64,000 nt of DNA from positions 9,486,001-9,550,000 of the forward strand of contig OY540810.1 in assembly GCA_961205875.1 (NCBI GenBank), written 5' to 3'. The notes beneath the pieces are model-generated. The model was given only the letters and a program-made list of their open reading frames with translations. It was not told the DNA's origin and did no database searches. This document shows, piece by piece, positions 1 through 64,000 of this stretch. Source of the stretch: Sialis fuliginosa. Its lineage: Eukaryota > Arthropoda > Insecta > Megaloptera > Sialidae. The position numbers and the translations under genes are program-made. Numbering within the stretch: position 1 is the stretch's first letter; each line of letters starts with the position of its first letter.

Positions 1-1230
1 ATGTGAAATTATAGAGTTTATTTTAAAATAGTATCAAAAAATGTCCAGATACGACAGCTATGCCAGTAAATACCGAGTTTTTGTTAGTCATAATCGAAAT
101 TCACAAATAAAGTGGATTTTGTAATAAAAAAATGTGTTTTTTCATTTTTTCCCAATGCCCCTATTAATGTGGGACACCACTTTTTTCACAAAATCGATAA
201 AAATAAACAAATGCATTGTCGTAAACTCACAATAATGAGACAGAAGTCGTAAATAATAGACAGAAATACCGTGTAAAAATTATGTTTTGTTTGCTTGTAG
301 AAAAAATAAGTTATGCCCGAAAAAGTAGGTACCTCTATAAATTTGGGACACACTAATAAATTATTAACACTCGCATTATACTTACCTAAGTTTTTTTTTT
401 TCAAAAATAATTTGAAATTGTTATAAAAATGTAAAGCACGTATTGCGCCATCTGTTCTCTAATAAACGAAACTATTTAATATTACTTGTGGTTCTTAAAT
501 ATGCTAAAATTATATTAAATTAATAAAATCAAATAAATTGAAAAATTATGCGATACGGGGAACTAGTACACGAGGCTCGATTTTGGCACTTGACAAAAGT
601 TTTTATATAATTTAAATAAAAAGGAAATTTTAAAAAAGAGCATATCTATAAAAATTGTTTACAGGAATTTAAATATATAAAATTGTGTTCATACTGGTGA
701 TTAAAGGAAAATATTAATTCACAGGGGTCAAATTAGGATGAATAGTAATCTAATAATAACAAAAATTATGCAGTTTAAAGGATGATGAAACCATGAAAAA
801 TATTACTTTAACATTTTCGAGATGTACCCTTTTCAAAAAAGCATTTATGTAAAATAAATTATAAAAAGGATTTTTATGTGCAGAATATGAAAAAATGGGC
901 GTAGGAGTTCAGAATTTAATGAAGACTCATTAAATGTCTTCTTATAGAGGCTGCGATTCTGCGGCAGTCGGCCATTGCAATATTTCTACAATTGGCTAAT
1001 CATATTGTAGAAAAAAGACGCATATTGAAGTTCTTATTAATCGATTTCCCTCTTTTATTCATAAGGAAATGTCGGATATGTAATATTTGCCAACTCAACA
1101 GTACATTAAATAACTCATTAATAATAATAATAATTCAATTTAACAGTTTTTGAAATCGTTGCCAAGTCATATTAAAAAACTTTTTAGGAAAGAAAAAATA
1201 AAAATAAACCGACTTTAAATACTGTTATTA
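1..1230. other. AT-rich DNA, no gene seen
   Basis: Very AT-rich sequence with many A and T runs and stops in all frames. The longest frame (186-404, minus) is hydrophobic low-complexity translation of AT-rich DNA and has no recognisable domain. Around 1195-1215 an AAACCGACTTTAAA word resembles the end of the GTCGG repeat family seen near 25.2 and 56.4 kb. Confidence 0.6.
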
Positions 1231-1239
1231 ATTATAAAA

Positions 1240-1390
1240 ATAATAAAACGTTTAATTTCCATGAATTGGCAGCTTTTATTTGATACCCCACTCACCGGGT
1301 TTTGGTATCCCAAAAAATTATATTGTTCTAAATTCGAAATGTCCCTTTTTGAAATTTCCTATATGTACAAACCTTAATTCTTATTGGTTG
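1240..1390 (+). repeat. Dispersed repeat, family E, copy 1
   Basis: The stretch with TTTCCATGAATTGGCAGC, then TTTATTTGATACCCCACTCA, aligns by eye with 12095-12215 and 22750-22865. The three copies share the order: a CCATGAA-TTG word, a TTTGATAACCC word, then ACCCATT with CTTTTTGAAA. They are diverged and non-coding. The family's class is unknown to me. Confidence 0.5.
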
Positions 1391-1983
1391 GTTATTGTAA
1401 ATTGTAAACAAAGGTATTGTTTATAATAACCGAAAGATACGAACTACATTAGATTTAATCAAACAAATATAATAATACTATTGATATTATTACAAAACAT
1501 AATTACTATAGCATTGTCTGGACATTGCATTGTACTATAGAATATAGTACACGCATACGTTCTGTTCATACAATAATTCTATATTTGTACACCACATTTA
1601 CATATGTATAAGTATTGTAGTATGTACCTATCGATAGGGAGTTAATAATGTTATAGTGCAGAGAAAATATTATAACTTTACTTGAAAGTAAATGTTGACT
1701 GTTCCTTGATCGAACGATATGGAAACATGATTAATATTTTAATAGTGGTGTATTTTATGGTACGGCCTGTTTGCCTCTTTAATGAAATATTAGCTGTTAA
1801 TATTAAACTCTATATTGCATTAATTAATTTTCAAGTCGATGCATATGTGGGTACTTTATGATTTTATCATGAAGATAAGTTCATAAAAAGTATTAATTTT
1901 GTAATATGTCAAGTTTAGTTATTAAATACATGTAAAAAAAAAGGATATAAAATTAACTAAATTATTTTAGCTGTTTTATTAAA
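1391..1983. other. AT-rich DNA, nothing recognised
   Basis: No open frame of note, no terminal inverted repeats found and no match seen to the other families in the window. Confidence 0.5.
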
Positions 1984-1984
1984 T

Positions 1985-2195
1985 ACTAGCTGCTAACCGC
2001 GACTAATTCGTACGCGTCGAATTTGTATTTTTTTTATCTAATAAATTTTTTCGAGATACAATGTAGTCTATGTCCTTTCTCAGGATGCAAGCTATTTCTC
2101 TTCCAAATTTAATCAACATCGATTCAGCGGTTTAGCCGTGAAAAGGTAACAAACAGACAGAAAGAGTTATTTTCACATTTATAATATTAGTATTG
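1985..2195 (-). mobile_element. Helitron-like/CTAGT repeat, family D, copy 1
   Basis: On the minus strand this reads ATACTAATATTATAAATG, then CTGTCTGTTACC, TTTTCACGGCTAAACCGCTG, TAGCTTGCATCCTGAGAAAG, and ends in CGCGGTTAGCAGCTAGTATT. The order of words (TCTG tract, TTTTCACGGCTAAACCGCTGAA, GGACATAGACTAC, terminal GC-rich hairpin and CTAGT) is typical of a very common insect interspersed repeat. A 3' CTAG followed by T fits a Helitron end, which is inference. It lies just left of the large foldback. Confidence 0.6.
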
Positions 2196-2235
2196 ATTGA
2201 AATAATAACAGAAGTTAGAACTACGAAATATACCA

Positions 2236-4323
2236 AAAGGGTATAGCCGGGTAAGCATGCAAAAAGTGCCCCCAAAGGGAATCAAACGGTGAGTTAGCCG
2301 TTCGAAAGCATAAGGTCAGAAAACATTTTTCCCAAAATTTTAAACTGTTAGCCGCCATATTGGATTAGTTAGGGGGAGAAACGTCCATTTTCGATTTTAT
2401 TTTTTTTCTTAGTTTCTATTATAAAACAAAATCTGAAAAAATTCATATAACTACTTTCGATCATTATAAACGTGCATGATTTTTTTGAAAAGTTTTGGCG
2501 GGAAATTCAAACTCAAAAAAAATTTTAAAACTTTTTTTTAAATATTTTCGTGTGATAAAACTCAAGTACTATATCAGTTTTTTTACTATAGAATAGTCAC
2601 TTGAAGAGCTATTATTGTGAATTTTTTTAGATTTTTAAATTTGGGGGATCTTAATGAAAAAATTCGAAAACAGTAAATATATTACCACGATTGTATCTCA
2701 CTATGACAATGTATACAGGCTGATTCAGCACAGTCGTGCCAAACTTGAACAGTAAATTAAGAAAAATATTTTAAGCAAAAAACATTATATGAACATGTGT
2801 CCGTAAATTTTTCGTGAGGGGGCTACAGTTCTCCAAAGTTTTTAGTCAAAATTAGTTTTTTTTTTTAATATCTTGAGAACCCATTGTGCTACAGCTATGA
2901 AATTTGCTACAGGATTAAGTATTAATAAGTGTTATCTATTTTCAGTATCAACTACCAGTAATTTTGACCAGGGGTGTATGGGACCAGTGGGCCCATCGAT
3001 TTTTATCTAGTATTTTTTTTTTATTTATTTTTTTTCCTGAGTTGAGCACTTAAATAAGATTGTATGACACAAAATAGACAAACATATACTTTGCTCATTT
3101 ATAATAGGATAAACCGTTTACTGGAAATATCGATGTAAAAGAAAGCATGCAGAATTTTACTTAATACGGATGCTTAAAATTACAAAAAATAATTTTATAT
3201 TCTTGTTAATCAACAAATAACCATTTTAAGTATCATATTTTAGTTAAGCTACTAAAGTACGTGTAACAGTAATAGAACTGGCTATAGGTCTAAGAAGAAA
3301 CATATTAGAAGTTATATTTACATGAACTTTATTTCTTACCTTTAATCATAGAACAAGAATATAAATTTATTTTTTATAATTTGAAGCATTCGTATTAAGT
3401 AAAATTCTGCATGCTTTCTTTTACATCGATATTTTCAGTAAACGGTTTATCCTATGATAAATGAGCAAAGTATATGTTTGTCTATTTTGTGTCATACAAT
3501 CTTATTTAAGTGCTCAACTCAGGAAAAATAAAAATAAATAAAAAATACTAGATAAAAATCGATGGGCCCACTGGTCCCATACACCCCTGGTCAAAATTAC
3601 TGGTAGTTGATACTGAAAATAGATAACACTTATTAATACTTAATCCTGTAGCAAATTTCATAGCTGTAGCACAATGGGTTCTCAAGATATTAAAAAAAAC
3701 AACTAATTTTGACTAAAAACTTTGGAGAACTGTAGCCCCCTCACGAAAAATTTACGGACACATGTTCATATAATGTTTTTTGCTTAAAATATTTTTCTTA
3801 ATTTACTGTTCAAGTTTGGCACGACTGTGCTGAATCAGCCTGTATACATTGTCATAGTGAGATACAATCGTGGTAATATATTTACTGTTTTCGAATTTTT
3901 TCATTAAGATCCCCCAAATTTAAAAATCTAAAAAAATTCACAATAATAGCTCTTCAAGTGACTATTCTATAGTAAAAAAACTGAGATAGTACTTGAGTTT
4001 TATCACACGAAAATATTCAAAAAAATGTTTTGAAATTTTTTTTGAGTTTGAATTTCCCGCCAAAAAATTTTCAAAAAAATTATGCACATTTATAATGATC
4101 GAAAGTAGTTATATGAATTTTTTCAGATTTTGTTTTATAATAGAAACTAAGAAAAAAAATAAAATCGAAAATGGACGTTTCTCCCCCTAACTAATCCAAT
4201 ATGGCGGCTAACAGTTTAAAATTTTGGAAAAAATGTTTTCTGATCTTATGCTTTCGAACGGCTAACTCACCGTTTGATTCCCTTTGGGGGCACTTTTTGC
4301 ATGCTTACCCGGCTATACCCTTT
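2236..4323. mobile_element. Large foldback (inverted-repeat) element
   Basis: Two arms of about 970 bp face each other around a spacer of about 143 bp (3209-3351). The left arm starts AAAGGGTATAGCCGGGTAAG and the right arm ends with its reverse complement at 4323. Pairing runs through TTAGGGGGAGAAACGTCC, the GGGCCCAT region and GAAAGCATGCAGAATTTTAC near the centre. Arms differ only by scattered substitutions and small indels, so arm similarity is high over nearly 1 kb. The inner part (about 2715-3845, from TATACAGGCTGATTCAGCAC) is related to the smaller foldback at 18.0 kb, so the element looks composite. No transposase frame is seen; frames at 3993-4190 and 4201-4410 lie in the arm and are not credible genes. 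Target duplication not resolved. Confidence 0.85.
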
Positions 4324-4355
4324 GTTTTTATATATTTATTTATTTATTTTTATAT

Positions 4356-4633
4356 AAAACAAGCTGTTACCCGTGACTTCGTTAGGTTAAGTAGGACTTG
4401 TCAGACATAATACCAATGAAGAAGAATAATAATAAGAAGGTTAAGTAATACAGATTTCTGTTATGATAGTCGCTTGTACAAATGTCACACTTCCATTTTT
4501 TTATTTAATAATTTTTCGGGATACAAAGTAGCCTACATCCTTCCTCAGGATGCAAGCTATCTTCCTGTCAAATTTCATCAAGACCAGTTAAGCGGTTTAG
4601 CCGTGAAAAGGTAACAAACAGACAGAGAGACAG
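4356..4633 (-). mobile_element. Helitron-like/CTAGT repeat, family D, copy 2
   Basis: Minus-strand reading contains CTGTCTCTCTGTCTG, TTTTCACGGCTAAACCGCTT, ATAGCTTGCATCCTGAGGAA, GGATGTAGGCTACTTTG and a 3' part with AACGAAGTCACGGGTAACAG. It matches copy 1 and 39418-39727. Within it, the stretch with ACAGATTTCTGTTATGATAG is shared with 21270 and 39650. It starts only about 30 bp from the right end of the foldback. Confidence 0.6.
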
Positions 4634-4639
4634 TATGGA

Positions 4640-5983
4640 TAAAATGTGAAAATTATATTCGACTAAACGTTCGGCTTCGGTTTCGGTCAAAATCAGACGG
4701 AATGTTTTGCTGAAGCCAGAGGACGAAATGACATAATTAAATGTTTAAGTATATGTATCTTAATCTATAATATGTGTCTTATCTATATGTATCTTATCTA
4801 TAATATGCAAAACCACTTAAAAACGATTCTATCTCTCTGATTTTACCTGAAAAGTTCAGTTACTCGGTGAAAAAAAAAAATAGATTTTGATAAGCTTTCC
4901 AATAGCGTGTTTCAAATTTGACTGCAATTTTTTGTACACGCGGTGCAAGCTGCCAAATTACCGTTGTAAAAAAATTGAAATTTTTCGGCGTACCCTTTAC
5001 TAACCTGTAATTTTTTAATGATATATGTACATGAAAACAATTTTTTGTAAAGGAAACAAAGTAAAGGAAAAAAAGAAATTCAAGCTTTAGTTTCCTCTTT
5101 GATAAAAAAAATAGTGATCATTTTTACCAGAGTTACAGCTATTTGAATTATTTTTTTGGAAAATAAAAAATGCTGTTAAATTTGTTGATAAGTGTATGTT
5201 TTGTTTATTTTAGTAGAAACTAGAGTGAAGATTCACAGGGGGTAGGATGGGGGTGAAACCCCCATAGAGTCAGCGCCTATGTTCTGGTTATTAACAAATA
5301 CAATTTTACAATTAATTATATTTAATGCCAAAACTTATCTATTAATTTCGCTAGAAATACAAAGTCCCTTTGTAATTATAATTTATATCCATTACTTTTG
5401 TATAGGCTATTTTTTCTTTTTCTACAAAACAAATCTACAAACTTCTTTAAGCACCCTAATAAAGCAAACGTTTCTTTACTTTTCTCCCCTTCCCCCCTTC
5501 TTTTATATGGTAGATCGGCCTGTATCCCCTCACACCCCCAAAGCTACGCAGTTCTGTGAAAAACTGCACTCGTGTCAAACAAAAGATCACAAGAGTAGAC
5601 GTGTTTTAGGGAAAACCTTTAGAACAATCAGTAAAAAATTCCCTTTGTGATACGGCATCATGCGGGTGTAACAGTGTTAGAACCTCCTTACTCCCGTTCT
5701 TCACAGTCCTACATCCATCCTTCTTTTATCATTGATTCTATCTTAACCCTTTACAGTATGTGTCATAAGATTTGGTAATGATTGACTCCCTAATAAACAT
5801 AAAAACTTAAGATGTTTTGTATAGGGGAAAGTAAGTGCATTGTATTTTAGAAGATAGTTTTTCTTTTTTATGATGTGTTTATTTTTTTCTTCATTTTTTA
5901 TATTGCAGTGTCTTCTCAAAGAAAACTTTTTTTCAGTCGGATTTATGATAAAGAAAATATGAAAAGATAGATTAGCTATTGAA
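4640..5983. other. No gene; short GGTTTCGG cluster at its start
   Basis: At 4668-4690 there is CGTTCGGCTTCGGTTTCGG, similar to the CGGTTTCGG clusters at 30.35 and 31.08 kb. At 5235-5270 a GGGGGTGAAACCCCCAT inverted repeat is seen. The longest frame (5279-5650, plus, 123 codons) is rich in Phe, Ile, Tyr and Leu and shows no domain; I do not call it a gene. Confidence 0.5.
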
Positions 5984-6568
5984 CAGGGACTTGAACCGGA
6001 ATTTATTTATGGTTCGGGTTTTTTTAAAACCGTTATTTTTGTTCGGGTTCGGGTTCAAGTTTGTAGTAGAAAGAAAATTATTTTGTTTGAAAAAAAAAAT
6101 TATAATTAACAAAAAAAACATTTTATGAAGAAGATAAAAACGCTAATAACCATTAAAATATTGCTAGAAAAATGGGCAAAAAATAAAATTATATTTTGAA
6201 GATTGAGATATTTATTTTTCAGATTTTTTTGCAAATTGAAATGTAATTCAGTTATAGAATTAAAAAAGAAAGTAAAAAATATGTAAATTTTAGTAGTTGA
6301 CTTGATAAGTCACATCATACCATATGTATTCAAACAGATTTCCAGTATTAGTACATAATTTCTTTTAAAAATTATTGGAGAAAAATATTAAAAATAATTT
6401 ATTGAACTTTTAAAAAATATAAGGTTACCGGTTATCCATGAAAAGGTTCGGATTCAGATTCAGGGTCGTTGACTTTGAAATATAGCGGTTCGGTTCGGGT
6501 TCAGATTAATAAAAAATATGGGTTTTTTGGGTTTACGGTTCGGGTTCAGGTTCAGGTTCAAGTCCCTG
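5984..6568. mobile_element. hAT-like non-autonomous element with GGTTCGGGTTC words
   Basis: It starts CAGGGACTTGAACCGGAA and ends with the inverse, TTCAGGTTCAAGTCCCTG, giving a terminal inverted repeat of about 14 bp. Both ends are packed with the word GGTTCGGGTTC or its degenerate forms. The flanking octamers CTATTGAA and CCATTATA agree at 5 of 8 positions, a weak 8-bp duplication. CAG-starting ends with 8-bp duplications are the hAT pattern. There is no coding frame, so it needs a transposase from elsewhere. A second copy lies at 26545-27125 in the opposite internal orientation. Confidence 0.7.
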
Positions 6569-6719
6569 CCATTATAACTATATTAAACACGGAAATAAGT
6601 GAATCGACATTTTGGTTACTTAAAAATTCATGTAGAGATTGTTTTTAAATACGAAAATTTTTGCAAGCGTAGTTGTTTTTCAACATTTTGAAAATTACTA
6701 TTTTTATAATCGCCCTTAA

Positions 6720-6825
6720 ATAAAAATTATAAATTTTTTTTTATCGTTGTCGCATTGCGGCAGGCAGACGTAAAACGATCGGTGGGCACCATGGTGCCCA
6801 CGGACCGTAGGGTTGGGGACCCCTA
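6720..6825 (+). mobile_element. hAT-like element end with perfect palindrome
   Basis: 6782-6801 reads GTGGGCACCATGGTGCCCAC, a perfect 20-nt palindrome. It is followed by GGACCGTAGGGTTGGGGACC and CCT, which resembles the right terminus of hAT elements whose TIR is CAGGGGTCCCCAACC. No matching left terminus was found nearby, so this is probably a solitary 3' fragment. Confidence 0.45.
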
Positions 6826-8518
6826 ATTTATAGTATCTTTAACACTCTTCTCTTAATCCTAAAATAATAATTTAAACTAAAAAAATCACCAATTTACTTA
6901 AATCACAATAACTTAATATACTTAAATCCTTTGTGTAATAAAAATAATGAAAAATGTTTTATTTTTGTATTTAATCTACAACATACAACAGTCATGAATC
7001 TAAATTAGAAGTATTAGTTAAAAAAAAAAAAAAAGAAAAATCTCGATAAAATACGGTATAAAAATTCATGCAGTGAAGGGTTAAAACGCCGCTAGTGCAA
7101 ATACGTCACCAAGAAGACATAATGTGATGTGAGGGATACTGAAATTAAGTTTTCCTAGTTTATGCTTGGGGGTGAAAGGTGGCGAACTGTCAGAATTCGG
7201 GCCCCATTTTCTTGAACAGTTGAAGGAGGTTTTGGGAATGGGTGAACGCGAGGGAAATGGAGAGACCGTTGTATCGAACGCTTGTTGTGTTATTGGATTA
7301 TTTCACTTTACTTCAGATTCATTTCCAATACTAATGTTATTCATTGTTTTGCGCATACATGTACATTTGAATAGAAAGTTTTGGGTTGTTTGTTAAAGTT
7401 ATATACGTTGCTGGGTGATTTCTTCTCTGTTTCGGAAGAGCGTCTTTCAAAGTTGGGAATATTGATTTTGATTGGAATTAGGGAATATATGTTCTATAGA
7501 AAATATCTTTTTGTTTGTTTAAAATTTATATTGTCAGATGGAAGTGACTTCTTATGACAGATCTTTGTTTTTTTGTTTTGTTGGTAATTGTGTATATGTA
7601 TGTAATAGGTATTACATACACTGGTAGAAACGTTCACTTGGACCAAGAAATTCTTGTTTAATATATAACGAAAACAATATTTTCTTAAGGATATTGGCTT
7701 AGCACCTACCAGCGGTAGGGTTGAATATTGTATTAATTTAATCTTTCGGATCTGATTTTTTTAAATGAGACGGCCATGTTATTAAAAAAGTCACGTTAAC
7801 GGGAACGTTGGGTCTGATTGACCCATCAACAACTTTGAGGAGAAATAACACACCACGTTTCTGTGATAAACTCAAACTAATGAATGTCAAATGTTCAACA
7901 TGATTCAGTTTGAAGGAAGACTGGCGGATAAGTAAAGAACTAATTTCGTTTTGTTAATAGAGCTTTCCATAGATGTCGTTGTGTTAAATCGACCACTGCC
8001 GGGTTAAATAAAAATTTCTACTAATTAAAAACATAGCAAAAACAGACTATTTTCATTTAAAAACAATAAACAAATTTCCATATAGCTGTAATATATAGAC
8101 ATTAAAAAATAAAAATAAATCCAATCTCTTTGTAATTTTTCATGCAGGGGCTGAAACTATGATTAAAATTTTATGTGTTTATTGTAGTCCAGAGGGGGAA
8201 AATCATTTGAAATTTAGGTCCTATGATGAAAAATAAAATGATGTTCATACATATAGGAATATGCAAATTTTTTTAATCAAGTATTAATATAGGCACATAG
8301 CAGTTGCAATTATGACATCACACTGGGCACTACAAACACTGTGGTGTAGTAATAAAAGGATAAATATTAATACTGTATTCATTGTTATGATGAGCTCATT
8401 TCGTGGTTTACTAAATATAACAATACACAATTATGTTTAGACAAACAAATATCGATACTTGAAAATTGAATGAGGAAAAAATACGACTTTACAGTAGTTG
8501 AAACCATTCAAGTATTAT
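6826..8518. other. No gene supported
   Basis: AT-rich. A moderately GC-richer patch at 7150-7300 holds a 76-codon frame without a recognisable domain. A short CTTAGCACC/GGTGCTAA-like context at 7690 is not enough to define an element. Confidence 0.5.
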
Positions 8519-8522
8519 TTAA

Positions 8523-9388
8523 AGTGTTTACATCTAATTGTGACTTCGGAAAATGATACTTTTTTATAATTTTTTTAGAATAATAAAAAAAGCAATCAAA
8601 TTAAATTTTCGTACATGTCTTATTGTACATGTCTCAAAATATACAAAATTTTTTTTTAAAGAAAAATAAAACAAAATGGTGACTAAAGCGTTGCTACACT
8701 GAGTGCATCTTTTTTGTTATGTGCTCCACTGCGGAAAAACAGACTTCCGTGGATGAACATCCGGAACAAAATTAAAACATTTTCTCGTTATTTACAGAGT
8801 AAACACGATTGTTAAAAAACATCGATTTTTGCAAATTTTGTATCACTTTGAAAAAAAAAATCATGTTTTTGATCAAAAAAAACTACCTATACCTAATTGT
8901 TTATAAAAACCGTAATTGCTTACCTGTCGTAAAAATCGTGTGTACTTCGATTTAAGAAGTTACAGTTAAAATTTTAAGTCGATCGGACGAAAAATGGCTA
9001 AGATAGGTTTTGCGCAGTTTTTAAAAACGTGGTTTAGATAAAAATGAGTTTAAATTTTGAAAACTGTTTTACTACATGCAAACACGTTAGTTCTGACTTT
9101 TTTTCGAGACTATGTTGGTTTGACAGTTTTCGGTTGCTTATTTTACTTCTATTTTGGCTTGAGACTAAATTACGGTGCCCCTTTATTTTATCATATACTC
9201 ATAATCACTCATTTTTAACACTTACCATCTATGTAGGTTGTTTCGTTCGTTCAGAAACAACACTTTGAAAAGTGAGCTGTAAAAATTAAAAAAATTGAAT
9301 ATCGTTTTTAAGATGTTTGTATGTATATCATCTAAGCCAAAAAAATTGTCAAAAATTAATTAATACATTAGATGTAAGATGTAACCTC
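8523..9388. mobile_element. TTAA-flanked element, long copy
   Basis: The segment is bordered by TTAA at 8519-8522 and 9389-9392. Its left end AGTGTTTACATCT and right end AGATGTAACCTC are imperfect inverted repeats. The left part (TGACTTCGGAAAATGATA) and the right part (TAAGATGTTT, ATCATCTAAG) both occur at 21028-21198 with the middle missing, so the two copies define a family. TTAA duplications are the mark of piggyBac and a few related groups, but the GG-type terminus is not the classic CCC end, so class is uncertain. No transposase frame. Confidence 0.5.
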
Positions 9389-9392
9389 TTAA

Positions 9393-10555
9393 GGCAGTAT
9401 TGCGGTGTGATACCTAAAATTTGAAGCTTATTACAGATTTTTTTTTCGTAAGAAAATAAAATATAATATTTTCAGTCTTTTTATGTTTTTCTTTGCATCT
9501 TAAATTATACAAAAAAATTTTTTTTTAGTAAAATTTATAATACTTTGTGTATTTTGGGGTCAAAGTGCCCTCCTCGAAAAAAGGTGGGTGGGTAGAGAAA
9601 AACATCTCTACTTGTAGGAATTTGAAACAAAAAAATCAAATATATTTTTACTTTATAGACTTGTCTTTATCGTATTACCTAGAATTAGACATTAATAAGA
9701 CGTCATTTTGTTCGACAAATATCTTGGGCCGTTTTTCCAGTTCGCCTCCCGGGGGATTCCGCGGCTGCACGTTCGAAAATGCCCTATATTTTAGAATTTT
9801 CGCAAATAAAAAAGATGGAAGATTCGTCAAAAAGAAGTATGGTAATAAATTAACCAAAGGGTCGACGTACTGAGGACTACTTATAACTATTGTACATTTA
9901 AAACGTTGACTGAAAATTTATAATACATTTTATTTCATCTGGCATACTTTATATAACTAAGCGTTATAGTTACAAAATTATGGCTGCGGCTCCTTTCTAA
10001 TGTGGATAATAATTAGCCTATGTGTTAATCCTTGGTTTCTACTATCCTGGCACAAAAGGATAAGTTAATCCGATTAGTAGTTTCTGCGTGATTGAACCAC
10101 AATTAAATAAACAAACAGATGGACTTTCGCTTTTATATACATATTATTAACAACTCGCCCGTGGCTTCGACCTCATTGTATTTGTTTTTATGACCATTTG
10201 TATAATTTATAAAATCGATTATCATTTGTGCTGTAAGTCTGAACAATTTACCCCTATCATAATCATATTTTTATATTAATAGAAACATATTTTGTCTAAA
10301 CATTTCCTTTATAATACAGGTGGCGCAAAATAAACGAATCGAATATTTGTTTTGCATCATATAAGAAATACTTTCGTATATATAAGTACAATATATCCCA
10401 TAAAAGGTTAAAAATATATCTCTACAAGAGTCTTTGCTATTTAGATTAAAAACTTGCCTAATTTTTTTTTTGTAGAATAATAATTCGGTCAGCGTCTTAG
10501 CTTCGTCCGTAAATAAATATACCATACGTTATACATGGGCGTAATAAAATATTAT
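9393..10555. other. No gene supported
   Basis: Overlapping frames at 9547-9873 (plus) and 9675-9857 (minus) cross a short GC-richer patch (GCCTCCCGGGGGATTCCGCG near 9745) but neither shows a domain. The remainder is AT-rich. Confidence 0.5.
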
Positions 10556-10912
10556 TAATTGTTCTTGGGTGAGAGTATTTTAATTTGAGCAGCTAACTGA
10601 TTTAGTTTTTTATATGTTTTATTGATTTGTGTTATGAATTTGAGAGTTACATCTACAATAACTCCAAGTAATTTTGGGTTTTTACTCAGGTTTATTGTTG
10701 TCTGATTTAATTTAAGACCATCTATATTTGATTTTTTTGTGAACCATAAATTAATGAACTTAGTTTTGTCTATATTGACTATATTAATTGATTCCTATAA
10801 CACCATTTTCAATTTTTTTTACAACCTTAGTAGCAACTGAGATCGTCTCTTTAGCATTTTTACCAGTCACTAGAATAGTCAAGTCATCGGCATACATTTT
10901 TGTAAACAATAT
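10556..10912 (-). pseudogene. Non-LTR retrotransposon reverse transcriptase remnant
   Basis: The minus strand translates to the catalytic and following part of a LINE-type reverse transcriptase. TATGCCGATGAC at 10883-10894 (minus) gives Tyr-Ala-Asp-Asp, the metal-binding YxDD motif, followed by LTILVTGKN. About 40 codons later there is a stop and frame shift near 10785. In the next frame come KTKFINLWFT and then KLLGVIVDVTLKF, which corresponds to the conserved K-LGV-LD segment downstream of the active site in jockey/R1-type elements. The fragment is about 120 codons of an enzyme normally several hundred codons long. No endonuclease or RNase H part is recognisable beside it. It is dead. Confidence 0.8.
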
Positions 10913-12090
10913 ATACTGTAAGGGTTAATATTTGATAAAAAAAATCATTCATTTCAAAATATTAATATCAAGCCATCATATTTTGATCAATTTGATCGAA
11001 AAAATACATTTTTGTAAACAATAACATATAAATATAAATAATCTATTCATCGTTTATGATTTAGTTGAGAATGTTTCTTAAAAATACAAAGAAGCAAAAG
11101 ATAAAATAAAAGATTCATAGCGAAATTGTCTGTAACCCTCATTGTATAATAAAAATGAAATATATCCAAAAACGATACTAAATAAAACTGAGTGAGTATC
11201 TATAATGTATACCTTCAAAAACATAACAATATATCTCGTGCAAAAAAGGCGAAGAAAATAATAGGAATATCACATATATACGTATAAAAACAGAGTTTAC
11301 AAAACTTTTTACATTTCGGAACACACTTGATTTATTTTGAAAATATTTCAGACAAATAGTACTAACGAAAAAATAATAATAAAGTTCATATACATACATA
11401 TCTACATTATTTTATGAATTTGATCAATTAACATTTTGTAAACTACTGGGACAAAAATGTAATTTAAAGTTGTGGGTTTGAAAGTAAATATTAATATACT
11501 ACTTTCTCGTATCGAAATATATTATTGTTGTTGTTTTAAAAAATTTTTTCAATAAAAATATATATTTTATACAAACCACAAAAAATAAATCATATGTTTG
11601 GATATTTCGAAAAACGATTTAAAAAACAAATATTTACATACAAAATTTTCAATTATATTATATTTATTTTGTAATGTAGTAGGTATTTTCTTCTTGTATA
11701 ATATACAATTATAATTCAATATTATTTTAATCACATAAAAAATAGTTTGGAAATCAATAATTAACCAAAGGTTAAATTAAAACTCATAAACGTTAAGAAA
11801 CCTATATATAACAAACAATATAATATTATGTTAATTTAATTTAAGTCTAGCATAGTAAAGGATCGCTAGTATATTTAATACTTCATCTATAATAAAACAG
11901 ATGGCTTCAAATGTACTATAATGAAATAACTTTGAATTATTTTTGAAAAATAAAATGCGTAATTGCGGTGAATACTGATAATTTTCTTTAGAATTTGGAA
12001 TCATTATACATATTCCCATTTTTTCCAGATTTTTCCAACTATTAACTGGAAATTTCATAAACTAATATTTTAATAATAAAACTTTATTAT
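10913..12090. other. Extremely AT-rich DNA, no gene
   Basis: Long AT-rich stretch with dinucleotide-like ATATA runs. Small minus-strand frames at 11178-11399 and 11831-12058 have Tyr/Ile/Phe-rich composition expected from such DNA. Confidence 0.6.
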
Positions 12091-12094
12091 ATTT

Positions 12095-12290
12095 AAATTC
12101 CATGAAATTGTCAACTTTTATTTGATAACCCAGTCACTGGAATTGAATAAAACATTTTTTGCTAACCCATTTGCTCCTCTCAAAATGTGCTAAATGCTTA
12201 AAATTTGGTTTTTACAATAGTTCTTTCTAGGTCAAACGGTTCGGTACCTAGAAGACTCTGACAGACAGACAGCCAGTATGTTCTTTTTTT
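12095..12290 (+). repeat. Dispersed repeat, family E, copy 2
   Basis: Contains AATTCCATGAAATTGTCAAC, TTTATTTGATAACCCAGTCA, CTAACCCATTTG and ATGCTTAAAATTTGG, matching 1240-1390 and 22750-22865. It continues into GGTTCGGTACCTAGAAGACT and a CAGACAGACAGCCAG tract, the kind of short tetranucleotide run that ends or starts several insect repeats. Confidence 0.5.
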
Positions 12291-13080
12291 CTGATTTCGG
12301 TACGTTACATTAATAAAAAAGATTTATTACCACTGTTCTACATGCATAAAAAAATAAAAACATTTTGACAGCCGCTGTTATATTAGCACTGATAAATAAT
12401 CACAATCGGATTGCAAAAATAAATAAAAAAAAACATTTTGAGAAACAGCAATACAACCAACCTGATAAAAAAGTGGGAATTAGAAAAACAAACAACAAAA
12501 TTATGATTTCAAAAAACCACAATCCGACAAGCGCTGTTTCACACGCAAGGGTTGAAATAAACCTGATAAATATTCAGAAACAGGGTTCAGAAAAACAAAC
12601 GTTCTCCTTGTTCGCCTATTAGCTGGATACCTATTCAACGTCAATTGGCAATTTGACCTACATCCAGAGTACTCAATTCTTTCCCATTGATCTTCAGGAT
12701 AACTCTTTCGACAAGAAACTCAAAATGTTGCCGAGATGATATAGAAGGCGTCCTTAAGTATCTCTAAGGTTAGCTTTGTTACGATCGTCTTCAATGGAGA
12801 ACATGTAAGGCCAATTTGGGTTGGTGTCTGATTAAATTTGAATTGTGGTATATATGTTCTAAATGATTTTTAGGGTATGAAGCTCAAATTGGAGTGAAAA
12901 GGTTAAGTTTTGATTAAGTTTGAATAGTGGCATGAATTTTAGGGTATAATTTCATATGAAGGTGCCAGCTTAAATTAAGGAAAAAATCGGTCAAGACATA
13001 CATGGGTGTATGCCACAAGGCTTCCGAAGTATGTATTACGTGGATTGCTTAGAGTCACTTTCAGGTGCATTTTTGAGTTG
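12291..13080. other. No gene supported
   Basis: The 85-codon frame at 12365-12622 is Lys/Asn/Ile-rich and has no domain. The region 12640-13060 is slightly less AT-rich but shows no repeat partner or splice-bounded frame that I can defend. Confidence 0.45.
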
Positions 13081-13084
13081 GAAA

Positions 13085-13190
13085 AAATATAATTATAGTG
13101 TCTTATTCTACTAATTAAGATCTACATTTTGACACCCCACTTGTTTAAATATAAAAATAAAAAATGAGTTAGAGTGGGGGGGGGGGTGTA
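13085..13190 (+). repeat. Short dispersed repeat with TTTGACACCCCAC core
   Basis: TCTACTAATTAAGATCTACA followed by TTTTGACACCCCACTTG matches the reverse complement of 48525-48625. It is followed by a G-run (GGGGGGGGGG) near 13157-13166. Class unknown. Confidence 0.45.
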
Positions 13191-14865
13191 AAATACTGCT
13201 TGGAACTGCTTTGGAAAATTTTATTTTCTCTTAATTATAAAAGAGGTTGATCGGGCATTTTGTTAACTAGTTACTGTTTTTTTACAAACTTCTTGTAAAA
13301 CGAAACATTGATTTTTGCTGTAAAGTTGTTACAATATTAAGAAAATATTGTTTTCGTTATGTATAAAACAACGATTTCTTGGCCAAAGTCAATTTTTTAC
13401 CTGTGAATCTGAAATACCAATTATAGTATATGCTTCAAGATTTTCAAGTTTTATTAAGTGTTTAGGTGCAAAATAACCTATCTCTATGGTCTAAAAACAA
13501 AATTAGTGTTATCAAATCAAATCAAGTAATTACACAGTATTAAATATTTCTCAGTGTAAACTATAAAAATATAAAATAAAGAACATTTAGAACAAAATTG
13601 CAATTTACGTCACTCCCCAAACAACCTCTGGTCTTTTGAACGTTGGCAATTTTGACGTAGATTCGTTTTATATTTAATGTCATGTTAATTCATATATGAA
13701 CACTTGGCTTCATCCCAAGGGTGCTACTAAAAACGCCATAAAACTGATAAACATGAAAAGGGCACGGCACTTGGACACCAGGGCTGTAACTGGTGTTTTA
13801 TGTCGTCAAAGAAAAACTACATGTGCAAGCATCAAGTGGTGCAAAATGACAGACAGTTTAATATATGAATTATAATGACGTTTTATTTTCTACTATACTA
13901 TTTAAAATTTTCAATTTTTGACGTGAATAACATCTAATGTTTCACGCCAGCCAGATACTAGGGGGGAGGGTATTTCAGAAACATTATGTAACGTTTTCAG
14001 GGTGATCTAAAACCATTGAATAACTCGGAAACTAAAAGGCCGACTGGGATGATTTTAATATCATTATAACCGGTGTATTGGTCTGTACCCATTAAACACT
14101 GAACGGCCCCCGCGGAAATGCGGCACGAGCGAAATCGTCTAATAAATCAGAAATAAACTATTCCATTTTGTTTCCTCCTCCTCGAGACCTTACAAATTTT
14201 ACCAATAACTTTTTTTAAAATTACATACCTAGTTCTCGAAATAATTCGTTGTGTCGATTTAAAATAAATAAAATGTATATTATTGTGTTAATATCCCTAA
14301 AAGTTGATATGTGAAATGTATCTACCATTTATTACAGTATGAAGGAGAGACATAAAACGATGAAAAAGCACTTTCCTAAAAGTTTAAGAGAATTCTAAAT
14401 TTAATCATGTAATATCATGGTGAAAATAATCTATTTTAACTTTACTCTTAAATTTCGTTCCACAATTTTTTGTCAAGTGTAAAACTATCTCGAAGTAGTA
14501 CGGTGATAAAAGTTTGATACTTTTTTGTGAGTTTGAAATGGCGGTACATAATTATTTAATGATGAGTGATTTAAGTATTTGTACTAATGGACTAATGAGT
14601 AATTCAATTTGTTCAAACATACATAGTTGATGGACATAATTTAAAATGCAATTAAATTGAAACTAAAGTTTTAATTTAATTGTTTTATTGAATTGAATTA
14701 TTTATTTATTTTGACTGAGTGGTGAATACCCATACAACTGGTTCCTCTAAAAATGTAGGTACTGCATTAACATTACAAATGCCATAATATTTTACATTTT
14801 TCTTACAAAATAACAATTTAAAATTTTTCATTGGTTTAATTTCATTAATATCATATGTGCCTTTA
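13191..14865. other. No gene supported
   Basis: At 13702-13872 one plus-strand frame contains KRARHLDTRAVTGVL, which faintly recalls a LINE RNase H region, but it is too short to call. A GC-richer spot at 14095-14125 (GAACGGCCCCCGCGGAAATG) has no visible feature. Confidence 0.4.
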
Positions 14866-14869
14866 ATTT

Positions 14870-15255
14870 TTCTTTTATTATTTTCATGTTTCGAAGGAAA
14901 TGAAATGGATGGTTCGAATTGTACTACCTTCAAAACGTAAAGTTGTTTTTTTGCATGGTGTGTGTCTGTCTGTCTGGATGTAGAATTTTCTTGCGTTCGC
15001 GATAACTTTTGTAAAAATGTATCTATTTGAAGTGATGACTTCAGACTTATAGATTTCGGGTCTAATCGGATAAAGTGATTTAGAAATATTCAAAATTTTG
15101 CATATATTTTGTATCTGTTATTGTTTAGCGAAGGAATGTTTTTAATTTTAATTTTTACTAATTTTGATGAAACTTCATATACTTGAAGTTCACTTGAACT
15201 TTTTATTTGTGCCACATGGCCATTGAAGGGGTGAAAACCACCCTCAGGATTTTAG
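14870..15255 (-). repeat. Diverged inverted copy of family S
   Basis: On the minus strand the order of segments (TTGAAGGGGTGAAAA-type word, TTCGAAATTTT-type word, the CACACAGACACAC-like tract with ATCCAGACAGACAGACACAC, then TTTTGAAGGTAGTACAATTC and ACATGAAA) parallels the well preserved copies at 19446-20220 and 39750-40517. Similarity is low and interrupted, so this is an old copy. The two overlapping small frames here are by-products. Confidence 0.5.
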
Positions 15256-17185
15256 AAATTTATCATTTTTGTTAAGTAACATGAAAACTGGTTTCCCAAG
15301 GAAAAAATGTTGTTTGTATAATTTTTAGAGCAATATATCTCAATCTATACGAGATAGGTGGTAATTTTTTTTACCCTTCACCTTCTATATGACTTTCCTG
15401 CCGAATTGAATATGATCAATTAAAACCCCTCATCTGTGACGGGCTGAAATAATGAAGATCCAAAATCCTATGAAAATTAGCTAACATTACTATGCTGATT
15501 TAAGAGTTGAGGGATGGAATGTCAAAAGTCTTATTATAATCTTATAATTGCTTTACTATGTATTATAAGTTCCGAGGATATAAGACATATTTTATTTGCA
15601 TCAGTTGTCTCGAGTTTACCACCGAGGAATACGTAGTTTTACTTCAAAAAATGAGTGATTAAAAAAATTCAAAAAGTACGAAATTCGTTGTATAGCCTAA
15701 TATCAAACAAATTATAAGAACACATTTTAGAATTATTTTTATTTATGTGCAATCCTCGAAAAATTTTAGGTCGTCAATGCGGCCCGTAGATCAATTTGGG
15801 TTGACCAGGCCCGTATTAACCAATCAAAAATAATATCTTCAGTGTACTATAAACTACGCCCCACAACAAAATAACTATGCAGTCCAATTACATGACAACC
15901 CTGTTTTCATATTTTGACTCGACTCCTTATGCTGCAGTACACAAAAAGCTATTTCAAATTTAAATATCCTTCTCATTCTTTAAACTGTAGTGCGTCAGAT
16001 ATTATCATCTAGCATTTGTCTTCAAAATTAAATACGTATTCCATTCTCAGCATCCGCTAGCTGGCGTTGCCTTTCTTCTTTTGATAACGCATACACCTCA
16101 TCCTATAATTTTTGTTTCTTTAACATCCACATTAAATTTCCTCATCTCTTCCTTACAGAGATACTTATCGTACTTTGTAATTCAACTCATTATCTCTTTA
16201 AGTATTTGCTTCCCCTATCTTCTATCTACCTCCCCTGCATACCCCCTTCTGCTCTTTACGGGTTTCGTCAAGGCTTCACGTAATGTACATTAACTTTAAA
16301 GTGTTGAGAAAATAAGGTTTGGGCTGGTTCTTTTATCAATAACGATACTGTAATTAATCTAATTTACGTTTAATGATATCTTTATGATTTATTTCTCTTT
16401 CGAGATTTTTATGTGATAATATTTATATGTAGTATAAGAAAGTATTAAACCGATTTTGACATATTTTTTAAAACAACTGGAAACGGATATTTATTATTTG
16501 TTATTTTTTTAATTTTTCAAATTATTTGTGTATAAGAAAAAAATTATAAAATAAATGTTTGTAGAGAATATTGTTATAATTTATCTGATAGGAATAGTTT
16601 GAGTTATTAAATTTTAACAGTGTACTGAGATTAAGAGAAAAACAGTGAAACAAATAATTAATTTGATATGGAAATCATATTTCAAGCTCTTATCAACAAA
16701 AAATTACAGACATAAATTATAGGAAAAAATGAGCCGAAAACTCAAGCGTATTTTTTTTAAATATTAATCCACTAACCAGAAGTGTCTTTAAAACTCTGAT
16801 GATGATAGTATTGTTATTGAAACACGTGTAAATCTAAACTCGTAGTTAGGAAATTTGTATTTTTTAGGCAAAATATTAAATTAAAATTGAAACTTAATAT
16901 TTAAAAATCATTCGTTTAGGATTCCTACAACAAAATAAACGTTAAATATACAAATAAAACATATAACAGGATGTTTGCGATATCTTAAGGATAATTTGGA
17001 AGATTTAGTTTGGCCTTCGTTCAGCTTGAGAGTCAAGGATATGTCTCCTAGTTCCAGGTTCATCCTACTTTCTTATTCACCATACGTAATCGCCATTCAC
17101 ATTAGATTTTGTCGTGCCTCTTCACTGTTAAGGCGATACGCTTGTCACACACAAACACACATACACACTACACACGTGTTCAGTG
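15256..17185. other. No gene; possible hAT end near 15.77-15.82 kb
   Basis: At 15775-15812 AATGCGGCCCGTAGATCAAT and then GGTTGACCAGGCCCG looks like the GCGGCCCG...GGCCAGCCC type of hAT terminus, in degraded form. Elsewhere AT-rich. The pyrimidine-rich stretch at 16081-16293 gives a 70-codon frame with no domain. Confidence 0.4.
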
Positions 17186-17375
17186 GTAGCCCGTGCGTAA
17201 AAAAATATTCAGAGTAACATTTTATTTTTCATTTTTTTTCTACAACCGTATAAAAAAGTAGGCTTTTTCATTGACATTTCAGTGTGTAAAGTAGTACTTT
17301 TGCGCTCGCCGTGCGTAAAAAGTTTTTTCACGCACGGCGTGCGCAAAAGTATTTCCATAGTAACACATACATTTA
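17186..17375. repeat. Hairpin with CCGTGCGTAAAA words
   Basis: 17295-17351 folds on itself: TACTTTTGCGCTCGCCGTGC pairs with GCACGGCGTGCGCAAAAGTA with one mismatch, around a short A/T loop. The word CCCGTGCGTAAAAAAATATT upstream at 17190 repeats part of the arm. This may be a small MITE or the terminus of one; no target duplication found. Confidence 0.6.
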
Positions 17376-17925
17376 CATTTTTACATTTTTTTATGATTAA
17401 TGAATTTTATAAATACTATTGTATTATAGTATTAAACAAATTACTAAAGTTTAAGTACTATTTTAATTATTGTAATAAACGAAATTATTAATAAAATTAA
17501 ATAAAATATAAACAATACCGTAAGGGTTTTTCTTGGCACAATTCATGGTATTATTTGTAATTTTCATATATCAATTTAGATTTTGCAGATAGTAAATTTA
17601 AAATTACAGAATTTGCAGCTTCTGATATCTCTGGTGGTGCACACTTATGTTCTTTCTCAGTATCACAACGCGTTTTTCACACTCGTGTGATTGTTAGTCG
17701 AATCTAATTACATTTCTAGTGTCAAATTATAAATGTGATAAATCACAAACAGCATTTAGACATATTCACAATAGAAAAGATGGTATACATTTTTACAGAT
17801 AAAAGAATGCCTACTACTCGAAATTAAAGTACCAATACATTACTATTATAGTGCATGTATCATAAACAATACTGCATTATTTTAATACTATAGTTCAGAT
17901 ATTTTTTGAAGAAAACATATTAAGG
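17376..17925. other. AT-rich DNA, nothing recognised
   Basis: No coding frame and no repeat match found between the hairpin and the start of similarity to the family at 58.2 kb. Confidence 0.45.
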
Positions 17926-17929
17926 CCTA

Positions 17930-19325
17930 TAGTATTATTAAAAAAATTCAGAACAAGTCTTATTTTTACACCATAACAATTGGAAATTTTAAAAAATCTT
18001 TGATATACAGGCAGAGTCATATCAGGTGGAACAAACTTGAACGCTTATTAAGAAAAAAATTCATATAAACATGTGTCCGGAAACTCTTCGTGAGGGAGCT
18101 ACAGACTCGCAAAGATTTTGTCTCAAATTAGTTTTATTTAATATTTTGAGGACCCATTGTGATACAGTACTTAAATTTGACATCCAGTTTAATATTATAC
18201 GTGTTATCGATTTCCAGTATCAACCAATGATTATTTAGACCAGGGATATATGGGGCCAGTCCGACCAGTGGGCCCATTGAGTTATATCTAGTTTTTTTTG
18301 TTCTTAATTTTTTTCCTAAAAAAAAAAACAAACTGTTTTTCTCCATGTGGCCGTCCGCCGCCCCTTCTGAACTGGAACCCAGAGCAGTCGCCCAGCCTCC
18401 CTCCCTAAACTCAACATTGCTGTTATACATTAACAAACTAAGCAACGAATTTTAATAAATATAAAAATTTTAAACATCAAGTATTCTTTTTTCCAAAGCT
18501 TACTTGACTTTTTAATATTGCACTCGATTGTTGTAGTTTTGGCTGACGCCTCGACTAACAAAAATATTTTAATTTTCCATGGCAATTGTGATTTTTATTC
18601 AATAATGAATAAAATGCGTTGTATCTTTGTTATGAGTTGTTTTATTATCGAAAATACGAAAACTTTTGTGATCATTTAAAAAAAATAATTGTTCTACGAT
18701 TTAAAAATTTTCACTCGATCTTTCTTTTTATAATCGGTTTAGTATTAATACGTGTTTAATACTAAACCTATTATAAAATTTCATAACTATTTCAAAATGG
18801 GTTATCAAAATATTATATAAAAACTAATTTTAGACAAAATATTTGAGAGTCTGTAGCTCTCTCGCGAAGAATTTCCGGACACATGTTTATAAACTTTTTT
18901 TCTTGAAATATTTTTCTCGATCAACTGTTCAAATTTGTTCCACCTGATATGATTGAATATAATGTATAATTGAACAGTTCAATGTCCGTAATATAATGAC
19001 ATTTTATTAATATATCATTATAATTTTATTTTTTTAAGGTCAATTAATGTTATAATTACAATCATACTTTTGCTGCCCAAAATATTAAAAACGGCATTTG
19101 TGTTATGAAATGATTGGTTTCCATTAACATTTTTGCTTATAAAATGTTGTTATATCATAATTATTATATTTATGTTTGATTTTTTAAACAAATACAACAT
19201 ATATTATTTATAAATTTTTTAGTAAAAAGCAGTAATAAAATTTAAAATTCCGGAAAATCTGGCCGGAACCGGAACCGGAATAAAATCGCGAATTCCGGTT
19301 GGACCGGAATTCCGGTACACCCCTA
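17930..19325 (+). mobile_element. CCGGAATTCCGG-ended element (family Q), interrupted copy
   Basis: The left part (AAGTCTTATTTTTACACCAT, AATCTTTGATATA) and the right part (CAATGTCCGTAATATAATGA, AAATGTTGTTATATCATAAT, then GGACCGGAATTCCGGTACAC) match 58190-59095 in the same order. The end GACCGGAATTCCGGTACACC followed by CC resembles a hAT terminus (AGGGGTGTACCGG type). In this copy a foldback (18018-18951) sits between the two parts. In the 58-kb copy other DNA sits elsewhere. No protein-coding part. Confidence 0.6.
18018..18951. mobile_element. Small foldback element inserted in family Q
   Basis: CATATCAGGTGGAACAAACT at the left is the inverse of the right end, GTTCAAATTTGTTCCACCTG then ATATG. 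Next inward, ACATGTGTCCGGAAACTCTT pairs with the 18.87-kb segment. It is related to the inner part of the 2.2-4.3-kb foldback, sharing ACATGTGTCCG, the GACCAGGG...GGGCCCAT block and the outer word TATACAGGC. The uninterrupted family Q sequence at 58.25 kb shows that this is an insertion. Outer ends with a TA duplication (TATACAGG...) would fit a Tc1/mariner-type MITE, which is inference. The GC-rich centre (18345-18415) gives a spurious minus-strand frame. Confidence 0.7.
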
Positions 19326-19445
19326 TTCCCGAGTACTTATAAACCACTTAAAAAATTTATGAAAACATGAAAACTTTACTAAATATTAATAATTTTAGGT
19401 GATGGCGCGCGAGAATCAGCTTTGGTCCGTTTTATTATATAAGTT

Positions 19446-20220
19446 AAATATCGGTATGGAGAACCATACATGACTTCCATGTTCTTTCTATCTTTTTAAA
19501 TAATTTTTAAATATACATTTTTTAAAATATTTTATTTATATAACCTACTACTATGAATATACATATCGTAATACATTAAAAAAACATAAATACTTACAAC
19601 GGTTACAGCTCTTTTTGCCATTTGTACATAAATATTAGTTTTCTAATGTCAAAAACATAATTCACATTCGTAGAAAAACTAATTTGACAATTTGAATTTA
19701 GTTGCATTTGTTTCCAAGGCAACATGAATTAATGACATATTAGTATTTAAAATTCAAATTTTAAGTGTGTTTTTCACCCCTTTAACGGCTGTTTAGGCAC
19801 GTACAAATAATAAATGTCCCTTAGATTCAATTGAACTGCAAATGTACCAAATCTTATCAAAATTAGTGAGATAATATTCGCAATATTCACTTTTTAGACG
19901 AAAAAAGTTACAAAATTTCGAATATTTCCAAAACCCCTAATCCGATTAGCACCAAAATCAATAGGTCTGGAGTACTCACTGAGACAAACATTTTCCCCAA
20001 AAATAATTTAGATCGGTGCATTTTTACGGTAGTTATCGTGAACGAAAAAAAAATCTACATCCTGACACACAGACACACAGACACACGCACAGCCACCATG
20101 CGGAAATTAACTTTTCTTTAAGTTTTGAAGTTAGTACAATCAGAATTTGTCATTTTCTCGGACACGATTTTTCGATGGTTTTACAATAGTTCCATTTCTT
20201 TCAGAACATGGAAGTAAAAA
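19446..20220 (+). mobile_element. Family S element, well preserved copy 1
   Basis: About 775 bp matching 39750-40517 almost base for base by eye, with only scattered substitutions. It has inner terminal repeats: ACTTCCATGTTCT near the left end and AGAACATGGAAGT near the right end. A CACAGACACACAGACACACG tract lies near the 3' part. No reading frame of note. High similarity of the two copies implies recent activity or gene conversion. Confidence 0.75.
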
Positions 20221-20224
20221 ATAT

Positions 20225-21020
20225 ATCTTTATTAGTTGGAATATTCTCAATGTATTATTCAGGAATTGTATTTAGTTTAGGTAAAAGAAGTTTCAATTAA
20301 TTTAAATGATTCAAACGTTTATAAACGAACTACCACTGTGCAAACAATCTTTCTCTAGATAACAGCATCCGAGGTTTTCATGCAAACGACACTGTCTTCA
20401 TACTACATATTAGTATATGTATGTGTTAGTGTGTCCCATCATCTCAACAAATCATCTACGCGGCATGCGAAAATAAAGGATTTAAAACGCTATTATGTTT
20501 AAGGCGTACATTCATTTCGTTTTTATATGACTTCCCATGAACGTGCGATTCATCACAACTTCCCCCTCTGCTCCCATCTCGTAAGTGCGTGTTGACCCGT
20601 GCGCACACATGCGTGAGTTCACGTGACGTTGCGTGAGCGTGAGTGCGTGACGGTATCGCTAGATACGTCCTGATAGATTTCGTATGACGGGTTTTTATTT
20701 TTGTTTCAGTTTTGATTCGGTAGCTATTTTTAGATGTAATCCGTTTCATCTTGCCTGTAATTGTCAGAAACGATGTTTATATTTGATGTTCTCCAGAGGT
20801 TATGATCAAGATTATATTTACTGATATAGAAAACTATTTATTGACATGGAGATATGGGTTTTCAATCATAACTATTGGGCTTTTAATATACATATATCTA
20901 AATTTGATACGTTGAATGATTCAAAGTAAAACGCAATTTTTCAATGAACATAATTTTTTTCAAATTTACTTGGAGACCTTGAAACATTTTATACTTGCAA
21001 ATTTGTTCAACAATTTCTTT
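20225..21020. other. No gene supported
   Basis: A CG-richer block at 20580-20660 with repeated GCGTGAGT/CACGTGAC words creates a 97-codon minus-strand frame of His/Arg/Thr-rich simple sequence. It has no domain and I reject it as a gene. Confidence 0.5.
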
Positions 21021-21027
21021 GATTTAA

Positions 21028-21198
21028 GGGGTTACATCGAATCGTCACTTCGGAAAATGATAAGAAAAAAAGCAATAAAATGATTTGGATTTAACGTGAA
21101 TGTTCGCGGTTGTATTAAGATGTTTATACATCATTTAAGTTAATAAAAAAAATTGTGAAAAATACAAACTTAAAAATAAAGATATAAGATGTTGTATA
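21028..21198. mobile_element. TTAA-flanked element, internally deleted copy
   Basis: It begins after TTAA (21024-21027) with GGGGTTACATCGAATCGTCA and CTTCGGAAAATGATA, matching the left end of 8523-9388. From 21105 (TATTAAGATGTTTATACATC) it matches the right end of that element. The middle of about 600 bp is absent, the usual form of a deletion derivative. The right terminus is cut where a family D fragment begins. Confidence 0.5.
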
Positions 21199-21345
21199 GT
21201 TACCCGCTAGAAATTTAGGTTAGGTAGGAACTGTCAGACATAAAACCCATGAAGAAGAAGGTTAGATAATACAGATGTCTGTTATGATAGTCGATAAAAT
21301 AGATGACGGCTATAAATGTTACACTCCCAATTTTTTATCTAAAGT
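21199..21345 (-). mobile_element. Family D (Helitron-like) fragment, copy 3
   Basis: AGTTACCCGCTAGAAATTTA, then GGTTAGGTAGGAACTGTCAG and ACAGATGTCTGTTATGATAG, match the 4356-4460 part of copy 2 in the same orientation. The TCTG tract part is missing. Confidence 0.55.
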
Positions 21346-21349
21346 AATT

Positions 21350-22194
21350 ATATAGTTAATACATTGAAAAAAAATTCCTACAACACTAGTAAAAACAAAC
21401 GTGAAGCGTATAGCCACAGCCTAGGTTTGTATTTAACAATATTGATTGATTGTGAAGTGCACTAGTTAGGAAACGTGCGGTTAGTTGCTTAACTTCATGT
21501 GAGACGTGAATAAATTTTAATTAGTGAACTTAGAATTATATATTTATGAAAATAATTTTTGTTAAATAATTTTTTATGTATTAATACTGTATAAATACTA
21601 GTCTTTTAGATTGGGGCTGGGGGGGGGGGGGGGGGTGAATAGATAAAATGGCGGGTTTGGTAAGTTCAGAGTAATTGAACGAGATTCCAAGAAGTGTATT
21701 AGTTTTAAACTTTCCAGTTAATGGTAATTTGTTCTTATAATGTTTATAGGATCATTAGAGTAAAAAATTATGGTTGGATTATAAGAAATAATGATAAAAC
21801 ATGTTCTGCTTATATAATCATTTTCACACAGCTTTAAAATGACGAAATAATTGTACTTTTTTCTCAATTTTATGTTGACACTGTGCGAGCACAGATACCG
21901 CGAAGTTAAATTTTGTGATGTTAAAATATTTGCTTCAAGTTTTAATTGAAATTTTAATTGAGGTAGCCATTAAATTTACATTTTACTTATATGGGTTAAG
22001 CAAAGTGAAATTGTAGAAGTAGAAAAGCAACGATATTTTTAATATAATGTGTACAAGAACTTTTAGTTTTATACTATGAAAAATATATGTAGGTACTTAC
22101 ATTATTATTTATTACTCGTTGATAACAAATATGATGGTAACTTGAAATTATACATTTAAATAATTTGTTTAAAAAAAATTAAACTGTGATTAAA
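21350..22194. other. No gene; long G run at 21.62 kb
   Basis: 21619-21635 is an uninterrupted run of G, following TTGGGGCTG. The rest is AT-rich without a notable frame. Confidence 0.6.
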
Positions 22195-22562
22195 AAACGT
22201 ATTTTTGTCTGTCTGTTTGTCTGTCCGTCGCGCTTATAATTCGAGAACCGCTTAAGTGATTTACGTGTTTTTTTTTTTAATTCATAAATATGTTCATTGC
22301 TCAGGTTTTAGTTTATATTTTCTTACGTAAGGTAATATAAAGAATAAGCAGTGACGATAATAGTAAATCAAGTCTGAAAAAAGTTTGCCGCTAGCGCGCT
22401 CTTTTGCAATACGCTGCCTAAACCGTTAAATATTGAACAATATAATGTAGTAAGGAACTGTGTAGAATAAAAATATCTAAAATAATTCATTTATATTTTT
22501 CAAAAACCCTAAACAATTATTCAGTAGTCTACACGAGCGAAGCCGCGGACATAGCTAGTATA
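22195..22562 (+). mobile_element. CTAGT-ended repeat (Helitron-like), copy 4
   Basis: It begins with GTCTGTCTGTTTGTCTGTCC and CGAGAACCGCTTAAGTGATT, and ends CACGAGCGAAGCCGCGGACA then TAGCTAGTA. The GCGAAGCCGCGG plus CTAGT terminus is the same design as family D, with a different interior. A Helitron-type 3' end is inferred from the terminal CTAG and short GC hairpin. Confidence 0.55.
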
Positions 22563-22739
22563 CTATATAATTATTTTTTAATTTTAAACAAAACTTTTTA
22601 TATCTACCCTCCTAGTGTTGATTTTTTTTTGTAAATCTGGCATCATCATATCCCTTCCCAATTTTTTCAAATTTTTTTACTATTCCATTCGGAGATACAG
22701 TTAGAAGACAAAATATGTTTCCATTTTTTTAACTGGCCA

Positions 22740-22870
22740 AAAAATGTTTTTATATTTAAATTCTTCGAATTGTCAGCTGTCATATGATAACTCATTGAAT
22801 AAAACATAATTTTTGGTAACCCATTAACTTCTTTCAAAAAGCGCAAAAAGCTTAAAATTTTATTAACATC
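22740..22870 (+). repeat. Dispersed repeat, family E, copy 3
   Basis: AAATTCTTCGAATTGTCAGC, ATATGATAACTCATTGAATA and AACCCATTAACTTC then AAGCTTAAAATTTT match copies at 1240 and 12095. Confidence 0.5.
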
Positions 22871-24955
22871 GCTGAAGTTATAATATTAATTTTAACATTA
22901 CAAATAATGAACAATCTATATTGTAAAATAAAACATAAATTAGCACAGGAAACCGCATCCAATGGGTGTGATCAAGTCGACATATTACGTAACCTATGAA
23001 TTTAAATTTCAGCGAACAACAAGGTACTAATTAGCTGAGACAAAGACGCAGCTAAATAATTGCGTGCAATAGCAAACAAAGACCTTTAGTAAATGTCGTT
23101 AGGCGAATATTAACACAAATTGTATAATATTGTTCTGAGATTCGATACTAACCATTAACGGTAACTGCAGATATCGACTTGGCCACGAAACTCAAATAAA
23201 ATGTTGTAAAATTGAATTATTCCGATTGGAATTTAGAAACGGTCTAGGGTAGGTACTAGATATTTAGTAGGCCGTTATTGGCGGTTTAGGAACAATGCGT
23301 AGTTAACGTATTGTTGGAAACACAGTTTTAGGATTAGATAAAAATGAATGTTCAATAATATATGTATATACACTCCTAAGCCGAAAAGGTCGATTTTCTC
23401 TATTTATATATTAACTGTTTTATCTTAAATACATTTTTAGAACTTTGGTCAGAGGTCGTCTATAAAATACGTACGCAAAAAGGGGGTAGGGATGTAATTA
23501 CCTAGCGTGATGATATGTGACCAGGAAAGAGGAGAGGGTCCAAACAAACGTGACTAAACGCGCAGCGACCATTTTACGCGCTAGTGTAAATGTACAATCA
23601 GTATAGCTCGACATTTCACGCTTATTTTGGTCTCGAGTAATAGATCTCGATGAAATCTACGAGGTACAAGTACAAATCAAAACATTGAACCAGTTTTAGT
23701 GAGTGAAAAACTTCATATAATAATAAAAATTAAAAATAAGTCAATGTCGGCTAAAGACGTACAGCATTGGAAAGAGCGTCTCAGCAGCATCGGAAAATAT
23801 ACCATTATCAGTAGCTGAAAGGGTCAGGAGGTAGAGAGCACGCCAAAATGCGAAAGCTAGCGGATTGGTCAACGACGGCGCAAGAACATCATAAGTCTGA
23901 GTTTTATCTAACTTCACTGCCACAAATGACGCGACCTTGGATTTGGAACGTATTCACGTCAATCCTTCGACTGTGCATCCCGACACAGTCACACCCATTA
24001 AAAAAAAAGATTTTATTATTCAGTCACGATATAACAGATATTGTATTCAAAGATTTTTTCTTTATTCATAAAAATAATCATTCAGAGGGGTCCATTATTA
24101 TTATTAATGTGATGCAGTGGGAAATAGGGGGAGGGAGAGGTCAAAATACGTGAATTTTGCGTGCCGTATTTTATGGATCCTCCTTTACAAAAGATATTAA
24201 TATGGATAACAAATAAGCGAAAAAATGAAAATACTATTTTTGAAGTTATACTTCGTTAAGCGCATTCAGAGTGAAATTTTAGTAATGCAACGGAAATGAA
24301 GTTGAAATATACTGAAGTTGATAATATAGATTTCTGTTATGGTAGTCGGTAAAACAGGTTTTTAGTTTTGCATTTGTTGCAAGATGTCACTACGCCAAAG
24401 AAGTATAACTTCTTTCGCACGTACATAAATACACATACCACATATAGGCTTTTTGAGGTTAGACTTTCGATTTGGTTAGCTAACTCTTCGGATATCTGAA
24501 TATATGAAACGATTTTTATCTACATCTAAATTATTTGATAATATGTATACGATTTTATAAAATTTAAGTTGGAGTCCATTTTTCTTGATAATAAAAAACC
24601 CAGAGAACATTTTCATCCGCAGATTTAGTAAAATATGATAAATTATATACTTTATTTACATAAATCTTCATGTAATTCACTTGTTTAAATGCCCAAACTT
24701 CCAAAAATATGAAACTAAAATTCAGCGCTTATTTAAAAAAGACTTAAATACGTTTCCCGTTTTTACAGTAGTTTGAAAAAGATTCCGCGGTGATTAATGA
24801 GGTATATTGTTGACAAGAAGGAAGGATGGAATAAGAAAATGATTTTATCTTAATGTGACGAATTGTAAAATGAGAGTTTTATTTTCGGTCGTCGATGGGG
24901 AGATATTAAGGGTAGTTATAAAAAAAGAGATCTGTGTTAATTTGAAAAATATTAC
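22871..24955. other. No gene supported; short repeat at 24.26 kb
   Basis: 24240-24305 (AAGTTATACTTCGTTAAGCG, then TTTAGTAATGCAACGGAAAT) is the reverse complement of 54840-54905, a short dispersed repeat. Frames at 23741-23923 (minus) and 23848-24153 (plus) overlap on a patch of normal GC content and show no recognisable domain. Confidence 0.45.
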
Positions 24956-24959
24956 TTAC

Positions 24960-25765
24960 ATAAAAAAATGGTTACTAACAACTAGATTTTAGTGGTCTTA
25001 CTTATCAACACATAGCTCAAACCTTTGGATCTAGAAACATGAAATTCTATGGGTGACTTCTTTATATGATGCAAAAATTTATTAAGAAGGATTTTTTTGA
25101 AATTTAACCTTAAAGAGGGAAAAGGATACTAAACTTTTTTTAATTTTGATACATTTATCTGCATAAATAAAAAATAAATAAAAATAAAACCGACTAAACA
25201 AAACAACCTAAAAACACTGAAAAGTGTATCTAATAATTAAATTTAACACTTTTTGAAGTCGGTTTTATTTTTTTATTTCTTAAAAAGTTTCTTATTGATT
25301 TTGTACAAACTTTAAAAAGTTTAATTTAATTATTAGGTAAATCTTTCAGTGTTTTTTAGGGATTTTTGAAGTCGGTTTTTAAAAAAGTTTTTTATTTTTT
25401 CATTTTGAGTGACGTATCTTCGAAGTCCATATTCAGATTTTGATAAAATTTATATGGGACCACCTCGAAAGTTTACTCTTTTAAACAAAAATTGTTCAAA
25501 TCGGTGAATATTTGTTGGAATTATGCCCGAACTTACATAAAAAAAATATATTGATTGAATTGAAAACCTCCTTCTTTTTTGAAGTCGGTATAAAATAGTT
25601 TGTCTTCACTCACCGACTCATTAACATACAACCCAAACTCCTTGATCTAGAAACATAAAATTTTATGATGTAAGCATTTATTAAGAAGGAATTTTCTGGA
25701 ATTTAACCTTATAAGGGGAAAAAGGTATTATACTTTTTTTATTTTGATATATTTATCTCCTCTAT
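24960..25765. repeat. GTCGG repeat cluster with two flanking repeats
   Basis: In the centre (25190-25395) two converging copies of a GTCGG repeat face each other: AAAACCGACT at the left, TTTTTGAAGTCGGTTTT in the middle and again at 25367. Another GTCGG word ends the block at 25580. The segment with GATAAAATTTATATGGGACC and TGAAGTCGGTATAAAATAG matches 56555-56710. Outside lie two copies of another repeat in the same orientation (24975-25135 and 25600-25765), sharing CCTT(G)GATCTAGAAACAT and TTATTAAGAAGGA. These are common insect interspersed repeats; their class is not established here. Confidence 0.6.
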
Positions 25766-25794
25766 TAAAAAAGGAAGACCTCTATAATTTTACG

Positions 25795-25860
25795 TTTTTA
25801 GGTTCAGGCGTTTGAACTGAGCGTTGATGAGTCAGTCACTCATGATATACATAGTCACAA
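25795..25860 (+). repeat. TTGATGAGTCAGTCACT repeat fragment
   Basis: CAGGCGTTTGAACTGAGCGT and TGATGAGTCAGTCACTCATG match 60975-61015 and the reverse of 25600-25630. It is a fragment of a common insect repeat (GAGTTTGAG...TTGATGAGTCAGTGAG). Confidence 0.5.
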
Positions 25861-26544
25861 AAACGAATACAACGCAGACGAATCACTATTATAATTATAA
25901 TCTATTTTAATGTAAAGACAACTACGTATATATTTCTTGGAATAAATATGATACGTTATAAAGTACGAAATTAGTTTCCAGACATGTCTCTATAAAAATA
26001 AATTATTTTCTTAATAAAAAAATCATAAAAGAAAAACGATAAGAAAACTCCATCGAGTTATTGGAATGTATCATACAGGCAAGGAAATAAATGTTTATCT
26101 TTTGATTGAGACTATACTTTATGACATAGTAAAGTGTATTTTATGAAAAGAATTGAGGAACGATGGATGAAAATATTATGTAAAAATCAAAACGTTTTTT
26201 GTTGATACAAGTAACATACAACATAAATTTGTACTTTTAATTGAAATAAAAATGGCGTGGTAACTAAAATCCTCAACCTGAACTTATTTATAGTAAGTAT
26301 CTAAATAATTTTTATGAACTTTAAAAAAATCATATATTTATATAAAAAATGATGTGATATAATAAAAGTGTGTTCTAAATGTGTTTTTTCGTGTATTATT
26401 ATAGAAATATACATTTTATAGGTACCTATTTAATTACTATTATGAATATATTTTTATAATACATACACATGTATTTTGTAACATCATTAATTGTATTATA
26501 CATATGACACAGCCCTCCCATTTTCTCATTTATATACCTATTAG
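25861..26544. other. AT-rich DNA, nothing recognised
   Basis: No frame or repeat partner identified. Confidence 0.5.
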
Positions 26545-27125
26545 CAGGGACTTGAACCTGAACCCGAACCGAACCTCTATATCTCAAAGTCTACGAACCT
26601 AAATCTGAACCCGAACCTTTTCGTGGATAACTGGTAATCATATATTTTTAAAAGGTTCAATAAATTATTTTCAATATTTTAATATTTTCATCCAATAATT
26701 TTTAAGAGATAAAATGTACTAATACTAGAAATCTGTTTGAATTTTATGGTATGATGTGACTTATCAAGTCAACTACTTATTTAAATTTACATATTTTTCA
26801 CTTTCTTTTTTATTTTATTCTATAACTGAATTACATTTCTATTTACAAATTTTTTTTGAAAAATAGAAATTTCAATCTTAAAAATGTAGTTTTATTTTTT
26901 CCTTTTTTTCTAGCAATATTTTAATGGCTATTAATGTTTTTTCTTCTTCAGAAAATGTTTTATTTGTTAATTTTTTTTTTCAAACAAAATAATTTTCTTT
27001 CAATTACAAACTTGAACCCGAACCCGAACCTGAAGCCTACAAAAATAACGGTTTTTGAACCCAAATAGTTTGCAACATGTTGAACCCAAACCCGAACTCA
27101 AATTTATGTTTGAACCCGAACCAGA
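26545..27125. mobile_element. hAT-like GGTTC element, copy 2
   Basis: It starts CAGGGACTTGAACCTGAACC, identical in the first 14 bases to both ends of 5984-6568, and carries blocks of GAACCCGAACC at both ends. Its interior matches the reverse complement of that copy (CAAACAAAATAATTTTCTTT near 26982). The right terminus is degenerate: after TTGAACCCGAACCAGAG the expected AAGTCCCTG is missing. There is no coding frame. Confidence 0.65.
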
Positions 27126-27139
27126 GATTAAACCTTTCG

Positions 27140-28490
27140 TGAACATTAAATAGCTCTTGATACATATTATCAAGTAGATAATGTTAGTGAGAATGGCTAC
27201 CGAACTCTATCATGTGCGTGCCCAACACGCACTTGGTCGTTTTATTTAAATTTCCACATTACATTTTTTAAAGCAATCTTTGTTGGAACTAATCCTGATA
27301 CTGTATCGATTCAAATATTTCTTTTTAAAAAGAAGCAACGAAAAAAATATTAAAAATAATTTTTTGAATCATTTAAAAAGATACATTTATCTGTGAATTA
27401 ATAAATTAACTCTGACATCATTTTAAGCAATATAAAATTTTTTTTTGTTTTTTTTTTTTTGTTATTTAAAACAATTGATATTTATTTTAAGACACGAATA
27501 AAACGCTACTGCCATATTGGAGCGCATTTTTGTGGAGCTAACTTTCTTCCATTGTCTGAGGTTAAACCAAGCAATTATTCCATTTAGTGGATTGTTTGTA
27601 CTACATATATAATTTACTATCTGCAAAATTATAAAATAAATATACGTGGTTGTTCCTTGTTGAAAGCTTCCTAAAGGATTTGAAACATGTGCCATGGATT
27701 CTATTATCTTTGTTATTAGAAGTAAGTATCTAAAAGACTATATTTTCTGCTCGAGAATCTGAATGCTGAATTGAATTATTTTTATTCGTTACCTTCTATT
27801 TTATTATTCCAACCACGTTTTTGTAAAGAATGTGATTGTACATAAAAAATATATAAAAAACATTCTTCTTTCAGATAAAAGAAAAAACTTATGAACGAAG
27901 CGAAGTATACTTCCAACTTAAAATTGCTTGACGTATCTTTCTAATAAAATACCGTTTACGAAAATGTATGTATGTTGGATAATGTTACATAACTAAAAAA
28001 ATTTGTTTTGGCCAGAACAAGACTTTTTTATACATCATTATAGGTACAGAAGTAATTTATGTTTAATTTTATTATTTAGTATCTTTGTAATTGTTAACAT
28101 TTTCATTATGAATAGAAACATAAATTACATTAAATTAATAACACAGCCATACAAAAAAAGGAAAGGAACTTTTTTGGAGACTATTGTAGTTTTATTTATT
28201 TTGAGGCACTGAATACAAATTTGAGGTCATAATGAATCGGATAAGGTGCTATTTTGACCATAAATTCGGATTCAGCGCCTAAAAAAACTTAAAAATATAA
28301 TGGTCGCCGAAAAAGTTTTGTATCACCTACCTTTTTTTATGGCTGTATTATTAAATAATTGGGATATAATTAAATAATCGATTATTTCCAAAAAAAAACA
28401 TTTTTTTTAAATAAACAGAACATAAAGTGTAGATAATAATATTTTCTACAAATTTAATTAAAAATATTTTTTTCTATTATGCACCTTTTA
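27140..28490. other. No gene supported
   Basis: Contains poly-T tracts near 27430-27460 and small frames with AT-driven composition. Nothing matched the repeat families seen elsewhere. Confidence 0.5.
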
Positions 28491-28494
28491 GATA

Positions 28495-28720
28495 ATACTT
28501 TCCAAAATTAAGAGTTGCATGTTTGTAAGTCTCTCCATTTTGACTGTAGATGTTCACTGACAGATATACATACAGGCGTAATTGAGATATTGATCGTACG
28601 TGATTTAGGGACCCTCATGAAATTCCATTGAAATCTCGAGTTCGATTTTTTTCATGATTACAATACTATTCACTATACAGTACATTTCATGTATTTACAA
28701 AAAAGTATATGAATATAATT
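28495..28720 (+). repeat. Dispersed repeat, family A, fragment
   Basis: GAGATATTGATCGTACGTGA, CATGAAATTCCATTGAAATC and TCGATTTTTTTCATGATTAC align with 63225-63320 in the same orientation. Confidence 0.5.
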
Positions 28721-29290
28721 ATAATTTATAAAATCACAGAAGAGTGTACAGATGAATTTATTTTTATAATATTTGTTTCTTTTTACCATTTCATTACAGT
28801 TCTATTTGCTTTGTTTATATTTTCTTTTTAGTAAATGCCATCTCGTTCTTGAAATCAGCTTTGCAACGAAATCGTCGCTAGTCTGTGGTAATATTAACAT
28901 TTATTTTTCTATTTTTACATTTTTCATTATTCTCCATGCGGAAATTTTCAGGATTCCGTTTTTAATTTCTTGAACAGTTAAGTTTTATTGTACAGTTTAC
29001 TTTTTTCTTGTATTTTATTTCCAAATTTTAATTATAATATCCTATAATAGTAGTTGGACATATATTTTGAAATAAAAAAATATTATTTGTAGTTTCGATA
29101 AAAAATATTGTTAACATTTATTTTATAATAAACTTTTTGTCAGACATATATAATTATGTAGTTATTGGTGCGATACATAACGAAAAATTCCAAAACGTAA
29201 CGTTAATTAATTTGTTAAAGCTCAATTTTTTTTCTTAACTGCTACGGGTATGAAAAAAATTGTCACTGAGTATACACATTTTCTTAACAA
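28721..29290. other. AT-rich DNA, nothing recognised
   Basis: No frame with a domain. The 66-codon frame at 28773 is Phe/Leu/Ile-rich low-information sequence. Confidence 0.5.
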
Positions 29291-29299
29291 ATATTTCTA

Positions 29300-29620
29300 T
29301 TTGATCATTTCTCAAAAAGGAAAACATTTTGTTCTCAGATTTCAAAATTTTGAATTAATCTTTCTTTTCAGGTCATGTACCGAGTCTATCTGTCTGTCTG
29401 TCCGTCCCCTAAATGCTTGTCACTCGCATAACTCATGAACCACTCAACCGATATTAATAAAACTTGGGTTGTTATACAAAAAACTGCTACTTTTGTAGTA
29501 AAATTTTCCTTACGATGATTTATCTTCATTTGCTTTTTCAATCGTTTTCAATCGCTATTTACTTCGACATGGTAAATGTCATTTTGACGATTGCAATAGC
29601 AGAAATTTTTTGATTTAGAT
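29300..29620 (+). repeat. Dispersed repeat, family B, copy 1
   Basis: The words TGTCTGTCTGTCCGTCCCCT, TAACTCATGAACCACTCAAC and CGATATTAATAAAACTTGG, then ATTTACTTCGACAT and TGTCATTTTGACGATTGCA, recur in the same order at 36130-36590. Non-coding. Confidence 0.6.
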
Positions 29621-30320
29621 TGAAATTGTTAAAAAATTAAAAATATACGAAAAGTTCATATTAAAAAAATTGTTCGATAATTAACTAACTTTGTTGAATT
29701 TAGCACAAGGAAAAACTGTGCATTAACTTGGCAGATGTTTTATTTATTGACGTTTTTAAACAAATAATTAAATAAACTTCCACCGTTAAGAAAATAACTC
29801 ATCCCCTTATTAGGAAACAACAAAAGTAATATTAATAAAATTACCTGAGCTTCTTTAAAACCAAGCATAAGAGTTAGGAGCACATTTATTATTATAATGA
29901 ACTGTTTCATTACAAATCTTTGTTGGAATTTTAACTGTCTAAGTACCTGAATAAAGTACACTCTATGTTCACATAAAACACTAGGAAATTCTGTGTAAAC
30001 GTCCTATAGAATACAGGAAGTAAAAGGTTCCGGGAACAGTGTCAGGTTTTAGATTTCATTTAGGGATTAGGGCATTGATTCCTGGCAAAATCTATTTGCT
30101 AAGGTTTAGCGGTGTTAACGTCTTGATCTAAATCAATATATTTATATCCTTTGTGATAGTAGCGTTTAGGTTTTAATTGATCTAATTTAATATCTTATTT
30201 ATAAAGATTGGAAAATTTATCAAGAAGGGTTCAAAGTTCAATGTGCAAGTTGCAATTTATAAAGTTAAGGATTATCAAAATTGATGAAAATTTTAGGAAT
30301 ATTAAAAAAAATTATTTTTT
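29621..30320. other. No gene supported
   Basis: A 73-codon minus-strand frame at 29740-29961 is Leu/Ile-rich without a family signature. Confidence 0.45.
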
Positions 30321-30323
30321 ATA

Positions 30324-31145
30324 GGTTATGTGTTGGTAGTAACCGAATGAAGGTTCGGTTTCGGCCAGTTTCGGCCGTGCCGAAACTGTGTTTTCACGTT
30401 TCACCGCTCGCTTGGCTGTATACTCCATTTGTACGTCCTCCCGAATACTTGGCGGGAATTATACAAAAGATAAACAAATAAATTATAAAATAAATTATAA
30501 TTACCTTTGAAATTTAAAATCGAATATTTCTGAAATGTCAAAGATATTGTGTATATATGACATGTGAAATAATCGACTGTATTGAGTTCTTTATTTTTCT
30601 TTTAAATTTTATTGTTACATGTTTTCTATTCAATATAGGAACTTTAAAAATATACATAAAACGTCATTGGGGTAATGTATTTTTTCAATTTCTTAATAAA
30701 AAGTCTAGTTAGTGTTAACATTTAAGTAATTTCTTCTATATAATGATGTTTAACAATTCTTGTGTTGGCCAAAGCAGTTTATTTGTTTAATAATTAGGTT
30801 ATGTTATAACAGTTTACAAGTTTGCGTGCATTAATTAAGACTGTTTTTTATGAAATTCAAGGTATATTTTGTGTTATATTATTTAATAATTGAAAAAAAA
30901 AAAAAATAATTGATTCATAATTTATACGTAGTTGTTTTTAGTTTAGTTTTAAGCTATTATTGTTGAATTTTTAAACGAATTTCCATTATTCTAAACATAT
31001 ATTATTTTTCTTAACCAAAAAAGAACAAAAATATTGTTTCACATTTTTTTTTAAAGTTTAGGTTCTTGTTTCGGTCTAAACCAAAATTCGGTTTCAGTTT
31101 CGGCTCAAAAATCGGTTTCGGTCAGTTACTAGGTTTTGGTACCAT
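30324..31145. mobile_element. Possible element bounded by CGGTTTCGG clusters
   Basis: 30345-30385 carries GGTTCGGTTTCGGCCAGTTT and CGGCCGTGCCGAAACTG. 31068-31130 carries TTTCGGTCTAAACC, CGGTTTCAGTTTCGGCTC and CGGTTTCGG. The clusters are 0.7 kb apart and could be the word-rich ends of one non-autonomous hAT-like element, as in the GGTTCGGGTTC family. I could not align true terminal repeats. Confidence 0.3.
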
Positions 31146-31178
31146 ATTCTTAATTTTTTTAAATCTACGGTATGGAAC

Positions 31179-31975
31179 CAGAGCTGTGCATAGGTACGAA
31201 AAAATGTACTTATGTAGAAGTACAATTATTTTGCCAAAAATTATACTTAAGTATACAAGTACAATTTTTTTCCCAAAATAATGTACTTAAGTACAAGTAC
31301 ATTGCCAAAAAAAATTACTTAAGTACAAGTACAAGTACTTTATCACAAAAATGTACTTAAGTACAAACACTTTTTGTAATTGTACTTAAATTTTTTAATT
31401 GCAATTGCAATTACATTTGTTATATATTTTTTCTTTACTGTTTAAAAATTATTATACTTCAGTGCAGTAATGTCCATTTTCGCGTCGCTCAGCCCTGGGT
31501 ATTTTTTTGATCTTTTGGGTGAGAGATAAATCGATAAATGTCGCTATATGTATACATTATATATCAGAATTTCCAAACAAGCAATTTTAAGTTAAAATCA
31601 AATTTTTATACACAAATAATAAAATAATAAAAACCACTGAGCTGTTGGAAAATGGAGTACTCGAGCCGACAAAACTATAAACCATTACCATTATAAAAAT
31701 TTTAACGTACAACGTACCTACATAATGTCCATACCTACTATATTTCTATTTAATTTAATAAACATGACACAAGAAACCGTTGTTAAACAGGGGGTTCTAT
31801 TTCTATATTTGTTATTGAAAAAGTATCTACTTGTACAATGTAAAAAAACTTAAGTAGGTACATTTGTTTGTATTTAAGTACATTTTCAAGTATACAAGTA
31901 CAATTACTTTCAAATAAAAACATTTAAGTACAAGTACAAAGTACTTTTTTCAAAAGTAAAGTAAATGTATGTAAA
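31179..31975. mobile_element. hAT-like element made of GTACTTAAGTAC words, copy 1
   Basis: It starts CAGAGCTGTGCATAGGTACG and is filled at both ends with ATGTACTTAAGTACAAGTAC-type words, including the perfect palindrome GTACTTAAGTAC. The interior (CAATTGCAATTACA, CTTCAGTGCAGTAATGTCCA) matches the reverse complement of 37785-37900, so this is the same family as 37228-38043 in opposite orientation. The right end is truncated or degenerate near 31975. Frames inside it translate the repeats and are not genes. Confidence 0.7.
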
Positions 31976-32640
31976 ATTGCATTTATAAGGTCAAAAGTTT
32001 TCTGTAAAATTTTTTCTTAAAAAAAAAAAATTGCTATAATCAAATAGTGTTCTGCCTTCTGGCTCATAAAAAGTAAACGCGAGAGATATGAAAGTGGTGT
32101 ATATTTAATAAATCCTCAAATCAAAAAGTATTTCAGCGTGCACTGACGGTAGTACATTGTACGATAAAAGATGAAAGGGACCCGTATCATTGAAATAAAT
32201 TAATTTACTAGCCGGAGATCTTGTTCTGTCTTCACTTCATGTAATTCTCTCTTTTCTTCTTATTATTTCCTACCCTCTTTGGATTGTGTTTGTTTAATAA
32301 CACTGGATTTCGTCGTTGTCGTCGTCGTCACTGCCCTCTAGTGGTGGAAGACGTAAGTAGGCTGATGCGTTGGAAGAAAGTGTATTCTCTTATTTTCAGA
32401 GATAATATTTCTTATTTGATGGATGGTATCGCTTTAATTTTTGGCATATTCTTTGATTTATTGTAGTTCGTAATATATTGTAAACGTGTCTTTCTCAAAG
32501 ATCCCTTTTTTCTTGGATATGACAAGTTATCATTTTATCTGAATAATATTGTCTTTGAAGTCGAGACATGTTTTCTTTTTTAAAATGATGAGAAAAATGA
32601 TGAAAAATATACTAAGTATCTTTTGTACTTTGCAGTTTTT
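31976..32640. other. No gene supported
   Basis: A short CGTCGTTGTCGTCGTCGTCA tract at 32308-32327 is simple sequence. The 60-codon frame over it is not credible. Confidence 0.45.
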
Positions 32641-32649
32641 TTTTGACTC

Positions 32650-33195
32650 TGATATAAGGTAGGTAGTTTTCGTCGCTTTAAGAGTAAGGTGTACTATATT
32701 TTTTTGGATTGATGGGCTTTTTTGTAATTCTCATGAACTCATGGTACTAATAAAACAAGTACCTGTTTATTTAATCAATTTAATTACAAAAGTCCGCAAA
32801 TAAAGTTTGTTTTTAAATTATAACCTTTTATTTTACTTATGTTTTTTTCCTAGTAATCAGAACCCAGTGATGAACACTTGCTAAAGATTACAAAATGATT
32901 AGTACTGTGCACCAAAGTTATAAAATAAAGAATCGTAAAATTTGTAACAATATAAAGCGATGTTATGATAATATAATAATTAATAAATAGATTACATTGA
33001 TAATTAGTTTAAATATTCACCATTTTGACATTCATTGGCCGATTGTCATAAAACTAAGTTGTTTTACAGTTCAGTGTTTATGAAATATGATTTAGTAACG
33101 GCATTAATTAAATATTAACAAATATTTCTTATTTAGAATATTAAATTATACAAGTGTCCAAACTAGAGTATGATCCAAGACTTGTTAGAATTTTT
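32650..33195 (+). repeat. Dispersed element R1, copy 1
   Basis: It runs GCTTTAAGAGTAAGGTG, TACTAATAAAACAAGTACCT, AATTACAAAAGTCCGCAAAT, CACTTGCTAAAGATTACAAA, TAATATAATAATTAATAAAT, GGCCGATTGTCAT and ends near AGTATGATCCAAGACTTG. The same order is seen at 48771, 50351 and 61457 (plus) and at 43945, 52328 and 63640 (minus). In full copies the ends are inverted: ACTGGCACCAGTCTTGG at the left and AGACTGGTGCCAGTACCTTA at the right. No coding capacity. Confidence 0.7.
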
Positions 33196-33234
33196 TAAAC
33201 TATAGATGGTGAAGTTTGAATCTACTTATTAGAG

Positions 33235-33725
33235 TGAATTAGGGTAAATGCAATACCTGGAAAAGTAATAATGGTCTATTATTTTTTCTATGTAATCGAA
33301 ACAGTTTTCCATCTATTGAAAGCTTTAAATACTTTATTTATTAACCTATTAACCGGTTTATAACTAAGTTTCTATCTGTTCTCAATAATTGTGAATTTTA
33401 TTTCTATTTCTCTTAAAAAAGAAAATGTTACTGCACTGTACTTATTTATTTATTTAACTTTTGATGTATGTGACGTTTTGTATACCATATTCAGTCGATG
33501 TGCAAATAAATAATGATAATTTTTATTATTATAATTACATTAGCCCCAATTGCTGGGGTAAATGTAATACTCTACAACTATATTTACATTTGTGGTTAAA
33601 ATATTAAGAAACTCTAATTTAAAAAGAAGAAGGAAAAAGGAATACTCTTAAGCTATTTACAGTAAACATTAGCAAGGTAAAGAATATACAATATTATGTT
33701 TGCATTTACTCCCCTTTACTCCAAG
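33235..33725. repeat. Possible small TIR element
   Basis: TTAGGGTAAATGCAATAC at 33239 and the inverse GTTTGCATTTACTCCCCT near 33700 form imperfect terminal repeats. A similar word (GGGGTAAATGTAATACTC) sits in the middle at 33556. No target duplication found. Confidence 0.35.
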
Positions 33726-33880
33726 TATATTTCTTATTTTATAATATTCTTAATAATGAATGTCCGTCAGTTTTCCACGAAGGGAGAGAGGGAGGTGGTA
33801 ACGGTTGGCTTTTAAAGTAAAAATAATTAAATTATGTTGTAGTATTAAAACTGATTTACTTAATGAAGTTTTATGTTTTT

Positions 33881-33934
33881 TTAACTCTTTTACGTACAAG
33901 GAACAAATATGTTCCTTGTGCGTAAAAGGGTTAA
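33881..33934. repeat. Strong hairpin
   Basis: CTTTTACGTACAAGGAACA pairs with TGTTCCTTGTGCGTAAAAG (one mismatch), and the flanks TTAACT/GGTTAA extend the stem to about 24 bp around a loop of a few bases. It has no T-run in a context I would call a terminator. It may be a tiny MITE. Confidence 0.6.
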
Positions 33935-34109
33935 AAGTAATGTGAGATTGTCTATTGAAATTAGTTCGACATTTTAAATTAAATTATAATCTTTTTGTTT
34001 AATGATTTTTTTGCAATACTTAGAATTAACGGTTGTTACAGACATAGTTAGTTATATTATAATTTTCTTTTAGCCCGGATAACGTAAAAAAAAACTATTA
34101 TGGGTGCCA

Positions 34110-34900
34110 CGACAGGACTTTCTTATACGTAATAATGAGTATACAGTATACGTGTATCTAATAATGTAAAACAAATCTTTCTGGGTAACTAATAAAAGAT
34201 TTAAAAAAAAGAAAATGGGACAATAAAAGAGATAATACAGTAGAACTCTTATAAGTTCTAAGCTACGGGACCAAAAGTTCTAGGAATTAGAACTTACAGG
34301 GTACCCCTTCTATCACAATACCGATCTAATGAAATGAGATGGGAATAGTTTTCTCTCTCTCACACACTTTACTCAGAGCGATCTAACATAACTTCTTGGT
34401 GGTAAAATTTAAAAGTTATCTGACAGTTCATCAATTGTAATATATGGCGTCTTAAAAAGAATATAGTGACTATATTTGAGTTTTATTTGAATACTAATGT
34501 AAGTATTTGATTACATATTGTTTTTTTTCGTCTGTTTAATAACGTTGTACGTATATTTCCATTTATATAGTCGTGAAACCACTATAATAATTATTTTCTC
34601 ACCGATGTAGGGAAATTCGAACTTAAATTGTTCGAACTTATAGGAGTCCAACTGTATAGAAAATAACGTTCTCTACAACTTTTAATCTAAATGCTTTTTT
34701 CTAATTGACAAGAGTTAACTTCCGTTTACGGTTGCATAATCGTTTTAAAAAATAGGAGGTTTTCTTCCTTGTCTTTTTTTTGTTTACAGCGTCTATAGAT
34801 AGACATACTGACAGACACAATGGTAAAAATAGTCAGAATGGAATCAGGGAAGGTCAAAAAATATTTCTATAAGAATTCGAAATATGGCCGTATAAAAAAA
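34110..34900 (+). repeat. Dispersed repeat, family A, copy interrupted by a MITE
   Basis: It begins ACAGGACTTTCTTATACGTA followed by ATAATGAGTATACAGTATAC, and continues after the insertion with TAGAAAATAACGTTCTCTAC, AAAAAATAGGAGGTTTTCTT, GACAGACACAATGGTAAAAA and GAATCAGGGAAGGTC. Copies or parts occur at 28495, 36690, 42465, 55308, 59865 and 62890. Non-coding. Confidence 0.65.
34238..34654. mobile_element. pogo-like MITE inserted in family A
   Basis: Left end CAGTAGAACTCTTATAAGTT, right end (reverse complement) CAGTTGGACTCCTATAAGTT, flanked on both sides by TA (34236-34237 and 34655-34656). CAGT-starting ends with a TA duplication are typical of pogo/Tigger elements in the Tc1/mariner group. 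The 417-bp body has no transposase. It splits family A between GATAA and TAGAAAATAACG, where other copies are continuous, so insertion is well supported. Confidence 0.75.
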
Positions 34901-34904
34901 TATA

Positions 34905-35297
34905 TATTCCGTTGATACACTATTATAATCTTCCTTGAGCCGGTCCTGAATATATACATTACAATTTTGTATTTTACATCATTTTGTTTTCGTTAAGTTT
35001 GATATCTGAAATTTAATATCACAAGCAAATACATCATACGGAAAATTTTCCAAAGCCATCTTCATACTTTTATAAGTATAGTTGGTGTTTTCCATCAAAA
35101 ACAATATTATGCATTCATTGCACGTATTTTGAAAATAATGAGCTGCGGTGAAGGGGTCGTATTCTTTACCTCATGTGAATAATATTGAATTTTTAGCAGA
35201 CACGGGTTCCTTTTAGATCCATTTAAATTGTGTGTATAATGTATAGGAGGTGATATAATTTATTTATGCACATTATATAAAAGAAAAATTTTGAAAC
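34905..35297. other. AT-rich DNA, nothing recognised
   Basis: No frame or repeat partner noted between family A and the TTAA-flanked element. Confidence 0.45.
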
Positions 35298-35301
35298 TTA
35301 A

Positions 35302-36028
35302 GGGGAGGTTCTCATCTAGCAACCCAAAAATTACGTGATTTTCGCGATATTTTTTCTTATGGAAGGAAGTAAATAAAGTAGTCAAGTTTTTTGGTACTTA
35401 TTAAGTATGTTATTAACTACTTTTACAAATTTTTATGAACAAAAATACCGAATAGTTTATTAGTTATATGCATTCAAAGATAGTCATCGAAAAAAAAAAC
35501 ACCTCCACGGGCGGCAAGGTAACGCATCCAATTTTTGTCTGAAATAAAAAAATCAAAGTTTTTTATAAAATAGAAGACATTTGCTGGATCTTGCACTAAA
35601 ATCACTAAGAAAAGTTAAAAATCAACAAAATGGCGGACTTGCAAAAAAAAATAATTTGTTTTCGCACTTTTTTTGGCTCTAAAAAGTGCTGTAACAATAA
35701 AAATAATGATTGTAAAATTATGATTTTAGTTCAAGATCCAGAAAATTTAATTATCTTTAAAATAAAAAAAAATTCATATCGATATCTATAGTAGTTTTTG
35801 AGATATCCTGCCGCCCGTCTCAGAAAACATGGTTTCGAGAAATACGCGTTTAAAGTTTTAGTACAACATGTATATATGTGTGTGTATGTGTGTATATATT
35901 GACTATAACTTAAAAAAAAATTGAATTCGGCAAAACGGGTTTCACGAGCGTATTCTACGAGACATTTGCCAACTTTTTAAGCAAAAAAAAAAATCGATTT
36001 TTTGGTCGTGCTTGATGAGAACCTCCCC
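35302..36028. mobile_element. TTAA-flanked MITE with GGGGAGGTTCTCATC ends
   Basis: Perfect 15-bp terminal inverted repeats: GGGGAGGTTCTCATC at the left and GATGAGAACCTCCCC at the right. Both are bordered by TTAA (35298-35301 and 36029-36032). The body is 727 bp, AT-rich and without a transposase frame, with inner GGGCGGCA and TGCCGCCC words. A TTAA duplication points to a piggyBac-type or other TTAA-specific transposase. The GGGG start is not the usual piggyBac CCC end. Confidence 0.75.
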
Positions 36029-36109
36029 TTAAATATCAAAATTATGTAGGATTATTGATTTAAATATACCGATTTAAATCGCTTTCTCGCAATATCAAAG
36101 ATACGAGAA

Positions 36110-36590
36110 GCTTTGTGATCGTTTTAGAATGGTCAAAAAAATTGTTCTCCGATTTCAACATTTTTAATTGATATTCCGTTTCAGGTAAGACAAACACTTT
36201 TCGTTCCGTGTCTGTTCCGACTGTGTGTCTGTCTGTTTGTCCCCTGAATCATTGTCACACACATAACTCATGAATCACTTAATCGATATTAATGAAACTT
36301 GGTTGTATGGTTGGGTCTGGCTTGAGGATGGTTCCATTTTAAAATCATCAAAATCGTGTGTAAGGATGAGGGATGATATCCCAAAATATTAATTTTTTCA
36401 AGACATCTCAAAAATGACACATGTGACATGAAAATTTTATAGAATCTCTGTAAAATATTCCATTACTAAGATTTATTTCAATTTGCTTTAAAAAATCGTG
36501 TTTTTTTTTTTAAAACTGATATTTACTTTGACATATTAAATGTTATTTTGACATTTGCATAAGAAAAATTTCGGACTAGTATTTTTTAGT
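36110..36590 (+). repeat. Dispersed repeat, family B, copy 2
   Basis: TGTGTCTGTCTGTTTGTCCC, ATAACTCATGAATCACTTAA, TCGATATTAATGAAACTTGG and TTTACTTTGACATATTAAAT match copy 1 at 29300-29620. Confidence 0.6.
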
Positions 36591-36689
36591 AAAATTGTAT
36601 AAAAGTTAAATGGTTAATCAATGCCAGTCAATTAATCTCAACACTTTATCTGTTTTTATTGAAATTGTTCAATATAATTGCCATTCTAA

Positions 36690-37130
36690 CTATTTTTATG
36701 CGTGTGTGTCTGTCTGTCGGTCTGTAGAAAAGTTAAATTGTATATTTAGGACCATACTTGTTTTTGATAACGATCGTATGGATTTAAGTTTTTTGATTAT
36801 TTTTGAAACGGTGTGAATTAGAAAAAGTGTTTTAACTAAAAGTTGTAGAGAAAATTATTGTCTATAATGTATGTCCTATTCATTAAAAATAAATTTTTTT
36901 TTCAAGGAAATAATCGATTTTTTAAATTGAATTTCTGATTCGTTATCTAATAAAATATTCATTATAATGTTGTAGAGATCGTTATTTTCTATAATTTTTG
37001 TTTCAATCATTTCTTTATATATCTTTTGTCAGTTATCCACAAAGATTTGTTTTATAATTAGAAACACGTATATATTGTTCACTCTCAGTATTATGTATGA
37101 GGAAGTCTCGTGGCGTCCACGGCAGTTTTT
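36690..37130 (-). repeat. Dispersed repeat, family A, copy 3
   Basis: TGTGTCTGTCTGTCGGTCTG at the left, TGTAGAGAAAATTATTGTCT and GAAATAATCGATTTTTTAAA inside, and GTATTATGTATGAGGAAGTC then TCGTGGC at the right. This is the inverse of the 34.1-kb and 62.9-kb copies. Confidence 0.55.
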
Positions 37131-37227
37131 TATAATACCTGTTATATTAAAAATAAAATATGAGGTATCTTTTTTCTAGTCAGAGTCATTATTATCACTT
37201 AAATAAATGTAAAATATATCTTATATT

Positions 37228-38043
37228 CAGAGCTGTGCAGTACTCGAGTACAAGTACTTGAGTAATTATACTTGTACTTAAGTACTTTACCTAACAAAAG
37301 TATTTGTACTTGTACTTAAATACTTCTTTCAAAAAAGTACTTTGTACTTGTACTTAAATACGTTTATTTGAAAGTAATTGTACTTGTGTACTTGAAAATG
37401 TACTTAAATACATACAAATGTACTTAAGTACTTTTACATTATACAAGTACTTTTTCAGTTACAAATATATAAATAGAAACATTGTTTTTCGTTAAAAAGT
37501 GCAAGATTAGGTATTCAATTGCAGTCTAATAACGAAATATAAAGGTAAGTTTGTATTTTATAATTGATTTCAGTTATCATTTTAAAATAAATAGGTATAT
37601 ATATAACTTCTATGTATGTACAAATGCCTTTATTAAAAAAATAGTTCTTTTGGTTCTGGTATTATTTTTTCTAAGTATTGATTTTACAATGTCGAATATT
37701 ATATATTATATATGCACTTCTTTGATTGTATGTGTTGTTAAAATATCAAAAAACATGAAAACAAGAATAAATAAGATCTAAAAAATGCCCATGGCTGGGG
37801 CTACGCGAAAATAGACATTACTACACTGAAGTATTTTTAAAAACAGTTAAGAAAAAATATATTGTAATTATTTGTAATTGCAATTACAATTTAAGTACAA
37901 TTACAAAAAGTACTTGTGTTTGTAATTAAGTACATTTTTGTGTTAAGTACAATTTTTGGCAAAAGTAATTGTACTTGTACTTAAGTACATCTTTTTTTGT
38001 ACTTGTACTTAAGTACTTTTTTTTGTACTTGTGGACAGCTCTG
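37228..38043. mobile_element. hAT-like element made of GTACTTAAGTAC words, copy 2
   Basis: It starts CAGAGCTGTGCAGTACTCGA and ends ACTTGTGGACAGCTCTG, giving 9-bp perfect terminal repeats (CAGAGCTGT). The flanking octamers CTTATATT (37220-37227) and CTTATACC (38044-38051) agree at 6 of 8 positions, a plausible aged hAT duplication. The outer 200 bp on each side are dense GTACTTGTACTTAAGTAC words, so the ends can pair in many registers. Total 816 bp. The 76-codon frame inside (37551-37781) is AT-driven. Confidence 0.8.
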
Positions 38044-38244
38044 CTTATACCAAGATACACAGAAACTGTACATAACATTTAATTTTGATAAATTCTACTT
38101 TTTTCTACCGAAATAAATTCAAAAAACCTAAAATCTCAATTATACACGTCCGATCAGGAACAATCTAATTCACATCAGTGGTTAGTTATAGAAATTACAC
38201 GGCGCTGATCGCTCATGCAAACGGGGCTACCATCAATTTCTAGC

Positions 38245-38270
38245 AGTGTGTGTGTGTGTGTGTGTGTGTG
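38245..38270 (+). repeat. (GT)n microsatellite
   Basis: About 13 uninterrupted GT units. It gives the Cys-Val-Cys-Val start of a spurious frame, so that start should be ignored. Confidence 0.95.
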
Positions 38271-38310
38271 GTTTGTAGAAACTTCCAACGACCCGATTCT
38301 CTCAATTATA

Positions 38311-38475
38311 GGTTGTGTGTAAACGAATATCATTCGAAAACGGAGAAAGGAATGCTTAGGTCGGCCGTGCAGGGTCTCGGCCGCGCGCTCAAATATTCAT
38401 TGCTAGAACAGGATGACCACCAGTGGCAGGACATGGACCAAATAATTGAATTTACTCCTAACGAAATTTTCGTCT
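38311..38475 (+). CDS. Candidate exon or gene fragment, unrecognised
   Basis: A block of about 100 bp (38345-38440) has near-50% G+C in a window of about 30%, and one frame is open across it. The frame reads MLRSAVQGLGRALKYSLLEQ then DDHQWQDMDQ from the Met codon at 38352: a mixed, soluble-looking composition unlike the Phe/Ile/Tyr-rich chance frames. An acceptor-like CTCTCAATTATAG precedes position 38311. The frame stays open to 38546 but becomes AT-driven after about 38475, and I see no convincing GT donor in between. I do not recognise the protein. It could be a first or internal exon, or old transposon coding sequence. Confidence 0.3.
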
Positions 38476-38549
38476 TTACTTCATATATAGGGACAGTCAA
38501 TTATCAAAAATGGCGAACCGTAAATTCTCGAGAAATTTTAATTTAATTT

Positions 38550-39238
38550 TTAGCGGAATATTAATATTCAAGAAACTGGTTCCAGAAACTACGCTCCTGG
38601 CTTTTTATACCCCTTCTCTTCATGTCCCTCATTAGCTGGTGGCAATAAGAGAAAAATTATATTCTTGAGGTGGTTCACAGTGGCGTTACCAAATTATTTT
38701 GAGGAGGGGGATTTACCAACGAGGGTACCATTACACATATAAAATCATGTAACCAGCTGGCCTACACTAGCTACGCCACTGAAGAGGATCTCCCCCCCCG
38801 CTCGTTACGTCACTGGTGGTTTACCACTTTTGATAACTACATGTATCTATTAGATGGAAATTTCGATCTATTCTTTCAGAATGAATTTTATAGTAAATAT
38901 GAGTAATAAAACTTATTGAAGTATGTCTCGCGGATTTTGATGTTCAATCACTACTGAAAAAGTGAAAACCGACGTCCAAGTTTTAAGAATTTTTATTTTT
39001 TCATTAATAACGCGAAAATTTTGAAATCCAGTTTAGTCATTTTTCAATATTTGTAAAAAAACTTTTGTTATTGTTAAATTGTTAACTAAAATTACTTGCA
39101 TAACAACAATATGATTATATTAAACCACGAACATTAATAATTACAAATTAATTAAAATTTGCAATAAGAATTAGAAATCTTGAGGTTAAGAATAGAGTCC
39201 TACTGGATTGGTCGGAATAAATTTTTGACCAATGCTGT
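38550..39238. other. No gene supported
   Basis: Two stretches resembling the ends of a single repeat (CACAGTGGCGTTACCAAATT at 38688 and ACGTCACTGGTGG at 38808) lie about 120 bp apart. AGTGGCGTTACC/CGTCACTGG suggests a short inverted-repeat element, but I could not fix its ends. Confidence 0.35.
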
Positions 39239-39239
39239 G

Positions 39240-39335
39240 TCAGTCTGGATCTATTAGGCTCCTAATGAGGTCTTCATGTGAAGTCGAAACACGCGTCGAG
39301 TGAAATTATTTTATTGTGGTTAATGTTTAGTAAAA
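39240..39335 (+). ncRNA. Decayed hammerhead-like motif, Penelope-type cassette
   Basis: Aligned with the 58.77- and 60.78-kb copies: CTATTAGGCTC, then CTAATGAG (39262-39269), a hairpin of CTTC/GAAG with ATGT loop, GAAAC, ACGC, GTC, GAG and TTTTATTGTGGTTAA. The core has CTAATGA in place of CTGATGA, so the essential G5 of a hammerhead is A. It lacks the 34-bp tail and the left arm. It should be inactive. Confidence 0.6.
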
Positions 39336-39417
39336 ATCACTAAAGAACCTTAAAATCTTGTTTATTAATTTGATGCAATAATTTATTTTATTGGATAGTT
39401 GATTAAATAAGGCAAAA

Positions 39418-39727
39418 TTCATACTAATATTAGAAATGCGCGTGTCTCTGTCTGTCTGTTATCTTTTCACGGCTAAATCGCTGAACCGATATTGATGAAA
39501 TTTGGCAGAGAGATAGCTTGCATTCTGAGGAAGGATATAGGCTACTTCGTATCCCAAAATTTATTAAATAAAAATTTGTACGCGTGAAGGTTATACATTT
39601 TTAGCGTAGACATCTAGCGTACAAATGCGAAACTAAAAACTTGTTTTATCGACTATCATCATAACAGAAATCAGTATTACCTAACCTGTATTCCATACGG
39701 AAAAAGTCGGGGGTAACAGCTACTATA
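39418..39727 (+). mobile_element. Family D (Helitron-like) copy 5
   Basis: ATACTAATATTAGAAATGCG, TGTCTCTGTCTGTCTGTTAT, CTTTTCACGGCTAAATCGCT, TAGCTTGCATTCTGAGGAAG, TATCCCAAAATTTATTAAAT, then CATACGGAAAAAGTCGGGGG and TAACAGCTACTATA. It is the fullest copy of the family in this window, though the terminal CTAGT is changed to CTACT. Confidence 0.65.
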
Positions 39728-39733
39728 ATATAA

Positions 39734-40632
39734 TGCCGTGTTCAGACCGAAATATCGGTATGGAGAACCATACATGACTTCCATGTTCTTTCTATCTTTT
39801 TAAATAATTTTTAAATATACATTTTTTTAAATATTTTATTTATATAACCTACTACTATGAATATACATATCGTAATACATTAAAAAAACATATATACTTA
39901 CAACGGTTACAGCTCTTTTTGCTATTTGTATATAAATATTAGTTTTCTAATGTCAAAAATATAATTCACATTCGTAGAAAAACTAATTTGACAATTTGAA
40001 TTTAGTTGCATTTGTTTCCAAGGTAACATGAATTAATGACATATTAGTATTTAAAATTCAAATTTTAAGTGTGTTTTTCATCCCTTTAATGGCTGTTTAG
40101 GCACGTACAAATAATAAATGTCCCTTAGATTCAATTGAACTGCAAATGTACCAAATCTTATCAAAATTAGTGAGATAATACTCGCAATATTCACTTTTTA
40201 GACGAAAAAGTTACAAAATTTCGAATATTTCTAAAACCCCTAATCCGATTAGCACCAAAATCAATAGGTCTGGAGTACTCACTGAGACAAACATTTTCCC
40301 CAAAAATAATTCAGATCGGTGCATTTTTACAGTAGTTATCGTGAACGAAAAAAAAATCTACATCCTGACACACAGACACACAGACATATGGACACACAGA
40401 CAAATTAACTTTTCTTTACGTTTTGAAGTTAGTACAATCAGAATTTGTCATTTTCTCGGACACGATTTTTCGATGGTATTACAATACTTCCATTTCTTTC
40501 AAAACATGGAAGTAAAAACAACAGCAACATCGTGTCTTTTTGACAAAAGTGCAATAAAGCCTATGCATTTTTAAATACGACGTGTTTCCAAACACCGTGT
40601 TGCTGTTTTGTTTTCTTTGGTGTGAACACCGC
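39734..40632. mobile_element. Possible outer TIR element hosting family S copy 2
   Basis: Just left of the S element, GCCGTGTTCAGACCGAA is an imperfect inverse of TTTGGTGTGAACACCGC at 40617-40633 (about 12 of 17 positions). Flanks ATAATATAAT and ATAAAATAC are similar. This looks like a short hAT-like element into which S inserted. Confidence 0.4.
39750..40517 (+). mobile_element. Family S element, well preserved copy 2
   Basis: Nearly identical to 19446-20220 from AAATATCGGTATGGAGAACC to ACATGGAAGTAAAAA, differing by scattered substitutions, a one-base A-run difference and a shorter CACACAGACA tract. The 77-codon frame at 40341-40574 reads through its end and is not a gene. Confidence 0.75.
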
Positions 40633-40639
40633 ATAAAAT

Positions 40640-41464
40640 ACAAACAAGTTTTATATACGGAAATTGTTTCTGAATAACGTTATACATAGAATAAAGGACC
40701 GATTCGTTATTGGTAGAGCAATTTACATATATGTTGATGAGAAGTATATAGTATAGAGGTTAGTTGTTTGTTAATACTCCGAAACGGGCCTCCACCACTG
40801 ACTAAGGGTTGAATAAAGTGTAATATTGTTGTAACTTTGTGTTAATATTTGAATCTGCTCGAGATTAGAGAAATTACACCTTTGTTGTTGTTTGGGATTG
40901 TCCTTTATTTTGTGTTTATGTTATGAGGATACACGATGTCAAAATTATACAGATTGTTTATACACATTTGCCTTGAAACGTTTGCCTTTGTTTTGTGCAG
41001 GATTAGAACTGCATCTAGTGTGTGGGTGGGTGGAAGTGTCTTGTGTGAAACAACACGGTCTGAGCTAATTTTTGATCTAGTAGTTGTTGTGGTTTGTTTG
41101 GCGAGAGATGATATTGTTTAATGAAGTAGTTGGGTGCACACTTTCCTCGATGGTTTTGGATAAAAATAAGCGTACATTGTAGATAAAAGCTAACTTGATA
41201 GTCTAAGAGCTAGCAACGTTTTTGAGAGAGAATTTTAGGTAGGCTGGTTTCTTGATATATCCTCTCTTGCGCTCTCTCGGTCAGCGTGCAGGCCATCTGG
41301 CTGGCGGTAGAGGTTGCGTTTACCTGTGCGCATAGTACCTATACAGGTAAAAATACTGACTTTTCCAATTATTTCAAGAAGGTTCGTTTTTTTTTCACTG
41401 TCTTTTATTAGCTTTTAGAAACATAAATTTATAATTGCCAGACATTTTTATCGTTGTTAATGAT
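40640..41464. other. No gene supported
   Basis: A GC-richer stretch at 41265-41345 (CTCTCGGTCAGCGTGCAGGC, CATCTGGCTGGCGGTAGAGG) has an AG/GT-bounded look but no frame that can be recognised. Confidence 0.4.
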
Positions 41465-41466
41465 GT

Positions 41467-42042
41467 AGAGCTAAGCGCGTGAGTAAAGTTTGTTCACGAT
41501 CATGCACGCTCACATATTTTTAGTCACGCCCGCTCACTGACGGTTACAGAAAAAAAAATTCATTAATCCTATTTTTTTACTCACGCCGATCACGCACGAA
41601 GGGTCACGCTTGTGACACGATTTAATGTAATTGTTGTAAATTAAATTTTGAAATTATGAAAATTAATGTTTTTTACGTACAATATATTGTGTATATTTTA
41701 TATTCATATTATTTCTTCTAAACTGCATTCTAGAACAAGTAATAGCAAACAAAACAACAAGAAAATAAAGCTACAATGGATTTTTAAATATTTTTTTGGT
41801 GTTATAGTTGGCAATATTGACCATGTGAAAGTGCTTCAAAAAATGACATTTATTTTTTATATTGTATTTTTTAATGTCCAAAATTCGTTTTACAACATTA
41901 TTATATCTACGCATAGATATTTAAAAAAATCAAATAAGTTTATAAAAATCTTCAAAATATACTCACGCACAGTTGTTTTAATTTGACTCTCGATCACGCA
42001 CGCTCACTAACCCGAAAAATTCACGGCCCGCACCAAGTTCTA
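41467..42042. mobile_element. Possible hAT-like element with CACGCTCAC words
   Basis: The left 150 bp and the right 80 bp are rich in CACGCACGCTCAC-type words (CACGATCATGCACGCTCACA; CTCGATCACGCACGCTCACT). The ends TAGAGCTAAGCGCG and (inverse) TAGAACTTGGTGCG are faintly alike. The plan matches the GTACTT and GGTTC elements: word-rich ends and an AT-rich centre. The 106-codon frame in the centre is Phe/Ile/Lys-rich and has no transposase signature. Confidence 0.4.
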
Positions 42043-42460
42043 ACTTGATGCTAACAGTAATAGTTTCATTGAATAGTGTGATCAAAATCAAGAGCATTGA
42101 TTGGTTGCTGCAAAATGCGGTTTTAAATTTTGAAATAAAAAATACTCATCTGAAACTTCGTGAGTGGATTCATTTTGGCGTAACCTACAACTTTTTTATC
42201 TTTGAAAATTCTGAGAATTGGGGCGTTTTTGATGTGGCATGCGCAAACATGTTTAGGTCGTAGGTCAGGGCAAAAGACTCTTGATTTTTGTAGGCCAGTA
42301 TAACCATAACATTTTACTATTATTTATCTAGCAATTGTGCAAAAATCAGCCGATTATTTATAAATATTACATAACATCATGAATTTGACATGTTGAGGGT
42401 GTAGGTATCGCTAAATGCCTCCATGGTACCTATGGCAAACACGCATACTGTTCAATCTTT
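42043..42460. other. No gene supported
   Basis: A 72-codon frame at 42045-42263 has no known domain. The rest is AT-rich. Confidence 0.4.
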
Positions 42461-42464
42461 GTAA

Positions 42465-42955
42465 TACGTATAAGAAAGTCCCATGACAGTCATGACATAT
42501 ATTTTTTCTCTGTTATGAACCATTTGAAGAATAATTAAAAAATATATTTCAAACATTTTTTTTTCGAAAAAGTTAAAAGAACATAAATTATAGATAATAA
42601 CATTACCTACAATTTTTAACTTGACTATTTTCCTCTAATTCTCACTGTAACAAAATATCGACGTAAGTAAATATCCGAATCCGGTTGAAAGATCGTTTTA
42701 AAAAATAGGACGTTTTCTTCCCAGGCAAAAATTAATCTTAAATAAGTATAAAATTTCACACTTCTTCGATTTGTTGTATTTGAGTTCCAACGCTTACAGA
42801 CCGACGGATACATAGACATCATGGCGAAAATAGTCAGAACGGATTCAGAGAAGGTCAAAATAGATAATTCCATCAAAATCGGGATTTCGAAATAAATCGG
42901 TTAACAATACTTTTACTATTGTATATTTCATATACATGGTATAAGAAAGTAAAAA
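42465..42955 (+). repeat. Dispersed repeat, family A, rearranged copy
   Basis: 42465-42505 (ATACGTATAAGAAAGTCCCA) is in minus orientation. 42560-42955 (ACATAAATTATAGATAATAA, AAAAAATAGGACGTTTTCTT, CAGACCGACGGATACATAGA, GATTCAGAGAAGGTC) is in plus orientation. The copy is therefore rearranged or made of two pieces head to head. Confidence 0.5.
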
Positions 42956-43940
42956 TGTATACTGTTTTGATAAAACACATCTTTTGATGTGTTCCATGAA
43001 ATGTAAAATTAACATAGCCATTTGTATTTGGCAGGTAGAAGTAAGCACTTGAAACGAAACATCTGCACAGAGATGTATTACGCTTAATTAGGTATCATTT
43101 GAAAAATTAATTAGATCGGAATACCTGATGGTTATATACGCCAGGTATATTGGAATTAATTGCTGCTGTGAAGCTATACATTTTTAATACACTTTCCGGA
43201 TGCTAGGGGCTGATGAAAAATATTGATGATATTGATCTTGTGTACTCAGGAAAATATGAAATTGTATGCACGGTTGATAATATGATAAATAATTTGTGTT
43301 AAAAAGCTAACGCGGGAAGTATAAATTTAAATTGGAAAGGCGTTGTTTTTTGAACGCTTGGATGGATATCTGTTGATAGTACAGTGTTATCATTCGGTTT
43401 GAAGTAGTTTTTATCTTGCTTATACACGTTATAATATATAATTTAAATGATACAGAGTTTAATGAGGTTTACCATGAAAACTGTTCATAGCAAAATACAT
43501 TAATTTTTTATATTATTGATATTGAATGTGGAAACTAAGGAATTTTTATGTTAAAAATTTAAGATAATTAGTTCATACGACTTGAATAATTAAAGAAACC
43601 GCGAAACAAAAAAATGTTCATGTTCTAGACTTTCGTACTTATAAATTTATAATTTTTCCCAGGGAATAATTTGGAACCACGGAAAAATATATAACAACAA
43701 TTTTCCTTAGTTATTAAAAAAAAACGATTTAAACAAAGTAGTTATAACAGAAAAATATAACATTTTGAAAAAATTTGGTAACCGAGTTTAGAATCATGTA
43801 TGAACAAAATTTGGATATTTTTGACTATTGACTTTGACCGCAAAAAGGGGAAGTTCAAAAGCGATTTTGTAATCAGTATTTGAATAAACTGTTTAGCCAA
43901 GATTAGACCTTCTGTCTCACCATATCCCTCATTATCACTT
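42956..43940. other. AT-rich DNA, nothing recognised
   Basis: No frame or repeat partner identified. Confidence 0.5.
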
Positions 43941-43944
43941 AGTA

Positions 43945-44275
43945 TTGTACTAGTCGGTCTTGGATAATACCCCAGTGTTGGCCACTTGTTTAATTAAATG
44001 TACTAAATTATAAATATTTGTTGATATTTGATTACTGCTATTAATGAATCATAATCTATAGACACTTAACTTTAAAACAGCTTAATGTGGCGAAAATCAG
44101 CCAATAGATGTCAGAATGGTGGATATTTAAACTAATCTTTAATTATAAATTTTAGATTCTTTATTTTATAACTTTCGTGTCGAAGTACTTATCATTTTGT
44201 AATCATTAGCAAATACCCATTACTGGTTTTCCTTAGCACATTAATGGGACTCTGGTAGTACCAGTGCCTTATTTA
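43945..44275 (-). repeat. R1, internally deleted copy 2
   Basis: The left part (GTCTTGGATAATACCCCAGT, GTACTAAATTATAAATATTT, CATTTTGTAATCATTAGCAA) is R1 in minus orientation. It then jumps to ACTCTGGTAGTACCAGTGCC, skipping the CCGCAAAT and AATAAAACAAGT parts. Confidence 0.6.
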
Positions 44276-45180
44276 TGGTTTTGTATATTATTAAACTAAA
44301 TCGTTTTTTTTATTGATTATGAACTATGTTTTGTTTTTGTTTTGCTAATTTTCCTGGACTGCTATTTGAACACCATATTATGCACACATACTTAAAATGA
44401 TAATTGAAGATTTTAACTTCATAATCAATCAATGAAATTTCCACAACATCCAATACTAAAAAACATAACTGTCAAAGCGAAAAAAAAATGTGGCACGTAT
44501 AAACTGATAAAATTGAAACTGACGCCGAAACGGTACAGTGAGCAGTAGCGGAATAATATCTAACATTGTGGAAACACAACATTATTAATGTACAGAGCGT
44601 TTTATAGAGTACAACGCAGACTGAAAATGATGACGAAACGTTTATCAAGGCTGGTAAAGCGGTCAGACAACACGGACTTCTGATTAGCTCTGGGAATTCA
44701 GCGATCATCAGTCTGAATTACTTTTCTTATCAATTCAATGAACAATATTTCTCATCTGCAGATAAATTGGTGTATATTTATTTTCGGCCCGGATGTGTTT
44801 GTTTTTGTCTCTCTCGTGCACATACGGTTTGTTGCAGTTGATCCCATGGTGGTTGTTTATATTAAAACATTTTAATCAATTTTAATGTTATGTTTTTCGT
44901 GCAAAAAGATATAACGTTTCGATGGTGGTTCGGTTGAAAAATGGTCTTCCCGTATTTACGGATCATGTTAATAATATGAATTGCTTTTGTTCAATTCATT
45001 ACAAAAAAAATATAGATTATTTATGTTCAGTGCTTTTGTTGGAATTGAAATTTTTCAGTTAATTATACAGTATATTCCAAAATTTAACATTTAGCCTTTG
45101 GATAAATGTAACGACGTGCTATTGGTGTAGTTTTAAATGTCGCCATGATACAAATTAATACATTTTAAATTAATCAATTC
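44276..45180. other. No gene supported
   Basis: A 78-codon minus-strand frame at 44472-44708 is Cys/Ser/Leu-rich without a family signature. Confidence 0.45.
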
Positions 45181-45182
45181 AA

Positions 45183-45287
45183 AATGGAATTATTAGGCTC
45201 CTGATGAGGCCTAAATGTGAAATCAAAACACGTGTTGGGTGACATTGATTTATTGTGGTTTAGGTGTATATATTTAGTTATCTAGAA
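45183..45287 (+). ncRNA. Decayed hammerhead-like motif, cut by a hAT MITE
   Basis: AATGGAATTATTAGGCTC leads into CTGATGAG (45201-45208), which is intact. The helix II segment (GCCTAAATGTGAAATC) no longer pairs well, and GAAAC is changed to AAAAC, so the second half of the core is lost. Then ACGTG, TTGGGTGACATTG and TTATTGTGGTTTAGGTGTAT follow as in the other copies. The sequence is interrupted at TATCTAGAA by the 129-bp MITE, and the bases after it faintly resemble the cassette's 34-bp tail. Confidence 0.55.
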
Positions 45288-45416
45288 CAGTGGTCTCCAA
45301 AATGGGGTACGCAAAGTGATACTTGGGAGTATAAGTTTCCCTTATATTATAAGGGGTACAACTTATAAATATTTTCGTTTGACAGGTGCGCGATCAAAAG
45401 AGTTTGAAGATCACTG
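45288..45416. mobile_element. hAT MITE with perfect 8-bp target duplication
   Basis: Left end CAGTGGTCTCCAAAATGG; right end (reverse complement) CAGTGATCTTCAAACTC. The octamer ATCTAGAA is present on both sides (45280-45287 and 45417-45424) without mismatch. At 129 bp it is a minimal non-autonomous hAT element, probably young. It interrupts a hammerhead-like cassette. Confidence 0.9.
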
Positions 45417-45424
45417 ATCTAGAA

Positions 45425-45895
45425 TGAAGTTCAACCACGCATTTATCCCAAACTAGAGATACTCTAAAAAATAAAATTGCCATTCAATTGACTCTGAAAT
45501 CAACCACGAAATCAAAAATAAAGTTTGCCATATTGTTTCTTCTTTGAAACCATATAACTATTATATTGCTAGAGATACTCACTTATTCACAGTAAGAGTT
45601 CTGACAGTCCGATTCTATTTCCGATTGATTGTTGTAGCCCAGTTTTACTTTCTGATTTTATCAATCAATATCGTTATATATATGTATATACTTCATACTA
45701 TTACATTATATGTTCAATTTTAATTTTATTTTCTAATGTTTGTTAAAAATAATACATAAAATCGCGTCATCGCTGTTCCGGTTTGGCTAAAAACTATTAC
45801 TATGAATATTTCTAACTCAAACTATCTACACGAAATAAGGAAACTTCTATCTCCAATAATATGTAACTGCAATAATGAATTTATTTAATATTAAC
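45425..45895. other. No gene supported
   Basis: AT-rich with no useful frame. It lies between the hAT MITE and the foldback. Confidence 0.45.
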
Positions 45896-46518
45896 ACGCT
45901 TTTATTAGCTTGACCTGTAACTGGCATTGTAAGCAAATTTTACAACTAACTTTTCACCCATTTCTAATTGTCGTATTGATTTCAAACTTATTTGCAAACT
46001 TATGCAATTCTGGTGATAATACAATAATATGGTATCATCGAGCTTTTATAATGATGAAGGTCATATGTACTCCTTAATGTCTAACAATAAGCCCAAGCGT
46101 GTTTTTTAGTTTTTCAAACTAGAATTTATTTGCATGTAAAAAATTCGACAAAGAAAGAACTAATCTAGCGACAGGTTTAATGAACAAAAAACAATTTCCG
46201 CAGTATAATAAAGGTCTTCTCAAACTAGTGGGAATCGTAATTGTCTCCTGCCTTTATCGCCCTAGGGTACTTCCCAGTTCCTCCAGTTATCCAATTCTGT
46301 ATGTTTCCATAGTAAATCTAAAAAATACGCTTGGGTTTATTGTTAACCAATGAGGAGTCACTATGACCACCTCCATCTTTATATACAAAATTGATGGTAC
46401 AATATTATTGTATTGTCACCAGAATAGTTAAAGGTTGCAAAGTTTCAAATCGATACGACAATTAGAAGTGGGTAAAAAGATTTGCTTACAATGTTACAGG
46501 TCAAGCTAATAAAAACGT
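45896..46518. mobile_element. Foldback element, 620 bp
   Basis: The left arm (45896-46109) and right arm (46318-46518) are reverse complements with modest divergence, from ACGCTTTTATTAGCTTGACC at the left end to GGTCAAGCTAATAAAAACGT at the right end. The arms close at AGCCCAAGCGTGTTTTTTAG opposite CTAAAAAATACGCTTGGG. A 208-bp less AT-rich loop (46110-46317, with CCTTTATCGCCCTAGGGTAC) separates them. No coding frame and no clear target duplication. Confidence 0.75.
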
Positions 46519-46524
46519 TTTTTA

Positions 46525-47740
46525 GGTAGATTCTTAATTAATATTGTTAAACGCGGTGATCAATAAAATTCGTTTGTCCAATACTTATATATCATGCATA
46601 TCCAGACAAGTGAGAATTTCAACAGTTTTTTTGCCATCAGCCAGTGTGCCTCCGTCGAATCACCTGCCCTTATAATTTTATTTCGAGTATCCTATTTGCG
46701 TCTCACGCGTATTCTTTGGAGAGCTATGTAAATGTTGCGCAACCCTGTGTATATATCGCATTGCCACGAGCTCAGCAAACACGTCCAAACACGCATTGGG
46801 GTTATGGGGTGGGCGGGGGCGCGTGTAATGTATGCGTGTTGGGTGTGTGAACAAAACGTGAAGTGTTTGATTTTTATTTTTAGTTTTTGATACTCTTTCA
46901 GCTGGAAGGTGGTACTGGTTTATTACATTTGATAATGTGATGTTTATTTTGGATGTTTTTTAACCCTTCTTTTATGTTTATTATAGGTGTAACATTTTAA
47001 TTTTCAATATTTTCAAAAGAATACACTTTCGAGAAATATGTTTCAAAGAAAAGAAAGCAATAAAATGGAGTTATTAGTTTTTAATTATCTTTTCAAATTG
47101 AAAGTTACTTTTTTTATTACACTATCATATTTAATAAAAAAATTGTTATAATAGTTATTCCTTATGATTTTTACGAACCTAAAAACAATTAATTAATATT
47201 TATAAACAAAATTGTGAAAATACGAAATTTACTTTTTATTTTATTATTAAATTTAAAAAACTTATCAAAAAATTAAAAACATTACTGCGTAGAGAATATA
47301 TTCTAATATACATACTTATATCTTACTTATATTGATATTTTTACTTGTACCTCGTAAATCTAATCGCAAACGTTGTTCGACCCAAAAATAATTTGTTTAA
47401 AAATCATACCTTAAATACACATTTTTGTAAATATCTCGACTATAGCCCCACCTACCGTATCCATTTTTTATAAAAATATTTATTTCCACGTAACTAACAT
47501 GTTTTGAATATGAACCAAATCGGACCATAAATACACATTCTCAACCCCAGCGCTATTTACCGAGTCCAAAAAAATGATAAACCTAACAGAGCACCAAACG
47601 AATATATGGTGTCAATATGGCTTTGATACGTCCAGTGGTTTAGGTCTGATGAGATCACATATAAAAACTAATGTTTTAATATACATATTTTTTATATGTA
47701 AAAAAACGATTTTTCAAAATATATATATAAAAAGGAACTA
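46525..47740. other. No gene supported
   Basis: A GC-richer patch at 46630-46860 with GGGGTGGGCGGGGGCGCG gives a 68-codon frame that translates simple sequence. I see no domain. Confidence 0.4.
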
Positions 47741-47744
47741 TTCC

Positions 47745-47875
47745 TATCGGGTCAGCTGTCTGTTGTACTTTAAAATGCATACACGGTATCGCTCGCTGTA
47801 CGAAATATGCCGCTTTTTCCCTACACTACCTAACCTAAATTCCACGCGAACGAAGTTGCGGGTCACAGCTAGTTT
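47745..47875 (+). mobile_element. CTAGT-ended repeat (Helitron-like), 3' fragment
   Basis: It ends CTACCTAACCTAAATTCCAC, GCGAACGAAGTTGCGGGTCA, CAGCTAGTTTTT. The same GCGAACGAAG-TGCGGG design ends families D and copy 4. The TCTG-rich part is absent. Confidence 0.5.
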
Positions 47876-48524
47876 TTAATTAAGCTGAAAATTTAATGGA
47901 TAGTAAAATAGTGTATATTAAAGACGTTTTTTTAGATAATATTATATTCTTAATATCAAAACTAATCTATTTATTTAATATTTTTTCAGCTTTTAATGCT
48001 TTTAATATAATATTACTTACCTATCTACTATCGGCATTAATGAAAGAATAAAAAAACAAGATTTAAAAGAAAATTATCTGTTCTAGGTAATTATTTTCAA
48101 ATGTAGATATATATTAGATTCTCGGAAAAGTAAATTAAAAAATAATTAGTTAATTAAATTTTAATTTTAATCAATATATACGACATATTTGCTTTTAAGA
48201 ATAATTTGAAGCGACAGAAAATAAATTAAAAATGAATCGAACATTTACCAAGAAAACCGGATGAGCGCCAGATAAATTCAATTACGTAACATAAATGAAC
48301 GTCAGTAAGTACCTACTACTTGACTGTTCTAAATTATATATTATTAACGTGTAATATAATAATAATAATATTATACATATTACCTAATTGAAACTTTTTT
48401 AGAAAAAAATAGAACTGACTTAAAAAACAATCTGAAAAAAAAATTTGGTAACGTGACTTTGGTGGGACTACCAACGACAAATTCTAAAGTCAACAATATC
48501 ATTTCAAAATTTGGAGAAATAGGA
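47876..48524. other. AT-rich DNA, nothing recognised
   Basis: No frame or repeat partner identified. Confidence 0.5.
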
Positions 48525-48625
48525 AAGGGCGTCATAGAATTTTTTGTTTTTATTTTCATATCTAGGCATGTGGGGTGTCAAACTGTAGATCTCAATTAGT
48601 AGAATATTATCCTTTATATTTTTTC
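48525..48625 (-). repeat. Short dispersed repeat with TTTGACACCCCAC core, inverse copy
   Basis: On the minus strand: ATTCTACTAATTGAGATCTA, CAGTTTGACACCCCACATG, then ATATGAAAATAAAAAC. This matches 13085-13190. Confidence 0.45.
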
Positions 48626-48770
48626 TAACTTAAAAATAAAACAAATTTATATTTTTTTCTCAAAAATAAGTAGCTTTAAACAGTCCACAAAGTACGTATT
48701 TCGGAACCCTTATGGCATACACTGATACACCCGTGTATGTCTTGACCAAATTTTTTATGTTGACTGATAA

Positions 48771-49262
48771 GGCACCAGTAATGACCACTATAAGAGCAAG
48801 GTTTACTGTTTTTGTGATTGACGGGCTTCTTTTTTGTAATTCTCGTGAACTCATGTTACTAATAAAACAAGTAACTCTTTATTTAATCAATTTAATTACC
48901 AAAGTCCGCAAATATAGTTAGTTTTTTAAATTACCTATAGCCTTTTATTTTGTTTGTTTTTTCTCCAGTAATGGATAAAGTAAAACCAGTAATGAGCACG
49001 AATAAATACTACGACACAAAATATATAAATCGTCAGATTTGAAACAATGTAAAGCAGTTGCTATGATAATATAATAATTAATAAATAAATTATACTAATA
49101 ATTAGTTTAAATATCCATCATTTTGACACCTAATGGCCGATTGTCATCAAATCACGCTGTAAGACAATTAAATGTATATTGATTAATATTCAGAAACAGT
49201 AGTAATCAAATATCAACAAACATTTCTAAAACATTTCAAGACTGGTGCCAGTACCTTATTAA
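48771..49262 (+). repeat. R1, copy 3
   Basis: GCACCAGTAATGACCACTAT, AAGAGCAAGGTTTACTG, TTGACGGGCTTCTTTTTTGT, TTACTAATAAAACAAGTAAC, TACCAAAGTCCGCAAATATA, GGCCGATTGTCATCAAATCA and the right end AGACTGGTGCCAGTACCTTA. The two overlapping frames at 48660-48921 come from this repeat. Confidence 0.7.
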
Positions 49263-50345
49263 CTTGAAAACAAAACATTAATGTAATATTTGAAATATTT
49301 ACATTATATTATTCCAACTGTATAATATTGAAAACGAACAAAAGCGAAACACCGGAAATATAACACTCCGTTAATGACACAAGTACAAATATCCGGCGAC
49401 TGAGAATCCGTGGAACAAAGGTGCACCTTTATTTCGTTAACGTATAGCTTTCGGCTAAGTACATTATGAAGAAATAGAGCATGTTGAAGGAATATGATCC
49501 CAGGCGGTCGAGACGTGAGCAGATACATCGTTTTATGTCTTTATATCGTTGGGGGAGGTGTGTTAATGAAGAAGCCATGTTCTTGTTTAATGGAGCGATT
49601 GCTTTCGGCGGATTGTAAGTAGGGAGATTGTATCAACGTTTATAAGATTTGTTTTACTACGTGTGAAGCTCCTTATTGTCGCTTTATTGCGGAATAAAGC
49701 GCTATTCGTTATTGTTGTATGGATTATTACATTTTATATAACTTTACAAATGTGTTTATAATACAATGAAACTTCTCTAAATTGAACTGGTTATGGTCAT
49801 TAAAGAATGGTCGATTGTCGAAACTTTATGTTGCTACGCCTCACTTTAAAAATATCTAATCTTGGCGCCTTCCCTCCCCTATTATTTTATAAAGTAATAA
49901 AGATGCGTTTTAACACTTTTAGGTTAGGTTATATCAAAAACCTGACCTGATGGAGCGATTCGGGCGACGTATTCACCTATTTCAGTAGAGACAATAAAAA
50001 TGATGTCGGCCTGTGTAATATATAAAAAAATAATGTTGTTATAAAAGTTTATTTGTATGAATATATTTTTTTATTTATAATTATACCTAAATGTTATGTT
50101 ATGAAAACTACACTTCTGTTAAACTTTTCGCACCTTCCTTTGCACTCGTCCGCGCCTCCCAGTTTGGAAATCGCTGATGTAGACAGAAATTTCGTGTCTC
50201 ACGTGAGATTTTAATCAATTATTTTACGATGTGTTTTTCACTGCAGGACAATTTAGATCTCATGAAATTTTTGTCCAGATAAAACGTTTTATTCGATGAT
50301 TATTTTTATATATTTTATATATTTTTAAACGGTTTCGGTTATCAA
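49263..50345. other. No gene; degraded hAT end near 50.17 kb
   Basis: At 50130-50182 CACCTTCCTTTGCACTCGTC, then CCAGTTTGGAAATCGCTGAT, resembles a hAT right terminus (ATCAGCGATTTCCAAACTGG read inverted). A matching left end was not found. The frame at 49304-49528 has no domain. Confidence 0.4.
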
Positions 50346-50350
50346 GAAAT

Positions 50351-51035
50351 AACTTTAAGAGCAAGGCATACTTTTTTTTAGAATAACCTCTTTATTAAAT
50401 CAATGTAATTACCAAAGTCTGCAAATATAGTTTTTTTTTTAATTATAGCTCATTATTTTGTTCATGTTTATTCTTCAGTAATGGATAAAGTAAAACCAAT
50501 AATGGACACCCATTGATGGACACTTGCTAATGATTACAAAATAATAAGTACTACGACACAAAAAAGAATTGTAAAATTTAAAATAATGTAAATTAGATGC
50601 CATGATAATATAATAATTAATTAGTAGATTACACTAACAATTAGTTTAAATGTCCACCATTTCAACACCCATTGATTAAGATGTTTTACAGTTATGTGTC
50701 TGTAGCAGTGACTGCCAAATTGTGTACCACGAATGATTAAAAAATATAGAAGTATATTAAATATATTATTTTATTAAAATAAAATTTTATGTATTTTTTT
50801 GTTCATACTAGTAAAATATATTTAACCTTTGTTGAGATTTTTATTTGGTGTGCCGCGAAATAAATCCTCTCCGCCCAGTGTACTGTAAGGTAAAAAAGTT
50901 TGATAGATACTGGTCTATAGATTATAATTCAAAAATGGCAGTAATCAAATATCAACAAATATTTCTAATTTAGTTTAATTAATTAAACAAGTGTCCAATA
51001 CTGGGGAATTATCTAAGACTGGTACCAGTACCTTA
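50351..51035 (+). repeat. R1, copy 4, interrupted by a hAT MITE
   Basis: CTTTAAGAGCAAGGCATAC, ATTACCAAAGTCTGCAAATA, GATGGACACTTGCTAATGAT, ATAATATAATAATTAATTAG and, after the insertion, AGATTATAATTCAAAAATGG, GTGTCCAATACTGGGGAATT and AGACTGGTACCAGTACCTTA. Confidence 0.7.
50706..50912. mobile_element. hAT MITE nested in R1
   Basis: Starts CAGTGACTGCCAAATTGTGT; ends AAAAAAGTTTGATAGATACTG in part (inverse CAGTATCTATCAAACTTTT). The octamers GTCTGTAG (50698-50705) and GTCTATAG (50913-50920) differ at one place, and other R1 copies read GTCTATAG here without an insert. The body is 207 bp with a GTGTGCCGCGAAATAAATCC word typical of hAT MITEs. Confidence 0.85.
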
Positions 51036-51039
51036 AGTA

Positions 51040-52288
51040 ATTTGGATTTTATTTCTTTTGAATTAAATTTTAAAGAAATATTTTCTCTAAAGTTTCGATT
51101 TTTTTAAACATGGCACCTAAAATTCAGAAGATAAAACTATGTATGTACATATGTATGTATATTTGTTGTAATTATCTGAAATATAGCCAATTCCATCAAT
51201 CCCATAAGAAATGATGTTTGTTTTGAATTATTTAGTTAAATTTCAGAGAAATATACTAATCACTTACTGTAAAAAATAGATTAATGTAACCACAGAAAAC
51301 TGCTAAAACAAAATGATATAAAATTTAATTAACTACTGAAAAGATATAAATATTTTAATTGTCTCATTTCTGGTTTAAAATACACAAAACAGGGTTTGAA
51401 TTTTTAATAATGTTTTATTTATTTATATTTACAAATATAATTGATGGAAAATGTTGTAGTTGCTTAAATGGAAAACAAAATAACAATAATAATAACGTAA
51501 TGATAATGTACTTATTAGCGAAAGTCATTAAAGCCAATAATTAGAAACAATGAAGAAAATCTCATAAATGATGAACATTTCTGAAAACAATGAACGTTTC
51601 TTTAAAATGTTTCGAATGCTTTTAAAATATCTAATTAAAACTAAGTAAATGAAAATTCCTACATTCTCTTTTGCTAAATAAATATTAAACTTCACAAAAG
51701 AAGAAATTATTTTTTAAGTGTATAATACAATTCTACTAACATATTTTTAATAACTTTTGCTTTAATTTCCCACATTTAATATTATATTGTACAACACGTT
51801 TGTATATTTTATAAAGTTCCCTGTAAATTTTTCTTCTCTTTAATTATTTTTACATGAAAATATACGACGTTAGATCCAAAATCAATTTTCCTACTTAACT
51901 TGTAACTACGAACATTTATTTTTAATCAAGAGAATTTGTTTGGGTATAGCTTTGTGCTTCTAGCGTTCAATTTGCAGTTTTACATTGGCTTATGTAAAGT
52001 ATATTTTATCAAGAGGTACTCTGAGATACGCTTACAGAGTAAACAATTTTTGTCTTATGCTAGTTTCTTGAAAACGACTTACTATAAAATGTAACAAAAT
52101 TTTCGTTTAAACTATATTATACTGGAATATGATTCGAAATTAAATACGTACTTCCTTGCATACATTTTTCTTGTTTGATTTTCATTTAAAAGAGTAAAGA
52201 TTTTATGTTAATTTAATTCTGACATGATTCTTTTTTAATATTTGAAATTCAAAAATGTATCTATGTACCTACATAAAAACATATTCCA
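51040..52288. other. AT-rich DNA, nothing recognised
   Basis: The 61-codon frame at 51359-51544 ends in Asn runs from AAT repeats. No repeat partner identified. Confidence 0.5.
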
Positions 52289-52289
52289 G

Positions 52290-52326
52290 AAAAGGGCTGG
52301 CCAACCTGCGGCTCGCAGCCATATAA
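52290..52326 (+). mobile_element. hAT-like left end fragment
   Basis: AAAGGGCTGGCCAACCTGCG followed by GCTCGCAGCCATAT is like the CAGGGCTGGCCAACCTGCGG terminus of hAT elements. It is cut off at once by the start of an R1 copy. Confidence 0.5.
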
Positions 52327-52327
52327 G

Positions 52328-52872
52328 GTCTGTCTTGGATAGTACCCCAGTGTTAGATATTTAATTAATTAAATGTACTAAATTAGAAATATTTGTTGAT
52401 AATTACTGCCATTACTGAATCATAATCTATAGATATGTAAAACAGCTTAATTTGATGACAATCGGCCAATGGGCATCAAAATGGTGAACATTTAAACTAA
52501 TTATTAGTGTAATCTATTTATTACTTATAAGGTATATTATATACCATATTATAGTATCTGTTTTACATTGTTTCAAATTATATTTATTTTATAACTTATG
52601 TGTCGTAGTACTTATCATTTTGTAACCATTAGCAAGTATTCATCACAGGGTACCTATAACTGATTTTACTTTGTCCATTATTGGAGAAAAGACGTAAATA
52701 AAATGAAAGGCTACAATTAAAAAAAAACTATATTTGCGGACTTTGATAATGAAATTGATTTAATAAAGAGGTATATACTTGTTTTATTAGTTACATGAGT
52801 TCATGAAAATTACAAAAAATAAACAGTAATCTTGCTCATAAAGCGGCCAAGACTGGTTACAGTACTTGATCT
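52328..52872 (-). repeat. R1, copy 5
   Basis: GTCTGTCTTGGATAGTACCC, AATTTGATGACAATCGGCCA, ACTTTGATAATGAAATTGAT, ATACTTGTTTTATTAGTTAC, and AAAGCGGCCAAGACTGGTTA at the far end. It is a nearly complete copy in minus orientation. Confidence 0.7.
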
Positions 52873-52874
52873 TT

Positions 52875-54835
52875 ATTTAAATATCGGGCGTTTTAATTTT
52901 AATTTTTTTAATTTCCCGTTGTTTTCTTCAAAATATTATTATATTTATAAGCCTTTACAGTTATTACTAATTGTAAATATTAAAACTTTTATTTTTATAA
53001 TATAATATACAAAATATGTATATGTATAATTTTTTAATGGGAAAAAATGCAGCCATGTGCTTTCTGAGAGAATCCAGGCGTTTAATGCAATAATTGACAC
53101 GTTTACCGTAAAAATAGAATTTTAATACCTTTGTTCATTCTACGGTATTGTATGCGAAGAAACAATCATATGCAAGAAAAATAAAAGTAATCATATAAAG
53201 TTTACATTTGAATACAATATTTGACGTTACAAACATTTATTATACATATGTATGTACAAGAAAATAATACAGTGTAACTTCGATAAGGCGTGCCCAAGGG
53301 AAACTAACAGTTTTATTGTATGTTTATGTAATATAATAAAAAATAAGGGAATATATCTTATTTTTTTTGTTTTGTGGAAAATATTATGAAATGTGAATAT
53401 ACAGGTTGGAGCATTATTATTATAGGACCAGGCATTTATTTCTGTAACTTTTTATAATATCAAAAAAGTTTAAATAAGAAATATCTCTGGTTTTTTAATG
53501 TGAAGAGGAAAATGGCATTTAAAATTATAATTATTTAGGTAACTTTTTTTTATTAAATAGAATGGTATAATTTTTGATTTCATATAACTATAAAACATGT
53601 TGTTCTGGATACCTAACTTTGGTATAAAACATTTTTTTTAGAGCAATAATTTAAACGTCATTAAATATAAAAAAAATGAATTTATAGATTTTATTTGCAA
53701 GTTATATCAAGCAAACTAAAATAACAACAACCAGTTTTTTGTTGAAAATGTATGCCACCAGTCTTGGATATGACCCCAGTAATGGCGTTTGTCCGGTTGC
53801 CTGTCGGTCGTATCCGGCTCTGCCCATATTTGTACACACATATACAACAATGAAAAGTTAAATAATCTGATTGTTAGTATAGATAAAACCATAAACGAAA
53901 AACAAAATAATCTGCTTACAATTTAGAGATAAAACCGTATGCATTGCAGAACTATTTCTAACTTTCCGGCTGTATCCCGTTGATATTGACCGGTTTCAAG
54001 GTTCGCAATAATCCCGATAGTTGTTAGAAGAAAAGTTTGTTGAAATTTGTGTTTTCACTTTGGCTGTTACTTGTTCCACCCCATTGTACATCTGGAAAAC
54101 ATACGCTCGTTGCCGGCTTTTAACCCTTCCGAAACAGTAGTTGTTTTTAATGGAGTTGTAAATTTCTTTCAAAATGTTTCGGATAGTGTAGAGGTATAGA
54201 TTCTCCTTTTACTTGAAATGTTGTTACAGATGTTAAATTTGATAAAACTTACATAAGTAACTCTATTCTATGTGTTTTTGTTCAACATCTACTGAAACAT
54301 TGCAAAATTAGTTTAAAAGCTTTTTGCTTATTGGTTTAAAATGATATTAGGATTTTAATTTATATTTTACGAAGAATATCTACTATTGTTCAAAAGTCAA
54401 ATAGAAAAATCATGTTTTTTTAAAATTATTTATTACAGTATTACTATTTTTATTAAAAATATTATATGCCAACATAAATACGATTAAGATTTAAATGTAT
54501 ATTGGACATAAAGATGTTTCATCGTATGTTGACGTTTAACTATGTCTTCTTCAGCAGTAATAAGGGGGTAACTTCGGGAGCACGAATGATATGAAAATTT
54601 GCCACCTTTTGAAAACTTATATCTTTGGAAGTAATAATCGTAGAGCTATAAATAAAACTTTAATAGATAGCCTAAACATATAGTCCAATTAATTACAAAA
54701 TGAGTTTTAACCTTCGATCTCTCAACTCTAGTACAGAGTAGAATAAATAAAGTGTATGTGTGTGTACTTATATACACACAATTTATATTATCAACATCTA
54801 ACTTAACTTCCATGGTGTTGAATCGTTTCCGTTGC
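52875..54835. other. No gene supported
   Basis: At 53268-53290 ACAGTGTAACTTCGATAAGG looks like a pogo-type terminus, with no partner found. At 53759-53785 CAGTCTTGGATATGACCCCA is a stub of R1. A less AT-rich stretch at 53780-54150 has no frame that I can defend. Confidence 0.45.
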
Positions 54836-54839
54836 ATGT

Positions 54840-54910
54840 TGCGCGCATTTCATTTCCGTTGCATTACTAAAATTTCACCCTGAACGCGCTTAAAGAAGTG
54901 TAACTTAAAA
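54840..54910 (-). repeat. Short dispersed repeat, inverse of 24240-24305
   Basis: TTTCATTTCCGTTGCATTAC, then TTCACCCTGAACGCGCTTAA, matches the 24.26-kb copy on the opposite strand. Confidence 0.5.
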
Positions 54911-54929
54911 AAAATATATAATTTTGCAC

Positions 54930-55860
54930 ATGTAGCTGACCTTTAATATTTCGTCCCCTTTCACAGATGGTTTAATTCAGTGGGAAAAATCCTACGGAAG
55001 TAAAGGGAATCTAGGAGAAAATCTACCCCGTATCTCGCATGGGAGCCGAGATATTTACCTACTAATTGTAAGTATTTTTGGATAATGAATAAAAAGCTAA
55101 AAAGTGACAATAGATGAAGTTCTATGTTAGCTATTAGCTGAGTCAGATTTTACAGTCCCAAGTTTATATTTTTGAGTGGGGAATCTAGGGGAAAATCTAT
55201 CCCTTATCTCGCAGAAGAACCGAGATATTGACTTACTTTCTTATAGGTACCATGTATATGATATATACAATAGTACCTATAAGTAAGTATTGTTAAACCG
55301 ATTTTTTCAAAATCCGGATTTTGATGGAGTTATCCATTTTGACCTTCCCTGATTCCATTCTTATTATTTTCGCCATGATATCTGTGTGTCCTTCTGTTTG
55401 TCTGTCGGTCTGTAAGCGTTGGAACTCAAATACGACAAATCGTAGAAAGGTGAAATTTTATATTTAAGATTAATTTTTGTCTGGGAAGAAACTTTGGAAA
55501 ACAATGTATAGGGAATAAATTATAGATAATAATATACTCAACATTTTTTTTTGCTTAAAAAATAATTCGAAAATTCAAAAATTGACAAGAGTAAAAATCC
55601 GCTTTCGGTTAAAACGTTAAAAAAATTCATTTGATACATAATGCAGAGAATAATATTATCTATACTTTATGTCCCATTCATTTTATTGTAACTTAAATTA
55701 AGAATCACGTACACTGTACACTGTCAGGATTACGTATAAGAAAGTCCCGTGGCTCCCATGACAAGATATTTTGAATAATGGATAAACAGCGAAAAAGTGA
55801 CAATAGACACGCAGTTCTACGTTATTAGTAAGGCACAGTTGTTACTGCTCTTTTAATAAA
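54930..55860. repeat. Repeated segments flanking a family A copy
   Basis: Two copies of one segment lie in tandem: AAAGGGAATCTAGGAGAAAA (55001) with CCGAGATATTTACCTAC, and GGGAATCTAGGGGAAAATCT (55180) with ACCGAGATATTGACTTAC. The linking segment TGGATAATGAATAAAAAGCT with AAAAAGTGACAATAGATG (55079) recurs at 55778 (GAATAATGGATAAACAGCGA, AAAAGTGACAATAGAC). The family A copy 55308-55770 lies between these, so A sits inside an older tandem array. Confidence 0.5.
55308..55770 (-). repeat. Dispersed repeat, family A, copy 5
   Basis: ATCCGGATTTTGATGGAGTT, TTGACCTTCCCTGATTCCAT, TCTGTTTGTCTGTCGGTCTG, AAAGGTGAAATTTTATATTT, GACAAGAGTAAAAATCCGCT and GATTACGTATAAGAAAGTCC then CGTGGC. It is one of the fuller copies, inverse of 62.9 kb. 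Confidence 0.65.
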
Positions 55861-56345
55861 ACTATATTTTTGTTTATTACTGTTGATATAAATCAAAGAA
55901 AACTAGCGAGATGTCGTTTGAACATCAAGTACGATATTTTTACGTATTTTATTAATAAAAAGGTGAGGTGGGGAGGCATAAATAAGCGAAGATAAAAGTT
56001 TTGTTCCGCTGATTGTGCTCTCGCAAGTTGTTTTGAATGTACCCAAACTTTGCGTGATCGTTCTTAGTTTGACATCTGTTACTGAAAGACCGACCTTACC
56101 CAGCCTTCCTAACTTATATATTTTTGATAAACTGTTTCTTTTCATCTTGTTAATACTTCAAGAGTGTGAGTGATCCCTTTGCGCGTTGTTATTCAAAAAA
56201 GAAACTTTAAGATTGATTAGTGCCAGGTTTTCTCTTGCATGTTACGTATATTGTTTTATAGCAAAAGATATATGCAATAATGTGAAGATGGTCAAGTATG
56301 TACAGACTGTCTCAAAAATTGAATAATTCAAGAGAAATTAATGTA
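55861..56345. other. No gene supported
   Basis: The 80-codon minus-strand frame at 55903-56145 has a mixed composition (GRLGKVGLSVTDVKLRT inside) but no recognisable domain and no clear splice context. Confidence 0.35.
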
Positions 56346-56354
56346 TTTTAGGAA

Positions 56355-56712
56355 AAAAACAAACCGACTTCAAAAAAATACTAAAAAGTATATAATAATT
56401 CAAGTTTTTGAAGTCAATGCCAATAAGGCAATGAAAACTTTTTAAGAACGAAAAAAATAAAACTGATTTCAAAAACTGTTAAATTTAACTATTAAATACT
56501 TTTCAGTATTTTCGAATTTTTGAAAGTTTTTTATTTTTCGATTTTGAATGGCCAGATTCTGATAAAATTTATATAGGAAACTACCTCGAGAGTATAAGTA
56601 CTCTTTCAAACAAAAAAAATCATCCAAATCGGTGCATTTTTAAGAAACATACAAAATATATATTGTAGGAATGAGAACCCCCCTCTTTTTTTGAAGTCTG
56701 TTAATAAAAAAT
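56355..56712. repeat. GTCGG repeat copy
   Basis: AAACCGACTTCAAAAAAATA at the left and TTTTTTTGAAGTCTGTTAAT at the right, with TTCTGATAAAATTTATATAG, CTACCTCGAGAGTATAAGTA and CCAAATCGGTGCATTTTTAA inside. These match 25425-25590. It is a widespread insect interspersed repeat. Confidence 0.6.
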
Positions 56713-58185
56713 GTTAAATGAAAAAAGTTATAGCGTTTAAATTCAAAAGATAAGCGAGTTTAATATTGAGCGCTTGTTCGAAATTTTGGGCCCAGATCAT
56801 TTTTTTCTTTCATTGCATTTTTAAATTCTGAAGAATTTTTTGCGTTCAGATAAGGATTTATTTTTTTAGTTCGAGCTCTCTGCTTAGACCCATAAGTCCG
56901 AAACTATTATTTTGAACTTATTAAAAAATATTAATTTGAGGTTTATGAGCCCAAGCAGGTGGTCCGGACCCCAAAAATAAATCTTTATATGGCTGCAAAA
57001 AAATAAATAAAAAATAAATTTTCTTTAAAATGTAATCCTCACCTACATAAGCGCATTTACATGAAATGTTTTTTGTTTTTATGAACCATGCGAATTAAAT
57101 AAATAAAGTAAACGATTATCAAATAAATAACCAAACTTATTATTTTAACTCAAAAATTGTATTCAAAACAAGTAGCTTAACACCAACGTAAACAGACATA
57201 TGCACATTTATTCATTTTTATTTTATATATTTGCTTCCCCCACCTCTCACACACACACTCTCATACACGCATAACCGAAGTAAAGTGACTTGTACACATG
57301 CGCTATTCATCCATACATTATTTTTAAAACGTATCGTATATTAAAATCTATTGAGGTCATTTGAATTCACTAGTCTCGCTTAAGAAGTTTCGCTTCAAAA
57401 ATTCTTTATATTAACGAAAAGAAAATGATTCGCATCTCTAAAAATATAAATAATCTATGTGATAAGATCGTTATAAATATTTTATTTACTAACAAATTTT
57501 TTCTATACATTCTGAAGAAAATCCGTTAATCCTAAGAAACATACAAGATCAATTCTGCTCATCTTTCTCATGGGCCATATGTTTATTTTAATATAAGTAT
57601 GAAAAATGAATGTTTTAGTTAAACCTAATTATTTTCATGGGACGCATTTAAAAAAACTTTGTAACTAAAAAATGTGTTTACTTTTTCACAACTGCGAATG
57701 AAAAATTTCTTAAGTTATACTTTGATAGTAAAGGGATAATTTTATAGACATAATTACAAAGTAAAATTAATTAACAATTTGATAAAACTTTCAACTAAAT
57801 TATTTTTCAACAAAAAACTGAAAATCTAGCCAAGTTATAAGTCAGCAGCAATCACCTGAGATGTTATTTAATAACCGTCATCTCTAGTGAATATTAAATA
57901 TCCTTGCCACCCCCACAATCTGACGAACCCTCCCTTCACGTAACGGCCATACCCCCTTCACATCACGAATGCTATGTCGAGCGGTAAGCGGTTTTTTACA
58001 GAGATATCATTTTTCTTCATGTCGAAATATTCTGTCACATTAATGTGTGTATCGTGAAGGGCCCACAGGGCGGTGCCAACCTTTATTTTGATTTCAGGGC
58101 CTGTTGGGGGAATATTGTTGTACAGGATGATTGTTTTGTGATTTAATAAAATATCGTTCGGTATTTTTATAGTACGTAGTAATTA
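56713..58185. other. No gene; unique-looking GC-richer patch at 57.9-58.1 kb
   Basis: 57900-58110 has higher G+C (CTTGCCACCCCCACAATCTG, GAAGGGCCCACAGGGCGGTG) and an acceptor-like TTTATTTTGATTTCAG before GGCCTGTTGG at 58098. No long frame crosses it, and I saw no repeat partner. The remainder is AT-rich. Confidence 0.4.
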
Positions 58186-58344
58186 ATCATTTTAGATTAT
58201 TATTAAGAAAAAGTCTTATTTTTACACTATAACAATCCAAAATTTTCAAAAATCTTTGATTTATACTTGAAGAGTTCAATGTTCGTAATATAATGACATT
58301 TTTATTAATACATTATTATATATAAAAATTGCTTATTTATTTTA

Positions 58345-58660
58345 ATATCTCAGCTTGGTGCAATCTTAGAGATTCAAACTTTTTTTTTAAATATAGTATA
58401 CCCATTAACTTTGAGAGTATCAAGTGCCCTAAGATTGTCGCGATCTCTTTTCTCTATTATCAACAAATTAAAACTGATAAATTAATAAATAAGTTGATTA
58501 GGTACTTAATATCTCAGCTAGGCGTGATTCTACAAACTCACACTTTTTTAATGTAGCTATTATCTTCAAGAGTATCAAGTGTCCTAAGACCGTCGCGACC
58601 CCTTTCCCCTTTAATAAACAAATTAAATTTGATAAATTAACAAATAAGTTGAAATAATTA
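58345..58660 (+). repeat. Two-unit tandem duplication of about 160 bp
   Basis: Unit 1 starts ATCTCAGCTTGGTGCAATCT and unit 2 ATCTCAGCTAGGCGTGATTC. Both continue with GAGTATCAAGTG(C/T)CCTAAGA, CGTCGCGA, then AACAAATTAAA and AATAAGTTGA. The units are about 80% alike by eye. The 75-codon frame at 58329-58556 runs through them and is not a gene. Confidence 0.65.
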
Positions 58661-58694
58661 AGGTCAATTTATTAATATTAATAATTACAACCAT

Positions 58695-58889
58695 TTAAAC
58701 TAAAATATACACCTTAACCACAAAAAACAATGTCACTCGACACGTGTTTCCAGACTGGAACTGTTAGGCTCCTGGTGAGGACTTCTTGTGAAGTCGAAAC
58801 ACGTGTCGAGTGACATTGTTTTTTTGTGGTTAAGGTGTATATTTTAGTTTAAGTGACTAGAAACCACAGTTTCTCCGTTTTTCCAGTAG
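58695..58889 (+). mobile_element. Hammerhead cassette (Penelope-type), copy with 13-bp duplication
   Basis: A 195-bp insertion bounded by the direct repeat TAATTACAACCAT (58682-58694 and 58890-58902). The uninterrupted target is visible in family Q at 19.05 kb. The order is: left arm (TTAAACTAAAATATACACCT to ACTCGACACGTG), central motif, right arm (ACACGTGTCGAGTGACATTG to TAGTTTAAGTG), and the 34-bp tail from ACTAGAAACCACAGTTTCTC to TTTTTCCAGTAG. The arms are reverse complements of about 55 bp. Long imprecise duplications and a constant 3' end suggest retrotransposition. A Penelope-like origin is inferred from the hammerhead-like centre, since no reverse transcriptase is present. Confidence 0.75.
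58758..58820 (+). ncRNA. Hammerhead-like motif with broken core
   Basis: GTTAGGCTC, then CTGGTGAG (58772-58779), a hairpin GACTTC-TTGT-GAAGTC, GAAAC (58796-58800), ACGT, GTC (58805-58807) and GAGTGACATTG. The pattern is that of a hammerhead: core, helix II, GAA, short helix III, GUC cleavage site and helix I (CTC with GAG). The core reads CTGGTGA, not CTGATGA, so the essential A6 is G and cleavage is not expected. Confidence 0.6.
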
Positions 58890-59099
58890 TAATTACAACC
58901 ATACTTATGCCAAAAACACTGCATTTGTGTTTTGAAATGATTGTTTTCATTAAAAATTTTGTTAATAAAATGTTGTTATATCATAATTATTATATTTATG
59001 TTTGATTTGTAGAGAATAGTAATAAAATTTCAAAATTTAGGGAAAATCAGACCGGAATTTACCAGTTCAAACCGGAATTCCGGTACACCTTTAATTATA

Positions 59100-59860
59100 A
59101 TTATTAACAGTGGCCCTGCTTCAGAGTGTTTCGCACCTCCACCATGGCATTATAATAGTTTAAAAAAGAATCTAAAATTTTTGAGAAATATATGAAAAAT
59201 TAATTTTTTTATGTTTAGTTGTGCAGTTGGTTGTACGGTGTGTTACGTGACAGACAAATGTTATTATTTATAGTAATTATAGTACCTAAATAATATCCAT
59301 AAAATAAACCAATTTCGAGATACGAAGTTCTACATAACATATTACTTTGATATCAATATGAAAGTTAAGAGTAACTTTAGCTTCTAAATGAAATAATTCT
59401 TTTTTTTTACATTGGTTTGCATGCAGCAAATACGGATGAATGTTTGTAGATGGCTTACTGCAAGTACAATCTTATACTTAAATAGAACTGTTCATTATTT
59501 ACACACCTTGTCGCCAGTATCTTATTTAACTTGTTATTAATTTAAAGTAAGTAGATATTCATTGCTGACAACGAACATGCAACAATTAAGTAGAACTTGT
59601 CTTTTGTCTTTATGTAAATCAAACTTAACGTAGGAGTTCTGATGGCTTCAGGCAAAATTCTAAAGACTATATATGTATAATGTGTATATGTAATATGCAT
59701 TATATACATATTATGAGTCGCTATTGGTATTAGATATCTTAAACCTGAGTTAAAATATTTATTTAATTAAATAAATAAATTAAAAAAACAAGTTTTGGGA
59801 ATCACAATTGTGAGTTCCAAAACACGTTCGTTCCATTTTTTACTTTTTTATACATACATG
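59100..59860. other. No gene supported; TATA-type simple repeat
   Basis: 59668-59715 holds TATATATGTATAATGTGTAT and ATGCATTATATACATATTAT, an alternating purine-pyrimidine tract with local inverted symmetry. No coding frame. Confidence 0.5.
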
Positions 59861-59864
59861 AAAT

Positions 59865-60235
59865 TATATACTGTATAATATAGTATAGTGATCATGAAAA
59901 AATTCGAGATTTTAACGGCTTGTGTGTCTGAACGCTCTACAGCCAAAACGGTGAGACTTACAAACATAAAATTTTACACTTAAGGTTCTTGTACACTCTT
60001 GATGTGCACCTCTTATTTTTTGAAAACCATCACTAAACCGGAAACAGATGATTACTGATGTTAATTTTTAAATTTTTCGAATTATTTTTGAAACGGTGCG
60101 GAGTAGAAAAAATATTTTTTATTGAAGTTATAGAAAATTCTTTTGTTTATAATTTATGTTTTGTTCATTCCCACCACCATTTTTTTTTAGGAAATAATCG
60201 ATTTTCTTTAATTTTTCGAATTATTTTTTAAATTT
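59865..60235 (-). repeat. Dispersed repeat, family A, diverged copy 6
   Basis: AACGGCTTGTGTGTCTGAAC and TCTACAGCCAAAACGGTGAG, then TTTTGAAACGGTGCGGAGTA, TTATAATTTATGTTTTGTTC and GGAAATAATCGATTTTCTTT, in the order of the 36.69-37.1-kb copy. Confidence 0.45.
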
Positions 60236-60667
60236 GTTTCTATAATATAGGTTGAGAGTACAAAATATGAAATATTGCTTATATTTTCTAAAATATTCAT
60301 TATTTAAAAAAAATATTTTAGCAAAAAATTTCAGGGAAATTATTTCTAATCTTAAAAAAAAGTACTATTAGTTGCGTTGTTATGCCATTCAACTCTATTT
60401 TTTAAATGAGAACATATCTATTTTATTGATTTTATGAATAGATCTTATTTTTTTGCATACAACCCTGTAAAATTTTAATGAGACTGCAACCGAAATATTT
60501 AGAGAAAAATGAACTTTTATAATCTCAGATCACATTACTATAACTTAACCTAGTAAGCCTTGAAAAATGATTAACTTGTAAAACATAAACAACGATATAA
60601 CAACCAAATAAATTAATTTAAATCCAATTTTAATAACACTTTACAATAAATAAATAAATTCTTTTTT

Positions 60668-60859
60668 CTACTGGAAAAACGGAGAAACTGTGGTTTCTAG
60701 TCACTTAAACTAAATTATACACCTTAACCACAATAAAACAATGTCACTCGACACGTGTTTCGACTTCACAAGAAGTCCTCATCAGGAGCCTTACAGTTCC
60801 AGACACGTGTCGAGTGACATTGTTTTATTGTGGTTAAGGTGTATATTTTAGTTTAAGTG
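60668..60859 (-). mobile_element. Hammerhead cassette (Penelope-type), best preserved copy
   Basis: A 192-bp insertion bounded by AAATTCTTTTTT on both sides (60656-60667 and 60860-60871). On the minus strand it begins CACTTAAACTAAAATATACA and ends with the 34-bp tail (ACTAGAAACCACAGTTTCTC to TTTTTCCAGTAG), which is identical to the tail of the 58.7-kb copy. The arms 60702-60758 and 60803-60859 are reverse complements with about one mismatch and enclose a 44-nt centre. Two copies with the same ends and different target duplications show that this is a discrete mobile unit. No protein is encoded, so movement would need an outside reverse transcriptase. Confidence 0.8.
60740..60800 (-). ncRNA. 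Hammerhead-like ribozyme motif with intact core
   Basis: Minus strand, 5' to 3': AACTGTAAGG, CTC, CTGATGAG (60785-60778), GACTTC-TTGT-GAAGTC as helix II, GAAAC (60761-60757), ACGT, GTC (60752-60750), GAGTGACATTG. All three conserved parts of a hammerhead (CUGANGA, GAA, UH cleavage site) are present in the right order. Odd points: there is one extra G between CUGAUGA and the best-paired helix II, and helix III is only about two pairs (AC/GU) closed by ACGU, so activity as a monomer is doubtful. The self-complementary ACACGUGU could form a longer helix III between two molecules. Helix I has CTC/GAG next to the core. Activity is not shown by sequence alone. Confidence 0.6.
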
Positions 60860-60964
60860 AAATTCTTTTTTGATGTTTTACAAGTTTCAGTCATTTTTCA
60901 AGGCTTGCTTGGTTCAGTTGTAATGTAATCTGAGATTATAAAAGTTAAAACATATTAAGACACC

Positions 60965-61020
60965 TATACATTTTCAGGAGTTTGAGTTGTGTGTTGATGA
61001 GTCACTTTTAGATTGATATT
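60965..61020 (+). repeat. TTGATGAGTCAC repeat fragment
   Basis: TTTTCAGGAGTTTGAGTTGT, GTGTTGATGAGTCACTTTTA matches 25795-25860. Despite the GATGAG word it is not a hammerhead. Confidence 0.45.
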
Positions 61021-61356
61021 TGAAAGAAACGTGTCAACAATTCGTTTTATATTAATATTTACACTCATACCTATATCATTGTGTGAGTGGAGTATATTTT
61101 TGTTCACGGTAGTTCTACGTCCTCAAAAACGTAGAAATGAAATAATGAGATAAGGATTTTTAAGTGTCGCTCTTATCTAACTTATATATATTTTTCAGTT
61201 GCTGCTGTTGTCAATAGAGTGCGTGCGGACAGAATGAAGTATTTTTTTTTTGGCGAGTGTGATTCACGGAAAGTGGTTCATTATTTTTATTTTTTACGAC
61301 GGTACTGCAACAACGTCATATTTTTTATCCTAGTTTTTATGTGCGAAGGGAAAAAA
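61021..61356. other. No gene supported
   Basis: AT-rich with a short hairpin (AGTTCTACGTCC... ACGTAGAAAT near 61110). No coding frame. Confidence 0.4.
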
Positions 61357-61930
61357 CCTTCTGAAACATCAGTGTAAAAAATATTTACAAGTTAAGGGTT
61401 GTGGAGATAATACAATCATATGAATTGCTTTGTTTATAGATTATTATTTATCTATGATACTGGCACCAGTCTTGGCCGCTTTAAGAGCAAGGTGTATTGT
61501 TTTTTGTAATTATCATGCACTCATATTACTAATAAAATAAGTAACTCTCTATTAAATCAATTTAATTACCAAAACCTTCTGAAACATCAGTGTAAAAAAT
61601 ATTTACAAGTTAGGGGTTGTAGAGATAATACAATCATATGAATTGCTTTGTTTATAGATTATTATTTATCTATGATACTGGCACCAGTCTTGGCCGCTTT
61701 AAGAGCAAGGTGTATTGTTTTTTGTAATTATCATGCACTCATATTACTAATAAAACAAGTACCTCTATTACAAGTTAGGGGTTGTAGAGATAATACAATC
61801 ATATGAATTGCTTTGTTTATAGATTATTATTTATCTATGATACTGGCACCAGTCTTGGCCGCTTTAAGAGCAAGGTGTATTGTTTTTTGTAATTATCATG
61901 CACTCATATTACTAATAAAACAAATACCTC
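61357..61930 (+). repeat. Three nested tandem copies of the R1 5' end and its flank
   Basis: CCTTCTGAAACATCAGTGTA starts at 61357 and again at 61575 (period 218). ACAAGTTA(A/G)GGGTTGTGG or its variant occurs at 61387, 61605 and 61770 (periods 218 and 165). Each copy carries TCATATGAATTGCTTTGTTT, GATACTGGCACCAGTCTTGG, CCGCTTTAAGAGCAAGGTGT and TATTACTAATAAAA. The copies are almost identical, so the duplications are recent. Because unique flank is copied with the element's end, this arose by local duplication and not by three insertions. Confidence 0.85.
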
Positions 61931-62364
61931 TATTAAATCAATTTAATTACCAAATTCCGCAAATATAGTTAGTTTTTATTTTAATTATAGCCTTTTATTT
62001 TACTTATGTTTTTCTCCAAGAATTGATAAAGAAAATCAGTTATGGGCACCTAGTGATGGACACTTGCTAATGATTACAAAATGATAAGTACTACGACACA
62101 AAAGTTATAATCGTAAAATTTGAAACAATGTAAAGCAGATGCTATGATAATATAATAATTAATGAATAGATTACACTTCTAATTGTTTAAATGTTCGCCA
62201 TTTTGACACCCATTGATTGATTGTCAGCATATTTAAGCTGTTTTAGAGTTAATTGTCTATATGTAGATTATGATTCAGTAATGGCAAATATTTTAAATTT
62301 AGTATATTTAATTAAACAAATACCCAACACTGGGGTATTGTCCGAGACTGGTGCCAGTACCTTA
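61457..62364 (+). repeat. R1, copy 6 (full, with duplicated 5' end)
   Basis: After the tandem 5' units it continues with CTATTAAATCAATTTAATTA, CAAATTCCGCAAATATAG, TGGACACTTGCTAATGATTA, ATGATAATATAATAATTAAT, ACCCAACACTGGGGTATTGT and the right end CGAGACTGGTGCCAGTACCT. It shows both inverted ends of R1 clearly. The 60-codon frame at 62221-62403 is derived from it. Confidence 0.75.
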
Positions 62365-62369
62365 TTATT

Positions 62370-62885
62370 AAGTTTGAAAAAAGGGAAAGTATGCAAAAAA
62401 TAATAATAAAATACATAAAATTAATTTAAAAATATGTGAAATAAATATAAAACTATAGTAAAAGCTTGAATAATATTATTCATGATTTAATATTTATGCG
62501 AAAAATATATTTCCTCGAGGAAAAGTTTTTCCGTATTTGAGATTTATTGTATAAAGATTATTCTCAACAACTTGCGTGAAATTTATTCTTGATAATAAAT
62601 TACCATTTTTTACAATTATAGCGTGGTATTGCATTTCTTTTCAAAGAAAATAACTCAATTAATATACTACTACAATTTTATTGCTAGTTTTCAAGCTTTT
62701 ATAGTGTTTTATGTACTCATTTAATTGTTTATTTTAATTATAAGCTGTGACATTTTTATGGTATTATAGTTTAATTTTTTCTAGTAATAAGCAATGAAAT
62801 AAAGTGTGAAACGTTGACTATAAAAACTAAGGCACCACATTACTTTTTTATACAGAAATTTATATCTTGAAAAATGTTCATTATA
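62370..62885. other. AT-rich DNA, nothing recognised
   Basis: No frame or repeat partner identified. Confidence 0.5.
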
Positions 62886-62889
62886 TTGA

Positions 62890-63345
62890 TACGGGACTTT
62901 CTTATACGTAGTACTGAGTGTGTAGTGTGCAATTTACGTGTGTCACATTATATTAAACAAATCTTTCTGCCTTACTGATAAAATATATAAAAAATGAATG
63001 GGACATAAATTATTGAAAATAACGCTGTTGACAACTTTTATTCTAATTTTTTTGTCTGATGCGAATCATTTGAAATATAATTTAAAATATAAGATAATAA
63101 TAATCTCCACAACTTTTCAAAATTTTATGAAAAATTTAAAAATTGTGCAATGAAAAAATAGGAGGTATATATTGTATATATTGTACGCTGTAGAGCGATC
63201 ACAGACAGGAAGACAGACCGACAGACATAACTGAGATAATGATCCTACTCGATGCAGGGACTCCCAAATCGTGTGATTCCGTTGAAATCTCAAGTTTGAT
63301 TTTTTTATGATTACCAACTTTACTTTACCTACAATATATTTCATG
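62890..63345 (+). repeat. Dispersed repeat, family A, copy 7
   Basis: ATACGGGACTTTCTTATACG, TAGTACTGAGTGTGTAGTGT, AACAAATCTTTCTGCCTTAC, ATGGGACATAAATTATTGAA, GCTGTTGACAACTTTTATTC, AGGAAGACAGACCGACAGAC and TGATTCCGTTGAAATCTCAA. The 75-codon minus-strand frame in it is not a gene. Confidence 0.6.
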
Positions 63346-63639
63346 AAGCATAAAATATTTTTTTTAAATAGGTATGTAAATATGTAATTGCTAATTTATA
63401 ATTCAAATATAAATATACCTACTCCTCAAAAAAATATTTAAATGTCAAATTAACGAATGTATAATATAACGAATATATGTATGTATATTTATAAATCGTA
63501 TCGTAAATTTGACATATAAATATTTTTTAGATGTCTGTATAAAGTTCATGTTTAAATAAATAATAAGTATTTATACATTTATGTATGTTTTAATAATATC
63601 AAGTTGCCGAAAAACTCATGACGCATTTTTAGCAATTTA
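63346..63639. other. AT-rich DNA, nothing recognised
   Basis: ATGTATGTATATTT-type simple sequence and no frames. Confidence 0.5.
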
Positions 63640-63762
63640 TAGTTAGTTGTTTTATTAGTAACACGAGTTCACGAGAATTACAAAAAAGAAGCCCGCCAAT
63701 CACAAAAACAGTAAACCTTACTCTTATATCGGCCATAACTGATGCCAGTACCTTATTTGTTC
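63640..63762 (-). repeat. R1, 5' end fragment, copy 7
   Basis: GTTGTTTTATTAGTAACACG, AATTACAAAAAAGAAGCCCG, CAATCACAAAAACAGTAAAC and AACTGATGCCAGTACCTTAT. It is the inverse of 48771-48880, with which it shares the GACGGGCTTCTTTTTTGTAA variant, so these two belong to one subfamily. Confidence 0.65.
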
Positions 63763-64000
63763 ATTAAAAATAAAAACACTAAAAATTAGTAAAGAACACA
63801 ATTGAGTGAATTAAAAATATACATATACGCATTTGTTACAATCTTATAAAAGCAAGTTGTTTGTTTGTTGTAATAGTTATCTTTTATTATTGTGTCTATT
63901 CCTACTTTTACACTATAAAAGTTTTTATATACCGTTAGAAAGTATGTATATAACATCCGTTTCATTATTTTTCATATAAAAATGTTTATATCTTATAACC
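63763..64000. other. AT-rich window edge, no gene seen
   Basis: No frame, splice-bounded block or repeat partner recognised up to the end of the window. Confidence 0.5.

Follow-up and report, generated by a model that had tools for sequence, protein, structure and literature searches.

A minimal type I hammerhead motif in fold-back copies of a probable Penelope-like family in Sialis fuliginosa

In a 64,000-nt stretch of the Sialis fuliginosa genome (the window; contig OY540810.1, positions 9,486,001 to 9,550,000), the minus strand carries at 60743..60790 what is, by its letters, a minimal type I hammerhead with predicted cleavage activity, a kind of ribozyme that is already known. The motif sits in a short insertion, here called c60. 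The likely reading is that the hammerhead is the minimal type I motif of a Penelope-like family, and c60 a solo pseudo-LTR (pLTR) fold-back of that family, formed via two-strand priming.

The hammerhead motif and its cassette

The letters of the motif are assigned as follows, from a reading of the sequence:

60743..60790, minus strand: minimal type I hammerhead (helix I strands, core, helices II and III, cleavage site)
60790-60786, minus strand: GGCTC, helix I strand side
60779..60785, minus strand: CTGATGA core (C3 to A9)
60778, minus strand: extra G at the boundary between core and helix II
60762..60777, minus strand: helix II, GACTTC/TTGT/GAAGTC, with TTGT as the loop
60750..60761, minus strand: GAAA, two-pair helix III with ACGT loop, and C17; predicted cut after 60750
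60761-60747, minus strand, letter by letter: GAAA 60761-60758; C 60757; ACGT 60756-60753; GTC 60752-60750; GAG 60749-60747

Every core letter is in place, with CUGANGA, GAAA and UH following each other in the three-helix order of a hammerhead. Helix I consists of three Watson-Crick pairs (CUC/GAG) and one G-U, helix II of six pairs closed by the TTGT loop, and helix III of an A-U and a C-G pair around ACGT, which fall within the palindrome ACACGUGU. The initial annotation had described a hammerhead-like motif with an intact core, a helix III of about two pairs and one extra G between core and helix II, and all of these are confirmed on the minus strand; its predicted cut, between 60750 and 60749, agrees with the hammerhead letters as re-read here. 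The residue at the position of 60778 is G in 28 of 29 ungapped matches and A in the remaining one; an extra nucleotide before helix II has a known example in a viroid hammerhead.

In a descriptor scan, the c60 site is the sole match in the window, while 400 equally long order-1 Markov windows yield two loose matches, none of them combining a 6-bp helix II with the 6-nt helix III unit. The covariance-model check proposed in the initial annotation gave matches below threshold only: without the left arm, Hammerhead_1 reaches 17.7 bits against a gathering score of 34, and with the arm, Hammerhead_3 reaches 22.7 bits against one of 48.5; at gathering score, the Rfam search returned no match. Such low scores are probably a property of minimal hammerhead variants. 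A search of the own genome with RF00008 returned no match, nor did its 14 controls, so that this search is uninformative. Covariation is absent from the family (0 pairs with two-sided change in 16 distinct rows) because the copies are too alike. A divergent hammerhead-like site at 16795-16831 on the plus strand has an extra U before helix II, GAAACACGUGU, A as H17 and a weak helix I; its core is kept and its helix II letters differ from those of c60 (17.4 bits, E 0.018).

By predicted energies, imposing the hammerhead fold carries a penalty of ~11 kcal/mol for the direct unit (see below) and of ~28 kcal/mol for the whole c60 cassette, so that c60 on its own would probably perform poorly as a cis-acting ribozyme. 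The direct unit might nevertheless act as a dimer through a ACACGUGU self-duplex (predicted at -10.3 kcal/mol), or together with a protein. In the predicted fold of another direct unit, at L033, the 5' CTGGAA pairs with TTCCAG at the tail end to form a panhandle.

The cassette and its relatives in the window are:

60668..60859, minus strand: c60, a 192-bp insertion of an inverted partial unit followed by a direct unit and tail
60656..60667, unstranded: 3' target-site duplication of c60, AAAAAAGAATTT
60860..60871, unstranded: 5' target-site duplication of c60, AAAAAAGAATTT
60668..60804, minus strand: direct unit of c60, starting at position 3 of the 139-nt unit
60803..60859, plus strand: inverted partial unit copy of c60, tail-less, reaching to unit position 49
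60668..60700, minus strand: tail of c60, on the direct side only, with an AGAAAC/AGTTTCT hairpin
58695..58889, plus strand: c58, a second full copy with damaged core (A6 to G)
58682-58694 and 58890-58902: target duplications of c58, TAATTACAACCAT
39238..39340, plus strand: c39, an older copy without inverted arm, core damaged (G5 to A)
45180..45285, plus strand: c45, an older copy without inverted arm, core damaged (GAAA to AAAA)

The hammerhead occupies the loop of a 63-nt inverted repeat, a feature absent from the initial annotation; the left arm of this repeat is the inverted partial unit copy. BLAST of the c60 neighbourhood against the window finds three further copies (c58, c39, c45), making four in all, and a core letter is changed in all three of the others. 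With the 192-bp insertion, its target duplication of 12 bp and the repeat family around it, the small mobile cassette that the initial annotation had proposed is established. The cassette is in turn hosted by a separate inverted-repeat element at 60512-60946, with arms of about 85 nt (60512-60595 and 60864-60946) that are 85-96% complementary in pieces. At 61353-61931, the window also holds three copies of a 196-nt repeat, with start spacings of 218 and 165 and a ACTGGTGCCAGT-type hairpin, an inverted relative of which lies at 62342-62364.

The repeat family and its junctions

A 23-letter word of the element has 940 exact matches in the 392 Mb of genome searched, compared to 0 for the reversed word as control. 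This number counts words, not copies: some cassettes hold the word twice and mutated copies are missed, so that the copy number is bounded only, at several hundred or more. Among the 100 places listed for this word there are, by eye, 12 pairs in opposite orientation within 200 bp, which are cassettes of this kind. With c60 as query, 40 loci were scored of 1959 candidates, and the best 30 of these 40, c60 and c58 included, were read; both the selection by score and the use of c60 as query favour full, young copies that resemble c60. The core is intact in 25 of these best 30 copies and damaged in five, c58 among them. Genome slices from 21 loci, 202 kb in total, contain one additional copy, at L017, which has the hammerhead region without an inverted arm. 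A second, divergent piece of the unit lies at L032 (223-314), with 77% identity, in opposite orientation and ~1.2 kb from the cassette. A pattern scan of viral contigs gave five matches, of which the three examined (L001, L003, L005) were judged by eye to be due to chance.

The 30 copies are insertions with a common head-to-head arrangement. Their right part is the direct unit, running from CAGTCTGG through the hammerhead and an AT-rich stretch to GTTTAAGTG, and then the tail, which ends in CCAGTA; their left part repeats the unit as its reverse complement, inward from GTTTAAGTG and tail-less. The tail of ~34 nt is thus found on the direct side in 30/30 copies and on the inverted side in 0/30, which matches Penelope-like elements, where one pLTR carries a tail of about 30-40 bp. 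Flanking words of one and the same copy share a median of 12 letters (29 copies, L046 having been dropped as its left end was not found), and at least 7 letters are shared in 24/29 copies, compared to 14% of 812 cross pairs; in a few copies, for example L032 and L047, the script visibly misplaced the ends. The copies therefore carry target-site duplications, as expected of a Penelope-like element.

The inner ends are variable. The inverted arm stops at scattered points over unit positions 28 to 64, and the direct unit begins at U1 in 11 of the 30 copies, at U2-U3 in 8 and at U4-U14 in 11. The junction is gapless in 17 copies and has extra or changed letters in the other 13; microhomology of 1-2 nt is present in 16 of the 17 gapless junctions, against a null of 0.40 from the same sequences (P ~5e-6).

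Direct units cross the cleavage site in 30/30 copies; their templates were therefore uncut there. A footprint of the hammerhead in the junctions was considered and rejected: 4/30 copies have an inverted arm that terminates at unit position 58, the cut site (P 0.024, for a site chosen post hoc), and among 27 junctions from the whole genome the gap of 2-3 that corresponds to a stop at the cut is found in 5, compared to 5 with gap 14 and 4 with gap 5, so that there is no excess over other microhomology sites. These 27 junctions are the intersection, matched by hand among the matches listed, of two pattern lists (pattern A, 102 matches, control 16; pattern B, 87 matches, reversed control 48), which were intersected because pattern B has a high chance background. 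As all 30 direct units run through the hammerhead and the 27 junctions have no excess at the cut, cutting was not needed for these insertions, in agreement with the in vitro result for the Anolis element PAc (PMC11167929). At L053 and L054, the inverted arm by eye leaves out the hammerhead core and continues in the unit sequence upstream of it, which looks like a jump along the template over the ribozyme.

A longer copy, the proposed route of insertion and its alternatives

One locus, L057, picked for two inverted 23-letter words 1.4 kb apart, holds a longer copy: the unit lies inverted at the left (5') end, followed by two decayed ORFs and a direct unit, here without tail, at the right. In this one decayed copy, the unit thus flanks the ORFs on either side, in the manner of the pLTRs of Penelope-like elements, which often include an inverted copy. 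An unrelated insert sits between the two ORFs; at ~640-1052, it has by eye terminal inverted repeats GGGTGCGTTTAG / CTAAACGCACCC and splits the ORF region. The first ORF may correspond to the C-terminal part of a Penelope reverse transcriptase, which it resembles, and the second has, by eye, GIY-X10-YIE with CxxC in between, which we take to be the order of a Penelope endonuclease; the assignment of these linked ORFs to Penelope proteins is a tentative one, made by eye. Searches of the two ORFs against Pfam, NCBIfam and PDB gave weak unrelated matches or none (weak unrelated library matches for the first, of which only the C-terminal piece is present; no match in any of the three for the second, the GIY-YIG candidate), and phage proteins gave no support. 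The two genomic matches of Pfam GIY-YIG (PF01541) both lie away from the listed ORF places, and of the 150 RVT_1 matches scored among 1392 candidates, one lies by eye within 1.5 kb of a listed ORF place (on C14), on the wrong side of it.

The second ORF has at least 150 scored relatives in the genome, among them a candidate for a full-length element at G000 C9 with open frames of 854 and 815 aa. At nine such ORF places, in the listed part of C1, the hammerhead word follows 3' on the same strand in three, at distances of 182, 193 and 193 bp; L057 is itself one of the three, leaving 2 of 8 others, where ~0.01 would be expected within 1 kb. Five ORF relatives at G000:C10:3223679-3253357 are spaced regularly at ~7.37 kb, in the manner of a tandem array. 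In L057, the A of CAGTC follows the start of TATAAATA by 31 nt; the letters of this putative promoter were seen in this one copy only. None of the 10 solo copies with intact CAGTCTGGAA shares more than one further upstream letter with L057 (L055, with a changed start, could by eye share three), and this lack of sharing upstream of CAGTCTGGAA points to the unit start as probably the RNA start.

This anatomy, compared with that in PMC11167929 and in the excerpted parts of PMC3846280, supports the Penelope reading of the initial annotation: a unit at both ends, with the left one inverted, a one-sided tail of ~34 nt and duplications of about 12 bp. The fold-backs may accordingly be pictured as arising in the following way. 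An RNA would start at the pLTR promoter, at the CAGTC 31 nt after TATAAATA (a start read from the letters of one copy), and would be reverse transcribed from the end of the ~34-nt tail to its own 5' end, across a hammerhead left uncut. The other target strand would prime a second cDNA, beginning at the inner end of the tail and running part-way; the two cDNA ends would then be joined via 1-2 nt of microhomology, to yield a head-to-head fold-back of ~190 bp between target duplications of ~12 bp. The sequences themselves show the insertion, the arrangement and the microhomology; the two-strand priming we infer from this anatomy together with what PAc does in vitro. If the ribozyme is active, its cut would fall between 60750 and 60749, likeliest as a ACACGUGU dimer or with an element protein; in c60, the inverted arm would keep the RNA paired in a long hairpin, to the detriment of the hammerhead fold. 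A more specific proposal, which we take seriously without calling it probable, is that the cassettes are frozen integration intermediates, in which a dimeric enzyme, using two RNAs, primed one cDNA on each target strand from separate starts at the two ends of the tail, and the 3' ends of the cDNAs became fused via microhomology. If so, the genome would record the stop point of each cDNA, copy by copy, and the hammerhead would have been uncut in those direct-strand templates that inserted.

Other accounts of the cassette attach to its hairpin or to its ribozyme. The long inverted repeat could be the helix III of a type III hammerhead, with the ribozyme in the hairpin loop and cleavage behind the left-arm GTC (after 60802), as Hammerhead_3 scores 22.7 bits with the arm compared to 17.7 for type I without it, and c60 has a three-way junction of the type III kind as its MFE fold. 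Helix I would then begin with a U-C clash or use up C3, however, and the Rfam score is still below gathering; moreover, ACACGTGTC stands directly before the direct unit in 2/30 copies by pattern (L030 being a third by eye), rarely kept by the left arm because the junction varies, and c39, c45 and L017 carry the hammerhead region without the arm, all of which makes this reading very improbable. The asymmetry of the ends, with the tail on one side in 30/30 copies, speaks against a cut-and-paste MITE whose terminal inverted repeats happen to enclose a hammerhead-like word: the 63-nt inverted repeat and the target duplications would suit such an element, but its repeats should be symmetric, the junction and length differ among copies, and in L057 the unit is a terminal repeat that flanks decayed ORFs, so that we regard a MITE as extremely improbable. 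A small, non-coding, AT-rich, high-copy element with a type I motif would also suit a metazoan non-LTR retrozyme, one of the small tandem elements that move via circular RNA made by the hammerhead, and excerpts of PMC7229834 report such elements in many invertebrates, insects included. Yet a BLAST search with the unit detects no head-to-tail pair at any of the 30 loci (~3.2 kb each), L017 or L057; the second piece at L032 is separate, ~1.2 kb away and in opposite orientation; the direct unit extends across the cut site in each of the 30 copies; and the unit is also the terminal repeat of the longer, ORF-bearing copy L057. This leaves a retrozyme quite improbable.

Two further alternatives concern the origin of the inverted arm and the state of the ribozyme. 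In one, the inverted arm arose by self-priming, when the palindrome GACACGTGTC folded onto itself and served as primer, as the excerpted parts of PMC3846280 argue for the palindromes of rotifer Penelope elements; the junction of c60 is indeed located at GACACGTGTC. Across the 30 copies, however, the arm ends scatter (positions 28 to 64) and join positions 1-14 with microhomology, and this scatter disfavours a single palindrome as their origin; we consider self-priming unlikely. In the other, the motif is a dead relic, its core kept in c60 merely because this copy is young, which would fit a family without covariation, the damaged cores in 5/30 copies and in the three other window copies (c58 being counted in both), and the energetically disfavoured hammerhead fold. 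It is harder to square with the site at 16795-16831, which keeps the core, the extra nucleotide and GAAACACGUGU despite a differing helix II, albeit at an E of 0.018 only, and we hold it to be doubtful, though with a real chance of being right. Two-strand priming in a Penelope-like family thus remains the preferred reading, and the hundreds of short copies are a large natural set of insertion junctions on which it could be tested against self-priming.

Relation to known systems

Literature searches showed, by title among the papers listed first, nothing on hammerheads within inverted repeats, and none joining Penelope, hammerhead and aphid was found; neither result is a claim of wider absence. 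In its excerpted part, PMC7761336 calls the role of the hammerhead for Penelope-like elements a mystery. Metazoan retrozymes, as described in excerpts of PMC7229834, are likewise small non-coding elements with type I hammerheads, and the axolotl retrozyme motif also has a weak helix III and a palindromic tetraloop; retrozymes are, however, tandem repeats expressed as circular RNAs, whereas none is tandem in the loci studied here. The Penelope elements of Adineta vaga have, according to excerpts of PMC3846280, an inverted pLTR, a tail and target-site duplications of 8-10 bp; the junctions of the present family vary and show microhomology, where that account stresses junction palindromes.

PAc, a Poseidon element of Anolis carolinensis, cleaves and extends both target strands, and its reverse transcription begins inside the RNA, at two start sites that bound the tail; its hammerhead cut solely in the presence of the protein and was dispensable for insertion in vitro (PMC11167929). 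The c60 family resembles PAc in having the hammerhead in the pLTR region, a tail between two (here proposed) reverse-transcription start sites, a stem loop at the start site, and AT-rich targets, those of the c60 family being so by eye. It differs in that the PAc cut site lies 26 bp after the ORF start codon, whereas the ATG that overlaps the core here opens a frame of 12 codons only, and in that the form retrieved here is the head-to-head solo fold-back. Minimal hammerheads of Penelope-like elements are covered, in the excerpts of PMC7761336 and PMC6155905, by citation of Cervera and De la Pena 2014 and Lunse et al. 2017. As these excerpts have it, the published motifs are minimal type I hammerheads with a minimal core and a helix III that is very short or absent, located in the pseudo-LTR and possibly active as dimers, all as in c60; in the c60 family, an extra G lies between A9 and helix II and is nearly fixed.
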